NCBI RefSeq assembly: GCF_000585375.1
Contig: NZ_KK073874.1
Location: 6,850,894 to 6,914,893, forward strand
Reading direction: 5' to 3'
DNA length: 64,000 bases
From: Cryptosporangium arvum DSM 44712
Lineage (GTDB): Bacteria > Actinomycetota > Actinomycetes > Mycobacteriales > Cryptosporangiaceae
The notes beneath the pieces are model-generated. The model was given only the letters and a program-made list of their open reading frames with translations. It had not been told where the DNA came from and made no database searches. Of this stretch, positions 1 through 64,000 are shown one piece after another (position 1 is the first letter of the stretch; every line of letters starts with the position of its first letter). The translations under genes were made by a program, and so were the position numbers.

Positions 1-66
1 CGAGTCGTCCAGGATCTGGGCCGCGGTACCGGCCAGTTCTCGCAGTTGTGATGCGTCGAGGCTCAC
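1..66 (-). CDS. 5' end of an unidentified gene (partial)
   Basis: Only the first 22 codons are in the window; the gene continues past base 1. It starts with GTG at 66-64 and reads VSLDASQLRELAGTAAQILD. The start overlaps the dapF stop as GTGA, which implies an operon and translational coupling with dapF. A short helical N-terminus of this kind occurs in inositol-monophosphatase-like proteins and in many others, so no function is assigned. hflX follows dapF in mycobacteria, but nothing visible here supports HflX. Confidence 0.5.
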   Translation of the reverse strand, partial: MSLDASQLRELAGTAAQILDDS

Positions 67-2354
67 GCGCGGGGCCCTAGGGTTGCGGGTTCGCCCGGGG
101 TTCCGGACGGTGGGGGTGGGGTGTGCGGGGGTCGGCCCGACCCGGTCGGGCGGGAGAAGGCGGGCGACCCGGCCGGGGGCTGTTCGTCGGCCGACTCCTC
201 GGCGATCGCTTCGACGACCGGGGCGGTCACGGCTTTGAACAACGCTCCCAGACCCGGGGTCACCACCGGTTCCCCGGTCACGACGCCCGGGTCCACGGTG
301 TTCCACGAGCCCGTGTGTTCGTTGCCCGGCGCGACCGTCGGCCACGAACCGGTCGATTCGGACCGGGACGACGCGGCGGGGTTCCGGTCCGCGGGAGCGT
401 TCCGGTCCGCGGGGGACGCGGAAGCGTTCCGGTCCGCGGGAGCGTTCCGGTCCGCGGGCGACGCGGAAGCGTTCCGGTCCGCGGCAGTGTTCCGGTCCGC
501 GGGGGACGCGGGAGCGTTCCGGTCGGCGAGCGGCGCGAAGGTGTTCCGGTCGGCGGGGGGCGTGATCGTGCGCCAGGAGCCGGTGTCGGACGACGGCGAG
601 GTGGTGCCCCAGGAGCCGGTCGTCTCGCCGCGGCGGCGCGAGCCGACCGGGCGCATCGGAGGCGCCGCGCTCGTGGGCCGCACCGGTGCGGCCGGTGACA
701 CCGGCTCCACCGAGGGAACCGGACCGGCCGGTGCCACCGAGCGGGCCGGGCCCTTCGAACTCCGGGCCGGTGCGTACTGCGGCCGCCCGCGGCTGGGATC
801 CCAGGCCTGCGCGGGGTCGGGCTCGGCCGGTCGCTCGGCGGCCTGCGGCCGGGGCGGCGTGTCCCACCCCTGCACCGGCCCCTCGGCCACCCACTCGACG
901 ATCGGGTCGACCCTCGGAAACTCAGGAGCGCCCTCGTTCGGCGCGGGCCGGGACGGCGCACCGTCGGCCGAGGCCGCGTGGGGCGCCCCGGCGTGGGACG
1001 GTCCGGCGTGGGACGGTCCGGCGTGGGACGACCCGGCGTGGGACGACCCGGCGTGGGACGACCCGGCGTAGGACGGGCCGGCATCGGACGGCCCGGCGTG
1101 CGTCGACACGGGCTGGGACGGGCCGGGCTGGGACGGGCCGGGCTGGGACGGGCCCGGCTGGGACGCGGCGGCCTGGGACGGCGCGGGGTGGGACGGGCCG
1201 TCTTCGGCCGTGGCCGCGCGCGATGCCACGGGGCGCGACGGCTCGGGCTGCGACGGCTCAGGCTGCGACGGTCCGGGATGGGACGGGACCGGGTGGGACG
1301 GGACCGTGTCGGACGCGGCGCGGTGGGACGGGGCGGCGTGGGACGGGGTGTGGGTGGCCGGCGGGGTGGGCTCGACGACCTCACCCAGCAGCGCACGCGG
1401 TCCCTCGGGCTCCGAAGGCGCCTGCGCGATCACCGGCCGCGCCGCCGCGGCGGCGAGCCACTCCGGGGACAGCTGGCCGCCCGCCACCAGCACGGCGGGC
1501 CCTTCGAGCAGCGTCGTCGCGGTGGTGACCGTGATCGCCACCCGCCCGCCGGGCACGTCGACCGCGACCCGGCCGGTGGTCTTCCCGGCCGACCGCAGCG
1601 CGACCGCGCCGACCGCGCAGGCACCGGTGCCGCACGAACGCGTCTCCCCCGAGCCGCGCTCGTACACGCGCATCCGGACCCGCAGGTCGTACCCCTCCGG
1701 CGACGGCACGCCGGGCGTCGTCCGCGCGTCCCCGGCGAGAACGTTCACGATCTCGACGTTGACCCCGGTCGGAAACGCCGCGGGATCGAAGTCCGGCGGC
1801 GAGGTCAGGTCGAGGTCCTCGACCGGCAGCACCGTGCCGCACACCAGGTGCGGGTTGCCCATCGACACCGAGATACCGGCGAACGAACGGCCACCCACCT
1901 GCACCACGGCCTCGGTGCCGATCACCGCCGGCCCCATGTCGACGGTGATGTCGCTCTGCCCGTCGGGCACGACGACGAGCTTCGTCCCGGCCCGGGTGGA
2001 GATGCGCATCGTGCCTGGCTTGGCCAGCCCGGCCTCGACCAGGTACCGCGCGAACACCCGGATGCCGTTGCCGCACATCTCGGCGATCGACCCGTCACCG
2101 TTGCGGTAGTCCATGAACCACTCGCCGTCGAGCCCGAGGCCCTCCGGGATACGGGTGGTGCGCACGACCCGCAGCAGCCCGTCGGCGCCGATGCCGGCGC
2201 GGCGGTCGCACAGAGCCCGCACGAGCTGAGGCGGGATCTCCAGGACGCCGTCCGGGTCGGGCACGATGACGAAGTCGTTCTCGGTGCCGTGGCCCTTGGC
2301 GAACGGCACGGGGCCGCTCACAGGGGTGCCGGGGGTCGGCGCGGAATCGCTCAC
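63..2354 (-). CDS. dapF: diaminopimelate epimerase with long low-complexity C-terminal tail
   Basis: DapF interconverts LL- and meso-diaminopimelate for lysine and peptidoglycan synthesis in the cytoplasm. Residues 1-300 are a complete epimerase domain: GHGTENDFV near residue 21, the first catalytic Cys94 in EMCGNG, and the second catalytic Cys241 in SCGTGAC. The usual family length is 270-300 residues. Here about 460 further residues follow, rich in Pro, Ser, Ala, Thr and His, with PSHAG/PSQPG pentads and ADRN(ASASP) units. The GTG start at 2354 lies 4 nt after the miaA stop with AGGA upstream; an ATG at 2411 would overlap miaA by 53 nt. The tail is open to the stop and GC-rich at third positions, so it is probably translated. 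Its function is unknown. Confidence 0.93.
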   Translation of the reverse strand: MSDSAPTPGTPVSGPVPFAKGHGTENDFVIVPDPDGVLEIPPQLVRALCDRRAGIGADGLLRVVRTTRIPEGLGLDGEWFMDYRNGDGSIAEMCGNGIRVFARYLVEAGLAKPGTMRISTRAGTKLVVVPDGQSDITVDMGPAVIGTEAVVQVGGRSFAGISVSMGNPHLVCGTVLPVEDLDLTSPPDFDPAAFPTGVNVEIVNVLAGDARTTPGVPSPEGYDLRVRMRVYERGSGETRSCGTGACAVGAVALRSAGKTTGRVAVDVPGGRVAITVTTATTLLEGPAVLVAGGQLSPEWLAAAAARPVIAQAPSEPEGPRALLGEVVEPTPPATHTPSHAAPSHRAASDTVPSHPVPSHPGPSQPEPSQPEPSRPVASRAATAEDGPSHPAPSQAAASQPGPSQPGPSQPGPSQPVSTHAGPSDAGPSYAGSSHAGSSHAGSSHAGPSHAGPSHAGAPHAASADGAPSRPAPNEGAPEFPRVDPIVEWVAEGPVQGWDTPPRPQAAERPAEPDPAQAWDPSRGRPQYAPARSSKGPARSVAPAGPVPSVEPVSPAAPVRPTSAAPPMRPVGSRRRGETTGSWGTTSPSSDTGSWRTITPPADRNTFAPLADRNAPASPADRNTAADRNASASPADRNAPADRNASASPADRNAPADRNPAASSRSESTGSWPTVAPGNEHTGSWNTVDPGVVTGEPVVTPGLGALFKAVTAPVVEAIAEESADEQPPAGSPAFSRPTGSGRPPHTPPPPSGTPGEPATLGPRA
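383..545. repeat. ADRN-encoding tandem repeats in dapF tail
   Basis: Imperfect tandem copies of gttccggtccgcggg, separated by short gacgcggaagc spacers, encode ADRNAP/ADRNASASP units on the minus strand. The unit keeps a multiple of three, so copy-number changes stay in frame. This is a coding minisatellite, not a CRISPR array, because there are no unique spacers. Confidence 0.75.
985..1330. repeat. 15-bp PSHAG/PSQPG-encoding tandem repeats in dapF tail
   Basis: Many imperfect 15-bp units of the type ccggcgtgggacgac run head to tail and encode PSHAG, SSHAG, PSQPG and PSQPE pentapeptides in the dapF tail. Copies around 1000-1070 are nearly identical and degenerate toward 1330. This is typical of slipped-strand expansion. 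Confidence 0.75.
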
Positions 2355-2358
2355 AGCA

Positions 2359-3651
2359 TCAGATCCTACGAGGGCTGTCGCGTGATTCCGGGGTGAGCCG
2401 GTGTGACTCATGAGGTATCAGTTTTCGCGCCTCTTCCAGCGCGTGCGTCCCGTCGGTCGGATCGAGCCAGCGGACCCGGTCGTCGCGCCGGAACCACGAC
2501 CGCTGCCTGCGCACGAACCGCCTCGTCGCGGCCTGGGTGGCGGTGATCGCGCCGAGCTCGTCGAACTCGCCGTCGAACATGCGCAGCACCTGGGCGTATC
2601 CCAAAGCGCGGGACGCGGTCCGGCCGTCACGCAGGCCGTGCTGTTCCAGGGTGCGTACCTCGTCGATCAGACCGGCGTCCCACATCACCCGGACGCGTTC
2701 CTCGACCCGGGCGTCGAGCTGGTCGACCGGGCGGTCGAGGCCGATCCGGACCGCGTCGTAGTACGGCTCCGGCTGCGCGGGCAGTGCGGCGGTGAACGAG
2801 CCGGTCAGCGTGATCACTTCGAGCGCGCGGACGATCCGCCGCCCGTTGCTGGGCAGGATCGCGGCCGCGGCGGCCGGGTCCGCCGCGGTCAGCCGGGCGT
2901 ACAGGGGTGCCGGGCCGACGTCGGCGAGCTCGGCCTCGAGCGCGGCGCGCACCTCGGGGTCGGTGCCCGGGAACTCCATCCGGTCGAGCACCGCGTCGAC
3001 GTAGAGGCCGGAGCCGCCGACCAGCACCGGGACCGTTCCGGCCGCGCGCAGCGAGTCCACCGCGGCCCGGGCCAGCCGCTGGTACTCCGCGACCGACGCC
3101 GTCTCGGTCACCGACCAGACGTCGAGCAGGTGATGGCGGACGCCGTCCTGCTCGGCGGGCGTCAGCTTCGCGGTGCCGATGTCCATGCCCCGGTAGAGCT
3201 GCATCGAGTCGGCGTTGACCACTTCGCCGCCGAGCGCCTTCGCGAGCGCCACCCCCAGCCCCGACTTCCCAGTGGCCGTAGGCCCGACGACCGCTATCAC
3301 GGGCGGCCCCGTCTCCACCCCACCGGATGTCACCGCGCCACCGGCAGTCTTCGCCCCACCCGCTGTCTCCGCGCCATCGGCCGCCTTCGCCTCAACGGCG
3401 GTAGTCGAGCCACCGGCCGTAGTCGCACCACCGGCCGTAGTCGCACCACCGGCCGTAGTCGCACCACCGGCCGTAGTCGCACCACCGGCCGTAGTCGCAC
3501 CACCGGCCGTAGTCGGCCGTCCCGAGCCGGCCACACGATCCGGCGTCACCGGAGAGGTCACAGCGTTCGGAGAGGCCGGAGCCGCAGGAGAGATCGGAGC
3601 CGCAGGAGAGATCTTGGCCGCCTGGGGGTTCGGGGCGGCCGTGGGCGTCAC
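2359..3651 (-). CDS. miaA: tRNA dimethylallyltransferase with repetitive N-terminal extension
   Basis: MiaA transfers a dimethylallyl group to N6 of A37 in tRNAs reading UNN codons; MiaB, also in this window, then methylthiolates it. The P-loop GPTATGKS lies at residues 123-130, followed by DSMQLYRGMDIGTAK and the C-terminal RRQRSWFRRDDR segment. The longest start, GTG at 3651, overlaps the upstream stop as GTGA and gives 430 residues, with about 110 Ala/Gly/Thr-rich residues carrying TTAGGA hexapeptide repeats before the enzyme. A second in-frame GTG at 3318 (VETGPPVIAVVG) gives a normal-length MiaA, so translation of the repeat segment is uncertain. dapF follows after 4 nt. Confidence 0.93.
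   Translation of the reverse strand: MTPTAAPNPQAAKISPAAPISPAAPASPNAVTSPVTPDRVAGSGRPTTAGGATTAGGATTAGGATTAGGATTAGGATTAGGSTTAVEAKAADGAETAGGAKTAGGAVTSGGVETGPPVIAVVGPTATGKSGLGVALAKALGGEVVNADSMQLYRGMDIGTAKLTPAEQDGVRHHLLDVWSVTETASVAEYQRLARAAVDSLRAAGTVPVLVGGSGLYVDAVLDRMEFPGTDPEVRAALEAELADVGPAPLYARLTAADPAAAAAILPSNGRRIVRALEVITLTGSFTAALPAQPEPYYDAVRIGLDRPVDQLDARVEERVRVMWDAGLIDEVRTLEQHGLRDGRTASRALGYAQVLRMFDGEFDELGAITATQAATRRFVRRQRSWFRRDDRVRWLDPTDGTHALEEARKLIPHESHRLTPESRDSPRRI
3403..3510. repeat. 18-bp tandem repeat, six copies, 5' part of miaA
   Basis: Five perfect copies of agtcgcaccaccggccgt occupy 3421-3510, preceded by one copy with a single change (3403-3420). They encode a TTAGGA hexapeptide on the minus strand. 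There are no spacers, so this is a minisatellite likely to vary between strains. Confidence 0.9.
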
Positions 3652-4487
3652 GCTGGGGACCAGGTGGCTACCAGGTAGCCGACGCCGTAGGGGGCCTCGG
3701 CGGAGCGTAGTTCGCCCTTCCAGGGGCGCGCGTCGGCCTCGACCGCACCGGCGAGGATCTGCCACGGTGCCCGGCCGGCGGCGAACAGCTCGCGGGCCAG
3801 GGCGGGGTCGAGCGCGGCCAGTGCGGCCGTGTCCACGGACGCCAGCGCGTCGGCGACCGCGGTGTCGAACGGGACGGCGCGGGGGTCGAGCGAACCGGGT
3901 GCCTTCTCGTCCCGGCTCGCCGAGCCGTCGCCCATCACCAGCAGCACGGTCGGCGCGGGGTACCCGGCCAGCCGTGCGCCCAGATCGGCGCACTCGGTCG
4001 GAGTGGCGTTCTCGGTGACGACCCGGGCGCGCACCGGCCCGCTCCAACCGGCCTGCCGGAGCAGCCAGACCCCGACGGTCACCGAGAGCGGAAGCGTCGC
4101 CGCGCCGATGGGCCCCACGCCGGTAGGCCCCGCGCCAGAAAGACCCGTGCCAGAAAGACCCGAGCCGGTAGGCCCCGCGCCGGAAAGTCCCGTGGGGGTG
4201 GGATTGGTGTCGGTGGGCTCCGGGGTGGGGACCACGCGGGTCAGGGCTACGGTCACGTCTGCTCCGTAGCCCGACAGCGAGCCGATCGCGTCCGGTGCGG
4301 CGCTGCCGGGGGTTGGGCCGGTACCGACGACTACGACGTCCAGCGCGTCGCCGGACGGCTCCCCCGCGGCGAGCAGATCGCGGACCGCGGCCACGCACGC
4401 CTCGCGGAGCTCCGCGGGACCGGTCGCACCGGTCAGCGCCGGAACCAGCAGCGGCGGATGGGGACAGACAGTGGCGGCGAGCAGCAC
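3648..4487 (-). CDS. Rv2728c-like protein, class III extradiol dioxygenase-B-like fold
   Basis: This 279-residue protein begins MLLAATVCPHPPLLVPALTG, the N-terminal pattern of the class III extradiol ring-cleavage dioxygenase B-subunit superfamily (CPHPPLL). A homologue sits immediately upstream of miaA in mycobacteria (Rv2728c) and many actinobacteria. The substrate is unknown, and the position suggests nothing beyond co-transcription with miaA and dapF. Residues about 95-125 are a low-complexity GLSGAGPTG insertion made of 15-bp repeats (4120-4200). Its stop overlaps the miaA GTG as GTGA. It is divergent from the DUF349 gene across a 289-bp gap (4488-4776) in which I see no definite site. 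Confidence 0.8.
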   Translation of the reverse strand: MLLAATVCPHPPLLVPALTGATGPAELREACVAAVRDLLAAGEPSGDALDVVVVGTGPTPGSAAPDAIGSLSGYGADVTVALTRVVPTPEPTDTNPTPTGLSGAGPTGSGLSGTGLSGAGPTGVGPIGAATLPLSVTVGVWLLRQAGWSGPVRARVVTENATPTECADLGARLAGYPAPTVLLVMGDGSASRDEKAPGSLDPRAVPFDTAVADALASVDTAALAALDPALARELFAAGRAPWQILAGAVEADARPWKGELRSAEAPYGVGYLVATWSPA

Positions 4488-4776
4488 CCCGGAAGGGTAA
4501 CCGGCACTAGGGTGGGCACCGGCGCCGTGTCAGCCAGGTATCCGACAGCCACGCGAAATGTGCTGTTCGTGACGCGGTTGATCGATGATCTAGCAGCAGT
4601 TGCGTCACCGATCGCCGCATCGATGCGAAGTAGTTCGCCTGAACCTGTGACAATGCTCGTCAGGCAGCCCGAGAACCGGCCTGCGGCCCACGGACGGCCG
4701 CATCCGGCTCACGCAGGGTGGCGCAGCAGATGCGGTGGTGAATATACCCGCCACCGGAACGGGAACGAGGATGGTC

Positions 4777-6795
4777 ATGGACACTTCCGGCAGCGACAGC
4801 ACCGCGGCCACGCCCGCGGGAACTCCTGCGGAGTCGTCAACCACGGAGTCCGGTGACGTGCGGTCGGCCCCGGTCTCGCCCGCCGACACGCCGTCGGCCG
4901 AGGCACCGGTCGAGGAATCGGCGGACGCCACGGCGTCCGCGGGAAGCTCCGACACGCCGAGCACGTCGGACCAGCCCGAACACACCCCGGCCCCGCCCGC
5001 CGTGACCCCGGCCGTGATCGCCGCAGCCATCACCCCGGCCGCCACCGCACCCTCGGCGCCCTCGGCGCCCACCCCGGCTGAGTCGACCACCCCGGCCGAG
5101 TCGCCCGCGACCACCCCGGCCCCTCCGGCCGAGTCGAGCGCGACCCCAGCGACCGAGCCCGCATCCGGCTCGAGCGCGTCGCCCGCGGCCGAGTCGAACA
5201 CCGCGTCCGAGTCCGCGTCCGAATCAAGCGCGGCACCCACCCCGGCGGCCGTGCCCACCCCGGCTCCGCCGGCCACGCCGACCCCGGCTCCGCCGACCGC
5301 GACCCCGACTCCGGCCGTCCCCAGCCCGGCGTCGCTCGCCGCGCAGGCTCCCGCCGCCACCACTCCGGCCGCCACCACTCCGGCCGACGCGACCCCGGCC
5401 ACCGCGACCCCGGCCACCGCCAACCCGGCCACCGCGACGGCGAACCCCACCCCCGCGACGGCCACCCCGGCCACCGCGATCCCCGCCGCAGCGACGCCCG
5501 CGACCACCACGCCCGCCACAGCCACCCCCTCCACGGAGAGCCCCGCCGCAGCCGCCGCCACCCCCGCTGCGGCGAGCGGATCGGGAGGGACGGCGTCCAG
5601 CGAGTACGGGCGGATCGACGCCGACGGGAACGTCTACGTCCGCACCGCCGACGGCGAGCGGGCGATCGGCTCCTGGCAGGCCGGCACCGCCGACGAGGGT
5701 CTGCACCACTTCCAGCGCCGCTACGACGACCTGGTCACCGAGGTCGAGTTGCTCGAGGCCCGCCTCCAGGGCGGCATGAGCGACGCGGCCCACACCAAGT
5801 CCTCGGCCGCCCGGCTGCGTGAGTCGCTGGCCGACGCGCACGTCATCGGCAACCTCGACGCGCTGGCCACCCGCTTGGACGCGCTGATCGAGCAGTCGGC
5901 CGCGAAGGCCGACGAGCAGAAGGTCGCGAAGGCCAAGGCCCGCGAGGAGGCCACCGAACGCAAGCAGGCGCTGGTCGCCGAGGCCGAGGACATCGCGAAC
6001 AACTCCACCCAGTGGAAGGTCGCCGGCGACCGGCTGCGCGACATCCTCACCGAGTGGAAGACGATCCGCGGCGTCGACCGCAAGACCGACACCGAGCTGT
6101 GGCGCCGGTACGCGGCGGCCCGCGACGGGTTCAGCCGTCGCCGCGGCTCCCACTTCGCGGGCCTCGACCAGCAGCGCAAGCAGGTCCAGGGCGTCAAGGA
6201 GCAGCTGGTCGTCGAGGCCGAGTCGCTGGCCGAGTCGACCGACTGGCAGTCCACCGCCAACCGGCTCAAGCAGCTGATGAACGACTGGAAGGCCGCGGGC
6301 CGCGCCCCGCGCGAGGCCGAGGAGCAGCTCTGGAAGCGGTTCCGGGCCGCCCAGGACACGTTCTTCGCGCACCGCTCGGCCACGTTCTCCGAGCGCGACG
6401 CGGAGCTGAAGACCAACCAGACGAAGAAGGAAGAGCTGCTCGCCGAGGCCGAGCGGATCGACCCGGCGACCGACCTGCGCGGCGCCCAGACCGCGATGCG
6501 TGACGTCCAGGCGCGCTGGGACGACATCGGCCGGGTGCCCCGCGAGGCCGTCGCGCAGCTCGACCGGCGTCTGCGTGCGGTCGAGGAGCGGGTGCGGGTG
6601 GCCGCCGACGCCGAGTGGCGCCGCGGCAGCGTCGAGAGCAACCCGCTGCTGGCCCAGATGCGTGAGCAGGTGGCGAAGGCCGAACGTCAGCTCGAGCGGG
6701 CCAGGACCCAGGGCGACCAGCGCCGGATCGCTGAGGCCGAGAAGGCGCTGGCGTCCAAGCGCCAGTTCCTCGACCTCGCCGAGCAAGCGGGATAG
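4777..6795 (+). CDS. DUF349 repeat protein with Ala/Pro/Thr-rich N-terminus
   Basis: The product is 672 residues. Residues about 1-265 are almost entirely Ala, Pro, Thr and Ser (ATPATATPATANPATA-type repeats, 5355-5540). Residues about 270-672 are charged and helical, with several DUF349-type repeats containing WKAAGRAPREAEEQLWKRF and related segments. Mycobacterial Rv2731 is the positional counterpart; its family is described as coiled-coil proteins of unknown role. ATG 4777 is chosen because GAGG at 4767-4770 sits 6 nt upstream; an ATG at 4771 is too close to it. The last residues are a coiled coil (EKALASKRQFLDLAEQAG). Confidence 0.85.
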   Translation: MDTSGSDSTAATPAGTPAESSTTESGDVRSAPVSPADTPSAEAPVEESADATASAGSSDTPSTSDQPEHTPAPPAVTPAVIAAAITPAATAPSAPSAPTPAESTTPAESPATTPAPPAESSATPATEPASGSSASPAAESNTASESASESSAAPTPAAVPTPAPPATPTPAPPTATPTPAVPSPASLAAQAPAATTPAATTPADATPATATPATANPATATANPTPATATPATAIPAAATPATTTPATATPSTESPAAAAATPAAASGSGGTASSEYGRIDADGNVYVRTADGERAIGSWQAGTADEGLHHFQRRYDDLVTEVELLEARLQGGMSDAAHTKSSAARLRESLADAHVIGNLDALATRLDALIEQSAAKADEQKVAKAKAREEATERKQALVAEAEDIANNSTQWKVAGDRLRDILTEWKTIRGVDRKTDTELWRRYAAARDGFSRRRGSHFAGLDQQRKQVQGVKEQLVVEAESLAESTDWQSTANRLKQLMNDWKAAGRAPREAEEQLWKRFRAAQDTFFAHRSATFSERDAELKTNQTKKEELLAEAERIDPATDLRGAQTAMRDVQARWDDIGRVPREAVAQLDRRLRAVEERVRVAADAEWRRGSVESNPLLAQMREQVAKAERQLERARTQGDQRRIAEAEKALASKRQFLDLAEQAG

Positions 6796-6827
6796 TCCTG
6801 CCCGTCCTGACCCGGCGACGACGCTGG

Positions 6828-7799
6828 GTGCTGCTGGTCACGGTGGTGGCACTGGCCATCGCCGCGGTCGGGATGGTCGCGTTACGTGGGTGCCGCGAGC
6901 CGGTGTGTGATCCGGTCCAGTACCCGTCGGGTGGGATCCGGATCAGCACCGGCGGTGCGGGGGGCGTCTACGAGGCGTACGGGCTGGCCCTTCAGGACGT
7001 CCTCCGCGACGAATTGCCCGACGTGACCGTCCGCGTCGACAACAGCAGCGGGTCGGTCGACAACCTCGGCCGGGTCGCCGCCGGCCGGGCCGACCTGGCG
7101 TTCATCTCCGCGGACACCGCGTTCAAGGTGCCGGCGCTGGAGCGGAAGGCCGGTGCCCCACCCGGGCGGATCCGCGCGATCGCCCGGGTCTACGACGAGT
7201 ACGTCCAGGTCGTCGTGCGACGCGATTCGACGGTGCTGGCGCTGTCGGACCTCCGCGGCAAACGGGTGTCGGTCGGGGCGGAGGGCTCGTCGGTCGAGAT
7301 CACCGCCCAGCGGCTGCTGGACGCGGCCGGCATGGGCCACGCGAACGACATCCTGCGCCGCAGCTACGGCGTCAGCGAGTCCGCCCGGCAGCTGAAGAAC
7401 GGCACGCTCGACGCGTTCTTCTGGGTCGGTGGCCTGCCGACCCAGGCGCTGGCCGAGCTGGCCGGCACACTCCCGATCCGGCTGCTGCCGCTCGACCGGT
7501 ACGTCGAGGAGCTGCACCGCCAATACGGGTCGTTCTACCAACTCGCCACGGTTCCGGCGGGCACCTATGCGGGTGTGAGCGACACCCGCACCGCGGCGGT
7601 GCCGAGTTACCTGCTCGCGAGCCTCAAGCTGGACGACGACCTGGTCTTCCGGCTCACGTCGGCGTTGTTCGCGCACCGTCGGCGCATCGCCGAGGCGGTG
7701 CCGAGCGGCCGGGTGCTCGACGTCCGCTCAGCGATCAGCACGGCCTCGATCCCGCTCCATCCCGGCGCGATCCGTTACTACCGCTCGATCAAACCCTGA
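6828..7799 (+). CDS. TAXI-family TRAP solute-binding protein
   Basis: The protein has an N-terminal hydrophobic segment and then the TAXI/NMT1-like signature: IRISTGGAGGVYEAYG, NSSGSVDNLGRVAAGRADLAF and GALSVGAEGSS-like motifs. TAXI proteins bind small organic acids or amino acids outside the membrane for TRAP transporters. No TRAP membrane subunits are nearby. The GTG at 6828 leaves a signal peptide without basic residues; the frame is open upstream through CTG ACC CGG CGA CGA CGC TGG, so a CTG start at 6798 or 6807 would supply a normal basic n-region. LRGC near residue 20 could be a poor lipobox. The 3' end overlaps the histidine kinase gene by 22 bp, tail to tail. Confidence 0.85.
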   Translation: MLLVTVVALAIAAVGMVALRGCREPVCDPVQYPSGGIRISTGGAGGVYEAYGLALQDVLRDELPDVTVRVDNSSGSVDNLGRVAAGRADLAFISADTAFKVPALERKAGAPPGRIRAIARVYDEYVQVVVRRDSTVLALSDLRGKRVSVGAEGSSVEITAQRLLDAAGMGHANDILRRSYGVSESARQLKNGTLDAFFWVGGLPTQALAELAGTLPIRLLPLDRYVEELHRQYGSFYQLATVPAGTYAGVSDTRTAAVPSYLLASLKLDDDLVFRLTSALFAHRRRIAEAVPSGRVLDVRSAISTASIPLHPGAIRYYRSIKP

Positions 7800-9271
7800 G
7801 CGGCGGCCGGCTCGCCCGCGGCCGGCGGCTCCGGAGCGTCCGCGGCGGGCAGTTCGGGGGCTGCCGGCGACGGTGGGCTCGGCAGCACACAGGTGACCGA
7901 CAAGCCGCCCTGGGGACCGGTGCCGACCTCCAGGCGGCCGCCGAACGTCTGCAGCAGCGACGTGACGATGCTCAGGCCGAGGCCGGTGCCGGGGATGTTC
8001 GCATGGGTGGGGCTGCGCCAGAAACGGCCGGCGACCTTGTCGAGCTCGGTGATCGGGAGGCCGTCGCCGTCGTCGGAGATCGACAGCCGCACAGCGCCCG
8101 GTGAACCCGCGCCCGCCCGGAGCGCGGCCACGATGACGCCGTCGTCGCCGGCGTAGCGGCTGGCATTGTCGAGCAACTCGTCGAGCACCCGGCCCAGCGA
8201 CTCGGGGTCGACGAGCGCGTCGGCGGTGGCCACCCCGGACCGCACCAGGATCTGGCCCCGTAGGTCCGCCCGCACCCGCCAGGACAACAGCCGCTCGTCG
8301 AGGACCTGACCGACGTCGACGCGGCGCACCGCCCCCAGGTGACGTTCGGCGCGGGCCAGCGCGAGCAGCTCCTCCAGCACGCGCTGCAACCGCTGGCCTT
8401 CGCGCATGGCCTCGTCGTACTCGGCCTTCGCCCGGTCGGGCAGATCGCCGGCGTTCTCGTCGGCGACCGCGTCGGCGAGGTTGCCGATCCGCAGCAGCAG
8501 CGCGGTCAGCGGGTTGCGCATCTGGTGGGACGCTTCGGCGACGAACGCGCGCTGGGCGTCGAGCGCGCCGCTCACGGTGGCGGCCATCTCGTTGAACGAC
8601 CGGGCCAGCCGGCGTAGCTCCGGTGGCCCGGTGCCGACCGGGGCCCGCGACTCCAGGTCACCGGAGGTGATCGCGTGCGCGGCGGCGTCGAGGCTGCTCA
8701 CCGGACGCAGCACCCAGGTGGCCAGCGCGTCGGCGACCGCGACGAACAGCGCGACCGCGCCGAGGCTCAGCGCGGCCAGCACGATCCAGACCGTGCCGAC
8801 GCGGGTGCGCAGCGCGTCGGTGGGCGACACCGTGACGACGACGCCGGCGACCCCGGCGCCCTCGCCGGCCAGGAAGGGCACCGCCACGACCAGCGGATGG
8901 TCCTGCCAGGGCCAGATCGACATCTCCTCGGTGCTGCGCCCGGAGAGCGCGGTGTCGATCCGGTCGCTGACCGTCGGGTCGTCGATGTCGACCGGACCCG
9001 AGCTGAGCATCACCTGGCGGTGCCCGTCCAGGACGACCGTCGGGATGCCGTAGACGTCGTGGTAGCGCTCGATCTCGTCGCGCAGGGCGGAGAGCTCCGA
9101 GGTGCCCGTGCCGTCCCGGAGCAGCAGCGCGAACCGGTTCGTGTCCTGCAGCCGGTCGATGTACACCTGACGCTGGGCGTTCGTGGCGTAGTTCGTCGCC
9201 AGCGGCGTCAGCAACGCGACGACGACGAGCGCGATGAGCGTCAGCAGGAGTACGAACAGGCGGGCCCGCAT
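7778..9271 (-). CDS. two-component sensor histidine kinase
   Basis: This 497-residue membrane kinase has one transmembrane helix near residues 4-24, an extracytoplasmic sensor of about 110 residues, a second helix near 160-190, a HAMP linker, a HisKA dimerization domain with the phospho-acceptor His in EASHQMRNPLTALL, and a HATPase domain (DNASRYAGD, SDDGDGLP, GTGLGLSIV). The C-terminal tail is rich in Pro and Ala. It begins 3 nt after the response regulator and faces the TAXI binding protein, a common genetic pairing, which makes sensing of a transported solute plausible but unproven. Confidence 0.92.
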   Translation of the reverse strand: MRARLFVLLLTLIALVVVALLTPLATNYATNAQRQVYIDRLQDTNRFALLLRDGTGTSELSALRDEIERYHDVYGIPTVVLDGHRQVMLSSGPVDIDDPTVSDRIDTALSGRSTEEMSIWPWQDHPLVVAVPFLAGEGAGVAGVVVTVSPTDALRTRVGTVWIVLAALSLGAVALFVAVADALATWVLRPVSSLDAAAHAITSGDLESRAPVGTGPPELRRLARSFNEMAATVSGALDAQRAFVAEASHQMRNPLTALLLRIGNLADAVADENAGDLPDRAKAEYDEAMREGQRLQRVLEELLALARAERHLGAVRRVDVGQVLDERLLSWRVRADLRGQILVRSGVATADALVDPESLGRVLDELLDNASRYAGDDGVIVAALRAGAGSPGAVRLSISDDGDGLPITELDKVAGRFWRSPTHANIPGTGLGLSIVTSLLQTFGGRLEVGTGPQGGLSVTCVLPSPPSPAAPELPAADAPEPPAAGEPAAAQGLIER

Positions 9272-9274
9272 GGG

Positions 9275-9982
9275 TCAGCCGGCCGGATAGCGGTAGCCGA
9301 CCCCACGCACGGTCTCGATGATGCCGGCGACGCCGAGTTTCGCCCGGACCGCGGCGACGTGCACCTCGAGCGTCCGCTGGTTGCCGATCCAGGCCGAATC
9401 CCAGACCTCGGCGAGGATCCGCGACCGGGTGAAGACGATGCCGGGCTGGCGCGCCAGCATCGCGAGCAGATTGAACTCCTTGCGGGTCAGCGCGACCGGC
9501 GCCCCGTCCACGGTGACTTCCCGCCGTTCCACGTCCAGTTCGACGCCACCGGGGCCGGCGATCGTGGTGGTGGGCGCCGCGGACGCGGGGGCGTCCTCGA
9601 TCGGGAGCTCCGGCACCGCGCGGGCGGCCCGGCGGGTGACCGCGTGGATGCGCGCCACCAGTTCCCGCGGGTCGAACGGCTTGGTGACGTAGTCGTCGGC
9701 GCCGACGTGCAGGCCGTGCAGCCGCGTCGACATGTCGGTGCGCGCGGTGACCATGATGACCGGGACGTCGCAGAGCTCCCGGATCCGCTTGCAGAGCGCG
9801 AGCCCGTCCAGGTCGGGTAATCCGAGGTCGAGCAGGACGACGTCGTGGCGGGCGCCGGTGCGTAACCGCTCCAGCGCCCGCTGGGCACTGCCCACCCGGT
9901 CGACGTCCATCTGCTGCCGGGTGAGGTTCACCGACAGCGCGCCGGCGACCCGGTCGTCGTCCTCGATCAGGAGTACTCGCAC
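9275..9982 (-). CDS. OmpR-family response regulator
   Basis: The receiver domain has acidic residues EDDD at 7-10, phospho-acceptor Asp52 in LLDLGLPD, and the switch Lys in VTKPF. The C-terminal winged helix ends with GIIETVRGVGYRYPAG. An Ala/Pro/Thr-rich linker joins the two. The GTG start is 4 nt after the miaB stop, so the order miaB, regulator, kinase reads as one operon. It is the partner of the kinase that follows. Targets are not identifiable. Confidence 0.92.
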   Translation of the reverse strand: MRVLLIEDDDRVAGALSVNLTRQQMDVDRVGSAQRALERLRTGARHDVVLLDLGLPDLDGLALCKRIRELCDVPVIMVTARTDMSTRLHGLHVGADDYVTKPFDPRELVARIHAVTRRAARAVPELPIEDAPASAAPTTTIAGPGGVELDVERREVTVDGAPVALTRKEFNLLAMLARQPGIVFTRSRILAEVWDSAWIGNQRTLEVHVAAVRAKLGVAGIIETVRGVGYRYPAG

Positions 9983-9985
9983 GGG

Positions 9986-11482
9986 CTAGCCGCAGACCGG
10001 GGCGGGAAGCGCGGCGGGCGGGCCGAGCGTCGGCATGCCGAGCCCGACGCCGCTGGTCTTGGCCCGTCCCGTGGTCGGATTCAGCCGGCCGGCTTCGACG
10101 TTGTCGCCGGCGCGGGTGCGGCGGTGGGAGTGGATCGGCCCCTCGGCGATCGCGTGGTGCGGAGCGGCGTACGTGACGGTCGTCGTCACGATGTCGCCCG
10201 GGCGGACCACGCTCGGGTCGCCGGCGAAGTGCACCAACCGGCCGTCGCGGGCGCGACCGCTCATCCGGCCCGTCCCGGAGTCCTTGCGGCCCTCCCCGGT
10301 GGCGACGAGCAACTCCACCTCACGGCCGACGAGCTTCTTGTTCTCGTCCCAGGAGATGTCTTCCTGCAGCGCGATCAGCCGCTCGTAGCGCTCCTGCACG
10401 ACCTTCTTGGGCAGCTGGTCGGGCATGGTGGCCGCCGGGGTGCCGGGGCGCTGGGAGTACTGGAAGGTGAACGCCTGCGAGAAGCGGGCCGCGGCCACCA
10501 CGTCGAGCGTCGCCTGGAAGTCCGCCTCGGTCTCGCCGGGGAAGCCGACGATGATGTCGGTCGTGATCGCAGCGTCGGGCATCGCGGCCCGGACCCGCTC
10601 GAGGATGCCGAGGTAACGCTCCGAACGGTACGAGCGGCGCATCGCCTTCAGCACCGCGTCGGAACCGCTCTGCAGTGGCATGTGCAGTTGGTGGCAGACG
10701 TTCGGCGTGGTGGCCATCGCGTCGATGACGTCGTCGGTGAAGTCCTTGGGGTGCGGGGACGTGAACCGGACGCGCTCGAGGCCCTCGATCTCGCCGCAGG
10801 CGCGGAGCAGGTTCGCGAACGCGGAGCGGTCGCCGAACTCGGCGCCGTAGGAGTTGACGTTCTGCCCGAGCAGCGTCACCTCCAGCACACCCTCGGCGAC
10901 CAGCGCGCGCACCTCGGCCAGGATGTCCTCGGGACGCCGGTCGGTCTCCTTGCCGCGCAGCGACGGCACGATGCAGAACGTGCAGGTGTTGTTGCACCCG
11001 ACCGAGATCGACACCCAGCCGGAGTAGGCCGAATCGCGCCGGGCCGGCAGCGTGGAGGGGAACGCCTCCAGCGACTCCTTGATCTCCACCTGGGCCTCGG
11101 CGTTGTGCCGGGCGCGTTCCAGCAGCACCGGCAGCGACCCCAGGTTGTGGGTGCCGAAGACGACGTCGACCCAGGGGGCCTTCTCGACGATCCTGCCGCG
11201 GTCCTTCTGGGCCAGGCAGCCGCCGACGGCGATCTGCATGCCTTCCTTGTGTCGTTTGACCGACGCCAGGTGGCCGAGGTTGCCGTAGAGCTTGTTGTCG
11301 GCGTTCTCGCGCACGGCGCAGGTGTTCAGCACGACGACGTCGGGGTCGGTGCCGGGCTCGGCCGGGCGGTATCCGGACGCCTCCAGCAGCCCGGAGAGGC
11401 GCTCGGAGTCATGGACGTTCATCTGGCAGCCGAAGGTGCGCACCGAGTAGGTGCGTGCTGCCGCTTCAGTCGGGGCGCTCAT
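9986..11482 (-). CDS. miaB: tRNA-2-methylthio-N6-dimethylallyladenosine synthase
   Basis: MiaB is a radical SAM enzyme that adds a methylthio group to i6A37 of tRNA, downstream of MiaA. The N-terminal UPF0004 domain carries three cluster cysteines ([21 protein letters not shown]). The radical SAM core has CNNTCTFC (CxxxCxxC). A TRAM domain follows near residues 385-450, and the last residues are a short Gly/Pro-rich tail. The length of 498 is normal. ATG at 11482; it is divergent from gluA across about 130 bp. Confidence 0.96.
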
Positions 11483-11613
11483 AACAGGTCACAGCCTACG
11501 GCCTGGGCGTTGCTCGTTACTCGTCCGTGATCGCTCAGGCCTCAAACGCGGTAGTCAGGTCGCATAGGGTTCGGCACTACGCGAGATCCCCTTGTGCTGA
11601 CTTGAGGAGCCCG

Positions 11614-12372
11614 ATGCCGGATCAGCCGACCACCGATACTCCCCTGGTAGCCGTCGAAGGTGTGAACAAGTACTTCGGCGACCTGCACGTTCTGCGGGAC
11701 ATCAACCTGAACATCGGTCGGGGCGAAGTCGTCGTCGTGGTCGGGCCGTCCGGGTCCGGCAAGTCGACGCTGTGCCGCGCGATCAACCGGCTCGAGCCGA
11801 TCGAGGACGGCGAGATCCGGATCGACGGCACGGCGCTGCCGGCCGAAGGAAAGGACCTGGCCCGGCTGCGCGCGGACGTCGGCATGGTCTTCCAGTCGTT
11901 CAACCTGTTCGCGCACAAGACGATCGTCCAGAACGTCATGCTCGGGCCGACCAAGGTCCGCAAGGAGTCCGGCGACGCCGCCCGCAAGCACGCGATGGAG
12001 CTGCTGGAGCGCGTCGGTATCGCCAGCCAGGCCGACAAGTACCCGGCTCAGCTCTCCGGCGGCCAGCAGCAGCGGGTGGCGATCGCCCGCGCGCTCGCGA
12101 TGCGTCCGAAGGTGATGCTGTTCGACGAGCCGACCTCGGCGCTCGACCCCGAGATGGTCAACGAGGTGCTCGACGTCATGACCTCGCTGGCGCGGGAGGG
12201 CATGACGATGGTCGTCGTCACGCACGAGATGGGCTTCGCTCGCCGCGCGGCCGACCGGGTCGTGTTCATGGCCGACGGCCAGATCGTCGAGGCGGCCGAA
12301 CCGGACACGTTCTTCACCAACCCGACGTCCGACCGGGCCAAGGACTTCCTCTCCAAAATCCTCACTCACTGA
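11614..12372 (+). CDS. gluA: glutamate/polar amino acid ABC transporter ATPase
   Basis: This is the ATP-binding subunit of a polar-amino-acid importer. It has Walker [10 protein letters not shown], the Q-loop FQSFNLF, the signature LSGGQQQR, Walker [13 protein letters not shown] and the switch His in VVTHEMGFA. At 252 residues it is the usual size for GluA/GlnQ. The ATG at 11614 has GAGGAG 4 nt upstream. gluBCD follow on the same strand. The same block lies between recX and miaB in Streptomyces, which supports the glutamate assignment, though substrate cannot be read from the sequence. Confidence 0.93.
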
Positions 12373-12406
12373 CCCGCCTACCGACGGATCCCCTGGAGGA
12401 CAGCAC

Positions 12407-13282
12407 ATGAAGCTCCGGAAGCTCGCCGTACTGGCGATCGCCGGCGCCCTCGCGCTCACCGCGTGCGGCAAAGAAGGCGACAGCGGCAACGACGCGCCGA
12501 CCTCGTCGGTCGAGAGCGCCGTCGCCGTGTCGGGCTCGAAGACGTTCGACGCGATCAAGGCCCGCGGCTCCGTGGTCATCGGGGTCAAGGAAGACCAGCC
12601 GAACCTCGGCTACAAGGACCCGACGACGAACGAGTACTCCGGCTTCGACATCTCGATGGCGAAGCTGATCGCCGCCAAGCTCGGCTACGGCGACGACAAG
12701 GTCACGTTCAAGGCGATCCCGTCCGCGAACCGCGAGCAGGCGATCGTGAACGGCGACATCGACTACTACGTCGGTACGTACTCGATCACCGACAAGCGCA
12801 AGACGCAGATCTCGTTCGCCGGCCCGTACTACATCGCCGGTCAGGACCTGCTCGTGCGCAAGGACGACTCGACGATCACCGGCCCGGAGACGCTGAAGGG
12901 CAAGACGGTCTGCTCGGCCACCGGTTCGACCTCGATCCAGCGGATCAAGGACGAGCACAAGGACGCGAAGACCGTCGAGTTCGAGAAGTACTCGCAGTGC
13001 GTCGACGCGGTCCTCAACAAGCAGGCCGACGCGGTGACCACCGACGACGCGATCCTGCTCGGCTACGCGGCGCAGCAGCCGGAGAAGCTGAAGGTCGTCG
13101 GCAAGCCGTTCTCCGAGGAGAAGTACGGCGTCGGCCTGAACAAGGACGACAAGGCCCTGCGCGACAAGGTCAACGACATCATCGAGGCGTCCGCGAAGGA
13201 CGGCGAGTGGCAGAAGATCTACGACGCCACGCTCGGTAAGTCGGGTTCGAAGGCGTCGCCGCCGGCGATCGAGCGGTACTAA
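12407..13282 (+). CDS. gluB: glutamate ABC transporter substrate-binding lipoprotein
   Basis: A signal peptide ends in the lipobox LTAC (Cys near residue 20), so the mature protein is lipid-anchored outside the membrane. The body is a periplasmic-binding-protein type 2 fold: FDAIKARGSVVIGVKEDQP, YSGFDISMAKLIAAKLG, YYVGTYSITDKRK and FAGPYYIAGQDLLV are typical of GluB/GlnH proteins. It is 291 residues. Codons are strikingly uniform (AAG, GAC, ATC), suggesting high expression. A strong hairpin lies directly after its stop, before the permease genes. Confidence 0.94.
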   Translation: MKLRKLAVLAIAGALALTACGKEGDSGNDAPTSSVESAVAVSGSKTFDAIKARGSVVIGVKEDQPNLGYKDPTTNEYSGFDISMAKLIAAKLGYGDDKVTFKAIPSANREQAIVNGDIDYYVGTYSITDKRKTQISFAGPYYIAGQDLLVRKDDSTITGPETLKGKTVCSATGSTSIQRIKDEHKDAKTVEFEKYSQCVDAVLNKQADAVTTDDAILLGYAAQQPEKLKVVGKPFSEEKYGVGLNKDDKALRDKVNDIIEASAKDGEWQKIYDATLGKSGSKASPPAIERY

Positions 13283-13295
13283 TCCGTTTCTTGGT

Positions 13296-13324
13296 GGGGC
13301 CGTCTCGGTTGCCGAGACGGCCCC
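13296..13324 (+). terminator. intercistronic hairpin between gluB and gluC
   Basis: A perfect 13-bp stem, GGGGCCGTCTCGG / CCGAGACGGCCCC, has a 3-nt loop and is followed by ccctcttt. It sits 14 bp after the gluB stop and 19 bp before gluC. It can act as a partial terminator or as a 3' stabilizer, giving more binding protein than permease. Confidence 0.75.
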
Positions 13325-13343
13325 CCTCTTTACCGGGAGACCG

Positions 13344-14000
13344 ATGAGTGACTTCCTGCCCACGCTGACCGACAACTGGTCGCTGTTCGGTAAGGCGTTC
13401 TGGAACACCGTTGTCCTGTTCGTCCTGTCCGGGCTGCTCGCGTTGATCGTCGGCACGATCCTCGGGGCGTTCCGCGTATCGCCGGTCCCGGCGCTGCGCT
13501 GGTTCGGCACCGGCTACGTGACCTTCCTGCGCAACACCCCGCTGACGCTCGTGTTCTTCTTCGTCGCGTTCGGCTTTCCGTACCTGGAGATCAACTTCTC
13601 CTTCACGACGTTCGCGGTGATCGCGCTGTCGGCGTACACGTCGGCGTTCGTGTGCGAGGCCGTGCGGGCCGGCATCAACACGGTGCCGGCCGGTCAGGCC
13701 GAGGCGGCGCGGGCCGTCGGGCTGACGTTCGCCCAGACGTTGCGGTTCGTGATCCTGCCGCAGGCGTTCCGGGCGGTCGTGCCGCCGCTGGCGTCGATCC
13801 TGATCGCGCTCTTGAAGAACACGACGATCGCCGCCGGGTTCAGCGTCGCCGAGGCCGGTTCGATCCGGGCCAACCTCTCCGAGCTGGGCTATCCCGCGCT
13901 GAGCGGCCTGCTGTGGGTCGTCGTCGGCTTCCTCATCCTCGTGCTGCCGCTGTCGGCCGTGCAGCGCAACCTCGAGCGTCGGTGGAGTGTGGCGCGGTGA
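13344..14000 (+). CDS. gluC: glutamate ABC transporter permease subunit
   Basis: This 218-residue HisM-type permease has about five transmembrane helices, starting with FWNTVVLFVLSGLLALIVGT. The EAA loop that docks with the ATPase reads EAARAVGLTFAQTLRFVILPQAF. ATG at 13344 has gggaga just upstream. The stop overlaps the gluD start as GTGA, so both permeases are translated together and form the heterodimeric channel used by GluA and GluB. Confidence 0.93.
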   Translation: MSDFLPTLTDNWSLFGKAFWNTVVLFVLSGLLALIVGTILGAFRVSPVPALRWFGTGYVTFLRNTPLTLVFFFVAFGFPYLEINFSFTTFAVIALSAYTSAFVCEAVRAGINTVPAGQAEAARAVGLTFAQTLRFVILPQAFRAVVPPLASILIALLKNTTIAAGFSVAEAGSIRANLSELGYPALSGLLWVVVGFLILVLPLSAVQRNLERRWSVAR

Positions 14001-14917
14001 CTCTTGTTGCTCCGGCGCGGCGTAAACCGCGTACTCCGACGACGTCGGTGCTGTTCGACGTGCCCGGGCCGCGGGCGCGGCGACGGAACCTGCTGATCGG
14101 TGCCGTCGGGTCGCTGGTGATCCTGGGCGGGCTGTTCTACGTCGTCTACCGCTTCAACGAGACCGGGCAGTTCTCCGGGACGAAGTGGGAGATCTTCGCG
14201 TACAAGCAGCCGCAGATCACGATCCTCGAGGGCTTCCTCAACACGTTGAAGGCGGCCGGGATCGCGGCGGTGCTGGCGCTGCTGCTGGGCATCGGGCTGG
14301 CGGCCGCGCGCGTGTCCGACCACGCCTGGCTGCGGGCGCCGTCGTTCTGGTTCGTGGAGATCTTCCGCGCAGTGCCGCTGGTCCTCCTGATGTTCCTGTT
14401 CTACTACGGGACGCCGTCGCTGGGCCTGCGCGTCTCGCCGTTGTGGGCCGTCGTCCTCGGTCTGACGCTCTACAACGGCTCGGTGTTCGCGGAGCTGTTC
14501 CGGGCGGGCATCGCGTCGGTGCCGCGCGGGCAGTCGGAGGCCGCGTACGCGCTGGGCATGCGCAAGACCCAGGTGATGATGTCGGTGCTCGTGCCGCAGG
14601 CCGTGCGGGCGATGTTGCCGGCGATCATCAGCCAGCTCGTGGTACTGCTCAAGGACACCGCGCTCGGGTTCCTGGTGACGTACGACGAGTTGCTGAAGCA
14701 GCTCAAGCAGCTGGCCACCGCCCCGCAGTTCGAGTACCCGCTGATCCCGCTGGTGATCGTGGGCGGGGCGATCTACGTGGCGACGTGCCTGCTGCTGTCG
14801 TGGTTCGCGACGTGGCTGGAGCGGCGGTTGTCGCGGAAGGGCTCGCGCTCGGCGGCGCCGGTGATGGAGGCCGACCAGGGCGCGTCGATGGGTGGCGGCG
14901 GCGCGGCCACGATCTGA
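13997..14917 (+). CDS. gluD: glutamate ABC transporter permease subunit
   Basis: The second permease is 306 residues and starts with GTG at 13997, inside the gluC stop. A cytoplasmic N-terminus of about 35 residues, rich in Arg and Pro, precedes the first helix (LLIGAVGSLVILGGLFYVVY). The permease core includes FRAVPLVLLMFLFYYGTPS and the EAA loop EAAYALGMRKTQVMMSVLVPQAV. The C-terminal tail is Gly/Ala-rich. It is the last gene of gluABCD and is followed by a strong terminator. Confidence 0.93.
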   Translation: MTLVAPARRKPRTPTTSVLFDVPGPRARRRNLLIGAVGSLVILGGLFYVVYRFNETGQFSGTKWEIFAYKQPQITILEGFLNTLKAAGIAAVLALLLGIGLAAARVSDHAWLRAPSFWFVEIFRAVPLVLLMFLFYYGTPSLGLRVSPLWAVVLGLTLYNGSVFAELFRAGIASVPRGQSEAAYALGMRKTQVMMSVLVPQAVRAMLPAIISQLVVLLKDTALGFLVTYDELLKQLKQLATAPQFEYPLIPLVIVGGAIYVATCLLLSWFATWLERRLSRKGSRSAAPVMEADQGASMGGGGAATI

Positions 14918-14922
14918 TCCCG

Positions 14923-14952
14923 GGCCCTCCCCGCCGCGCAGCGGGGAGGGCC
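14923..14952. terminator. bidirectional terminator between gluD and rny
   Basis: A perfect 12-bp stem, GGCCCTCCCCGC / GCGGGGAGGGCC, has a 6-nt loop (cgcgca) and a short gttcgttc tail. It lies between convergent gluD and rny and can serve both. Confidence 0.75.
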
Positions 14953-14958
14953 GTTCGT

Positions 14959-17900
14959 TCAGCGGGCGACGCCGGTCGCGCGTGATTCGCGCACCACGGT
15001 GACGCGGATCTGGCCGGGGTAGGTCAGCTCGTCCTCGATCTGCTTGGCGACGTCACGCGCGAGCACCTGGGCTGCGAGGTCGTCGACCTGGTCCGGCGCG
15101 ACCATCACCCGCACCTCGCGCCCGGCCTGCATCGCGAACACCTTCTCCACGCCGGGCAGGCCGGCCGCGATCTCCTCGATGCGCTCGAGCCGCTTCACGT
15201 AGGTCTCCAGGCTCTCCCGGCGGGCCCCGGGGCGTCCGCCCGAGCAGGCGTCCGAAGCCTGCGTCAACACCGCTTCGAGCGTTCGCGGCGGCACCTCGTC
15301 GTGGTGGGCCTCGATCGCGTGCACGACCTCGTCGCTCTCCCCGAGCCGGCGGGCCAGATCGGCGCCGATCACCGCGTGGCTGCCCTCCACCTCGTGGGTG
15401 AGCGCCTTGCCGATGTCGTGCAGGAACGCCGACCGCTTGACCAGCGCCACGTCCAGCCGGAGCTCGGCAGCCATGTGGCTGGCGATGTGCGCGGTCTCGA
15501 TCAGGTGCTTCAGCACGTTCTGCCCGTACGACGTGCGGTAACGCAGCCGACCGAGCGTGGCGATCAGATCGGGGTGCATGTCGGCGATCCCGACCTGGAC
15601 GAGAGCCTCCTCGCCGGCCCGCACGCAGAGCTGCTCGACCTGCTCCTTGCTGCGCTCGTAGATCTCCTCGATGCGCTGCGGATGGATCCGCCCGTCGAGC
15701 ACCAGCTTCTCGAGCGTCAACCGCCCCACCTCCCGCCGGACCGGGTCGAAGCACGAGAGCAGGACGGCTTCCGGGGTGTCGTCGATGATCACGTTGACAC
15801 CGGTGACCGCTTCGAACGCGCGGATGTTGCGCCCCTCGCGGCCGATGATCCGGCCCTTCATGTCGTCGCCGGGCAGGTGCAGGACGCTGACCACGCTCTC
15901 CGCGGTCTGTTCGCCCGCCACCCGCTGGATCGCGTCGACGACGATGCGCTTGGCCCGCTCCTCGCCCTTCGCGCGGGCCTCGGCCTCGATGTCGCGCACG
16001 AGGATCGCGGCTTCCCGCTTGGCCTGGGTTTCGACCTCGTGGACGAGCTCGGCCTTGGCCGCGTCGCTGGACAGCCCGGCGATCCGTTCGAGCTCCGCCC
16101 GACGCTCGGCGGCGGCCCGCGTCAGCTCCTGGTTCTTGGCCGCGAGTTCGTCGGCCAGCGCGGCGAGCTCGGTCTCGCGCTCGGTGAGGCGGTTCTCGGT
16201 CTGGTGGGCGCGCTCCTCGCGTTCGGCGACGCGCGTCTCCCGGCGCTGCGCCTCGTCCCGCCGAGCAGTGGCGTCGGCCTGGAGGTTGGCGACGTCCCGC
16301 TCGGCCCCGCGCCGGGCGTCGGCGAGGAGTTCTTCCGCTTCCCGCGCAGCCCGCCGCCGAGCGCGAGCGACGAGTTCGATGGCCTCTTCGTGAGCCGCCT
16401 CGAGGACGCGGCGAGCTTGGGTGTGGGCGGTGGTGAGGTCGGGGTGGGTTTGCGAGTGGGTTTCGCGGTGGTCGGGGTGGGTTTCGCGGTGGTCGGGTGC
16501 TTGGCGGGGGGCGACGAGTTGCCGGGAGGGTGGGGTGGCGGTGCCGTGGGTGGTGCCGCTAGCGGCCTCCGAGCCGACGGTGTATTCGCGGGCCGGGTCG
16601 GGGGTGTGCCCCTGGGCGGGAACAGCAGCGCCCGAAGCTGCGAAGCCACTGGTGCTGGCAGGTGCGGAGCCGGTCGGGTCCTCTCGCTCAGAGTCGATGG
16701 CACCCGCCCGCACCGAGCCAGTGGCGCCCGTAGCCGCGGAGCCGGTAGCGCCTTCCCGGGCAGAGCCTGTGATGCCGTCCCCGGCAGAGCTCATGACGAC
16801 TTCCGCGGCAGAGCTCGTGACGCCTCCCCACGCGGAGTCCGTGGTGTGCTCTCGCGCAGACCCGGTGGCGCCCGCAGAGGCGGAGCCGGTGGCGCCCGCA
16901 GAGGCGGAGCTGGTGGCGTCCTCAGAGGCGGAGCCGGTGGCGTCCTCGCGCGCGGAGCCGATGGCGCCTGCGGGTCCGGGGGCAGAGTCGCCCGCGGGCG
17001 GAATTCCGGGTGGCGGGGTGGTGCCGTTCGCGGGGGCGTAATCGGTGGGGGTCGCGGGCGGGGAGCCAGATCCGCCGGTCACGCGCGTGGCGCTGGAAGT
17101 GACTGGGAAATCGGCGGTATCCGCCCGGGCCGGGTCAGCAACACCGGCGGGGCCGGTCGCATCGGCGCGCGAGGCAGGTGGGTGGGCACTCGTCGCACTC
17201 GCGAGGAGTGCCGAGCTTCCGGTGGCGGTCGGATCGGCGGCCGGGGATCCGGCGTCGGTGCCGTCGCACTGGGTGGGAGTGCCCGCAGCAGGCACGCCCC
17301 TCATCGCCCCGAAACCATCCTCGTCCCGCGCACGGGCACCGTCCCCACGCACCGGAGCGGAAGCACGGTTCGCGCGGGCTTGAGCAGGAGCACTGTCCGC
17401 GCGGGCTTGGGCAGAGGCAACTTGAGCAGGGGCGCTTTTGTCACCGACGTGGGCGGGGGCCACACTCTCGGCGGCCGGGGCCGAGGCGACTTCAGCGCGG
17501 GCACCACCCTGCACGAAGACACCATCCCCACTGGGCTGGGCAGAGGCCCCATCTCCACGGGCCAAGGCGGAGGCATCGTCCCCACGGGCCAAAGCAGAGG
17601 CCTCGTCCCCATGGCCCGAGGCGGAGGCGCCCTCCCCGCGGCCCGGGACCAGGGCGGGGGCACCTTCGGCGGAGACCGAGGTGGAGTCACCGTTCCCACG
17701 GGCCGCGGCGGAGTCACCATCCTCACGGACCGGGGCGGAATCCCCACCCTCACGGACCGAAGCGGAAGCCCCATCCTCACGGGCTGGAACGGAAGCCCCA
17801 TCCTCGCGGGCCGAGGCGGAGGTACCAATGCTGCGCGCCGGAGTATGGGCGTCACCACCCTGGGCAGGGGCGGGGACGCCTTCGGGGGCGGGGACGCCTT

Positions 17901-18075
17901 CGGGGGCGGGGACGCCTTCGGGGGCGGGGACGCCTTCGGGGGCGGGCGGGAGCAGGGCAGGGGCCCGGAGCCGGGGCGTCAGTACGCGGAGGACGACGAG
18001 CGCTGTCACGACGGCGATCACCACCGCCACCAGCAGAACGACCACGGCGAAACCGACGAACGCGGCTCCCGACAT
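14959..18075 (-). CDS. rny: ribonuclease Y with very large low-complexity insertion
   Basis: RNase Y is a membrane-anchored endoribonuclease that starts mRNA decay. Residues 2-30 form the N-terminal anchor (AAFVGFAVVVLLVAVVIAVV). Residues about 590-700 are a coiled coil, followed by a KH domain (GRIIGREGRNIRAFE) near 740, an HD domain (FLHDIGKAL) near 880 and the normal C-terminus. Family members are about 510-530 residues; this one is 1038, because about 500 residues rich in Ala, Gly, Ser, Thr, Asp and Pro lie between anchor and coiled coil. ATG 18075 has AGGGG 5 nt upstream; ATG 18078 is the alternative. The insertion is made of many short in-frame repeats. Confidence 0.93.
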   Translation of the reverse strand: MSGAAFVGFAVVVLLVAVVIAVVTALVVLRVLTPRLRAPALLPPAPEGVPAPEGVPAPEGVPAPEGVPAPAQGGDAHTPARSIGTSASAREDGASVPAREDGASASVREGGDSAPVREDGDSAAARGNGDSTSVSAEGAPALVPGRGEGASASGHGDEASALARGDDASALARGDGASAQPSGDGVFVQGGARAEVASAPAAESVAPAHVGDKSAPAQVASAQARADSAPAQARANRASAPVRGDGARARDEDGFGAMRGVPAAGTPTQCDGTDAGSPAADPTATGSSALLASATSAHPPASRADATGPAGVADPARADTADFPVTSSATRVTGGSGSPPATPTDYAPANGTTPPPGIPPAGDSAPGPAGAIGSAREDATGSASEDATSSASAGATGSASAGATGSAREHTTDSAWGGVTSSAAEVVMSSAGDGITGSAREGATGSAATGATGSVRAGAIDSEREDPTGSAPASTSGFAASGAAVPAQGHTPDPAREYTVGSEAASGTTHGTATPPSRQLVAPRQAPDHRETHPDHRETHSQTHPDLTTAHTQARRVLEAAHEEAIELVARARRRAAREAEELLADARRGAERDVANLQADATARRDEAQRRETRVAEREERAHQTENRLTERETELAALADELAAKNQELTRAAAERRAELERIAGLSSDAAKAELVHEVETQAKREAAILVRDIEAEARAKGEERAKRIVVDAIQRVAGEQTAESVVSVLHLPGDDMKGRIIGREGRNIRAFEAVTGVNVIIDDTPEAVLLSCFDPVRREVGRLTLEKLVLDGRIHPQRIEEIYERSKEQVEQLCVRAGEEALVQVGIADMHPDLIATLGRLRYRTSYGQNVLKHLIETAHIASHMAAELRLDVALVKRSAFLHDIGKALTHEVEGSHAVIGADLARRLGESDEVVHAIEAHHDEVPPRTLEAVLTQASDACSGGRPGARRESLETYVKRLERIEEIAAGLPGVEKVFAMQAGREVRVMVAPDQVDDLAAQVLARDVAKQIEDELTYPGQIRVTVVRESRATGVAR
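17872..17945. repeat. 18-bp tandem repeat in rny (GVPAPE units)
   Basis: Four near-perfect copies of ggggacgccttcgggggc encode GVPAPE hexapeptides directly after the RNase Y membrane anchor. It is the most regular part of a longer degenerate repeat zone extending to about 16450. Confidence 0.85.
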
Positions 18076-18177
18076 CATGGCCCCTCTCGTCCCGGCGCAC
18101 GGCCGCAGCGGGGAGCAGTCCGGAGACCGGGCCGTCCTCGTGCGGGGGCACTCACCCGAGCCCGAAGTACGGGACAC

Positions 18178-18523
18178 GCCTCAGCGCAGCCCGAACGAAC
18201 GAAGAACGGCCGGCGGCTGAAAGCACGACAGAGCGCGATCGGACCCCGCAGGGCCGTTCAGCCTCTGAGGACACGGCCAGCCCGCAGAGGGACCACCGAA
18301 CCTCGACGAACTCAGTCAGCACATTCAGCACGAAGCACGCTTCGTGGAGTTATGGGTATCGCAGGTGCGTATCAGGAGATGTCACGTACACGGGCTCGAT
18401 CTCAGTACCCGTGAGGCTATGTGGAGGTTACCGGCCGGTCAAGGAACGTTCATCGGCCTCACTCTCGACGAGAGGTCAAGGCCCGACCACTTTGAGTGAC
18501 CAGATCTGGGGACGAATCGCCGC
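18178..18523. other. intergenic region between recX and rny, no gene seen
   Basis: About 350 bp with no convincing reading frame, tRNA or terminator. Composition is less extreme than the flanking genes. It must hold the rny promoter, but I cannot point to a -10/-35 pair with confidence. Confidence 0.4.
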
Positions 18524-19506
18524 TCAGTCGTCGGTGAGCGTCGGGTCGGGCACGCCCGTCAGATCGGGGTCGGCACCCTCCGCCGCGAGCGCCTCACGCA
18601 CGACCCGGTAGGCCACACCGGCGGGATGACCACGCCGCGCGAGCATTCCGACCAGCCGGCGGGCCCGCTTGTCGGGTGGAAGCCCGCGAGTGCTCGGGAG
18701 CTTCTTCTCGACCAGTCGCTGAGCCGCCGCGAGGTCGTCGCCGGCATCGACGGTCTCGAGTGCTTCCTGCACGACCTCCCGATCAACGCCCTTTTTGCGC
18801 AGCTCACCGGCGAGCGCGCTGCGGCCGAGCCCGCGCCCGCGCTGGCGGGTCTCGACCCAGGCCCGCGCGAAGGCGGCGTCGTCGATCAGGCCGACCTCGC
18901 CGAACCGGTCGAGCACCGCGTCGGCCGCCTCGACCGGGACGTTCCGCTTGGCGAGCGCCGCGGCGAGTTCGGCCCGGGTGCGGGGCCGTCCGGTCAGCAG
19001 CCGCAGACAGATGTTCCGGGCCACCTGCTCGGGGTTGGCCATCGGGATGTCGTCGGCCGGACCTCCGCCGTCGTCACCGTCCGTCCGTTCCGGCGCCTCG
19101 TCACGCCCCTCGGAGCCCTCGCCCCGCCGATGGTTTCCGCCCCGCCGCGAACCCCACCCCGTACTCCCCCGCCGCGATCCCGGACCAGCGCTCCCGCGCC
19201 GCGAACCCCGGCCACGCGCACCGGACGCAAGCTCCGAGAAACCCTCATCCCCGGAGCCGCCGTCCCCAGAACTGCCGTCCCCCGCACGGCCGATGCGCCG
19301 CCGACCGGAGGCCGGGGCCGGAGCCGGGTCGGAGGAAGGGCGGGAGCGCGCGAGGCGCTCGGCTTCCTCCAGCGCCGCCCGGGCGATCGCCGCACGATCG
19401 GCCGCCGGGTGGGACCGGGCGGCGTCGGAGCCACCGCCCGGGGCCGGTGCGGTGCCCGCCGGAGTGTCTCCGGCGGGGTCGTTACCGGCCCGGGGCCGGT
19501 CGGTGC

Positions 19507-19510
<4 letters not shown>
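18524..19510 (-). CDS. recX: RecX regulatory protein with low-complexity N-terminal extension
   Basis: RecX binds RecA filaments and moderates recombination and the SOS response. The RecX core lies at the C-terminus: residues about 157-328 carry [19 protein letters not shown] and repeated three-helix modules. The frame stays open and GC-rich at third positions back to the recA stop, adding about 155 residues rich in Gly, Arg and Ser. No ATG, GTG or TTG exists between the recA stop and an ATG at 19042; a CTG at 19510 overlaps the recA TGA as CTGA. Either CTG initiates a 328-residue protein or ATG 19042 gives a 172-residue RecX of normal size without an obvious ribosome site. Confidence 0.85.
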
Positions 19511-20553
<1,043 letters not shown>

Positions 20554-20597
20554 GGCTGCCGCCTTGGGAAGTCGTCGGGAAGTTTTCATCGCGGCTG

Positions 20598-20620
20598 ACG
20601 CTAGAGGCTGGGTACGACAG
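20598..20620 (-). promoter_or_regulatory. RecA-NDp/PafBC-type damage promoter of recA
   Basis: Read on the minus strand: CTGTC at 20620-20616, exactly 12 nt, then TAGCGT at 20603-20598, 44 nt before the recA ATG. This matches the spacing and -10 of the mycobacterial LexA-independent damage promoter (TTGTCRGTG-N8-TAnnnT as I recall it), with mismatches in the RGTG part. Confidence 0.55.
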
Positions 20621-20695
20621 TTTCGCGCTGCGGCGCGAATCTGTGGACACCAGCACTCCGGTGGACGGTGACGATGCGCGTAGAGCCATGCTAAC

Positions 20696-20709
20696 CGAAC
20701 TTATGTTCG
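20696..20709. promoter_or_regulatory. LexA SOS box upstream of recA
   Basis: CGAAC-TTAT-GTTCG is a perfect inverted repeat matching the actinobacterial/Gram-positive LexA operator CGAAC-N4-GTTCG. It lies about 145 nt upstream of the recA start, between recA and the DUF3046 gene. Confidence 0.85.
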
Positions 20710-20760
20710 ATTGCGCAACACCTTCCACAGGCGTGTCGGCGTGAGTACGCAGAGTGAAAG

Positions 20761-20955
20761 TCAGCGCTGCGTGGCCGGGAGCTCGAACGCGGCGTGCACC
20801 GCACGCCACACCCACTTCGCGTCCTCGCCCTGGGCCAGGGCCTGTTCGACGGTCCGCCCGCCGAGGGTGGCGAGGACCTGGTCCGACGCGACCGACCGGG
20901 AGTAAATGGGACCGAAGGCGGCGTCCATCCGCTGCCAGAATTCCGTGAGCCGCAC
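20761..20955 (-). CDS. DUF3046 small protein
   Basis: This 64-residue protein reads MRLTEFWQRMDAAFGPIYSR at the start and includes LGGRTVEQAL and VWRAVHAAFELPATQR, the typical full-length pattern of DUF3046. The counterpart in mycobacteria (Rv2738c) also sits just upstream of recA. Its role is unknown. The LexA box is downstream of it, so recA has its own promoter. Confidence 0.88.
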   Translation of the reverse strand: MRLTEFWQRMDAAFGPIYSRSVASDQVLATLGGRTVEQALAQGEDAKWVWRAVHAAFELPATQR

Positions 20956-21008
20956 GGCGGCCAGGCTACCCGCACCGGACGGGTACCCGGCGGATCGCCC
21001 ACAGTGCC

Positions 21009-22328
21009 TCAGCGGTGGGGCGCCAGCCGGGCGGTGACCGCCGACGCCACGGCCGAGGCCACCCCCGCCGCGTCGGCGACCGGCAAGGCGCTGGCGGTGA
21101 TGCGGATTCCGGGCCCGGTGTCCACCCGGTAGCGCGAGCCGGGCGCGACCACGATTCCCCCGTCACGCAGCGCTGTCACCGCCGCGGTCTCGTCGGCGAC
21201 CGGCACCCAGACGTTCAGGCCGGTACGGCCGGTCGCGCTCACGCCGGCGGACCGCAGTGCGCCGAGCAACGCCCCGCGACGAGCGTCGTACTCGCTCGCG
21301 GCGCGCGCGATCACGGCGTCGACCGCCGGGTCCTGCCAGAGCCCGGCCACGATCTGCTGGGTCAGCCGGCTGACCCAGCCCGGCCCCAGCCGCCGGCGGC
21401 CGTCGACCCTGGCCACCGTCGCGGGGTCACCGGCGAGCAGGGCGCAGCGCAGATCGGGGCCGTACGGCTTGCTCAGCGAGCGCACCAGCACCCAGTGCGG
21501 TGTGGCGCCGGCCAGCGGCGCGAGCGGGACACCGGCCAGCTCGGCGGCGTGGTCGTCCTCGATGACCAGCACGTCGCTCCCGGCCAGCTCCGCGCGCAGC
21601 TCGACGGCCCGCGATCCGCTGATCGCTCCCCCGGTGGGATTGTGGGCGCGGCTGGTGACCACCATCGCGGTGACCCCGCGCCGGACCGCGGCGGCGACGG
21701 CCGACGGCAGCGGCCCTTCCTCGTCCACTGCGACGCCCACCGGCTCCACACCCAGCGCGGCGAGCAGGTCGAGCAGGTTCGCCCACGCGGGGTCCTCCAC
21801 CGCGACCTTGTCGCCGGGGCGCACCCGGGTGACGAGCGAGCGCTCGATCGCGTCCAGCGCACCGTGGCACAGCGTGAGCGCCTCGACCGGCACGCCGTCG
21901 GACTCCAGCCGGTGAACGGCGAGCGCGCGGACGGTGGGCAGCACCATGTCGTCGGCGTACCCGTACGGCTGCGGTACCAGCCGGGACAGCACCGGCGCCA
22001 ACGGCGGGAGAAGCGCGGGGTCGGGCTCACCGTGGGACAGGTCGCGCGCACCGGGCGGGACCGCGATCGCGACCGCCGACCGCGGCGCGGTGGCCGGGCG
22101 GGGCCGGATGCGGGTGCCGCGCCGACCGGCGGTCTCCACCAGGCCTCGGCGGCGCAGGATCGCGTACGCGGCGGCGACGGTGGTGGGAGCGACACCCAAC
22201 TCGGACGCCAGCCGGCGCACCGGCGGCAGCGCGGAACCGGGAGCCAGCTCGCCCTCCCGGACCCCGCTTTCCACAGCCGAGGAAATCTCTTCCGCTCCGC
22301 GGCCGGTGATCCGATATTGTGACGTCAC
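21009..22328 (-). CDS. MocR/PdxR-type regulator (GntR helix-turn-helix plus aminotransferase-like domain)
   Basis: The N-terminal winged helix (about residues 10-75: PPVRRLASELGVAPTTVAAAY) is fused to a PLP-dependent fold-type I aminotransferase-like domain, with the PLP-binding Lys in RSLSKPYGPDLR and NPTGG and DDHAAEL motifs. Such proteins sense PLP or amino compounds and regulate neighbouring genes. The GTG start at 22328 is preferred over ATG 22352 because the next helix then begins normally and the longer version invades the divergent gene's leader. The start codon lies inside a 14-bp palindrome. It is divergent from the PPOX-GNAT gene, its probable target. Confidence 0.88.
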   Translation of the reverse strand: MTSQYRITGRGAEEISSAVESGVREGELAPGSALPPVRRLASELGVAPTTVAAAYAILRRRGLVETAGRRGTRIRPRPATAPRSAVAIAVPPGARDLSHGEPDPALLPPLAPVLSRLVPQPYGYADDMVLPTVRALAVHRLESDGVPVEALTLCHGALDAIERSLVTRVRPGDKVAVEDPAWANLLDLLAALGVEPVGVAVDEEGPLPSAVAAAVRRGVTAMVVTSRAHNPTGGAISGSRAVELRAELAGSDVLVIEDDHAAELAGVPLAPLAGATPHWVLVRSLSKPYGPDLRCALLAGDPATVARVDGRRRLGPGWVSRLTQQIVAGLWQDPAVDAVIARAASEYDARRGALLGALRSAGVSATGRTGLNVWVPVADETAAVTALRDGGIVVAPGSRYRVDTGPGIRITASALPVADAAGVASAVASAVTARLAPHR

Positions 22329-22330
22329 AA
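22317..22330. promoter_or_regulatory. palindrome TTGTGACGTCACAA over the mocR start codon
   Basis: A perfect 14-bp palindrome lies 34 bp before the PPOX-GNAT start and contains the GTG start of the MocR gene. It is a good operator candidate for autoregulation plus control of the divergent gene. Binding is inferred only from position and symmetry. Confidence 0.5.
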
Positions 22331-22363
22331 AGTCAAGTATGTACCAGAACAAAAGGCGGCCCG

Positions 22364-23632
22364 ATGGACGCTCCCAGTCTCCGCACCGTCCCCACCCGGT
22401 ACGCCGACCGTGCGCGCTACGACTCCGACACGATCAACGCGATTCTCGACGAGGCGCTCGTCGCCCACCTGGGCATCGTGATCGACGGGGCGCCGCGTGT
22501 GATCCCGACCCTGCACGCGCGGGTCGGTGACACGCTCTACCTGCACGGTTCCACCGGCAGTCGTCCGCTGCGCGAGGCCGACGACGGCGTGCCGGTGTGC
22601 GTCACCGTCACGCTCCTCGACGGTCTGGTGTTCGCACGCTCGGGGTTCAACCACTCGGTCGACTACCGCTCGGTGATCGTGCACGGGCAGGCCCGCCCGG
22701 TACACGACCCCGACGAGAAGCTGCGCGCGCTCGACGCCCTGCTCGAGCAGGCCGCGGCCGGTCGGGCGGCCGACTGTCGCGCGCCGAGCGCCAAGGAGCT
22801 GGCCGCGACCGCGGTGCTCGCGCTGCCGCTGGCCGAGGCCTCGGCGAAGATCGGGGACCGCTTGGTACCCGGCGCGATCGTCGAGGACGAACCGGAGGAC
22901 CTGTCGCTTCCCTACTGGGCCGGTTTCCTGCCGCTACGGATGGTGCCGGAAGCGCCGGTGGCATCGGCCGACCTGCCGGGCTTCGAGACGCCCCCGTACC
23001 TGAGGACCTACCGGCGCCCCGGCTCGGCCGGCCCGAAGAGCGCCTGGTTTCGTGCTCCGGTGCTGGAAGGCCGGTACGTCCGGTTGGAGCCGCTCGGCCC
23101 GCAGCACGTCGACGACCTGCTCGCCACCGCGAGCGATCCCGAGGTGCACGAGCACATCCCGCACCCCGTTCCCGCCACGCGCGAGCAGATGCGCCGGCTG
23201 GTCGAGGTCGCACAGGCCGACGCCGACCGCGGTGTACGGGTGCCGTTCGCGCAGATCGACCGGGCCAGCGGTCGCGCGGTCGGCAGTACCTCTTACTACG
23301 AGATCGAGCCCGACCGGCCGTCGCTCGCGATCGGGTACACGTTCCTCGGCCGGGCATGGTGGCGATCGGCGATCAACACCGAGGCCAAGGTGCTGTTGCT
23401 CGAGCACGCCTTCGAGACGCTGGGGGCGGAACGGGTCACCTGGCACACCGATATCCGCAACGTCCGGTCGCAGCGCGCGATCGAGCGGCTGGGTGCACTC
23501 CGGGAAGGGGTGCACCGGCGGCACCGGAAGCGGCGGGACGGCTCCTGGCGGGACACCGTCATCTACGGGATGACCGCGCCGGAGTGGCCGGCGCACCGCG
23601 AGCGGCTGCTCACCCGCATCAGCGAAGGCTGA
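22364..23632 (+). CDS. pyridoxamine 5'-phosphate oxidase-like / GNAT acetyltransferase fusion
   Basis: Residues about 1-215 belong to the flavin-nucleotide-binding, PPOX-like split-barrel family (ALVAHLGIVIDGAPRVIPTLHARVGDTLYLHGSTGS). Residues about 235-420 are a GNAT acetyltransferase of the RimJ type (VRLEPLGPQHVDDL, IGYTFLGRAWWRSAINTEAKVLLLEHAFETLGAERV, RSQRAIERLGALREG). This two-domain arrangement is known as a family without a defined reaction. ATG 22364 has AAGG 7 nt upstream. Divergent MocR-type regulation suggests a link with a PLP-related compound or an amine that is acetylated. Confidence 0.85.
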   Translation: MDAPSLRTVPTRYADRARYDSDTINAILDEALVAHLGIVIDGAPRVIPTLHARVGDTLYLHGSTGSRPLREADDGVPVCVTVTLLDGLVFARSGFNHSVDYRSVIVHGQARPVHDPDEKLRALDALLEQAAAGRAADCRAPSAKELAATAVLALPLAEASAKIGDRLVPGAIVEDEPEDLSLPYWAGFLPLRMVPEAPVASADLPGFETPPYLRTYRRPGSAGPKSAWFRAPVLEGRYVRLEPLGPQHVDDLLATASDPEVHEHIPHPVPATREQMRRLVEVAQADADRGVRVPFAQIDRASGRAVGSTSYYEIEPDRPSLAIGYTFLGRAWWRSAINTEAKVLLLEHAFETLGAERVTWHTDIRNVRSQRAIERLGALREGVHRRHRKRRDGSWRDTVIYGMTAPEWPAHRERLLTRISEG

Positions 23633-23650
23633 AAGCAGCTGAAAACACTG

Positions 23651-23689
23651 GCGGCGGTACCGAGGACGGGAGTCACTCGGTACCGCCGC
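23651..23689 (+). terminator. terminator hairpin after PPOX-GNAT gene
   Basis: A perfect 14-bp stem, GCGGCGGTACCGAG / CTCGGTACCGCCGC, has an 11-nt loop and sits 18 bp after the stop codon. No U tract follows, as is usual in actinobacteria. Confidence 0.7.
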
Positions 23690-24382
23690 TCGCCGAAGCG
23701 CCGCTCCATCGGTGGTGCGCCCCACACACCCGCCGATGGCCGCCTCGGAATGTCTGTGTCGTGCCCCCCGTGCGGGGAGGGCGCGGCTGGACGACGGAAC
23801 CCCCTCGATTCCGCCGCCCAGCCGCTGGACGGCCGTGCTTCCCACTGAACCCCGCGCCCGAAGGCGGCAGAGCTCGGCATCCCAGCTTCTCCCAGCGTCC
23901 CCTCTCCGCGGAAGAACGGGACTGCCGATGCGATGCTTCCCGGTCCAACCAGCGCCGTCGTACTAGCCGGACCCCCATCCGACCAGCTCACCGGCTTAAC
24001 CGCGCGGCCCCGAAGGGCGGCGTCACATCGTCAGCAGTTGCCGACCGATCACCGCGTCCCCGCGGTGGTTCCTTGCCGTGTCGGTCCGGGGAGGCCGGAC
24101 CTCGTGCCGGGTTACCGGGGCCAGTGCCTGGGTCGGAGGTGGGTCCGGCCCAGCTTTCGCGCCCGGTGGATCAGGAACGCCACGGCGTTCTCGCACCTGA
24201 TCCTGTCGTCGCGGTGATTAACACCCCGCACCGCCCTTTCGCCCGGTTTACACGCCTTCGTTCGACCGACCCCCCGCCGTTCGAACGCTCAGCGTGTTAA
24301 GACCGTAACGGTGGGTTGAACTCGTGTGCGTCGACCCCAGGGTGGATCTTGATCGGTTCGCCGGCCGCCGGCCCTCCGATTT
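23690..24382. other. about 690 bp without a confident gene
   Basis: No reading frame here looks like a known protein and the third-position bias of real genes is absent. On the minus strand a frame ending near 24128 contains AVAFLIHRARKLGRTHLR, which may be a decayed coding remnant. An imperfect hairpin, GGATCAGG (24168-24175) with CCTGATCC (24196-24203) plus inner aacgcc/ggcgtt pairing, lies in its middle. I found no tRNA, tmRNA or RNase P RNA signature. Confidence 0.4.
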
Positions 24383-24405
24383 CTGTCGGTGGGTCGAGGC
24401 ACCAT
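24383..24405 (+). promoter_or_regulatory. RecA-NDp/PafBC-type promoter of lhr
   Basis: CTGTCGGTG begins at 24383; 12 nt after CTGTC is CACCAT (24400-24405), then 6 nt to the GTG start of lhr. Motif and spacing match the same element before recA and alkZ. The distance implies a leaderless mRNA. Confidence 0.5.
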
Positions 24406-24411
24406 GGGGAC

Positions 24412-27400
24412 GTGGCTCAGAGACATGCCGGGGAGGACCCGGTCGAAGCGTTCGGCGAGCCCGCGCGGGCGTGGTTCCGGTCGGCGTTCGCCGAGGCGAC
24501 GGCGGCTCAGCTCGGCGCCTGGTCGGCGATCGGCCGGGGCGACGACGTCCTGGTGGTCGCCCCGACGGGCTCCGGCAAGACCCTCGCCGCGTTCCTGTCC
24601 GCGCTCGACCGGCTGAGCCGGGAGCCCCTACCCGAGGACGCGTCCCGCCGTTGCCGGGTGCTGTACGTCAGTCCGCTCAAAGCCCTCGCGGCCGACGTCG
24701 AGCGCAACCTGCGTGCGCCGCTGGCCGGCATCCGGCAGGCCGCCCACCGCCTCGGCCACCAGGAGCCCGACGTCACGGTCGCGATGCGTACCGGCGATAC
24801 CCCGGCGGTCGACCGGCGGGCGTTCACCCGCGCGCCGTCCGACATTCTCATCACCACGCCCGAGTCCTTGTTCCTCCTGCTCACGTCCCAGGCCCGGGAG
24901 GCGCTCAAGGGCGTCGAGACGGTGATCCTCGACGAGGTGCACGCGGTCTGCGGTACGAAGCGCGGCGCGCACCTGGCGCTCTGCCTGGAACGGCTGGACG
25001 AATTGCTGGAACGCCCGGCGCAGCGGGTGGGGCTCTCGGCCACCGTGCGTCCGGTGGAGGAGGTCGCGCGGTACCTCGGGGGGTCCCGGGCCGTCACGGT
25101 CGTCCAGCCGCCATCGTCGAAGCAGGTCGAGCTCACCGTGGAGGTCCCGGTCGAGGACATGTCGCAGCTCGGCGAGCCGTCCGGTGAGGTGGAGGGCAAC
25201 GCGCTCGGCGCGCCCAGGCGCAACTCGATCTGGCCGGCGGTCGAGGAGCGGGTGCTCGATCTGGTCGGGGCACACCGGTCGACGATTGTGTTCGCGAACT
25301 CCCGGCGCCTGGCCGAGCGTCTCTGCGCCCACTTGAACGAGCTCGCCGAGGAACGTTCCGAGGAGGCCGCGGGTGTCGCCGAGGCGTCTGCGGGCATCGG
25401 CCCCGGAGGGCACGGCAAGGGGTCTGGCGGGCGGATGCCGGCGGAGTTGATGGCACAGGCCGGCGCGGCCGCCGGGGCGGCGCCGGTCGTCGCGCGGGCG
25501 CACCACGGCTCGGTGTCGCGGGAGGAACGGCGCGACATCGAGGAGGACCTCAAGGCTGGGCGGCTCCCCGCCGTGGTCGCCACCTCCAGCCTCGAGCTCG
25601 GTATCGACATGGGCGCGGTCGACCTCGTCGTCCAGGTCGAGGCACCGCCGTCGGTGGCGTCCGGCCTGCAGCGCATCGGCCGGGCCGGGCACCAGGTGGG
25701 CGCGGCCTCACGCGGTGTCGTCTTCCCCAAGCACCGGGGTGACCTGGTGTCCTGCGCGGTGGTCGCGGAACGGATGGCGACCGGCAGCATCGAGGCGATG
25801 CGCTACCCGCGCAACCCGCTCGACGTCCTCGCGCAGCAGATCGTGGCCATGGTGTCGATGGAACCGTGGACGGTCGACGACCTGGCCGGGGTGCTGCGGC
25901 GGGCCGCTCCGTACGCCGAGCTGCCCGACTCCGCACTGGAGTCCGTGCTCGACATGCTCGCCGGCCGCTACCCCTCCGACGACTTCGCCGAGCTGCGCCC
26001 GCGGCTGGTGTGGGACCGCGTCTCCGGCGTCCTCACCGCCCGTCCCGGCGCACACCGGCTGGTCGTCACCAGCGGGGGCACGATCCCCGACCGGGGGCTC
26101 TTCGGCGTCTTCCTGGTCGGCACACCCGGCGAGACCGGCCGGAGGGTCGGCGAGCTCGACGAGGAGATGGTCTACGAGTCGCGGGTCGGCGACGTGTTCC
26201 TGCTCGGCTCGACGTCCTGGCGCATCGAGGAGATCACCCACGACCGGGTGCTGGTGACGCCGGCTCCGGGCCAGCCCGCCCGGATGCCGTTCTGGAAGGG
26301 CGACACCGCCGGGCGGCCGGTGGAGCTGGGCCGCGCGATCGGCGGATTCCTGCGCGAGCTCTCCGGGCTCGACTCCGAGGCCGCCGCCGCCCGCGCGGCC
26401 GCCGCCGGGCTCGATCAATGGGCCACCACGAACCTGCTCGCCTACCTGGAGGAGCAGCGCCAGGCCACCGGCCGGCTCCCCGACGACCGGACGATCCTCG
26501 TCGAGCGGTTCCGGGACGAACTCGGCGACTGGCGGGTCGTCGTGCACTCGCTGTTCGGCACGCCTGTCAACGGGCCCTGGGCGCTGGCGATCGCCGCCCG
26601 CCTGCGCGAACGCACCGGCCTGGACGTACAGGCGCTGCACTCCGACGACGGGATCGTGCTGCGGCTGCCCGACGTCACCGGTGAGCTGGCCACGCCCACG
26701 GCCGACCTCGCGCTGTTCGAACCCGAGGAGATCGAGCCGCTGGTCACCGACGAGGTGGGTGGCTCGGCCCTGTTCGCCGCCCGCTTCCGCGAGTGCGCGG
26801 CTCGCGCCCTGCTGCTGCCCCGGCGCAACCCCGGGCGGCGCACCCCGCTCTGGCAGCAGCGTCAGCGTGCGGCTCAGCTGCTCGGCGTGGCGTCGGAGTT
26901 CGGGTCGTTCCCGATCGTGCTGGAGACCATGCGCGAGTGCCTCCAGGACGTGTTCGACGTGCCGGGGCTGATCGGCCTCGCGAAGGATCTGCAGTCGCGC
27001 TCGCTGCGCGTGGTCGAGGTGGAGACACCGGCGCCGTCGCCGTTCGCCCGATCGCTGCTGTTCGGGTACGTCGGAGCGTTCCTCTACGAGGGCGACGCCC
27101 CGCTGGCCGAGCGTCGCGCGCAGGCGCTGGCGCTGGACTCGTCGTTGCTCTCCGAGCTGCTCGGCCGGGCGGAGCTGCGCGAGCTGCTCGACCCGGCCGT
27201 GATCGCCGAGACCGAACTGCAGCTCCAGCGGCTCACCGAGGAACGCCGGGCGCACGACGCCGACTCCACCGCCGACCTGCTGCGGGTGCTCGGTGGCCTG
27301 AGCACGGCCGAGGCGGTGGAACGCGGGTCGACTCCGGAGTGGCTCGCCGCACTGGAGTCGGCGCGGCGCGCGATCCGGGTGCGGATCGCCGGCGAGGAGC

Positions 27401-29368
27401 GCTGGCTCGCGATCGAGGACGCCGGGCGCGTGCGTGACGCGCTGGGCGTCGCGCTGCCGGTGGGGGTGCCGGAGGCGTTCACCGAACCGGTCCGGGACCC
27501 GCTGGGAGACCTGGTGAGCCGGTACGCACGCACGCACGGGCCGTTCCGGGCGGCCGAGTGCGCGGAACGGTTCGGGCTGGGCGTCGCGGTCGTGCAGGGT
27601 GCGTTGCAGCGGCTCGCCGCCGGGCGCCGGGTCACGTCGGGTGAGTTCCGCCCGGACGGCGCGGGCACCGAGTGGTGTGACGCCGAGGTGCTGCGGACAC
27701 TGCGGCGGCGGTCGCTGGCCGCGCTGCGCAAGGAGGTCGAGCCGGTCGGGCCGTCCGCCTACGCGACGTTCCTCGCGCGGTGGCAGCAGGTCACCGCCGC
27801 GCAACCCACCGGCGGGCGGAAGCAGCCGCGCACCGGCGCCGCCGACGCTCTGCTGCGCGCGGTCGAGCAGCTGCAGGGCCTGGCGATCCCGGCGTCGGCG
27901 CTGGAACAGCTGGTGCTGGCCTCCCGGGTGCCCGGCTACTCCCCCGCGCTGCTCGACGAACTGTGCACGGCCGGTGAGGTGGTGTGGAGTGGGGCGGGGT
28001 CGCTGCCCGGCGACGACGGGTGGGTGACCCTGGCCTACGCGGACGCCGCGCCGCTGCTGCTGTCTCCCCCGGCAGAGTGGAGCACGACGCCGGTGCACGA
28101 CGCGGTGCTCGACGCGCTCGACGGAGGGCGGGCACTGTTCTTCCGGGCGCTGTCCGACGCGGTCGGGGCGTCGGTCGGCACCACCGACGACGCCGACCTG
28201 GCCGCGGCGGTGTGGGACCTGGTCTGGGCGGGCGTGGTCACGAACGACACGCTGGCCCCGCTGCGGGCGCTGCAGAGCGGAGGGCGCACCCGGCACCCGG
28301 TTCGCCGGGGCGCGCCCGCGACGCGGTTCCGGCGGCTCGGACGCGGCAACCTCACGGGGTTGAGCAGTGCGGCTCCGGGGGTGCCCCGGCCAGCGCTGCC
28401 GAGTCGCAGCGGGCCGCCGACGATGGCGGGGCGCTGGTCGTTGGTCGGTGAACGAGAGCTCGACCCGACGCGGCGCACACACGCGGCGGCCGAGGTGATG
28501 CTCGACCGCTATGGGGTGGTGGTGCGGGGAACGGTCGGGCCGGAGCGGCTCCCGGGTGGCTTCGGAGGGCTGTACCGGGTGCTGGGGGCGGCGGAGGACA
28601 CCGGTCGGGTGCGGCGGGGCTACTTCGTCGAAGGGCTCGGTGGGGCCCAGTTCGCGGAGCCCGGTGCGGTGGAGCGGCTGCGAGCGGTGGCCTCGGAACT
28701 GGAGGCCGACGACCATCGGGCGCAGGCGGTGGTGCTCGCGGCCACCGATCCGGCCAACCCGTACGGTGCGGCACTGGCGTGGCCGGCCCGGGGCGCCGAC
28801 GGCGAGTCCCCGGGCGCCGCTGCGGATGCCGACGGGTCGGTCACCACGTGGGCCGACCTCGGGTCCGGAAGCGTGAGTTCGCGTGCGGGCGGCGGGAGCG
28901 CGGCTGCGGCCGGTTCCGGAGCGGGCCCGGCCGGGGCTGGTTCTGGGGTGGGTTCGGCCGGGGCCGGTTCCGGGGTGGGTTCGGCCGGGGCCGGTTTAAA
29001 AAAAAATCTCTGCCGGAGCGGGCTCGCGTGCGGCTGGTTCCGGAGGTGGCCGGGAGAACGGTTCCGGGCGGGGGCGGGCCCGGGGGCATCAGGCCGGGCG
29101 CAAGGCCGGGGCGGTGGTCGTGCTCGTCGACGGGGCGCTGGTGCTCTACGTCGAGCGCGGCGGCAAGACGCTGCTCTCCTACCGGGAGGAGAGCGAGGTG
29201 CTGGCCCTGGCGGCCGGGGCGCTCGCGGAAGCCGTCCAGGCCGGCCGGCTCGGTGGCCTCACCGTGGAACGGGCCGACGGCACGCATGTCGGCGGCAGTC
29301 CGCTGGCCGATGCCCTCGAAGCAGCCGGCTTCCGCGCCACCCCGCGAGGCCTCCGCCTACGCGGCTAG
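24412..29368 (+). CDS. lhr: Lhr-family ATP-dependent DNA helicase, frame shifted at an A9 tract
   Basis: Lhr is a large superfamily 2 3'-to-5' helicase of DNA repair. Visible are Walker A PTGSGKT (51-57), the DEVH box (174-177), motif III LSATV, motif VI QRIGRAGHQ, and the Lhr winged-helix and C-terminal domains (SPFARSLLFGYVGAFLYEGDAPLAERRAQAL). The first frame runs to an Ala/Gly-rich linker at about 28880-28995. After TTTAAAAAAAAA (28995-29006) the conserved C-terminus (GRKAGAVVVLVDGALVLYVE to stop at 29368) is in the frame one base further on. With 8 instead of 9 A's the gene is one frame of about 1650 residues. The GTG start 24412 follows a -10-like hexamer by 6 nt. Confidence 0.9.
28995..29006 (+). 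other. T3A9 slippery tract in lhr
   Basis: TTTAAAAAAAAA is wholly out of character in this GC-rich DNA. In the lhr frame it reads GGT TTA AAA AAA AAT, using a rare TTA codon. Loss of one A, or gain of two, joins the helicase body to its conserved C-terminal domain. It may be a transcriptional slippage site, a recent mutation or an assembly error. Confidence 0.85.
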
Positions 29369-29376
29369 CACGGTGA

Positions 29377-29930
29377 CCACTCGGATCCACCGGCTCCGGG
29401 CGGCAGGCTCCGAGGCACGGGCTCCGGATGGCGGCTCCGGGCGGCGGGTGGCGGATCCGGGCCAGGTGGCGGGTCCGGGCCAGGTGGCAGGTCCGGGCGG
29501 GTCCGGGCCAGGTGGCAGGTCCGGGCGGGTCCGGGCCAGGTGGCGGGCGCGGCCAGCGGACGTCGGGCCACGGGCAGCTGGCCGCAGGTGAGGGGAGGCA
29601 GGTGAAGGGCTCTGGGCCGCGGGTAGCGGTCACTGGGCCGGGTGGCGAGCTCCGAGCCACGGGGGCCGAGCGACGGGCTCTAGGCGGCGGGCGGCGGGCG
29701 GCGGGCTCCACGCCGGGCGGCGGGCGGCGGGCTCCAGGCGGTGGGCGGCGGGCTCCACGCCGGGGGCGGCGGGCTTTAGGCCGGGCAGTGGGCGGCGGGC
29801 TTTAGGCCGTGGGTGGCGGGGGCCGAGCGACGGGCTATAGGCGGCGGGCTCCATGCCGGGCGGCGGGCTCCAGGCAGCGGGGCACAGGCAGCGGCCAGTG
29901 GGTGGCGGGCGGCACGGCTTTCTCGGGCCT
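29377..29930. repeat. degenerate GC-rich tandem repeats downstream of lhr
   Basis: The region is built from imperfect units such as ggtggcaggtccgggc(gggtccgggcca) at 29450-29545 and ggcggcgggctccangcc at 29690-29900. Open frames through it code only for Arg/Pro/Gly/Ala strings and look like chance frames. No start with a ribosome site or known domain is visible. Confidence 0.65.
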
Positions 29931-30188
29931 ACGACGTATTTTCGGCCCTACCGTGCGGAAAAACAGGCCCGGAAACCTGTCGAGGCCCCGGGAACTCGTC
30001 GGTGCCGAGGACCCGGCACCCGGGCAGCCCCCACGAAAATCGCCCCACGGACAGCACCCCGCTAACAGTGCCCCACGGACGGTGCCCTGCTGACAGCCCT
30101 CACTGATCGTCACCGGCACCCCGCGCACAGCACTTCGATCTGCACAGACTCTCCACACCGTCTGACGGGAGTGAACACTGGGGGCTCC
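29931..30188. other. leader region before the two-component operon, no gene seen
   Basis: This less GC-rich stretch contains short repeated words such as gccccacgga(c/cggtg) near 30034 and 30070. I see no gene. It must hold the promoter of the response regulator gene. Confidence 0.4.
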
Positions 30189-30194
30189 TACAGT
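30189..30194 (+). promoter_or_regulatory. probable -10 of the 30.2-kb two-component operon
   Basis: TACAGT lies 7 nt before the ATG of the response regulator, which suits a leaderless transcript. No good -35 is visible at the expected distance. Confidence 0.35.
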
Positions 30195-30201
30195 CAGCGG
30201 C

Positions 30202-30897
30202 ATGAGCGAGCGCCGGGTTCTCGTGGTCGAGGACGAGCAGACGATCGCCGAGTCGATCGCGACCCGGCTGCGGGCGGAGGGGTTCGTGGTCGAGCTCGCC
30301 GGCGACGGGCCGTCCGCGGTGGCCGCGTTCACCGCCGACCCGCACGACCTGGTCGTGCTCGACATCATGCTGCCCGGCTATGACGGGCTCGAGGTCTGTC
30401 GCCGGATGCAGGCCGAACGTGCGGTGCCGGTGCTGATGCTGACCGCGCGCGACGCGGAGACCGACCTGCTCGTCGGGCTCGCGGTCGGCGCCGACGACTA
30501 CCTGACCAAACCGTTCAGCATGCGTGAGCTCGTCGCCCGGGCGCACGCGCTGCTCCGGCGCGTCGACCGGGCGCACGAGCTGGCCGGGATCGCGCCGGCG
30601 GCAACCGAGAACCTCGCGCTCGACGACGTCGAGATCAACCTCACCGAGCGTCGGGTCCGGGTCGCCGGGGACGAGGTGCACCTCACCCGCACCGAGTTCG
30701 ACCTGCTGGTCTGCCTGGCGTCCCGGCCCCGGGCGGTGCTGCCCCGGGAACGCCTGCTCAGCGCGGTCTGGGGCTGGGCCGACAGCGCGGGCAGCCGTAC
30801 CGTCGACAGCCACATCAAGGCGCTGCGGCGCAAGCTCGGGGGCGACCGCATCCGCACCGTGCACGGTGTCGGCTACGCCTGGGAGACCGCGCGGTGA
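30202..30897 (+). CDS. OmpR-family response regulator
   Basis: The receiver domain has VEDEQ at 9-13, phospho-acceptor Asp54 in LDIMLPGYDG and the Lys in LTKPFS. The winged-helix effector domain ends with RIRTVHGVGYAWE. At 231 residues it is full length. Its stop overlaps the kinase GTG as GTGA. The operon continues 69 bp later with a membrane protein of the DUF4153 type. Target genes are not visible. Confidence 0.93.
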   Translation: MSERRVLVVEDEQTIAESIATRLRAEGFVVELAGDGPSAVAAFTADPHDLVVLDIMLPGYDGLEVCRRMQAERAVPVLMLTARDAETDLLVGLAVGADDYLTKPFSMRELVARAHALLRRVDRAHELAGIAPAATENLALDDVEINLTERRVRVAGDEVHLTRTEFDLLVCLASRPRAVLPRERLLSAVWGWADSAGSRTVDSHIKALRRKLGGDRIRTVHGVGYAWETAR

Positions 30898-31943
30898 GAC
30901 ATCTCTGGGACGTCGTCGCCGGCCGGCTGCGCCGGTTGCCGCAGCCGCTCGGCCGGATCCGGTCGATCAAGCTGAAGCTGGCGATCCTGCTCGTCGGGTC
31001 CGGCGGGGTCGGGTTCGCGTACTTCTCGCTGGTGCTGGGCTTCTTCCCGTTCTGGACGATGGCGTCGGCGTTGACGGTGGCGCTCGTGACGTCGCAACTG
31101 CTGGCGCACGGCACCACCAAACCGATCCGGGCGATGACGGCGGCCGCCCGGACGATGAGCCGCGGCGACTACAGCCAGCGGGTTCCGGCCTCCTCCCGGG
31201 ACGAGGTGGGCGAGTTGGCCCGCGCGTTCAACCGCATGGCCGCCGACCTGGAGGCTGCGGACCGGCAGCGTCGCGAGCTGATCGCGAACGTCTCGCACGA
31301 GCTGCGGACGCCGATCACCGCGCTGCAGGCGGTGCTGGAGAACATCGTCGACGGGCTGGCCGAGCCGGACCCGGCGACGCTGAGCACCGCGCTCGGCCAG
31401 ACCGAGCGGCTGACCCGGCTGGTCACCGAGCTGCTCGACCTGTCCCGCCTGGACGCCGGGGTGGAGCCGCTGCGCCGCAGCCCGGTGAAGCTCGGGCCGT
31501 TCCTGGCCGCCGCGGTCGACGCCGCGACCGTCGGCAGCGACCGGGTGGCGATGGAGGTCGACGTCCTGCCGGCCGGCCTCGAGGTCAACGCCGACGAGGC
31601 CCGGCTGCACCAGGTCGTCGCGAACCTGCTGGACAACGCGGCCCGGCACAGTCCGCCGGGCGGTCGCGTCGTGGTTCGTGCCCGGGGTCTGCCCTCGCTG
31701 GGGACGGAGACCGGCACCGGGCTGCTCCTCGAGGTGACCGACGAGGGCCCCGGAATCCCGCCGGAGGAGCGCACCCGCGTCTTCGACCGGTTCAGCCGTG
31801 GATCGACGCCCGCGATCGCTCGCGACGGCGGCACCGGTCTGGGGCTGGCGATCGCCCGCTGGGCGGTCGAGTTGCACGACGGCACGATCTCGGTCGCCGA
31901 CACCGGCCCGGGCTGCCGGATCCAGGTCACGCTGCCCGCCTGA
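30894..31943 (+). CDS. sensor histidine kinase with minimal extracellular loop
   Basis: The 349-residue kinase has two closely spaced transmembrane helices near residues 25-75 with almost no loop between them. Then come a HAMP domain (TKPIRAMTAAARTMSRGDYSQRV), HisKA with the phospho-acceptor His in ANVSHELRTPITAL, and a HATPase domain (NLLDNAARHSPPGG, DEGPGIPPEE, GGTGLGLAIARW). Lack of an outside sensor domain suggests that it senses the membrane or partners with another membrane protein. GTG 30894 overlaps the regulator stop. Confidence 0.93.
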   Translation: MRHLWDVVAGRLRRLPQPLGRIRSIKLKLAILLVGSGGVGFAYFSLVLGFFPFWTMASALTVALVTSQLLAHGTTKPIRAMTAAARTMSRGDYSQRVPASSRDEVGELARAFNRMAADLEAADRQRRELIANVSHELRTPITALQAVLENIVDGLAEPDPATLSTALGQTERLTRLVTELLDLSRLDAGVEPLRRSPVKLGPFLAAAVDAATVGSDRVAMEVDVLPAGLEVNADEARLHQVVANLLDNAARHSPPGGRVVVRARGLPSLGTETGTGLLLEVTDEGPGIPPEERTRVFDRFSRGSTPAIARDGGTGLGLAIARWAVELHDGTISVADTGPGCRIQVTLPA

Positions 31944-32012
31944 CCCCCACCGCTTTCCGCCGACGGCCACCCCGGCCGCCCGGCCGGACCGCCATGCCCC
32001 GAAGGAGCCTCC

Positions 32013-33578
32013 GTGCCCGATTCCGACCCACCCGCCGACAAGCCCCGCACCGACGACGAGGGGTCATTGAAGTCCGCGCGGCACGTGATCGCCTCGGTCT
32101 ACGACGGCCCGACGCCGAAGCCGGTCGAGCTGTGGCCGGGTGCGCATCCGGTGCCCCCGCTGTGGTCCGACCGGATCTGGCCGGTCTCCACCGCGCCGGC
32201 CCCGCGAGCGGCGCTGATCGCCGCGGCCGGTTCCGGCGTTCTCGGCGCCCTCGTGCTGTCCGCGGACGAGATCGGCGTCGGGCTGGTGCTCCTCGCGTCC
32301 GCCGCCCTGCTCACCGCGCTCGCCACCGCCCCGCGCACCGTCACCCTGCGTCAGGGTGCCTTCGCCGCGCTGGCCACGGCGCTGTTCGGGGTCGCGACCT
32401 TCCGCGCGGCGCCGTGGCTGATCGGCCTCTGCCTCCTCGCCGGCCTGCTCACCGCGCTCCTCGCGATCACCGGGGGCCGCAGCTGGACCGGCCTGCTGCT
32501 CGGGACGTTCGCCCCGCTCGGCGCGTTCAGCCGGGCCGCCCGCTGGACCAGCCGGGGCGTCACGCCGCACACGAAAGGCGCGACCATCGGCCGCGGGGTC
32601 GTCATCGGCACGGTCTCGCTCGTGCTGCTCGTCGTGTTCGGCGCGCTCTTCGCCGGCGCCGACCCGGTGTTCGCCGATCTCCTCGGCGGTCTCGTCCCCG
32701 AGGTACCGCCGGCGCTGGCGATCGTCCGCACGATCCTGTTCGTCCTGGTCGCGGCGGGGGCGCTGATCGCCGCGTGCCTGGCGCACCAGAAGCCGGACTT
32801 CGACGCGATCACGCCGGGCCGCGGGGCCGGGCGGCCCCGGCCGGAGTGGGCGGTGCCGCTCGGCGCGCTCAACGCGCTGTTCGCGTGCTTCGTCGGGGTC
32901 CAGCTCGTCGTGCTGGCCGACGGGAACCAGCACGTGCTGCGCACCGCCGGGCTCACCTACGCCGAGTACGCCCGGCAGGGCTTCTGGCAGCTGCTCGCGG
33001 TCACCGCGCTCACGTTGCTCGTCGTCGCCGTCGTCGTGCGCGTCGCCCGCCGGGAGACGGCGGCCGACCGGACCACGCTGCGGGTGCTCCTCGGCGCGCT
33101 GTGCCTGCTGGCGGTGCTGGTCGTCGCGTCGGCGCTGCGCCGGATGTGGCTCTACGAGGACGCGTACGGCTTCACCCGGCTGCGGGTGCTGGTCCAGGCG
33201 GTCGAGTTCTGGCTGGGCGGGGTGTTCGTGCTGATCGCGGTGGCGGGGATCCGCCTGCGTGGACGCTGGCTGCCGCGGGCGGTGATCGCGACCGGCGCGC
33301 TGACGCTGCTCGCGCTGGCCGCAGTGAACCCCGACGCGTTCATCGCCGAGCGCAACGTGGTCCGCTACGCCGAGACCGGCCGGATCGACGTCGCCTCGCT
33401 CTCGGACCTGTCACCGGACGCCGTACCGGCGCTCGATCGCCTTCCCGCGCCGCAGCGGGCCTGCGCTCTCCAGCTCGTGCAGTACCAGCTGACCGATGAC
33501 GAGGCGTGGTACACCGCCAACACCAGCCGGGCCCGCGCCCGCGAAATACTGCGGGCCCGCCCGGCGACGAACTGCTAA
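32013..33578 (+). CDS. DUF4153/DUF4173-type polytopic membrane protein
   Basis: This 521-residue protein has roughly a dozen hydrophobic helices after a soluble N-terminus of about 60 residues. Segments AFSRAARWTSRGVTP, GNQHVLRTAGLTYAEYARQGFWQLLAVTALTLLVV and NPDAFIAERNVVRYAETG are characteristic of the DUF4153/DUF4173 family, in which YARQGFWQL is highly conserved. The biochemical role is unknown. GTG 32013 has AAGGAG 5 nt upstream. It may be co-transcribed with the two-component genes, and it could be the membrane partner of the loop-less kinase (inference). Confidence 0.85.
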   Translation: MPDSDPPADKPRTDDEGSLKSARHVIASVYDGPTPKPVELWPGAHPVPPLWSDRIWPVSTAPAPRAALIAAAGSGVLGALVLSADEIGVGLVLLASAALLTALATAPRTVTLRQGAFAALATALFGVATFRAAPWLIGLCLLAGLLTALLAITGGRSWTGLLLGTFAPLGAFSRAARWTSRGVTPHTKGATIGRGVVIGTVSLVLLVVFGALFAGADPVFADLLGGLVPEVPPALAIVRTILFVLVAAGALIAACLAHQKPDFDAITPGRGAGRPRPEWAVPLGALNALFACFVGVQLVVLADGNQHVLRTAGLTYAEYARQGFWQLLAVTALTLLVVAVVVRVARRETAADRTTLRVLLGALCLLAVLVVASALRRMWLYEDAYGFTRLRVLVQAVEFWLGGVFVLIAVAGIRLRGRWLPRAVIATGALTLLALAAVNPDAFIAERNVVRYAETGRIDVASLSDLSPDAVPALDRLPAPQRACALQLVQYQLTDDEAWYTANTSRARAREILRARPATNC

Positions 33579-34489
33579 CAGCCGGTCGGGAACGAGGTGA
33601 GCGGGGTCGTCGCGATGAAGACGGCCTCGTTGCCCTCAACCGGGTCCTTCACCGGCGTCTCCGGTAGCGCGAGCGCGCCCTGCAGGTACTTCGGGCAGTC
33701 GGCGTTGAAGACCGCGCGTTCGCCCGCACCGGGCCGGGCGCCCTGGTCCTCGTCGGCGAAGCCCTTGGACGGGAACCACTCGTAGCTCTCGACGGTGTGC
33801 AGCACGACCAACCGGACGCCGGCCCCCTTCGACGCCTCGGGCAGCGGACCGGCCAGCGGATACACCCAGACGACGTCGGCGCGCACGACCAGCTGCGCCA
33901 GCGATCCGGTGGTCACCGTAAGCGACCCGACCGCGCGGATCGGCTTCGCCAGCGTGTAGCCGGGGCCGAGGTTCGTCACGTAGCCGAGCGTGTCCTTGCC
34001 GGTGATCTCCTTCTTCACCTGCGAGCGGACGTTCGGCGCCAGGGCGTCGACATAGGCGCTCGAGTCACCACCGAGGACCTTCGGGTCCGTCCGGGCCGCC
34101 AGGAGCACGGTCTTGGTCTTCTCCAGGACCGCGGCGACCTCCTTGGAGGACCAGCCGCCGGTCTTCGTCGCGTCGGGGAGCGTGATGCCCTGTTCGGCCG
34201 GGGTGTAGTTGAGGGCGGGGGTGCCGTCGAACGGGTCGTTCGGGTTCAGCGACGGGGTGGTGGGCACCGGGGACTCGGCGACCAGCTCCGGGTCGGTGAC
34301 GCTGCCGGTCATCGTGCTGAACAGCGACTTGGCCGCGAGCAGCGCGGCCGGGACGAGCAGGAGAATGACGACGAGCGTCCCGATCAGCTTGCGGCGCGGA
34401 CGCCGCCGGACCGCGACCACGCGGTCCTGACCGTGACGGGCCTCGGTGACCGCGGAGCGGCGGTAGCGGTATCCGGGCTGGGTCGGCAT
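33575..34489 (-). CDS. membrane-anchored protein of unknown function
   Basis: The 304-residue product has a basic N-terminus (RRRPRRK), one transmembrane helix near 40-62 (LIGTLVVILLLVPAALLAA) and an extracytoplasmic domain of about 240 residues ending in Cys. Within it, TDPKVLGGDSSAYVDALAP and VNVRSQVKKEI-like segments are helical and the second half looks like beta structure (SLTVTTGSLAQLVVRADVVWVYPLAG). I do not recognise the family. ATG 34489 is chosen over an upstream ATG at 34540 because the longer form adds only Arg-rich residues. It overlaps the DUF4153 gene tail by 4 bp. Confidence 0.7.
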   Translation of the reverse strand: MPTQPGYRYRRSAVTEARHGQDRVVAVRRRPRRKLIGTLVVILLLVPAALLAAKSLFSTMTGSVTDPELVAESPVPTTPSLNPNDPFDGTPALNYTPAEQGITLPDATKTGGWSSKEVAAVLEKTKTVLLAARTDPKVLGGDSSAYVDALAPNVRSQVKKEITGKDTLGYVTNLGPGYTLAKPIRAVGSLTVTTGSLAQLVVRADVVWVYPLAGPLPEASKGAGVRLVVLHTVESYEWFPSKGFADEDQGARPGAGERAVFNADCPKYLQGALALPETPVKDPVEGNEAVFIATTPLTSFPTGC

Positions 34490-34619
34490 CGAACGTCGGT
34501 CTCCCTCTCGTCTTCGGTGACCGGCCGCCCCGCCGGTCACCCCATAGTGCCCTGCCTACGTCCGAAACGTGCAGCCGCCCGGGGCGGCTCAACCGTTCAG
34601 GGGAAGGCACGATGGGAGC

Positions 34620-35414
34620 ATGCCTGAGGGAGACGTGGTGTTCCGCACCGCCGCCCGGCTGCATGCCGCGCTGGCCGGGCACCCGATCGTCGCGTCCGAC
34701 CTGCGGCACCCGCGGCTGGCGCTGGTGGACCTGTCCGGGCGGACGGTCACCGAGTGCGTGCCGCGGGGCAAGCACATCATGCTGCGGCTCAGTGACGGCC
34801 TCACGCTGCACAGCCACCTGAAGATGGACGGCAGCTGGTGGATCTACCGGCCGGGTCAGCGGTGGCGTTCGCCCGGGCACCAGGTCCGGGTCGTGCTCAC
34901 CACCGACGACGTGGTCGCGGTCGGAGCGCGGCTGCACGACCTCGAGGTGGTGCGCACCGACGACGAGGCGACGCTCGTCGGGCACCTCGGTCCGGACCTG
35001 CTGGGCCCGGACTGGGACGCCGACGAGGCCGTGCGTCGGCTGGCCGCCACCCCGGAGCGACCGATCGGGCTGGCGCTGCTGGACCAGCGCAACCTGGCCG
35101 GGATCGGCAACCTCTACCGGGCCGAGGTGCTGTTCCTGCGCGGCGTGCACCCGGCGACGCCCACCGGCGAGGTCGCCGACCTGCCCGCGCTGGTGAAGAC
35201 CGCGCAACGGCTGCTGTACGCGAACCGTTCGCGGGTGGAGCAGTCCACGACCGGTTCGCTGATCCGCGGCCAGGAGCGTTACGTCTACGGCCGCCGCGGC
35301 CGACCCTGTCTGCGCTGCGGCACCCGGGTCACGGCCGAACCACTCGGCGCCGGTGCCGAGGGCACCGACGCCGAGCGAACCGTCTTCTACTGCACCCGCT
35401 GCCAGCCGGGCTAG
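34620..35414 (+). CDS. nei: Fpg/Nei-family DNA glycosylase (endonuclease VIII-like)
   Basis: The mature N-terminus is PEGD after Met removal, giving the catalytic Pro1 and Glu2 of this family. Lys in PRGKHIML, the helix-two-turn-helix with NLAGIGNLYRAEVLF, and the C-terminal zinc finger CLRCGTRV...FYCTRCQ are all present. It removes oxidized bases and cleaves the abasic site. The 264-residue length and VVFRTA after PEGD fit the actinobacterial Nei2-type proteins, often encoded beside lhr. Here it is 5 kb from lhr. Confidence 0.9.
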   Translation: MPEGDVVFRTAARLHAALAGHPIVASDLRHPRLALVDLSGRTVTECVPRGKHIMLRLSDGLTLHSHLKMDGSWWIYRPGQRWRSPGHQVRVVLTTDDVVAVGARLHDLEVVRTDDEATLVGHLGPDLLGPDWDADEAVRRLAATPERPIGLALLDQRNLAGIGNLYRAEVLFLRGVHPATPTGEVADLPALVKTAQRLLYANRSRVEQSTTGSLIRGQERYVYGRRGRPCLRCGTRVTAEPLGAGAEGTDAERTVFYCTRCQPG

Positions 35415-35417
35415 TGA

Positions 35418-36257
35418 CTAGTGCTGGACGCCGCGGCGGGGCTGCGGTGCGGTCGTGGTGTTGAGGGGCAGCGTGCCGAGATCCACCTCGTCGATGCCGC
35501 GGTCGCGGTTGGTGTCGTGCACGGTGTTGAGGCCGTAGGACAGACCGGCGAGACGGTCGGCCGCCTCGGTGAGGCGCATGCTCACGCTGTTCTCACCACC
35601 GCGGGACACCGCGGCGACGCACTCGGCCGTCGCGGTGGTCAGCGCCTCGTACGCGTCGACGCCCTCGACGAAGCGCGCCACCAGCTCGTCGCGCGCCACG
35701 ATCAGCGACGGACGCGCCTCGGGCGCCGCCGACGCGAGCGTGCGCTCCACCAGCGCGAGCCGGTTGCCCAGATCGCGCAGAGCGACGTGGGCCGACTCCG
35801 CCTCGGCGGGCAGCTGCCCGCGGTAGGGGCCGAGCCGGTCGAGCATCTGCGGAAGTACCCGCGCGGCGTTGTTGAGACGCTGCGCGGCCTCGTAGCCCGG
35901 CGACCCGACCGGCAGCACGACCCGGTGCGGGTGGTCGATGAGCGCCCCGAACCGCGGACCGAGCAGCGGCGCGAGCCGCTGCCCGATCGTCAGGTCACGC
36001 CGGAGCTCGGGTTCGGGTACCGGTGCGGCCGCGAGCTCGCGGTGGTCGCGACGGCGCAGCACGGCCATCGCGGTAGCGCCGCCGGCCGCGCCGGCCCAGA
36101 GGATGTCGGGTAGCCCCAGCCCGGCGTACGGGACGGCGACGAGGGCGCCTCCGCCGATGGTGGCGGCCCACACACCCCAGGCCCTGGCCTTGTTCCGGGC
36201 CTTACGCAGTGCGCGGAGATGTCGTTCCCGAGCGTCCGGACCTCGTGATCCCATCAT
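35418..36257 (-). CDS. pspM: PspM-like phage-shock membrane protein
   Basis: This 279-residue protein has a basic N-terminus, two hydrophobic helices near residues 28-68 (WGVWAATIGGGALVAVPYAGLG and ILWAGAAGGATAMAVL) and a helical cytoplasmic part (ALRDLGNRLALVERTLASAAPEARPSL). It lies 3 nt after pspA, as Rv2743c (PspM) does in mycobacteria, where it anchors the PspA stress response at the membrane. A PspN counterpart is not present. ATG at 36257 or 36254. Confidence 0.8.
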   Translation of the reverse strand: MMGSRGPDARERHLRALRKARNKARAWGVWAATIGGGALVAVPYAGLGLPDILWAGAAGGATAMAVLRRRDHRELAAAPVPEPELRRDLTIGQRLAPLLGPRFGALIDHPHRVVLPVGSPGYEAAQRLNNAARVLPQMLDRLGPYRGQLPAEAESAHVALRDLGNRLALVERTLASAAPEARPSLIVARDELVARFVEGVDAYEALTTATAECVAAVSRGGENSVSMRLTEAADRLAGLSYGLNTVHDTNRDRGIDEVDLGTLPLNTTTAPQPRRGVQH

Positions 36258-36260
36258 CGA

Positions 36261-37124
36261 TCACGCCGGCGGACGGCTCGACGACGCGTCGGTCTCGCGT
36301 CGCAGCTCGGCCAGGCGCTGCTCGGCCAGCGGCAGCGATCCGTTCGTGGACGCCGCCGGGGTGGAATCCACCGCCGGTGCCGACTGGCCCGAACCGAGCT
36401 GGCCGCCGGCCATGCTGGCGCGGATCTGGTCGAGCCGGGACGCCCCGGCCATGTCGAGCGCGGACTTCTGCACCTCGAGCATCCGGCCCTCGACCGAGTT
36501 CTGGGCGAGCTCGGAGCGACCCATCGCGGTCGCGTAGCGGGCCTCGATCTTCTCCCGCACCTCGTCCAGGCTGGGGACGTTGCCGCTGGCGGTGAGCTGC
36601 GACATGCCCTGCAGCGAGTCGGCGACGCGCTCCTGCATCTTGGCCTGCTCGAGCTGGTTGAGCAGCTGCGCCCGCTCGGCGAGCCGCTGCTGCAGCAGCA
36701 TCGCGTTGCTGTCGACGGCCTGCTTGGCCTGCTGGGCGGCCGACAACGCCTGGTCGTGCAGCGTCTTGAGATCCTCGAGCGCCTGCTCGCCGGCCACCAG
36801 CTGGGTGGCGAACGCCGTCGCGGTCTGCTCGTACTGCGTGGCCTGCTGCTCGTTGCCCTCGGCGCGGGCCTTGTCGGCGAGCACCAGCGCCTGCCGGGCC
36901 GAGCCCTGCAGCTTCTCGACCTGCGTCATCTGGCGGGACAGCTTCAGCTCGAGCTGGCGCTGGTTGCCGATCACGTTCGCGGCCTGTTCGACGAGCGCGC
37001 GGTGCTGGTTCTTCGCGTCGTCGATGGCCTGCTCGATCTGCACCTTCGGGTCGGCTTTCGCGTCGACCGTGGCGCCCAACGACGCCATGAAATACTTCCA
37101 GGCCTTGATGATCGGGTTGGCCAT
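36261..37124 (-). CDS. pspA: phage-shock protein A (PspA/IM30 family)
   Basis: PspA is an ESCRT-III-like coiled-coil protein that binds stressed membranes. Residues 1-215 are the typical helical hairpin: [20 protein letters not shown], then long Gln/Ala-rich coiled coils. The last 70 residues are less ordered, with an Ala/Ser-rich linker. ATG 37124 has GAGGGAA just upstream. pspM follows after 3 nt. In mycobacteria clgR lies directly upstream; here a tetR gene and 170 bp separate them. Confidence 0.94.
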
Positions 37125-37294
37125 CGCTTCCCTCAACTCCCCTGTGGCGCGTGCGACCAGAGCGGGGCCGGCCGCGGCTGCCAGTCGTGCTCGACCCTCG
37201 ACATGCGGTGTGTTACCCCCATCGTCTCAGGCCTGCGCACCATCGTCACCTGCTCGAGACCAGGCTCAGGGGAACCTCAGGGTGCACGTCAGGG

Positions 37295-37894
37295 TCAGAC
37301 CGTAGCCAGCACCCGGAGCGGGAGCACCGCCGCGAACAGGCGCGCGGAGGCCTCGGCGTCGTCGGGGTCGGGCGCGGCGAGGTGGCTGGCCAGCCAGCGG
37401 ACGACCAGCTCGGCCCCGCGCGGGTCGCGGCCGCACGCGGCGAGCACGTCGGCGGCGCAGGCACGCGCCACCCGCCATCCCGCGGAGTCCAGCGGGGCCC
37501 CGACCAGGGCCGCCAGCGCGGCCGGGTCGTCGTCGGCAACCCGACGCAACGCCGGGTGGGTGTCGAGCCGGATCGCGGCGACGGCCAGCGCGTCTTCCAG
37601 GTCGACGCCGCGGCACTCGTCGGCGATGAGCGCGATCTCGGCCTCGACGAGGGCGGCGAACACCTCGTCCTTGTTGCGGAAGTGGTTGTAGAGGGTTCCC
37701 TTGGCGATGCCCGCGGCCTGCGCGATGTCGGTCATCGACGTCCGGCGGGTGCCGCGCTCGGCGATCAGGCGGACGGCCGCGTCGAGCAACGACACCCGGG
37801 TGCGCGCCATCGCGTTGCCGGCACGGACCCGGGTTCCCCGCGTGCGGTCGACGTCGCTCCAGTCGAGCGGGAGCTCCCCGGTCTCCCGGGTCAC
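37295..37894 (-). CDS. TetR-family transcriptional regulator
   Basis: The N-terminal helix-turn-helix reads LIAERGTRRTSMTDIAQAAGIAKGTLYNHFRNKDEVF. The rest is an Ala-rich helical ligand domain, giving 199 residues in total. It starts with GTG 13 nt after the clgR stop, so it is co-transcribed with clgR, and lies upstream of pspA. Its ligand is unknown. The insertion of a one-component regulator in the clgR-psp unit is not the mycobacterial arrangement. Confidence 0.88.
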   Translation of the reverse strand: MTRETGELPLDWSDVDRTRGTRVRAGNAMARTRVSLLDAAVRLIAERGTRRTSMTDIAQAAGIAKGTLYNHFRNKDEVFAALVEAEIALIADECRGVDLEDALAVAAIRLDTHPALRRVADDDPAALAALVGAPLDSAGWRVARACAADVLAACGRDPRGAELVVRWLASHLAAPDPDDAEASARLFAAVLPLRVLATV

Positions 37895-37907
37895 GCTGAC
37901 TCCCGGA

Positions 37908-38321
37908 TCACGCTGCTGCGACTACCCGGTGGCGGCCACGCGCGTCCAGATCGAGGTGGACTTCGAGCCGGCTCGGACCGTTGTTGCCCACACCGGCCCC
38001 GACGACCTCGAGCTCGGCACCGTCGCCGCCGACCGCGTTGAGGACGCTCGCGGACGCCGTGGCGCTCGCGCTGGCGGCCGGAGTGGTCTCGGCGACCTCG
38101 AGCGTGTCGCTCACGTCGCGCAGCACTTCCGACAGCGGAACACCGAGCGCCTCGCAGATCGAGGAGAGCAGCTCCGAGGAGGCCTCCTTCTGCCCGCGTT
38201 CGACCTCGGACAGGTAACCGAGGCTGACCTTCGCGGCCGAGGAGACCTCACGAAGAGTGCGTCGCTGGGCGAGCCGCTGCGATCGCAGCGTGTCGCCGAG
38301 GATCCGGCGCAGCAGGACCAT
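37908..38321 (-). CDS. clgR: ClgR-type XRE regulator of Clp proteases
   Basis: ClgR activates clp protease genes and, in mycobacteria, the psp operon under envelope stress. The helix-turn-helix covers residues about 8-70 ([39 protein letters not shown]). The 137-residue protein ends in VVAAA, resembling the Ala-ended degron by which ClgR is turned over by Clp proteases in Streptomyces. ATG 38321 has GAGGGG upstream. A ClgR-box-like palindrome lies about 100 nt upstream. Confidence 0.9.
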
Positions 38322-38420
38322 CAGGCACCCCTCTCGCACAGCTGCCAGGGATCAGGCATGGAGTCACCGTACTCCGGGCTCGCAGCCGGAGGCACGGTGA
38401 CGGGCCGTCGAGAGGGCGAG

Positions 38421-38438
38421 GTTTGCCCAGGGCGTAAC
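38421..38438. promoter_or_regulatory. ClgR-box-like palindrome upstream of clgR
   Basis: GTTTGCCCAGGGCGTAAC is an imperfect 18-bp palindrome. Its core TGCCCAGGGCG differs by one base from the actinobacterial ClgR core CGCYNANRGCG as I recall it. It lies between cinA and clgR and could mediate autoregulation. Confidence 0.45.
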
Positions 38439-38519
38439 CGCTGGCCGTTCATCGCCGGGTCGGGTACCCGTCGGATTTCGTCTGCTTCAGGCATCGGAGT
38501 ACGTAACGTCCGGAGCAGC

Positions 38520-38999
38520 TCAGGCCTTCCCCAGCTCGGCGGCCAGCAGCGCGACGGCCTCGGCGACCGTCGCGGCCCGGATCGCGGCCCGGTCCCCGGT
38601 GAGCCGCAGCGCCCGGGTGACGGCCCCGGACGGACCCGTCACGCCCACGAACACGGTCCCGGCCGGCTTGCCGTCCTGCGGGTCGGGGCCGGCCACACCG
38701 GTCGTGCCGATTCCCCAGTCCGCGCCGCAGCGGCGGCGGGCGCCCCCGGCGAGCGCGGCGGCGACCTCGGCGGCGACCGGGCCGAGCCGGTCCAGCAGCG
38801 CCTGGTCGACGCCGACGAGCGTCGCTTTGAGATCGGTGGCGTACGCGACGACGCCGCCGCGGAACACCCGGGACGCGCCCGGCACGTCGACCAGGTGCGC
38901 GGCGAGCAGCCCGCCGGTGAGCGACTCCGCGGTCGCCAGCGTCTCCCCCCGCGCGCGCAGCGCCGCCAGCACACCGGCCGCGGTCGGCTCGGTGCTCAC
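38520..38999 (-). CDS. cinA: CinA-family nicotinamide-nucleotide amidohydrolase (C-terminal domain only)
   Basis: The 159-residue protein matches only the C-terminal deamidase domain of CinA: ATAESLTGGLLAAHLVDVPGASRVFRGGVVAYA, GIGTTGVAGPDP and GKPAGTVFVGV. This domain converts NMN to nicotinate mononucleotide in NAD recycling. The N-terminal molybdopterin-like domain of full CinA is absent, as is normal in actinobacteria. GTG 38999 overlaps the pgsA stop as GTGA. Confidence 0.92.
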   Translation of the reverse strand: MSTEPTAAGVLAALRARGETLATAESLTGGLLAAHLVDVPGASRVFRGGVVAYATDLKATLVGVDQALLDRLGPVAAEVAAALAGGARRRCGADWGIGTTGVAGPDPQDGKPAGTVFVGVTGPSGAVTRALRLTGDRAAIRAATVAEAVALLAAELGKA

Positions 39000-39613
39000 C
39001 GCTCCCGTCCGGTGCGGCGCAGCGTCAGCGCGCGGACGACGTAATCCGCTCCGGTCACGACGGTCGCGAGCACCGCCGCTCCCATCACGACGGACCCGAC
39101 GTGGTCGATCGGATCCGGGATCGGGCAGAGGTACCAGATGATCGCGATGATCTGGAGCAGCGTCTTGAGCTTCCCGCCGCGGCTGGCCGCGATCACGCCG
39201 TGCCGCATGACCCAGAACCGCAGCGCGGTGACGCCGAGCTCGCGGACGATGATCACCACGGTGACCCACCACGGCAGCAGGTCGTAGGCCGAGAGCCCGA
39301 TCAGCGCCGCACCGGTGAGCGCCTTGTCGGCGATCGGGTCGGCGACCGCGCCGAACGGCGTCACCAGGTCGTGGGCGCGGGCGATCCGGCCGTCCCAGTA
39401 GTCGGTGATCGACGCGATCGCGAACAACGTCGCCGACGTCCACAGCCACCCGGTGTGCGTGCCGTCCGAGACGATCAGCGCGGCGACGAACACCGGCACG
39501 AGCACGATCCGCAGTGCGGTGAGCACGTTAGCCGCGTTCAGCAGGGGCGCCTGCTTCTTGGGGACGTCCTCGGAAGGCATTGGCGACTCAGCGCCGGCCG
39601 CCACGCCGCTCAT
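38996..39613 (-). CDS. pgsA: CDP-diacylglycerol-glycerol-3-phosphate 3-phosphatidyltransferase
   Basis: PgsA makes phosphatidylglycerophosphate for phosphatidylglycerol and cardiolipin. The CDP-alcohol phosphotransferase motif is complete: D-G-RIAR-x8-G-x3-D-x3-D in [20 protein letters not shown] and ADPIAD. About six membrane helices span 205 residues. ATG 39613 overlaps the rimO stop as ATGA; an internal ATG (MPSEDV) is possible. It is coupled to cinA downstream. Confidence 0.93.
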
Positions 39614-41106
39614 CCGCCAGAGCCGACGGGCGCGAGGGCCCGCGCGAGGAGCTCCGGCTCGACGCCGACCCGGTCGACGACGCCGAGCACCTCGGCCTCC
39701 AGATCGACCCCGAGGCTGCCGGTGACCCGCGCGCGCACCAGGTCGCCGACGGCGGGACGGCCGAGCACCGGACACTCGCCGTGCAGCGTCACCGACCCGT
39801 CGACCTCGGGCGCCTGGTGTTCCCCGCGCCCTTCCGCGACACCGTCGTCGCCCACCGATTCGACGAGCACCTCGACGATCGTGCCGTGCCGTTCCTCGGC
39901 GCGTTGCGCGGTGAGCTCCTCGGCGAGCCGCGAGATCCGGTCGAACCGGCGGTCGATCGTGTCGCGGCGCACCTTGCCGGTCAGCGTCGCGGCCTCGGTG
40001 CCGTCCTCGTCGGAGTAGCCGAACACGCCGATCGCGTCGAGCCGCGCCGCGGTCAGGAACCGGGCCAGCTCGGCGACGTCGGCCTTGGTCTCGCCGGGGA
40101 ACCCGACGATGAAGTTCGAGCGCACCCCGGCCTCGGGCGCCAGCCGGCGCGCGGTCGCCAGCAGCTCCAGGAAGCGCTCGGTGGAGCCGAAACGGCGCAT
40201 CCGGCGCAGCACCGGCTCGCTGGAGTGCTGGAACGACAGGTCGAAGTAGGGGACGACGCCGGGCGTGGTGGCGATGACCTCGATCAGCGACGGCCGGGTC
40301 TCGGCCGGCTGCAGGTAGGACACCCGGACGCGGACGATGCCGGGCACCGCCGCCAGCTCGGGGAGCAGGGCCTCCAGCAGCCGGGGGTCGCCGAGGTCCT
40401 TGCCGTAGGACGAGGAGTTCTCGCTGACCAGCACGAGCTCGCGGACGCCCTGCGAGGCCAGCCACCGGGCTTCCTCGACGATCTCGGTGGGGCGCCGGGA
40501 GACGAACGCGCCGCGGAAGGACGGGATCGCGCAGAACGCGCACCGCCGGTCGCACCCGCTGGCCAGCTTGAGCGGCGCCACCGGGCCACCCTCGAGCCGG
40601 CGACGCAGGACGCGCGGGCCGCTCGCCGGGGCCAGGCCGGCCGGGAGTTCGGCGTGCCCGGGGACGGCGACGTCGGCCGCCGAGCGCTCCACCGGGCTGA
40701 TCGGCAGCAGCGTGCGCCGGTCGCGCGGGGTGTGGGCGGTGAGTTCCTCGCCGGCCAGCACGCGGTCGAGCCGGTCGGAGATCGACGCGTAGTCGTCGAA
40801 GCCCAGCACGGCGTCGGCCTCCGGCAGCGCGGTGGCCAGCTCGTTGCCGTACCGCTCGGCCATGCACCCGGCCGCGACGACCTTGGCACCGCCGTCGGAC
40901 GCGGCGAGCAGCGTGTCGACCGAGTCCTTCTTGGCTTGCTCGACGAACCCGCAGGTGTTGACGAGGACGACGTCGGCATCCGAGGCGTCGACCAGTTCCC
41001 AGCCGTCACCGGCCAGGCGACCGGCGAGCTCTTCGGAGTCGACCTCGTTGCGCGCGCATCCCAGCGTGACGAGAGCGACCCGGCGGTCGCCGGCATTCCG
41101 AGGCAT
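39610..41106 (-). CDS. rimO: ribosomal protein S12 methylthiotransferase
   Basis: RimO is a radical SAM enzyme that methylthiolates the conserved Asp of ribosomal protein S12. It shows the N-terminal UPF0004 cysteines ([26 protein letters not shown]), the radical SAM motif CDRRCAFC, and a C-terminal TRAM domain. [10 protein letters not shown] and [17 protein letters not shown] distinguish it from MiaB. It is 498 residues and the first gene of the rimO-pgsA-cinA unit; the 196 bp upstream separate it from a divergent regulator gene. Confidence 0.95.
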
Positions 41107-41224
41107 GCGGCGAGCCTACCGGCCGATGCTGGGTTCGCCCGCCGGACCGGGACCCTCGCACCCGGGTCCAGCGGAACCCGAAGGGGGCGAAGGTGACACA
41201 TTCGACGGGATGAATTGCCATAAA

Positions 41225-41233
41225 CCGGATACA
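41225..41233. promoter_or_regulatory. CCGGATACA motif upstream of the XRE gene
   Basis: This 9-mer occurs in inverted orientation (TGTATCCGG) at 44991-44999 in the NDK/eIF2B intergenic region. It lies about 70 nt before the XRE start. Shared sequence between a regulator promoter and a nearby divergent promoter suggests an operator. Confidence 0.4.
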
Positions 41234-41302
41234 CGTCGCCGCCTGACGCTCGTACGGCTTACAGTGTGTGGAGTAAGTCCACGCACTCAGTGAGGTGCGC
41301 AC

Positions 41303-42343
41303 ATGGACCATGACGTCACGACTACCCCGGTGACGCAGGTGACAGCGGCGATGGATGCGTTTCGCACGGAGCTGACGAGGCGTCGTGTCGATGCCGGTTT
41401 ATCGAAGAAGGCGCTCGCCCGACGGATGTCGTTCGATCCGTCGTACGTCAGCCACATCGAGAGCGGGCGGCACCGCCCCACCGAGGATTTCGCGCGCCGC
41501 GCGGACGACGTCCTCGGGCTCGGCGGGCGGCTGTTGGCGCTCTGGCGGGAGTACGACCGCACCCGGCAGAACGCGGCCGCCGGCGCGGCCGTGCCGGTGT
41601 CGGTCACCGCGGACCCGTCCTCCGATCTCGTGGTCGAGCGCGAAGAGGCCTCGCTGCGGTTCGACGGCCGGGACTACGTGATGACGATCCGTCGTCACCT
41701 GCACAACGTGGGCAGCAAGCCGGTGACGCTGTACTGGATCAAGATCAGCAGCGACGACCAGTCCGACGCGCCGCTCACCTGGGACACGATCGACCTGCGC
41801 GCGGTGTGCGAGGGCGAGCCGATGGACTGGCGGGTGACGAACGACCAGCCGTTCGCCAAGCAGGTCTGGCTCCAGTTCCGCAACGGCGACTACGAGTTCC
41901 CGCTCTACCCGGGCGCACGCACCTGGATCGAGTACTCGTACACGGTGCCGGAGAGCATCTGGGGCCGCTGGTTCCAGCGCGCGATCCGGCTGCCCACCCG
42001 GTACCTCTCGGTGCGGCTCACGTTCCCGGCCCACCTCGAGCCGCGGGTGTGGGGCACCGAGACCTCGATGACCGCCGACGGGTCGCCGCTGGGCGTCACG
42101 CCGCAGGTGACGCACACCACCGAGGGTGAAGTCGAGTGGTTCTGGGAGGTTCCGCAGCCCCAGCTGAACGCGCGGTACCGCCTGCTCTGGCAGTTCCAGA
42201 ACGGGCCGGGCGCCGGCCTGCGGTCGGGTCGCGCGACCGATCGGGCCGAGCGGTCGGAGCGCGGCGAGCGCCCCGACCACTCCGGAAGATCAGGCACCCG
42301 ACGCTCAACCCTGAACCGGCGACGGCCGGCCGTGCTGCAGTGA
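41303..42343 (+). CDS. XRE-family helix-turn-helix protein with C-terminal beta-rich domain
   Basis: Residues about 15-75 are an XRE DNA-binding domain (AGLSKKALARRMSFDPSYVSHIESGRHRP). Residues about 105-305 form a Trp/Tyr-rich beta domain (FDGRDYVMTIRRHLHNVGSKPVTLYWIKIS, PLYPGARTWIEYSYTVPESIWGRWFQ) found in uncharacterized actinobacterial regulators. The last 40 residues are Arg-rich and disordered. ATG 41303 has GAGG 7 nt upstream. Its 3' end overlaps the HAD gene by 39 bp, tail to tail. It is the likely regulator of the following cassette. Confidence 0.85.
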   Translation: MDHDVTTTPVTQVTAAMDAFRTELTRRRVDAGLSKKALARRMSFDPSYVSHIESGRHRPTEDFARRADDVLGLGGRLLALWREYDRTRQNAAAGAAVPVSVTADPSSDLVVEREEASLRFDGRDYVMTIRRHLHNVGSKPVTLYWIKISSDDQSDAPLTWDTIDLRAVCEGEPMDWRVTNDQPFAKQVWLQFRNGDYEFPLYPGARTWIEYSYTVPESIWGRWFQRAIRLPTRYLSVRLTFPAHLEPRVWGTETSMTADGSPLGVTPQVTHTTEGEVEWFWEVPQPQLNARYRLLWQFQNGPGAGLRSGRATDRAERSERGERPDHSGRSGTRRSTLNRRRPAVLQ

Positions 42344-43015
42344 TCGCAGGAGGTCGAGGTCGACCTCCGCGATCCCGCCCACGGTGAGGCACTCCCCCGT
42401 CACCGGTGTCACCACGACGACCCGGCAGCCGGCGGCCAGCGCGCTGGCCGCGCCGATCGCCGAGTCCTCCACGACCGCGCACTCGCCGGGCGCGACGCCC
42501 AGTGCGTCGGCCGCGCACAGATAGGGCTCCGCGCTGGGCTTGGGCGTCAGCACGTCGTCGCCGGAGACGATGACGTCGAACCGGCGCCGGTCGGCCTCGG
42601 CCAGCGCGGCGTCGACGTGGTCCCGGCTCGACGAGGTCACCAGACCGGTCCGCAGGCCGGAGCGCCGGACCGTGCGGACGAGCTCGCGCGCACCCTCGAA
42701 CCAGCGCGGTGGCGTCACGCTCAGGAGCGTCAGCACGCGGTTGTGCACCCAGCGCAGGTTGTCGGGAAGGTCGTCGTCGGGCAGGCCCAGCGCCTCGTGG
42801 GCGATCACCATCGCTTCGGCGGCGGCGAGCCCGATGCTGCGGACGAAGAACTCGGACGGCAGCCGGCCGCCGTAGGCGGTGGCTAACTCGATCATGGCCT
42901 GGTCCCAGACACCGTCACTCGCGACCAGCGTGCCGTCCATGTCGAACAGCACCGCCCGCAGGGGTAACGGGTTGTCTTCTTGTGGGCTCTCATCACTTCC
43001 CGGCAAGTGCGACAC
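42305..43015 (-). CDS. HAD-superfamily phosphatase (beta-phosphoglucomutase-like)
   Basis: This is a 236-residue HAD hydrolase of subfamily I. Motif I is FDMDGTLVAS with both Asp nucleophile and acid/base, motif II is VTSSS, motif III Lys is in LTPKPSAEPYL, and motif IV is VVEDSAIG. The cap domain lies between motifs I and II. Such enzymes dephosphorylate sugar phosphates or nucleotides; the substrate cannot be fixed. GTG at 43015. It is divergent from the peptide deformylase gene. Confidence 0.9.
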   Translation of the reverse strand: MSHLPGSDESPQEDNPLPLRAVLFDMDGTLVASDGVWDQAMIELATAYGGRLPSEFFVRSIGLAAAEAMVIAHEALGLPDDDLPDNLRWVHNRVLTLLSVTPPRWFEGARELVRTVRRSGLRTGLVTSSSRDHVDAALAEADRRRFDVIVSGDDVLTPKPSAEPYLCAADALGVAPGECAVVEDSAIGAASALAAGCRVVVVTPVTGECLTVGGIAEVDLDLLRSLQHGRPSPVQG

Positions 43016-43080
43016 ACCCCAGAGTGAGTTGACTCCGGGCGAGTCGCAATCGATCCGGCGTCCGCGACGGATGAGTGAGC

Positions 43081-43220
43081 ATGAGAATCACACCTCGCGA
43101 TCAGCGATTCAGCGGCGTTTTCCTCCCATGTGGACGCGACCGGCGGCGGGACGGCGCGCGCTGATCGCGCCCGCTAGTGTGTCGAAGTCTCATGAGCCTC
43201 TGCTGTCCCATGAGAATCAC
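43081..43220. repeat. direct repeat ATGAGAATCAC between HAD and deformylase genes
   Basis: The 11-mer ATGAGAATCAC occurs at 43081-43091 and 43210-43220, and CATGAG also at 43191-43196. All lie in the divergent intergenic region upstream of the deformylase gene and may be regulator sites. Confidence 0.4.
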
Positions 43221-43267
43221 TCTTCTCGGCGTTCCGGGCCGCCCGGGAGCCCTTACCGCCCCGCCTG

Positions 43268-43945
43268 ATGCCGTGGAGCCGTCCGGACATGTCGCTACCC
43301 CCTGCTGTTCCCGTCACCGACGCCCCCGGCGGCGGCTCCGGCTCGCCCGCCTCCCGTCCGGCGGCCGTGCCGGCCGGACCGTCGAGCACCCTCATGCGGC
43401 AGCTGGGGATCGCACAGCTGGGCGAGGAGCCGATGCTCCACACGATCGCGGCCCCGTTCGCGCTGCCGGCCGAGGCCGGAGCGGCCAGGACCGTCATCCG
43501 GGCGCTGCACGAGCACCTCGGCGCGATCCGGCAGGTGCACGCGTTCAGCAAGGGCACCGGGCTCGCCGCGCCGCAGATCCGGATCGACCGCAGGGCCACC
43601 GTGGTGATCGACCCGGACGGCAAGCGGATCGAGCTGATCAACCCGCGGCTGATCGGCGAGTCGGCGGAGGTCGACGAGCCGAAGTTCGAGGGGTGCCTGA
43701 GCTTCTTCGACGCCAGGGGCCGGCTGGCGCGGCCGCTGTCGATCACGGTGGAGCACCAGCGCTACGACGGTTTGTCGCTGGTCAGCGTCTTCACCGAGAG
43801 CGTCGCCCGGCTGGTGCTGCACGAGATCGATCACCTCGACGGCAAGCTCTACACCGACCGGATGGACGCCACCGAGCACCTGATCGCGGCCAGCGACTAC
43901 CGCGGCACCGGGCACCGCTGGGACTACGGCAACTCCGGCGGGTGA
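43268..43945 (+). CDS. def: peptide deformylase
   Basis: All three catalytic motifs are intact: GTGLAAPQ (96-103), EGCLS with metal ligand Cys143, and HEIDH with ligands His185 and His189 and catalytic Glu186. Deformylases remove the formyl group from nascent N-formylmethionine. At 225 residues it has about 45 extra N-terminal residues rich in Pro and Gly; ATG 43289 is an alternative start. It is not next to fmt, so it may be an accessory deformylase. The 3' end overlaps the NDK-like gene by 22 bp. Confidence 0.85.
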   Translation: MPWSRPDMSLPPAVPVTDAPGGGSGSPASRPAAVPAGPSSTLMRQLGIAQLGEEPMLHTIAAPFALPAEAGAARTVIRALHEHLGAIRQVHAFSKGTGLAAPQIRIDRRATVVIDPDGKRIELINPRLIGESAEVDEPKFEGCLSFFDARGRLARPLSITVEHQRYDGLSLVSVFTESVARLVLHEIDHLDGKLYTDRMDATEHLIAASDYRGTGHRWDYGNSGG

Positions 43946-44886
43946 GCGGACCCGTCCGGCAGGAGCGGGGCGACCCCGGCCAGTGTCGGCACCAGGAGAG
44001 AGGTGCCGAGCACGATCCGTTCCCAGTCCCCCAGGGTGACGCCCGACCGCTCGGCCGCGCGTGAGACCGCGGACCAGGACACGTCCTCACCCGCACCGAG
44101 CCGGGTGAGACAGGTGTGCAGCTCGCTCGCCCCGGCGGCCCGGGCGAGCACCTGCTCGACGGTGCCCGACAGCGTCAGGTCGAGCGGCTCCTGGGCCGCC
44201 TCGAGCGCGTGTGCCAACGCGAACGCCTCACGCCAGGCGTCCGCACCGTCGGCGAGCGCCGCGTAGAGCGCGCTCCGCTCCTCGGCCGGGAAGCAGATCC
44301 CGATCTCGCGGACCAGGTCCGCCGGTTCGTCCGCACTGTGGACCAGGTTCAGCTGCTGGTTCAGGGTGCCCAGCGCGTACCGCAGCTGACCGGGGCGGCA
44401 GCGCAGCGGGTCGGACCCACCTTTGGCGTGGGTGAGCTCCGTGCACGCCCATTCCGGGGATTCACCGGCGATACGGAGAATGAGTACGAGTGAATCCGTT
44501 GCCGTCATGTAGCAGTCGGCCATTTCCCGGCGATCGCGGGTCGCGGTGTTCCACTGATATTGCCACAGTGCGCGCACGGCCCACCGGTTCACCCGGAATC
44601 GGCGCGCGTGCACGACCTCCCACCCCTCCGCGGAGAGCCATTTGAGCGCCGCGCTCAATTGACGCCTGACCACCGCGTCCGGCTTGAGCAGGAGAAAAGC
44701 GTGACGCTCCGCAATTTCCTCGGCCCGGGAATTGCAGACCCCGACGAGGTCCTCCCAGGAATCCCGGAAATAGGTGTCGACGGAATAGAGTTGTTGCTTG
44801 GCGGCCGAACGGGTGAGGAGTGACGAAACGCGTTCAGGCGGAAAGACGTGCTCGGGGAGAAATACCGATGGGTGCGGAACGGCCAC
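43924..44886 (-). CDS. NDK-like protein with extra C-terminal domain
   Basis: Residues about 60-200 are related to nucleoside diphosphate kinase. The expected residues are present: Lys68 in LLLKPDA, Arg169 in RPGQLRYALG, Asn180 and the phospho-acceptor His183 in NLVHSADEP; the usual Thr of GPTxP is Ser (GGSDP). A leader of about 55 residues and a helical C-terminal domain of about 120 residues are additional, making 320 residues against about 140 for standard NDK. GTG 44886 has GGAGGAA 5 nt upstream. Composition is noticeably less GC-rich than the housekeeping genes. It is divergent from the eIF2B-like gene. Confidence 0.75.
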   Translation of the reverse strand: MAVPHPSVFLPEHVFPPERVSSLLTRSAAKQQLYSVDTYFRDSWEDLVGVCNSRAEEIAERHAFLLLKPDAVVRRQLSAALKWLSAEGWEVVHARRFRVNRWAVRALWQYQWNTATRDRREMADCYMTATDSLVLILRIAGESPEWACTELTHAKGGSDPLRCRPGQLRYALGTLNQQLNLVHSADEPADLVREIGICFPAEERSALYAALADGADAWREAFALAHALEAAQEPLDLTLSGTVEQVLARAAGASELHTCLTRLGAGEDVSWSAVSRAAERSGVTLGDWERIVLGTSLLVPTLAGVAPLLPDGSAHPPELP

Positions 44887-44990
44887 TAGATTCCTCCAGG
44901 CGGTAGGCGTGCCGATGCCGGCCGAACCTCGTCGCTCTGGCGCCGGGCGCCAGCCTCACACACCGGATCGGTCTCCGCGCTTTCCGTCAA

Positions 44991-45130
44991 TGTATCCGGT
45001 CAGCCAGGGCCGATCCCAGCGGTGGATACTCCCGTGACGAATAGTCACGACAGTTCCTGCCGTGGATTCGACACCGCTCCGATCCGTCGCAACCAGCGCT
45101 CGTATCATCGCGATACGTCGAGGTATCCGG
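44991..45130. promoter_or_regulatory. GTATCC motif cluster and palindrome between NDK-like and eIF2B-like genes
   Basis: TGTATCCGG (44991-44999), GGATAC (45024-45029), the palindrome CGTATC-atcgc-GATACG (45101-45117) and GTATCCGG (45123-45130) cluster here. The first is the inverse of the 9-mer upstream of the XRE gene. These are candidate operators for both divergent genes. Confidence 0.45.
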
Positions 45131-45159
45131 GCAGGGGTTCGTGCGTGCCCGAGAGGTCA

Positions 45160-45187
45160 TTGCGTAATTGTCGACGCCGGGTATTTT
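45160..45187 (+). promoter_or_regulatory. probable promoter of the eIF2B-like gene
   Basis: TTGCGT (45160-45165), a 16-bp spacer and TATTTT (45182-45187) form a plausible -35/-10 pair, 11 nt before the small leader frame. Confidence 0.4.
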
Positions 45188-45198
45188 GGTGGCGCACA

Positions 45199-45228
45199 AT
45201 GAACGATCAAGAAAGGCCCCTCGGGTGA
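45199..45228 (+). CDS. possible 9-residue leader peptide
   Basis: ATG at 45199 opens a short frame MNDQERPLG whose TGA overlaps the GTG start of the eIF2B-like gene as GTGA. GGTGG lies 6-7 nt upstream. Such an overlap would couple translation. It could also be chance. Confidence 0.3.
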   Translation: MNDQERPLG

Positions 45229-45932
45229 CCGACTCCAGAATTCCGCCGTCCCTCGTCGACCTGATATCCGTCCGGGGCGTCGGCTGTACCGGCGTTACCG
45301 GGATGGCCATCGAGGTGTTGAAGAAACTTACCGACGAGCCGGATCGCGTCACCGAATGCGTGCGTTTCCTACGTCGGGAATTGAGTGGATACGCCAGCCT
45401 TTGGCACCTGGAGCGGGCCCTCGCGTCCGGTGCTCCGGCGGCGACGCTGGAGGCCTTCGGCGACCGCCTGGAACTCGACGCCCGCACCGCGATCGAGACG
45501 GCCCACGCGCTCCTTCGTGACCGCGAGGGTGGCTTCGTGACGGCGCCGAGCAGCAGCCTGACCCGGCGGGTGCTCGCCGAACTCGGCGCCGACACCGCGA
45601 CCGGGGCCGGTGGTTCCGACTCCGGAGTCGGAACCACCGGAGTCGGGGCCACCGGAGTCGGGGCCACCGGCCTGTGCGGAGCCGACGCCGTGGGGCCCAC
45701 CGAGATCCTCAACATCGTCAGCACGCGTGAACTGGCCCAGCGGCTGCCCACGGTCGTCGTCACGACGCCGGACCGGCTGGTCCCCGGCGTCGTCTTCGAG
45801 ACGCTGGGGTCGCCCCTGTTCGAGCGCATCCCCCTGTCGATGTTCGAAGCCGTGGTCGTCGGTGGCCAGGTGCTCACCCCGGCCGAGGCCGGCGCCAGGG
45901 CGGCCGCGCTGGCGGCCGCGCACCCGGCGTGA
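45225..45932 (+). CDS. eIF2B-like protein (sugar-phosphate isomerase superfamily)
   Basis: The 235-residue product resembles the eIF2B alpha/beta/delta and MtnA family: FVTAPSSSLTRRVLAEL, GADAVGPTEILNIVSTRELAQ, VVVTTPDRLVPG and IPLSMFEAVVVGGQVLTPAE. The Asp of the GAD motif is kept, but the region where MtnA-type isomerases have a catalytic Cys reads TAPSSS, so isomerase activity is doubtful. It is shorter than usual (300 or more) and has a GVGATGVGATG repeat insertion at 45600-45680. GTG 45225 has AAAGG 8 nt upstream. Early codons are less GC-rich than average. Confidence 0.7.
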   Translation: MTDSRIPPSLVDLISVRGVGCTGVTGMAIEVLKKLTDEPDRVTECVRFLRRELSGYASLWHLERALASGAPAATLEAFGDRLELDARTAIETAHALLRDREGGFVTAPSSSLTRRVLAELGADTATGAGGSDSGVGTTGVGATGVGATGLCGADAVGPTEILNIVSTRELAQRLPTVVVTTPDRLVPGVVFETLGSPLFERIPLSMFEAVVVGGQVLTPAEAGARAAALAAAHPA

Positions 45933-45935
45933 CAC

Positions 45936-48497
45936 TCACTCCGCGGGGGTGCCCCCGCGGAGCACCACGAGCACCGAATCGAGCTCGTCCGGCTTCACCA
46001 GCACGTCCCGGGCCTTGGAGCCCTCGGACGGCCCGACGACGCCACGCGACTCCATCAGGTCCATCAGACGCCCGGCCTTCGCGAAGCCGACGCGCAGCTT
46101 GCGCTGGAGCATCGAGGTGGACCCGAACTGCGTCGTGACGACCAGCTCGACCGCCTGGACCAGCAGGTCGAGGTCGTCGCCGATGTCCTCGTCGATGTCC
46201 TTCTTGGCGACGGCCGGCGCGGTGACGTCCGCGCGGAACTCCGCCTCGCGCTGCTCCTTGCAGAACTTGACGATCGCCGCGGTCTCGTTCTCGGTGACCC
46301 ACGCGCCCTGGATGCGGATCGGCTTCGACGCACCCATCGGCAGGAACAGCCCGTCACCGCGGCCGACGAGCTTCTCCGCGCCCGGCTGGTCGATGATGAC
46401 CCGCGAGTCGGCCAGCGACGAGGTGGAGAACGCCAGCCGTGACGGCACGTTGGCCTTGATCAGACCGGTGACGACGTCCACCGACGGCCGCTGGGTGGCC
46501 AGCACCAGGTGGATGCCGGCCGCCCGCGCGAGCTGGGTGATCCGCACGATCGCGTCCTCGACGTCGCGGGGGGCCACCATCATCAGGTCGGCGAGCTCGT
46601 CGACGATCACCAGCAGGTACGGGTAGGGCTTGTAGACCCGCTCGCTGCCCGGAGGCGCGGTGATCTGGCCCGACTTCACCCGCTTGTTGAAGTCGTCGAT
46701 GTGACGCACGCCCGAGGCCGCCAGGTCCTCGTAGCGCATGTCCATCTCGCGCACGACCCACTGCAGGGCGTCCGCGGCCTTCTTGGCGTTCGTGATGATC
46801 GGCGTGACCAGGTGCGGGATGCCCTCGTAGAGCGTCAGCTCGACCCGCTTCGGGTCGATCAGGACCAGCCGCACCTCGTCCGGCGTCGACCGGGTCAGGA
46901 TCGACACCAGCAGCGTGTTGATGCAGCTGGACTTACCGGCGCCGGTCGCGCCGGCGACCAGGATGTGCGGCATCTTCGCGAGGTTCGCGACGACGTACCC
47001 GCCCTCGATGTCCTTGCCCAGGCCGACGAGCATCGGGTGCTCGTCGCTGGTGGCCGCGTGGCTGCGCAGGACGTCGCCGAGCGACACCGTCTCCCGGTCG
47101 GTGTTGGGGATCTCCACACCGACCGCGGACTTCCCCGGGATCGGGCTGATGATCCGCACGTCCGGCGACTTCACCGCGTACGCGATGTTGCGGGAGAGCT
47201 GCGTGATGCGCTCGACCTTCACCGCGGGGCCGAGCTCGATCTCGTACCGCGTCACCGTCGGGCCGCGGGTGAAGCCGGTGACGGCCGCGTCCACGTCGAA
47301 CTGTTCGAACACGCCGGTCAGCGCCGAGATCACGGTGTCGTTGGCGCGGCTGCGTGTCTTGGCCGGCGGGCCGGCCGCGAGCAGGTCGGGGGGTGGCAGC
47401 CGGTAGTCGCCCTCGGTCGCGGTCAGCGCGAGCTGCTCCGAGCGCGTCGGCGCCGGGGAGTGCTCGGGCGCGGCCTTGGGCGGCGTCGCGGGGATGTCCG
47501 ACGGCTTGGGACGCCGCTCGCCCGGGCGGGGGCCGGGCACACCGGAGGCGGGCACACTGTCCGGACCGGACCGCCGGATGGCGCCGGTCTCCTCCGGATC
47601 GCCAACCGGGCCGTTGTCCGGCGCGATCTCCTCGGCCACGCGGCGCCGACGCCGGGGCTTGGGCGGCGCGACCGCGTCCTCGACCACTTCCAGGCCGGCC
47701 TCGTCGTACTCGACGTCGGGCTGGATCGTCGGGACCCGGCCCTGGGTGAGGCCCCAGAGCTGGTCGAGACGAGCCGGGATGGCGGCGATCGGCGTCGCGG
47801 TGACGACGAGGACGCCGAAGATCACGACGAGGATCAGGATCGGGATCGCGACCCAGGCGGTGACCGCCGCGACGAGCGGACCGGCCGAGAACCGTCCGAT
47901 CACGCCACCGGCGTGCGTCCAGGTGTCGGGGTCCGCGGCGTCACCGGCTCCGAGGTGGAACAGGCCGAGTAAACCGATCGTCAGCGCCGACCATCCGACG
48001 AGCATCCGGCCCCGGTGCTCCGGGTCGGACGGCGTGCGCATCATGCGGACGGCCGCGGCTCCGAACAGGATCGGGAGCGCGACGGCGGCCGACCCGACGA
48101 GCCAGCGGACGCCGATGCGGATGCCCTCACCGGTGGGGCCACCGGCGTCGAACCAGAGCGCGGCGGCCGCCACGATCGCCAACGCGAGAACGGCCAGCCC
48201 CGCGCCGTCGCGCCGGTGCTCCGGAGGGAGCTCACGGGCCGACGACGCCTGCCGCCCTGCCGCACGCACTCCCCCGCCGACGCCCCGCGCGACCAGCAGC
48301 CACGCGTTGACGAGGACCTGGCCGGGACCGGGTACGCGGGAAGGAGCGGCCTTCGCCCGCGCGGCGGGGCGCTTCCCGGTCGTCGCCTTCCGGGGCGCCG
48401 CCTTGGCCGCGGTGGCCTTGCGGGCGGCCGTCTTGCGCGGGGCAGCCTTTTTCGCGGGTCCCCTCGATCCGGACACACGTGAACCACCACCAGCCAT
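45936..48497 (-). CDS. ftsK: DNA translocase FtsK
   Basis: FtsK pumps DNA at the division septum. An Ala/Lys-rich basic N-terminus of about 50 residues is followed by about four transmembrane helices, a Pro-rich linker, the motor with Walker A GATGAGKSS near residue 515 and Walker B LLVIVDELADLM, and a C-terminal gamma winged helix (TTQFGSTSMLQRKLRVGFAKAGRLMDLME) that reads KOPS sites. At 853 residues it is normal for actinobacteria. ATG 48497 is chosen; an internal GTG (VSGSRGP) is possible. Confidence 0.94.
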   Translation of the reverse strand: MAGGGSRVSGSRGPAKKAAPRKTAARKATAAKAAPRKATTGKRPAARAKAAPSRVPGPGQVLVNAWLLVARGVGGGVRAAGRQASSARELPPEHRRDGAGLAVLALAIVAAAALWFDAGGPTGEGIRIGVRWLVGSAAVALPILFGAAAVRMMRTPSDPEHRGRMLVGWSALTIGLLGLFHLGAGDAADPDTWTHAGGVIGRFSAGPLVAAVTAWVAIPILILVVIFGVLVVTATPIAAIPARLDQLWGLTQGRVPTIQPDVEYDEAGLEVVEDAVAPPKPRRRRRVAEEIAPDNGPVGDPEETGAIRRSGPDSVPASGVPGPRPGERRPKPSDIPATPPKAAPEHSPAPTRSEQLALTATEGDYRLPPPDLLAAGPPAKTRSRANDTVISALTGVFEQFDVDAAVTGFTRGPTVTRYEIELGPAVKVERITQLSRNIAYAVKSPDVRIISPIPGKSAVGVEIPNTDRETVSLGDVLRSHAATSDEHPMLVGLGKDIEGGYVVANLAKMPHILVAGATGAGKSSCINTLLVSILTRSTPDEVRLVLIDPKRVELTLYEGIPHLVTPIITNAKKAADALQWVVREMDMRYEDLAASGVRHIDDFNKRVKSGQITAPPGSERVYKPYPYLLVIVDELADLMMVAPRDVEDAIVRITQLARAAGIHLVLATQRPSVDVVTGLIKANVPSRLAFSTSSLADSRVIIDQPGAEKLVGRGDGLFLPMGASKPIRIQGAWVTENETAAIVKFCKEQREAEFRADVTAPAVAKKDIDEDIGDDLDLLVQAVELVVTTQFGSTSMLQRKLRVGFAKAGRLMDLMESRGVVGPSEGSKARDVLVKPDELDSVLVVLRGGTPAE

Positions 48498-48642
48498 GGT
48501 GATGACCGTATCGTGCCGACACTCGTCTCTCACGCAAGCGCGCCGGGGAGCGACACGCCGCGACGACGGGTGTCGGAACGATTACAGGTTGCTCGGACGT
48601 TGTTCCCTGGGAGAGGCATATTCGCCACCAGGGAGGCAACCG

Positions 48643-48792
48643 ATGGCGTCGATCATGAACCGACTCCGTGCGTTCGCACGCACGCCCAAGGGCCAGCAAC
48701 TGATCAACCAGGCTCAGCGGGAGCTGTCCAAGCCCTCCAACCAGCAGAAGCTACGCAAGCTCTCCAGCCGGTTGAAAGGCCGTCGCTACTAG
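48643..48792 (+). CDS. small basic protein, 49 residues
   Basis: The product MASIMNRLRAFARTPKGQQL continues with INQAQRELSKPSNQQKLRKL and ends in LKGRRY. It is Lys/Arg/Gln-rich and helical, with net positive charge. GGGAGG lies 7 nt before ATG 48643 and a strong terminator follows, so it is a genuine single-gene transcript. The family is unknown; binding to nucleic acid or membrane is only a guess. Confidence 0.75.
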   Translation: MASIMNRLRAFARTPKGQQLINQAQRELSKPSNQQKLRKLSSRLKGRRY

Positions 48793-48820
48793 ACGCGGCC
48801 GGACCTCGACAACGGTCGAT

Positions 48821-48853
48821 ACGGGGCAGCGCCGAACCTCGGCGCTGCCCCGT
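48821..48853. terminator. bidirectional terminator between the small basic gene and rnj
   Basis: A perfect 15-bp stem, ACGGGGCAGCGCCGA / TCGGCGCTGCCCCGT, with a 3-nt loop lies 28 bp after the small gene and 7 bp beyond the rnj stop. It serves both convergent genes. Confidence 0.8.
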
Positions 48854-48860
48854 CGGCGAT

Positions 48861-50579
48861 TCAGACCTCGAGCACCGTCGGGACGATCATCGGGCGACGC
48901 CGGTAGGTGTCGGACACCCAGCGCCCGACCGTGCGCCGCACGGTCTGCTGGAGCTGCCGCGGCTCGATGACCCCGTCGGCCGCGGCGGCGTTCAGCGCCT
49001 GCTCGATGAGCGGGAGCACCGGGTCGAACGACGTCGGGTCGTCGGCGAAGCCGCGGGCGGCGACGAACGGGCCACCGACGACCTTGCCGGTGGCTTCGTC
49101 GACCACCACGGTGACCGCGATGAACCCCTCGTCACCGAGGATGCGCCGCTCGGTCAGCGCGGTCTCGCCGACGTCACCGACGGCCAGACCGTCCACGTAG
49201 ACGTAGTGCGTGTCGATGTGGCCGGTGATCCGCGCGCGGCCGCCGACCAGGTCGATCACGTCACCGTCGGACGCGAGCACGATGCGGTCGGCCGGGACCC
49301 CGGTCTGCGCACCGAGGCGGGCGTTGGCCTGCAGGTGCCGCCACTCGCCGTGGACCGGCATGTAGTTGCGCGGCTTCACGGCGTTGAGCAGGTACAGCAG
49401 TTCGCCGGCCGGCGCGTGGCCGGACACGTGGACCTTCGCCACTTCCTTGTGGATCACGTTCGCGCCCCATCGGGCGAGCCCGTTGATGACCCGGTAGACC
49501 GCGCTCTCGTTCCCCGGCACCAGCGACGACGCCAGGATCACGGTGTCGCCCGGCTCGATCGTGATGTGCCGGTGGTCGCGCGAGACCATGCGGCCGAGCG
49601 CGCTCATCGGCTCGCCCTGGGAGCCGGTCGACATGAAGACGACCTTCTCGGGCGGGAGGTTGGCGGCGTCGTCGAGCGAGACGACGAGACCCTCGGGGAT
49701 CTTCAGCAACTTCAGGTCGCGGGCGACCCCCATGTTGCGGACCATCGAGCGCCCGACGAACGCGACCCGCCGGCCGTGCACGTGGGCGGCGTCGAGCACC
49801 TGCTGGACGCGGTGCACGTGGGAGGCGAAGCTCGCGACGATGATCTTGCGCTTGGCCGACCGGAACAGGTCCTCGAGCACCGGCCCGATCTCCCGCTCGG
49901 AGGTGACGAAACCCGGCACCTCGGCATTCGTCGAGTCGGCCAGCAGCAGGTCGACGCCCTCGCGCCCGATGCGGTGGAAGCCGCCCAGGTCGGTGAGCCG
50001 GCCGTCGAGCGGCAACTGGTCCATCTTGAAGTCGCCGGTGTGCAGCACGGTGCCGGCCGACGTGCGGATCGCCACCGCCAGCGCGTCGGGGATCGAGTGG
50101 TTGACCGCGAAGAACTCGCAGCCGAACGGGCCGAGCTGCTCGGCCTGCCCCTCGCGCACGGTGAGGCTGTAGGGCTCGATGCGGTGCTCACGCAGCTTCG
50201 CCTCGATCAGCGCGAGCGTGAAGCGGGAGCCGACGAGCGGGATGTCGGGCTTGAGCCGCAGCAGGTACGGCACACCACCGATGTGGTCCTCGTGCCCGTG
50301 GGTGAGGACGATCGCCTCGATGTCGTCCAGACGGTCGGCGATCGGTGTGAAGTCCGGGAGGATCAGGTCGACGCCCGGCTGGTCGGCCTCGGGGAACAAC
50401 ACACCGCAGTCGACGACGAGCAGGCGCCCCTCGGACTCGAACACGGTCATGTTGCGCCCGATCGCGCCCAGACCACCGAGCGGCAGCACACGCAGGCCCC
50501 CGGCCGGAAGCGGTGGGGGCGGTCCGAGTACCGCCGGTGCCACCGGCTGCCCCTTCTTGCTCCCCGGCGGGTTTGTCAT
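48861..50579 (-). CDS. rnj: ribonuclease J
   Basis: RNase J is a metallo-beta-lactamase/beta-CASP nuclease with 5' exonuclease and endonuclease activity in rRNA and mRNA processing. The metal motif THGHEDHIGG, HTGDFKMD, ADSTNAEVPGF and the beta-CASP motif SGHAPAGELLYLL are present. It is 572 residues with a Pro-rich N-terminus of about 25 residues. ATG 50579 overlaps the dapA stop as ATGA, the same dapA-rnj coupling seen in mycobacteria and Streptomyces. Confidence 0.95.
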   Translation of the reverse strand: MTNPPGSKKGQPVAPAVLGPPPPLPAGGLRVLPLGGLGAIGRNMTVFESEGRLLVVDCGVLFPEADQPGVDLILPDFTPIADRLDDIEAIVLTHGHEDHIGGVPYLLRLKPDIPLVGSRFTLALIEAKLREHRIEPYSLTVREGQAEQLGPFGCEFFAVNHSIPDALAVAIRTSAGTVLHTGDFKMDQLPLDGRLTDLGGFHRIGREGVDLLLADSTNAEVPGFVTSEREIGPVLEDLFRSAKRKIIVASFASHVHRVQQVLDAAHVHGRRVAFVGRSMVRNMGVARDLKLLKIPEGLVVSLDDAANLPPEKVVFMSTGSQGEPMSALGRMVSRDHRHITIEPGDTVILASSLVPGNESAVYRVINGLARWGANVIHKEVAKVHVSGHAPAGELLYLLNAVKPRNYMPVHGEWRHLQANARLGAQTGVPADRIVLASDGDVIDLVGGRARITGHIDTHYVYVDGLAVGDVGETALTERRILGDEGFIAVTVVVDEATGKVVGGPFVAARGFADDPTSFDPVLPLIEQALNAAAADGVIEPRQLQQTVRRTVGRWVSDTYRRRPMIVPTVLEV

Positions 50580-51499
50580 GCGCGCTCCTTGCTGTCTAGG
50601 TCCACTCCGCCGCGCGCGAGGTCGTCCCGGAGCACGGCGATCTGCTCCGGGGTCGCGTCGACCAGCGGGGACCGCACCGACCCGCCGGGCAGGCCCAGCA
50701 GGTTGTACGCGGCCTTGGTGAGAATCGCTGCCTGGGTACGGAAAACGCCGATGTCGATCGGCAACATGCCTTGGTGCAGGGCGGTGGCTCCGGCGACGTC
50801 GCCGCGCTCGAACGCGTCGATCATCGCGCGGATCCGCGGCGCGACCAGGTGCCCGGTGACGCTGACGACGCCGACCGCGCCCACCGACAGCAGCGGCAGC
50901 GTGAGGATGTCGTCGCCGCTGTACCAGGCCAGGTCGGTGTTCGCGATCACCTCGGCGCTGGCGGCCAGGTCGCCCTTGGCGTCCTTGACCGCGACGACCC
51001 GCGGGTGCTCCGCGAGCTCGACGAGCGTCTCGGTGGCGAACGCCACACCGGTCCGGTGCGGGATGTCGTAGAGCATGATCGGCAGACCGGTGGCGTCCCC
51101 GAGCGTGCGGACGTGCCGGGCCAGACCCGCCTGCGGCGGCTTGTTGTAGTACGGCGAGACGATGAGGACGCCGTGCGCGCCGGCCTTCTCCGCGGTACGC
51201 ACGAGCTCCAGCGAGTGCTGGGTGTCGTTGTTCCCCGCACCGGCCACGATCGTCGCCCGGTCGCCGACGGCCTCGAGGACCGCACGCAGCACCGACTCCT
51301 TCTCGGCGTCGGTCATCGTGGGGGCTTCACCGGTGGTGCCGTTGACGATCAGACCGTCGTTGCCGGCCACGTCCACCAGGTGCTCGGCCACGGCCTGCGC
51401 GCCCTTGAGGTCGAGAGACCCGTCCGCCGCGAACGGCGTGACCATGGCGGTGAGAACGCGGCCGAACGGCCGCCGTGGATCGGCACTCATGCTGCTCAC
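50576..51499 (-). CDS. dapA: 4-hydroxy-tetrahydrodipicolinate synthase
   Basis: DapA condenses pyruvate with aspartate semialdehyde, the first step committed to lysine and diaminopimelate. The GTTGE motif, Tyr in SPYYNKPPQAGL, Arg in DIPHRTGVAF and the Schiff-base Lys in VVAVKDAKGD are present. The protein is 307 residues. GTG 51499 is taken as start; ATG 51490 (MSADPRRP) is equally possible. It is coupled to rnj. Confidence 0.95.
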   Translation of the reverse strand: MSSMSADPRRPFGRVLTAMVTPFAADGSLDLKGAQAVAEHLVDVAGNDGLIVNGTTGEAPTMTDAEKESVLRAVLEAVGDRATIVAGAGNNDTQHSLELVRTAEKAGAHGVLIVSPYYNKPPQAGLARHVRTLGDATGLPIMLYDIPHRTGVAFATETLVELAEHPRVVAVKDAKGDLAASAEVIANTDLAWYSGDDILTLPLLSVGAVGVVSVTGHLVAPRIRAMIDAFERGDVAGATALHQGMLPIDIGVFRTQAAILTKAAYNLLGLPGGSVRSPLVDATPEQIAVLRDDLARGGVDLDSKERA

Positions 51500-51534
51500 G
51501 CTACCGTCCCGGCGGCCATGACGCGTCGGCGGAC

Positions 51535-52293
51535 TCAGCCCTCGGTGACCAAGGGACTGGTGGCTACCTCAGTGCCGTCCGGCAGTGCCGTGATGGTGAA
51601 GTCGGCGAACGCGTTCGCCGCGATCCGCTGCAGTTCACGCAGGCACGCCACGGCCAGCGCACGGATCTCGACGTCAGCGTGCTCGGTGGCACGCATCGCC
51701 ACGAAGTGCCGCCACGCACGGTAGTTACCGGTGACGACGATGCGCGTCTCGGTGGCGTTCGGGAGCACGCTCCGGGCGGCCTGGCGGGCCTGCTTGCGCG
51801 CCAACGTGCGGTTGGTGGCGCCTTCCTCGGCGAACTTCTTCTCCAGGCCCTCGAGCAGCTCGGTGTAGGCGGCGACGCTGGCCTCGGCGGCCTTGGCGAA
51901 CGCCGCGTGCAGCTCGGGGTCCTCGGCGATGATCTCCGGCTCGACCATCGCCGCGTCGCGCTCGGGCACGTACCGCTGGGAGAGCTGGCTGTAGCTGAAG
52001 TGCCGGTGGCGGATCAGCTCGTGGGTGAGCGAGCGGGAGACGCCGGTGAGGTAGAACGTGACGCTGCCGTGCTCGAGCACCGAGAGGTGGCCGACGTCGA
52101 GGATGTGGCGCAGGTAGCCGGCGTTGGTGGCGGTGGCCGGGTTCGGCTTGCTCCACGACTGGTAGCACGCACGGCCGGCGAACTCGGCGAGCGCCTCGCC
52201 GCCCTCGGCATCGGTCGACCAGTCGACGTCGGCCGGGGGTTCGAAGTGCGTCCAAGCGATCGCGCGGACAGACAGCGGCACGATCTCGGCCAC
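51535..52293 (-). CDS. thyX: flavin-dependent thymidylate synthase
   Basis: ThyX makes dTMP using FAD and methylene-tetrahydrofolate. The ThyX signature [17 protein letters not shown] is complete, and [21 protein letters not shown] precedes it. 252 residues. GTG 52293 has AAGGAG 5 nt upstream. It lies 35 bp upstream of dapA, as in mycobacteria. Confidence 0.95.
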
Positions 52294-52331
52294 GATTGCT
52301 CCTTGCTGTTAACCGGGGAGGGGGTCGCCGG

Positions 52332-52880
52332 TCAGCTTACGTAGAACCAGTCGAACGGAGCCCACGGAAGGTTGCGCAACACCGCGAAGACCACCCAGAA
52401 GAGGAGGTAGCCGAAGACCGCGAGCAGCGGGATGCGCTTGCTCGGCAGTTTCACCTTGAACAGGCGGTTGGCGGCGAAAACGACGTACGCCCAGGCGAGG
52501 ATCGGGATCGCGATCAGCGCGACGACGTGGTAGCGCACCGCGTTGAGGATGTCGCCGTGCAGCAGGTACCAGACCATCCGGGTGCCGCCGCAACCCGGGC
52601 AGTCGAGCCCGGTGAGCAGCTTGAACGCGCACGGGCCGAGCGGGTCGAGCTGCGCGTCGGTGGGGTTGTTGCTCAGCACGTACGTGCCGGCGGCCCCCAC
52701 GCAGCCCAGGATCGCCAGCGGGGCGAGCCAGGACGGCTTGGTCCAGGCGGCCATGGCGATGCGCTCGAAGCGGCTCGGCGGGGTGGGCTCCCAGCCGTAG
52801 TGCGCGTGCTCGCCGTGCGGAGGCGGCACGGGCGCACCCGCTGGCGCCACCGGCCCCGGTGCTCCGGCCTGCTCGAGCAT
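52332..52880 (-). CDS. DUF2752 membrane protein
   Basis: The 182-residue protein has a Pro-rich N-terminus, three or four transmembrane helices and the DUF2752 signature DCPGCGGTRMVWYLLHGD (CPxCGxTR) between helices. The family is of unknown function; paired cysteines suggest a redox or metal site. ATG 52880 has GAGGAGG 4 nt upstream. It is located upstream of thyX on the same strand. Confidence 0.85.
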   Translation of the reverse strand: MLEQAGAPGPVAPAGAPVPPPHGEHAHYGWEPTPPSRFERIAMAAWTKPSWLAPLAILGCVGAAGTYVLSNNPTDAQLDPLGPCAFKLLTGLDCPGCGGTRMVWYLLHGDILNAVRYHVVALIAIPILAWAYVVFAANRLFKVKLPSKRIPLLAVFGYLLFWVVFAVLRNLPWAPFDWFYVS

Positions 52881-52953
52881 CCGTCCTCCTCTGGAAACGT
52901 GGCTCTCCGGCCGACGATACACGCGGTTCGCGATCGCCGATCGGGCGTTGCGG

Positions 52954-54345
52954 TCACCCGACCGCGGTGATCAGCGGGGCCGCGAGATCGCCGTTCGGGG
53001 CGACTTCGACGCCCTCCAGACCGAGCCAGCCGGCCAGCGACCACAACTCGGCCGCCAGCGCGGCCACCGCCTCGTCGGCGAAGGCCCGCCGCCGTGCGGC
53101 CGCACCGCGGACCGCTCCGGTGGCGCCCCCGCGGACGGCGGTGCCATCGGCCCCCGGCCGCACGGTCGCGCCGCGCGAGGCCGGCAGCCCCGTCCCGCCA
53201 CTCGAGGCCGGTAGCGGCAGCGCGGTCTCGCCGTCGCCGGGGGGCACGAGCGGGGCGGTGAGCGCCGGTTCGCCGAACGCCCCCGGTACCCGCAGCACCC
53301 CGGCGGCCCGGTCGGCTTTCAGGTCGACCCGGCCGACGAGCTGACCGCGGAACAGGAACGGGAGCACGTAGTACCCGTGCACCCGCTGCGGCGCCGGGGT
53401 GTAGAACGCCAGGCGGTAGTGGAACCCGAACAGGCGCTCGGTGCGCGGCCGGAACCAGATCAGCGAATCGAACGGGGAGAGCAGCGCACTCGCGGAGACC
53501 CGGCGCGGGATGCGCGCGCCGACGGCCAGGTACCCGACGTCACGCCAGCCCTCGACGGCGACCGGGATCAGCGCACCCTCCTCGACCAGCTCGGCCACCG
53601 CGGGCTTGGACTGGTGCGGCTTGAGCCGGAAGTAGTCGCGCAGATCGGGCTCGGTGGCCACGCCCAGCGCCCGGGCCGAGCGGCGGATCAGCTCGCGGTA
53701 CGCGTCGGCGGGGGCCGGCGTGGGGGTGGCGATCACCTCCGGGGGCAGCACCCGCTCGGTGAGGTCGTACCGGCGCTCGAAGTTGCGCCGGTCGAACGTG
53801 CTGACCTCGCCGGCCCAGAACAGGTACTCCAGCGCGAGCTTGCTCTCCCGCCAATCCCACCAGGGGCCCGAACGCGGGGCTTTCGCGCCGCTCTCGGCTT
53901 CGAGCTCGCCCGCGCTCATCGGGCCGCGTTCGGCGATCGTGTCGCGGACCTTCGCCACCAGCTCGGGTTTCTCCGCCGCGATGCGCCGCATGCCGCCCCA
54001 GGACTTCTCGGCCGCCTGCGCCATCCGCCAGCGCAGGAACGGCTGGGTGTCGACCGGCAGCAGCGAGGCCTCGTGCGCCCAGTACTCGAACAGCTGCCGC
54101 TTCGGTGCGTACGCGGCCCGCTCGAGCAGCTCGGGCCGGTAGGCGCCGAGGCGGCTGAAGGCCGGGAGGTAATGCGAGCGGACCAGCACGTTCACCGAGT
54201 CGATCTGGAACAGCCCCACCCGGTCGAGCACGCGGTGCAGCGCGCGGGCGCCGGGGTTGCCGCTCGGCCGCGGATCGGCGAAACCCTGGGCGGCGAGCGC
54301 GGCCCGCCGCGCCTCGCCCGCCGACAGACTCTGAAGCGTCGTCAC
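52954..54345 (-). CDS. AlkZ/YcaQ-type DNA glycosylase (winged-helix family)
   Basis: This is a 463-residue member of the HTH_42 family that includes YcaQ and AlkZ, glycosylases that unhook interstrand crosslinks or bulky alkyl adducts. The catalytic QxD motif is present in GLFQIDSVNVLVRSHYLPAFSRLG, and further winged-helix segments follow (YFRLKPHQSKPAVAELVEEGAL, RVSASALLSPFDSLIWFRPRTERLFGFHYR). An Ala/Gly-rich loop near residues 375-425 is unusual. GTG 54345 lies 7 nt after a -10-like hexamer of a damage-type promoter, implying leaderless mRNA. It is divergent from a GNAT gene. Confidence 0.85.
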   Translation of the reverse strand: MTTLQSLSAGEARRAALAAQGFADPRPSGNPGARALHRVLDRVGLFQIDSVNVLVRSHYLPAFSRLGAYRPELLERAAYAPKRQLFEYWAHEASLLPVDTQPFLRWRMAQAAEKSWGGMRRIAAEKPELVAKVRDTIAERGPMSAGELEAESGAKAPRSGPWWDWRESKLALEYLFWAGEVSTFDRRNFERRYDLTERVLPPEVIATPTPAPADAYRELIRRSARALGVATEPDLRDYFRLKPHQSKPAVAELVEEGALIPVAVEGWRDVGYLAVGARIPRRVSASALLSPFDSLIWFRPRTERLFGFHYRLAFYTPAPQRVHGYYVLPFLFRGQLVGRVDLKADRAAGVLRVPGAFGEPALTAPLVPPGDGETALPLPASSGGTGLPASRGATVRPGADGTAVRGGATGAVRGAAARRRAFADEAVAALAAELWSLAGWLGLEGVEVAPNGDLAAPLITAVG

Positions 54346-54352
54346 GGCGCCC

Positions 54353-54375
54353 ATCCTGCCCGGCCCCACCGACAG
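54353..54375 (-). promoter_or_regulatory. RecA-NDp/PafBC-type promoter of the AlkZ-type gene
   Basis: On the minus strand CTGTCGGTG begins at 54375; 12 nt after CTGTC is CAGGAT (54358-54353), 7 nt before GTG 54345. This is the same motif with identical spacing as before lhr and recA. Confidence 0.55.
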
Positions 54376-54401
54376 AATCGCCGCTGACTACGCTGCGCAG
54401 C

Positions 54402-54968
54402 GTGGTTGATGCTTTCGTGCGGCCGGCACGGTCGGAGGATGCGGACTCGGTGGCCAGGATCCAGTTGGAGACCTGGCGCACCGCCTACGCGCGGGTGGTA
54501 CCGGAGGCCGTGCTGGCGGCGCTGGACGCCGACGACGTCGCGGCGCAGTGGCGCTCGGCGATCGTGGAACCGCCGACGCCGCGCCACCACGTGCTGGTGG
54601 CCACCGAGGGCGAGGTCGCGGTCGGCTTCGCCGCCGCCGGGCCCGCGACCGCGGAGGACCTCGTCGGCCCGGGCTACACCTCCGGTGAGCGTCCCGACGG
54701 CGAGTGGGACGCCACCACGCTGGCCGTGAGCACGCTGCTCGTCGAGCCCCGCTGGGGACGCCGCGGCCACGGCAGCCGATTGCTGGCCGCCGTGGCCGAC
54801 GTGGCTCGCGAGAACGGTTTCACCCGGGCCGTCACCTGGGCCCTGGACGCCGATCAGGCGAGCCGGAACTTCCTCGAATCCGCCGGGTGGGCCCCCGACG
54901 GGGTCGGTCGGGTCCTCGACATGAACGGCACCGAGGTACCCGAACTCCGCCTCGCGACGGAGTTCTAG
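54402..54968 (+). CDS. GNAT-family N-acetyltransferase
   Basis: The 188-residue protein has the GNAT core: VRPARSEDADSVARIQLETWRTAYA, the acetyl-CoA loop VEPRWGRRGHGSRLLAAVAD, and ALDADQASRNFLESAGWAPDG. The substrate is unknown. It starts with GTG 54402, 56 bp from the divergent glycosylase gene, so it might share damage control. Its 3' end overlaps the zinc-ribbon gene by 4 bp. Confidence 0.9.
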   Translation: MVDAFVRPARSEDADSVARIQLETWRTAYARVVPEAVLAALDADDVAAQWRSAIVEPPTPRHHVLVATEGEVAVGFAAAGPATAEDLVGPGYTSGERPDGEWDATTLAVSTLLVEPRWGRRGHGSRLLAAVADVARENGFTRAVTWALDADQASRNFLESAGWAPDGVGRVLDMNGTEVPELRLATEF

Positions 54969-55327
54969 CCGAACAGGTCGTCGAAGACGCTCTTGTGACG
55001 ACGGTGGCCGCGGTGGCGACGGTGGCCGTGGTGCCCGTGGCCGCCGTAGCCGGAGGCGTGCGACGAGTGGCTCGGGTACGCCGGTTGCCCGTAGCCGGGC
55101 TGGCCGTACGCGGGCTGCTGGCCGTATCCGGGCTGGGGCGGGTAGCCCTGCGCGGGCGGCGGAGCGCTCGGCGCACCGCGTCCGCGGCCGTACTTGTCTT
55201 CCGCGTCGACCAGACGCTCGAGTTCGCCTCGGTCCAGGAAGATTCCCCGGCACTCAGTGCACTGGTCGATCGTGACTCCGGCTCGCTCGTACTGTCGCAT
55301 CGGTGCCTGGCACTTCGGACAGATCAT
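54965..55327 (-). CDS. TFIIB-type zinc ribbon protein with Tyr/Gly/His-rich tail
   Basis: Residues 1-45 form a zinc ribbon of the zf-TFIIB family: MICPKCQAPM and IDQCTECRGIFLDRGEL with CxxC pairs. Residues 50-115 are low complexity, with QPGYGQPAY-type repeats and then a His/Arg-rich segment (GGHGHHGHRRHRGHRRHK), ending FDDLFG. Total is 120 residues. The tail resembles condensate-forming or metal-binding sequences. Function is unknown. Confidence 0.85.
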   Translation of the reverse strand: MICPKCQAPMRQYERAGVTIDQCTECRGIFLDRGELERLVDAEDKYGRGRGAPSAPPPAQGYPPQPGYGQQPAYGQPGYGQPAYPSHSSHASGYGGHGHHGHRRHRGHRRHKSVFDDLFG

Positions 55328-55395
55328 GACCGGGAGGCCTCCTCAGTGGTGAATGGACACCCTGCCAACGGCTGAGCGCCGTTCACAGGTTCCGC

Positions 55396-57912
<2,517 letters not shown>

Positions 57913-57916
<4 letters not shown>

Positions 57917-60144
57917 GCAGGCGTCTCAGCGGGGGCGGATTCCGCGGTCTCGGCCGACTGCGCCGCCGGTGCGGCCTCGTCCTTGACCGGCACCAGGCTG
58001 ATCTTGCCGCGGGCGTCGATGTCGGTGATCTCGACCTGGAGCTTGTCGCCGACCTTGACGACGTCCTCGACCTTGCCGATCCGCTTCCCGTTGCCGAGCT
58101 TCGAGATGTGGACCAGACCGTCCTTGCCGGGGACCAGCGAGACGAACGCACCGAAGGCGGCGGTCTTGACGACCGTGCCCAGGTACCGCTCGCCGACCTT
58201 CGGCATGGTCGGGTTCGCGATCGCGTTGATCCGGTCGACCGCCGCCTGCGCCGACGGACCGTCCGAGGCGCCGACGTAGATCGTGCCGTCGTCCTCGATC
58301 GTGATGTCGGCGCCGGTGTCGTCCTGGATCGAGTTGATCATCTGGCCCTTGGGGCCGATGACCGCGCCGATCTTGTCGACCGGGATCGTCACCGTGGTGA
58401 CGCGCGGCGCGAACGGGCTCATCTCGTCCGGACCGTCGATCGCCTCGCCCATGACCTCGAGGATCGTCAGGCGGGCGTCCTTGGCCTGGGTGAGCGCACC
58501 CGCGAGCACCTCGGACGGGATGCCGTCGAGCTTGGTGTCGAGCTGGAGCGCGGTGACGAACTCCTTGGTGCCGGCGACCTTGAAGTCCATGTCGCCGTAG
58601 GCGTCCTCGGCTCCGAGGATGTCGGTCAGCGCGACGTACTCGGTCTTGCCGTCCACCGTGTCGCTGATCAGGCCCATCGCGATGCCCGCGACCGGCGCCT
58701 TCAGCGGGACACCGGCGTTGAGCAGCGACATCGTCGAGGCGCAGACCGACCCCATCGAGGTGGAGCCGTTCGAGCCCAGCGCCTCGGAGACCTGCCGGAT
58801 CGCGTAGGGGAACTCCTCGCGGCTCGGCAGCACCGGCACGAGCGCCCGCTCGGCGAGCGCGCCGTGGCCGATCTCGCGACGCTTCGGCGAGCCCACCCGG
58901 CCGGTCTCACCGGTCGAGTACGGCGGGAAGTTGTAGTTGTGCATGTACCGCTTGCGCGTCTCCGGCGCCAGCGTGTCCAGCTGCTGCTCCATGCGGAGCA
59001 TGTTCAGCGTGGTGACGCCCAGGATCTGGGTCTCGCCGCGCTCGAACAGCGCCGAACCGTGCACCCGGGGCAGGATCTCGACCTCGGCCGAGAGCGTCCG
59101 GATGTCGGTGAGGCCACGGCCGTCGATACGGACCTTGTCGCGCAGCACGCGCTGGCGGATGAGCTTCTTGGTCAGCGCCTTGAGCGCGCCGCCGATCTCC
59201 TTCTCGCGCCCCTCGAACTGCGCGCCGACCCGCTCCACGGCCAGGCCCTTGACCCGGTCGAGCTCGGTCTCGCGCTCCTGCTTCGGGGCGATCCGCAGCG
59301 CGGCGTCCAGCTCGGTGCTGACCGCGGCGGAGACGGCCTCGAACACGTCGTCCTGGTAGTCGAGGAAGACGGGGAACTCGCCGGTCGGCTTCGCGGCCTT
59401 GGCCGCCACCTCGGCCTGCGCCTCGACCAGGGCCTTGATGGCCGGCTTCGCGGCCTCGAGACCGGCGGCGACGACCTCCTCGGTGGGCGCGGGCGCGCCC
59501 CCGGCGATCAGCGCGACGGTGTCGGCGGTGGCCTCGGCCTCGACCATCATGATCGCGACCTCACCGGCCTCGGTGACCCGGCCGGCGACGACCATGTCGA
59601 ACGTGGCGGTGGCCAGCTCGGTGTGGGTCGGGAACGCGATCCAGTCGCCACCGACGAACGCCATCCGGGTGGCGCCGATCGGGCCGTTGAACGGCAGGCC
59701 GGCGAGCTGGGTGGAGAGCGAAGCGGCGTTGATCGCGACGACGTCGTAGAGCGTGTCCGGGTCGAGCGACATGACCGTCACGACGACCTGGACCTCGTTG
59801 CGCAGGCCCTTGACGAACGTCGGGCGCAGCGGGCGGTCGATCAGGCGGCAGGTGAGGATCGCGTCCTCGCTGGGCCGGCCCTCGCGGCGGAAGAACGAGC
59901 CGGGGATACGACCCGCGGCGTACATCCGCTCCTCGACGTCGACCGTGAGCGGGAAGAAGTCGAAGTGCTCCTTCGGGCTCTTGGACGCCGTGGTGGCCGA
60001 CAGCACGAGCGTGTCGCCGAGCTGGGCGGTCACCGAACCCGCGGCCTGCCGGGCGAACCGGCCGGTGCTGAAGCGGATCTCCCGCGACGGGTGGTTGCCG
60101 TTGTTGATGGTCGCGACGACCTCGGTCACGGTGTGTTCTGACAT
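57913..60144 (-). CDS. pnp: polyribonucleotide nucleotidyltransferase (PNPase)
   Basis: PNPase degrades RNA phosphorolytically from the 3' end and can add tails. Two RNase PH domains ([41 protein letters not shown]) are followed by a KH domain ([15 protein letters not shown], near residue 588) and an S1 domain ([19 protein letters not shown], near 670). A short Ala/Glu-rich tail ends it. 743 residues. ATG 60144 has an AGGAGGATCC site upstream. It follows rpsO, the usual order, and is coupled to pepR. Confidence 0.97.
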
Positions 60145-60319
60145 ATTTCAGGATCCTCCTGGTTGGCGTACCAGGCGATGGGGAGGACCCGAGCGGCATC
60201 TCGTGCCGGTCTTCGATCGAACCGACTTGTAGGAGCTCCACAAGTGGGTACTACCGAGGACCGGCTCGCACGGGGTCCGCGGATCACCCGGTACTTCGGT
60301 TACTACGTAGTTACTGCGA

Positions 60320-60348
60320 ACGGGGAGCGCCCGGTGGGCGCTCCCCGT
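60320..60348 (-). terminator. hairpin after rpsO
   Basis: A perfect 13-bp stem, ACGGGGAGCGCCC / GGGCGCTCCCCGT, with a 3-nt loop lies 6 bp past the rpsO stop on the minus strand. It may terminate, or stabilise, rpsO mRNA before pnp. Confidence 0.75.
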
Positions 60349-60354
60349 GAGACG

Positions 60355-60624
60355 TCAGCGACGCAGGCCGAGCCGCTCGATGAGCGACCGGTAGCGGTTG
60401 ATGTCGGTCTTGGCGAGGTAGTTGAGCAGCCGACGACGACGGCCGACCAGCAGCAGCAGCCCACGGCGGCTGTGGTGGTCGTGCTTGTGCGCCTTCATGT
60501 GCTCGGTCAGGTCGTTGATGCGCCGGGACAGCAGCGCGACCTGGACCTCCGGGGAGCCGGTGTCGTTCTCCACCGTCGAGTACTCGGCGATGATTTCCTT
60601 CTTGACGTCTGCGGCGAGCGCCAC
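60355..60624 (-). CDS. rpsO: 30S ribosomal protein S15
   Basis: Complete S15 of 89 residues: [57 protein letters not shown] and the [13 protein letters not shown] end. GTG 60624 has AGGAGA 5 nt upstream. It is flanked by pnp downstream and ribF upstream, as in most bacteria. Confidence 0.97.
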
Positions 60625-60780
60625 GGACTCTCCTTGATCTCTTCGGTGTGGCCCCCGGTCGTGGTCACGAGGGCAGCCTGCACACCGCCGGGGTCAAACC
60701 CGGCGTCGATGCAACGCTACCAGCCCGTACACCTGACGACGAATCACCGCCCACGTCCGAGCGCGGCGACGGCGGCGTGG

Positions 60781-61782
60781 CTAGCCGCCGAGGAGCAGTT
60801 CGCGTACTCGCGCGACGTCGGCGTTCATCTGGGTGATCAGCGCGTCGACCGACGAGAACGCGACCGTGGGACGCAGGCGCGCGGCGAAGTCGACCGCGAC
60901 GCGCTCGTCGTAGATGTCCTCGTCGAAGTCGAGGATGTACGCCTCGACCCGGCGCGCGCGCTCACCGGCGAACGTCGGGTTGGTGCCGATGCTGATCGCG
61001 GCGGGCAGCGGGACCTCCCGGTCGCCCGCGTGGCGGGCCGGGTCACGCACCAGCCAGCCGGCGTAGACACCGTCCTCGGGCACCGAGGTGAACGCCGGCG
61101 ACGACAGGTTCGCGGTCGGGAAGCCGAGCTCACGTCCGCGCTGATCACCGCGAACGACCACACCTTCGACGCGGTGCGGGCGCCCCAGCGCGGCCGCCGC
61201 GCGCTCGACCTCGCCCTCGGTGACGTCGGCCCGGATGCGGCTGCTGGAGACCGTGCCCGCGCCGTCGGTGAGCAGCGCCACCGTACGCACCTCGAACCCG
61301 TGCTCGGCACCGAGCCGCCGCAGCAGCGCGACGTCGCCCTCGGCCTTGTGGCCGAACCGGAAGTTCTCGCCGACGACCACGGCCGCCGCACGCAGGTGCT
61401 CGACGAGCACCGCGCGGACGAACTCCTCCGGCGAGAGCCGGGCCAGTTCGGGCGTGAACGGAAGCGTGCACAGACCGTCGACGGTCAGGCCGTCGGCCGC
61501 CAGCGCCTCGAGCAGGACCGCGCGGTGGTCGAGCGTGGTCAGCCGGTCGGGAGCCGACGCGGGGTGGAGCACGGCCGCCGGGTGCGGGTCGAACGTCACG
61601 ACGACGACCGGGGGCGCGCCGGTACCGGACGGGTGCGGCACCGGGAGCAGCGCCGCCGACTCACGGACCGCGGCCTCGATCAACGCCCGATGACCTCGAT
61701 GAACGCCGTCGAAGACGCCGATCGTGACGACGGTCCGGTTCCAGTCCGGCGGGTCGTCCGCCAGCCCGCGCCACCGCAGCAC
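60781..61782 (-). CDS. ribF: bifunctional riboflavin kinase / FAD synthetase
   Basis: The FAD synthetase domain starts with VVTIGVFDGVHRGHRALI and includes VVVGENFRFGHKAEG and VSSSRIRADVTEG. The riboflavin kinase domain has RGRELGFPTANL and SIGTNPTF. 333 residues. GTG 61782. It makes FMN and FAD from riboflavin and lies between truB and rpsO. Confidence 0.96.
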   Translation of the reverse strand: MLRWRGLADDPPDWNRTVVTIGVFDGVHRGHRALIEAAVRESAALLPVPHPSGTGAPPVVVVTFDPHPAAVLHPASAPDRLTTLDHRAVLLEALAADGLTVDGLCTLPFTPELARLSPEEFVRAVLVEHLRAAAVVVGENFRFGHKAEGDVALLRRLGAEHGFEVRTVALLTDGAGTVSSSRIRADVTEGEVERAAAALGRPHRVEGVVVRGDQRGRELGFPTANLSSPAFTSVPEDGVYAGWLVRDPARHAGDREVPLPAAISIGTNPTFAGERARRVEAYILDFDEDIYDERVAVDFAARLRPTVAFSSVDALITQMNADVARVRELLLGG

Positions 61783-61851
61783 GCTCGCCTGCCTCTCGTC
61801 GGCGTTACTGATCCAGGGTCAGCCTAGTTCGTCGGTCGGGAGGCCCGGCGC

Positions 61852-62739
61852 TCAGCCCGAGGGGCGCAGCACCACTTCCGGGCGGGCCGCGCCGTCGGAT
61901 TCGACGACGAGCGCCACCACCCGGCCGTCCGGCCCGAACACACCGTACGGGCCGGTCAGACCGGTTGCCGACAGGCGACCGCCGTGGCCGAGCACGGTCG
62001 CGGTGGGCGCGTCGACGTCCCGGCGCGGGAACGCCGCGTCCACCGCCGAGTCGAGGTCGAGTGTGACCGGATCCTCTTGTTCGGCGAGCTGATCCAGCGT
62101 CCGCGCCTGGGTGAGCGTGAACGGACCGACCCGGGTGCGGCGCAGCGCGGTCAGGTGGCCGCCGGTGCCCAGCGCCCGGCCGAGGTCGCGGGCGAGCGCC
62201 CGGATGTAGGTACCCGAGGAGCAATCGACGATCACGTCGAGGTCGAGCAGGTCGGGCTCCGGCCGGCGATCGGCGAGCAGGTCGAACCGCGAGACGGTCA
62301 CCCGCCGCGACTTCAGCTCGACCTCCTCGCCGGAGCGCACCCGGTCGTAGGCGCGGCGCCCGGCGACCTTCACGGCCGAGACCGAGGAGGGCACCTGGTC
62401 GATCACCCCGGTCAGGTCGGCGATCCCGGCGCTGACCTGCGCCGTCGTCACGGCGGAGGCGGACGACCCGTCGAGCCGGTCGCCTTCGGCGTCGTCGGTC
62501 ACGGTCGCGTACCCGAGCCGGATCGTCGCGACGTAGGTCTTCGCGGTCAGCGTCAGGTGCCCGAGCAGCTTGGTGGCCCGTTCGACGCCGAGCACGAGCA
62601 CGCCGGTGGCCATCGGGTCGAGCGTGCCGGCGTGCCCGATCTTGCGGGTGCCCGCGATCCGGCGCATGCGCCCGACGACGTCGTGCGAGGTCATCCCGGC
62701 GGGCTTGTCGACGACGACGAGCCCGCTGTGCGCGCTCAG
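61852..62739 (-). CDS. truB: tRNA pseudouridine(55) synthase
   Basis: TruB makes pseudouridine 55 in the T-loop of tRNAs. GLVVVDKPAGMTSHDVVGRMR, the catalytic Asp in GHAGTLDPMATGVLV and SGTYIRALARDLG are present. A PUA-like C-terminal domain follows. No ATG, GTG or TTG lies between the nrnA stop and the conserved VVVDKPAGM. A CTG at 62739, directly after GAGGAG and overlapping the nrnA TGA as CTGA, gives LSAHSGLVVVDK, which aligns with the usual TruB N-terminus. 295 residues. Confidence 0.94.
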   Translation of the reverse strand: MSAHSGLVVVDKPAGMTSHDVVGRMRRIAGTRKIGHAGTLDPMATGVLVLGVERATKLLGHLTLTAKTYVATIRLGYATVTDDAEGDRLDGSSASAVTTAQVSAGIADLTGVIDQVPSSVSAVKVAGRRAYDRVRSGEEVELKSRRVTVSRFDLLADRRPEPDLLDLDVIVDCSSGTYIRALARDLGRALGTGGHLTALRRTRVGPFTLTQARTLDQLAEQEDPVTLDLDSAVDAAFPRRDVDAPTATVLGHGGRLSATGLTGPYGVFGPDGRVVALVVESDGAARPEVVLRPSG

Positions 62740-63881
62740 CTCCTCACCGCGACCGGAACGTCGTCGAGCGCCGCCCGTACCGACGCGACGACGTCCTCGA
62801 GCGGCCCCCGGCCGGTGAAGCCCGCGGCGAGCCGGTGGCCGCCACCGCCCAGCCGGACCGACAGCGCGCCGACGTCGATCGAGCCGCGCGAACGCAGCGA
62901 GATCGACCATTCGCCGGGCACGGACTGCTTCGCCATCATCGCGAGCGTGCTCTCCTCGGCGCCGCGGATCATGTCCACCACGCCCTCGACCCACTCCATG
63001 CCCAGACCGTGCCGCTCGAGGTCGTCCTGGGTGACGTAGGACCAGCTCAAGCCGGCTCCCCCGGCGACGTCCGGTTCGAGCACGACCCGGGCGAGCACGT
63101 CGGCGAGCAGGTGCAGCGAGCGCATCGGGCGGGCGTCGTAGAGGCGCCGGCTGATCTCGTCGGGCCGGATGCCGGTCGCCAGCAGGCGCGCCGCCAGCTC
63201 GTGCGTCGACGGCGACGTCGCGGCGCCCCGGAACGAGGCGGTGTCGGTGGAGAGGCCGACGTAGAGGCACTCGGCGATCGCGGCGTCGAGCCGCACGCCG
63301 AGCCGGGTCAGCAACTCCTCCACGACGACGGCGGTGGCCGCCGCCTGCGGGTCGATCAGGTTGAACGTGCCGAACCCGCTGTTGGTGACGTGGTGGTCGA
63401 CGACGATCACCTCGGTGGCCGCGGCCACCAGCGGAGCCAGATCACCCAGCCGGTCGACGCTGCCGGTGTCGAACGTGACGAGCACGTCCGGACTCGGCGA
63501 GACCTCTTCCGGGCGGACCAGGAGCTCGAGGCCGGCGAGCTGGGCCAGCGCCTGCGGCAGCCGGAACGGGTTGCTGAACGACGCCTGGACCCGGATGCCG
63601 AGCTGACGCAGCCCCAGCGCGGTGGCGAGCATGCTGCCCAGCGCGTCCCCGTCGGGGTTGATGTGGCAGGCCAGCACGATGGTGCGGCCGGTATCGCTCA
63701 GCCGGCCGAGCACGTGCGCCCACGCGTCCTCGGAGATCGCCCCGCCCGCCGGCGGCACCGGCGGGGTCGACGCGCTCCGGCTGTCGGTCACGTCCGGACC
63801 GTACACCGTACGCGCGGACGGCGCCCGGCGATGGGCCCGCGCGGGACGGAGCCCGGTCTCGTCGAGAACCGGCGGGTTCAC
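62736..63881 (-). CDS. nrnA: DHH/DHHA1 phosphoesterase (NrnA-like, oligoribonuclease/pAp phosphatase)
   Basis: NrnA-type proteins degrade nanoRNA and pAp. Motif HINPDGDALGS, the DHH motif VVDHHVTN, FDTGSVDRLG and the DHHA1 GGGGH motif (RLGGGGHRLAAGF) are all present. 381 residues from GTG 63881, which overlaps the rbfA stop as GTGA; a GTG at 63791 would trim 30 Arg-rich residues. Order rbfA-nrnA-truB is the actinobacterial norm. Confidence 0.92.
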   Translation of the reverse strand: MNPPVLDETGLRPARAHRRAPSARTVYGPDVTDSRSASTPPVPPAGGAISEDAWAHVLGRLSDTGRTIVLACHINPDGDALGSMLATALGLRQLGIRVQASFSNPFRLPQALAQLAGLELLVRPEEVSPSPDVLVTFDTGSVDRLGDLAPLVAAATEVIVVDHHVTNSGFGTFNLIDPQAAATAVVVEELLTRLGVRLDAAIAECLYVGLSTDTASFRGAATSPSTHELAARLLATGIRPDEISRRLYDARPMRSLHLLADVLARVVLEPDVAGGAGLSWSYVTQDDLERHGLGMEWVEGVVDMIRGAEESTLAMMAKQSVPGEWSISLRSRGSIDVGALSVRLGGGGHRLAAGFTGRGPLEDVVASVRAALDDVPVAVRS

Positions 63882-64000
63882 CGGCCGCCCCGGCCCGCGA
63901 TGTCGATACCGGCCTCGACGGCGGCGGCGTCGGGGGCGGGCACCGGCGCGTCCTCGTCCTCGTCCTCGTCGTCGTGCTTGTACGGGTCGGCGTCGCCGGC
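63878..64000 (-). CDS. rbfA: ribosome-binding factor A, C-terminal end (partial)
   Basis: Only the last 40 codons are present. They read AGDADPYKHDDEDEDEDAPV and then an Ala-rich, acidic tail. AGDADPY is the typical C-terminal sequence of actinobacterial RbfA, and the gene precedes nrnA and truB as expected. The acidic tail is longer than usual. The conserved KH-like domain lies outside the window. Confidence 0.75.
   Translation of the reverse strand, partial: AGDADPYKHDDEDEDEDAPVPAPDAAAVEAGIDIAGRGGR

Follow-up and report, generated by a model that had tools for sequence, protein, structure and literature searches.

A putative regulator-deformylase module and an eIF2B-fold/NDK-like module probably share the rimO-ftsK interval of Cryptosporangium arvum

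Results

Gene content and age of the rimO-ftsK interval

The window analysed here is a stretch of 64,000 nt from the genome of Cryptosporangium arvum DSM 44712. An earlier note, made from the sequence of this window alone, had placed five genes between rimO and ftsK. Genes for an XRE regulator, a HAD phosphatase-like protein, a peptide deformylase (PDF), an NDK-like protein and an eIF2B-like protein were all confirmed there, with positions and orientations as claimed (Table 1). The alternating strands and tail-to-tail overlaps it described were measured as well: XRE and HAD overlap by 39 bp, PDF and NDK-like by 22 bp, and 3 bp separate the ends of the eIF2B-like gene and ftsK. The PDF reading frame is open from 43268, and ATG 43394 was chosen as its start, at the point where the PDF part of fused homologues begins. 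The NDK-like gene starts with a GTG preceded by GGAGGA. The eIF2B-like gene starts with a GTG behind AGAAAGG, and its listed reading frame begins earlier, at TTG 45168. A search for an operator in the region between these two genes yielded only short imperfect repeats, and no tRNA was found within the window.

Table 1. Features of the rimO-ftsK interval (positions in the window)
Feature	Coordinates	Strand	Remarks
rimO	39610..41106	-	core gene on one flank; 89-91% identity across 3 congeners
XRE regulator	41303..42343	+	HTH_31 and ~200-residue conserved domain without Pfam family; PDF-fused elsewhere
HAD_2 phosphatase-like protein	42305..43015	-	tie to block seen inside genus only
Accessory peptide deformylase (PDF)	43394..43945	+	motifs GTGLAAPQ, EGCLS, HEIDH
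NDK-like protein	43924..44886	-	N-terminal helices, NDK core ~62-203, helical C-terminal domain ~201-297
Divergent intergenic region, NDK-like/eIF2B-like	44887..45221		335 bp, 62% GC
Trimmed eIF2B-fold protein	45222..45932	+	no Pfam family
ftsK	45936..48533	-	core gene on other flank; 84-90% identity across 3 congeners

The order rimO-XRE-HAD-PDF-NDK-eIF2B-ftsK was conserved in all three congeners compared; thus, the block is probably not a recent arrival, and recent transfer of the whole block was rejected. In five other genera for which both ends of the interval were seen, it is filled by other genes. The earlier note had described the NDK-like and eIF2B-like genes as less GC-rich and had suggested transfer. 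The first point held for GC3, for which the two genes have the lowest and second-lowest values of the window (0.829 and 0.852; z -3.4 and -2.6) against a mean of 0.930, taken over 49 gene calls of the window that include shortened calls of the block genes themselves. The deviation in overall GC was weak (68.6% and 71.4%, mean 72.4%), and GC3 was deviant in no other block gene. Judged by its low GC3, this pair of genes may possibly have been transferred, yet probably not recently, given the synteny with the congeners.

The genome also encodes, outside the block, four further PDFs (the block PDF being one of five), one copy of a canonical NDK and two full-length IF-2B proteins, in line with the earlier description of the block enzymes as paralogue-like variants; the IF-2B family search that retrieved the latter two missed the block protein.

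The regulator and the deformylase are fused in other actinobacteria

Peptide deformylases carry the motifs GxGxAAxQ, EGCLS and HExxH. All three were present in the translation of the block PDF (GTGLAAPQ, EGCLS and HEIDH), as the earlier note had stated. The protein matches the Def family PF01327 above its gathering cut-off (95.4 versus 22.8 bits) but falls below that of the curated equivalog TIGR00079 (86.8 versus 103.95 bits). The block regulator shares its N-terminal HTH with XRE/HTH_31 one-component regulators and differs from them by the ~200-residue domain and, elsewhere, by a C-terminal deformylase. A sequence-based fold search with this middle domain gave no more than weak similarity to designed Ig-like proteins (E 0.003), and no phage record matched it (tblastn, E 1e-5).

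Of 41 distinct loci outside the genus, 35 encode the XRE homologue and a block-type PDF in one stop-free reading frame. A PDF was adjacent at two of the others and lacking within ~1.5 kb at four. Two XRE-led searches, covering 150 relatives and 296 genomes of the class and counting every listed place, gave on their own 33 fused, one adjacent and four loci without PDF (n = 38). The remaining three loci (L034, L035 and L139) entered via PDF or HTH-PDF matches and are hence biased in favour of the link. Fused proteins were found in at least nine genera, two of which contribute most. On plasmids, the XRE-domain match fell inside an annotated peptide deformylase gene in 12 of 18 records. The block PDF is 42-51% identical to the PDF portion of the fused proteins. 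At the level of sequence, gene fusion demonstrates a link between regulator and deformylase.

The coupling is one-sided, as PDFs often occur without XRE. In the PDF-led search, 17 of 19 loci outside the own genome (L139-L157) had no XRE within ~1.5 kb; most of these PDFs are distant, although two loci without XRE in that range (L141 and L142) match the block PDF at 44-46% over 120-134 residues. In C. arvum and the three congeners, XRE and PDF are two genes with HAD between them, and no single HTH-middle-PDF polypeptide is encoded. Among the congeners the PDF is only 46-54% identical, compared with 79-82% for the XRE protein; with the PDF diverging faster, the coupling may be relaxing within the genus. 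A third partner, HIT-like by eye in one genome, was absent at the other loci tested, which spanned only ~0.9-1.5 kb downstream and 12 kb in a few.

Fusion of a deformylase to an HTH-bearing protein at so many loci would also fit a non-catalytic sensor that uses the deformylase fold solely to bind formyl peptides or inhibitors. We consider this rather unlikely: all 35 distinct fused proteins retain motif I and HExDH, and 34 of them also EGCLS, which suggests that catalysis is probably maintained.

The NDK-like gene is paired with a gene for a predicted trimmed eIF2B-fold protein

The NDK-like protein matches Pfam PF00334 (47.5 bits, cut-off 27), and the 50 PDB matches listed for its model were all NDK entries (Foldseek target TM 0.74-0.88). 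Its active site was compared with seven canonical NDK rows at nine residues, which we take to be the canonical set. Lys68, Arg169, Asn180 and His183 are retained, as the earlier note had claimed, and so is the Glu. A Thr is changed to Ser, while the canonical Tyr, second Arg and Ser become Trp108, Thr152 and Ala185, so that the nine-residue set is incomplete; Lys155 is newly invariant in the NDK-like family. Whereas the core fold is shared with Ndk, helices are added at both termini. The structure prediction that the note had proposed for the extra domain was run and gave a helical C-terminal part. This model describes a divergent NDK whose C-terminal domain is predicted to be helical. The available text of PMC6429109 covers phospho-histidine and arginine kinase generally and does not include the NDK-like family.

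The eIF2B-like protein (236 residues) was harder to place. None of eight family members matched Pfam PF01008, and a PDB sequence search detected no eIF2B relationship. Its model (pLDDT 86), in contrast, gave 360 PDB fold matches, and eIF2B or R15P isomerase accounted for each of the 50 listed (E from 9e-8, query TM 0.49-0.68, rmsd 4-11 A, identity 9-15%). Alignment of the family with IF-2B proteins by hhalign fell in the expected register but was not significant (E 0.43). The predicted fold thus supports the claim of a short eIF2B-like protein, invisible though it is to the Pfam and PDB sequence searches.

In eIF2B-related isomerases, a Cys and an Asp have catalytic roles. The alignment of the eIF2B-like proteins (A4) has no invariant Cys and alignment A5 has one; the Asp of GAD is retained in seven of eight members. 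With eIF2B alpha/beta/delta and the ribose-1,5-bisphosphate and MTR-1-P isomerases (PF01008), the protein shares the predicted fold and GAD...LN..GT in register; it differs in lacking the Pfam match, the invariant Cys and the ETRPxxQGxRxT segment, and in having NGD replaced. The translation reading attached to its name was dropped: it appears to be a trimmed relative with an eIF2B/sugar-phosphate isomerase fold.

Among the best 80 of 177 NDK-like relatives, seven loci in four families have a co-oriented eIF2B-like gene immediately upstream of the NDK-like one: Plantactinospora (3), Sphaerisporangium (2), Actinomadura (1) and Nocardia (1). The genes are separated by 6 bp at L046, L048 and L052 and by ~135 bp (by called start) at L050, and overlap at L056. 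The 11 NDKs with an eIF2B-like neighbour formed one group in a rapidly built 48-row tree with long branches (0/500 shuffles as low); its SH-aLRT of 91 is below the tool's mark of 95. Judged from gene order and phylogeny, conserved adjacency and this grouping demonstrate a link between the two proteins. The pair is not obligatory, since the block genes are divergent, unlike the same-strand pairs, and two eIF2B-like relatives lacked an NDK on the stretches examined (L246, 13.6 kb; L247, 3.7 kb). No plasmid carried the eIF2B-like gene (tblastn, E 1e-5).

Most of these 80 loci are biosynthesis-like clusters. The Actinomadura (L052) and Sphaerisporangium (L056) pairs also have cluster-like contexts, whereas the pair stands alone in Plantactinospora and in the window. 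The pair might accordingly be the remnant of a biosynthetic cluster, now in an unrelated regulatory or nucleotide-balancing job; we regard this as a minority reading, since the stand-alone form is equally able to be the original and the tree gives no order. By eye, the genes around the Plantactinospora pairs resemble housekeeping ones.

The block probably divides into two modules and a HAD gene

The earlier note had read the block as a single cassette and had proposed a co-occurrence check. We searched samples of 101 relatives, 396 genomes of the phylum, 150 relatives and 296 genomes of the class, and found all five families together only in C. arvum and its three congeners. XRE or PDF homologues were present at none of the 80 NDK-like loci (best 80 of 177; tblastn E 1e-3; at most 10 kb on each side, several shortened by contig ends), and NDK or eIF2B homologues on none of nine XRE-PDF stretches (5.8-12 kb each). 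The tight packing, the two overlaps and the identical order in the four species would fit one accessory pathway on formyl peptides or nucleotides, as would a loose exception, the Streptomyces plasmid pFRL3 (L188), on which ~8 kb separate a block-type PDF (47% identical) from a distantly related NDK-like gene. Against these stand both zero counts and the alternation of strands, which leaves the five genes without a simple common transcript, and we hold a single five-gene pathway to be very unlikely. The proposed functional links thus survive within XRE-PDF and eIF2B-NDK but not across all five genes.

Nor does the HAD gene seem to belong to either module, as no link was seen outside the genus; a distant homologue occurred at one of the 80 NDK-like loci (L085, 33%; best 80 of 177; tblastn E 1e-3). 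A defence role was also rejected: PADLOC yielded nothing beyond weak HTH matches, and the PHROGs matches were confined to families of regulators, HAD and PDF.

The five genes could instead be unrelated passengers retained by the genus through chance, in keeping with the other occupants of the interval in five genera and the low GC3 of two genes. As a general account this is improbable. It is already contradicted for both pairs, since chance is unlikely to explain XRE-PDF fusions and a tree-grouped eIF2B-NDK pair in four other families; it may still apply to the HAD gene and to the link between the pairs. We consider it probable that the block consists of two independent, uncharacterised modules and a HAD gene, gathered in a variable rimO-ftsK interval before the split of the four species and retained from then on.

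Discussion

Peptide deformylase, an antibiotic target, is commonly regarded as housekeeping, and actinonin is a natural inhibitor of it. In the first module, the HTH regulator would act as one unit with a deformylase whose catalytic motifs are intact, and the genus has a split version of this unit. A tentative proposal, which we favour somewhat short of even odds, is an autoregulated accessory deformylase that would replace inhibited housekeeping enzymes or answer a build-up of formylated peptides, and in which either the middle domain or the deformylase would serve as the sensor. In the second module, the NDK-like protein with its phospho-histidine machinery would work alongside an eIF2B-fold protein devoid of the isomerase Cys. 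With slightly more confidence, though still tentatively, we infer that the NDK-like protein may transfer phosphate via His183, with a specialised metabolite or an unusual nucleotide as acceptor or donor; its partner may bind the substrate, be it a sugar phosphate or a nucleotide, or else dock the enzyme.

In openly available literature, searched partly by narrow queries, we recognised no paper on the HTH-deformylase unit, nor any on the NDK-like family, the eIF2B-NDK pair or the AfsA cluster. More speculatively, HTH-deformylases might be one-component regulators that monitor the status of translation initiation, whether through formyl peptides, through formylation or through inhibitors of deformylase, with the deformylase as both sensor and enzyme and the whole splittable into two neighbouring genes, and the trimmed eIF2B-fold/NDK pair might be a new two-part phosphate-transfer system. 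The recurrent fusion of an HTH to a motif-intact deformylase, on actinobacterial chromosomes and plasmids, opens the regulation of deformylation to direct testing. The eIF2B-NDK pair provides a concrete partner for a minimal eIF2B-fold protein, and the biosynthesis-like cluster setting of the NDK family is a lead towards an unusual phosphotransfer step.

The rimO-ftsK interval

The ORF list and sequence of the window confirmed the five genes that the earlier note had read between rimO and ftsK, and the alternating orientation with overlaps was found as described: adjoining genes are by turns divergent and convergent, and the two overlaps measure 39 and 22 bp. The gap between the block and ftsK is 3 bp. 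Third-position GC was lowest in the NDK-like gene (0.829) and second lowest in the eIF2B-like gene (0.852), against a mean of 0.930 for 49 window gene calls that include shortened calls of the block genes themselves. Since the genome encodes elsewhere one canonical NDK, four other peptide deformylases (PDFs) and two true IF-2B family proteins, the block PDF, NDK-like and eIF2B-like proteins are accessory paralogues, as had been proposed.

Genes of the block in window positions, from the ORF list and the sequence
Gene	Position	Strand	Pfam match
XRE	41303-42343	+	HTH_31
HAD	42305-43015	-	HAD_2
PDF	43394-43945	+	Pep_deformylase
NDK-like	43924-44886	-	NDK
eIF2B-like	45222-45932	+	no match

Gene order and orientations were identical in all three Cryptosporangium congeners examined. 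Identities to the window were 89-91% for RimO and 84-90% for FtsK, encoded by the flanking core genes, 79-82% for XRE, 72-76% for HAD, and 62-64%, 64-66% and 50-54% for the NDK-like, eIF2B-like and PDF proteins; when longer matches were used, these last three ranges became 61-63%, 61-62.5% and 46-54%. In one congener (G001; L252, contig C7), the block NDK-like gene was the only NDK-family match; a canonical NDK was not found in this assembly of ~90 contigs and may simply be missing from it. In a genome of the sister genus, XRE and PDF adjoin at a different site, near uppS and a metal transporter (neighbours assigned by eye); its rimO has ABC-transporter-like genes upstream, on a contig that stops before any ftsK. 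Directly downstream of XRE-PDF in the sister genus (L165:248-847) lies a HIT-like protein gene (by eye), which had no counterpart at the other loci that were checked. rimO was located in six of the eight genomes asked. Where both ends were seen (five genomes), the rimO-ftsK interval ranged from one gene (L222, ~1.1 kb) to ~10 kb (L221) and held other genes, none of which matched XRE, HAD, PDF, NDK or eIF2B. The interval is variable, with genus-specific content.

The regulator and the deformylase

Of 150 relatives, 25 had an XRE homologue, the own genus counted (E 1e-20). Of 296 genomes of the class, 18 had the middle domain, a ~200-residue part of the XRE protein after the HTH, the own genome counted (E 1e-15); it also occurred in 18 plasmid records. 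In a DNA-level search of plasmids, HTH and PDF turned up together in Streptomyces and Nonomuraea. The arrangement of XRE and PDF was tested in 52 stretches, which left 41 distinct loci after removal of repeats of one place and of the genus's own four. Middle domain and PDF shared a single stop-free frame at 35 of these, XRE and PDF were adjacent genes at two (L034, L165), and PDF was absent from the stretch at four. When three loci that had entered via PDF or HTH-PDF matches (L034, L035, L139) were left out, 38 remained, with fusion at 33, adjacency at one and no PDF at four. The fused proteins come from at least nine genera, the majority from two, and carry motif I and HExDH in 35/35 and EGCLS in 34/35 cases (exception G018, at L140). 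Viewed from the PDF side, the link is weaker: XRE lay within ~1.5 kb at 2 of 19 non-own PDF loci (L139, L140), the other 17 holding mostly distant PDFs. L141 and L142 are closer, however, with 44-46% identity to the window PDF across 120-134 residues.

The window XRE aligns with the fused proteins up to the end of the middle domain, followed by a short low-complexity tail. From its start at 43394 onward, the window PDF is similar to the deformylase portion of these proteins. The unit is therefore split in Cryptosporangium, with the HAD gene in between. The fusions strongly suggest that the two halves function together. A study of the formaldehyde sensor EfgA (PMC8153426) reports that Methylorubrum extorquens could grow on formaldehyde when it carried mutations in a gene for peptide deformylase; this may serve as a lead only, not as evidence for the window protein.

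The eIF2B-like and NDK-like genes

Among the best 80 of 177 NDK-like relatives found in genome contigs, seven have an eIF2B-like gene directly upstream on the same strand: three in Plantactinospora, two in Sphaerisporangium and one each in Actinomadura and Nocardia. A quick tree was built from 48 NDK-like rows (the window, 36 of the 80 loci and 11 further rows, with L005, L006 and L008 dropped). It placed the 11 proteins that have an eIF2B neighbour, including four from the genus, in one group, with an SH-aLRT of 91, below the tool's 95 mark; none of 500 shuffles scored as low. When the eIF2B-like alignment was searched against 396 genomes of the phylum, 12 gave matches, including the own genome; two of the other 11 were strong (G113 and G128, E ~1e-40) and nine had E 2e-10 or weaker. 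No NDK was found near the two strong relatives within stretches of 13.6 and 3.7 kb. The trimmed eIF2B-like gene at L246:10294-10956, which has no accompanying NDK, overlaps a gene for a MeaB-like GTPase (by eye) at the end of the latter. At L050, L052 and L056, a second NDK-like protein, without the active-site Lys, adjoins the eIF2B-NDK pair. On a Streptomyces virginiae plasmid (L033:12124-15036), an NDK-like gene is convergent and overlapping with a gene annotated mtnA, and a second NDK-like gene (E 4e-12) follows. MtnA belongs to the eIF2B fold family; the arrangement is a second link between the NDK and eIF2B folds.

The ~10 kb around the NDK-like gene hold a conserved cluster in Nocardia, Streptomyces and others (L046-L125, e.g., L055 and L089). 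Gene groups, named by Pfam on a single representative each, occurred in the 80 loci as follows: AMP-ligase 69, UbiA-like 68, SDR/reductase 67, PPDK/PEP-utiliser 66, nitroreductase 47, separate acyl carrier protein (ACP) 41, and AfsA 34 by a simple pattern, probably an undercount. The commonest order (17/80) was PEP-type, AMP ligase, ACP, SDR, NDK, AfsA, nitroreductase, UbiA. AfsA here is an AfsA hotdog, and one AMP-ligase representative had a weak nucleotidyltransferase match. No description of this cluster was recognised in the limited literature searched. The PEP-type, SDR and UbiA groups were absent from the six gene-called loci of the seven with an eIF2B neighbour, L071 being hardly gene-called. 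At L050 a single gene falls into the AMP-ligase group. AsnB-like genes, assigned by eye, occur at L052 and L056. Both of these loci also carry a nucleotidyltransferase-like gene, which narrowly passed the Pfam cut-off at L052 and was assigned by eye at L056, where there is an AurF-like gene as well. Elsewhere, a Streptomyces anulatus plasmid encodes an NDK-like domain fused to an amidohydrolase (L036:9887-12373), with YcaO and TOMM genes nearby. Outside actinobacteria, a plasmid of Enterobacter chuandaensis has an NDK-like gene within a biosynthesis-like operon (L032:11932-12996), and another such gene occurs in Aquabacterium (L084).

Predicted structures and active sites

The short eIF2B-like protein was recognised neither by Pfam (0/8 members matched IF-2B) nor by a PDB sequence search, and its family aligned over the expected region with a profile of 16 IF-2B rows without significance. 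The fold of its AlphaFold model (pLDDT 86, pTM 0.82) nevertheless bore out the assignment: among 360 PDB matches, all 50 listed were eIF2B subunits or ribose-1,5-bisphosphate isomerases (best E 9e-8, query TM 0.49-0.68, identity 9-15%, rmsd 4-11 Å). The window protein has 236 residues, and no Cys is invariant in its family; the IF-2B rows, by contrast, have an invariant Cys and the segment ETRPxxQGxRxT in common. We infer that it is a non-catalytic, trimmed member of the eIF2B fold.

The model of the NDK-like protein (pLDDT 92) has an NDK core, and the 50 PDB matches listed were all NDK entries spanning ~140 residues; the helical C-terminal domain lies outside that span, in line with the reading of an NDK plus an unknown extra domain. 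Comparison with seven canonical NDKs from related genomes, over the nine residues of the canonical active site, showed that K68, R169, N180 and H183, the Lys/Arg/Asn/His predicted from the sequence, are retained, as is E194. S158 takes the place of the canonical Thr, and W108, T152 and A185 stand where canonical enzymes have Tyr, Arg and Ser. Across 45 NDK-like members, R105, W108 and K155 are invariant and K68 almost so. The protein most likely uses phospho-histidine chemistry, with a changed acceptor.

One pathway or two pairs

A plasmid (pFRL3, L188:9010-17920) carries a PDF 47% identical to that of the window ~8 kb from a distant NDK-like gene. XRE and PDF homologues were found at 0/80 NDK-like loci, and NDK and eIF2B homologues at 0/9 XRE-PDF stretches; the single five-gene pathway of the earlier note is not supported. 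No prior description of an XRE-PDF or eIF2B-NDK link was recognised in the limited literature searched. The block is instead supported as two pairwise links, XRE with PDF and eIF2B-like with NDK-like.
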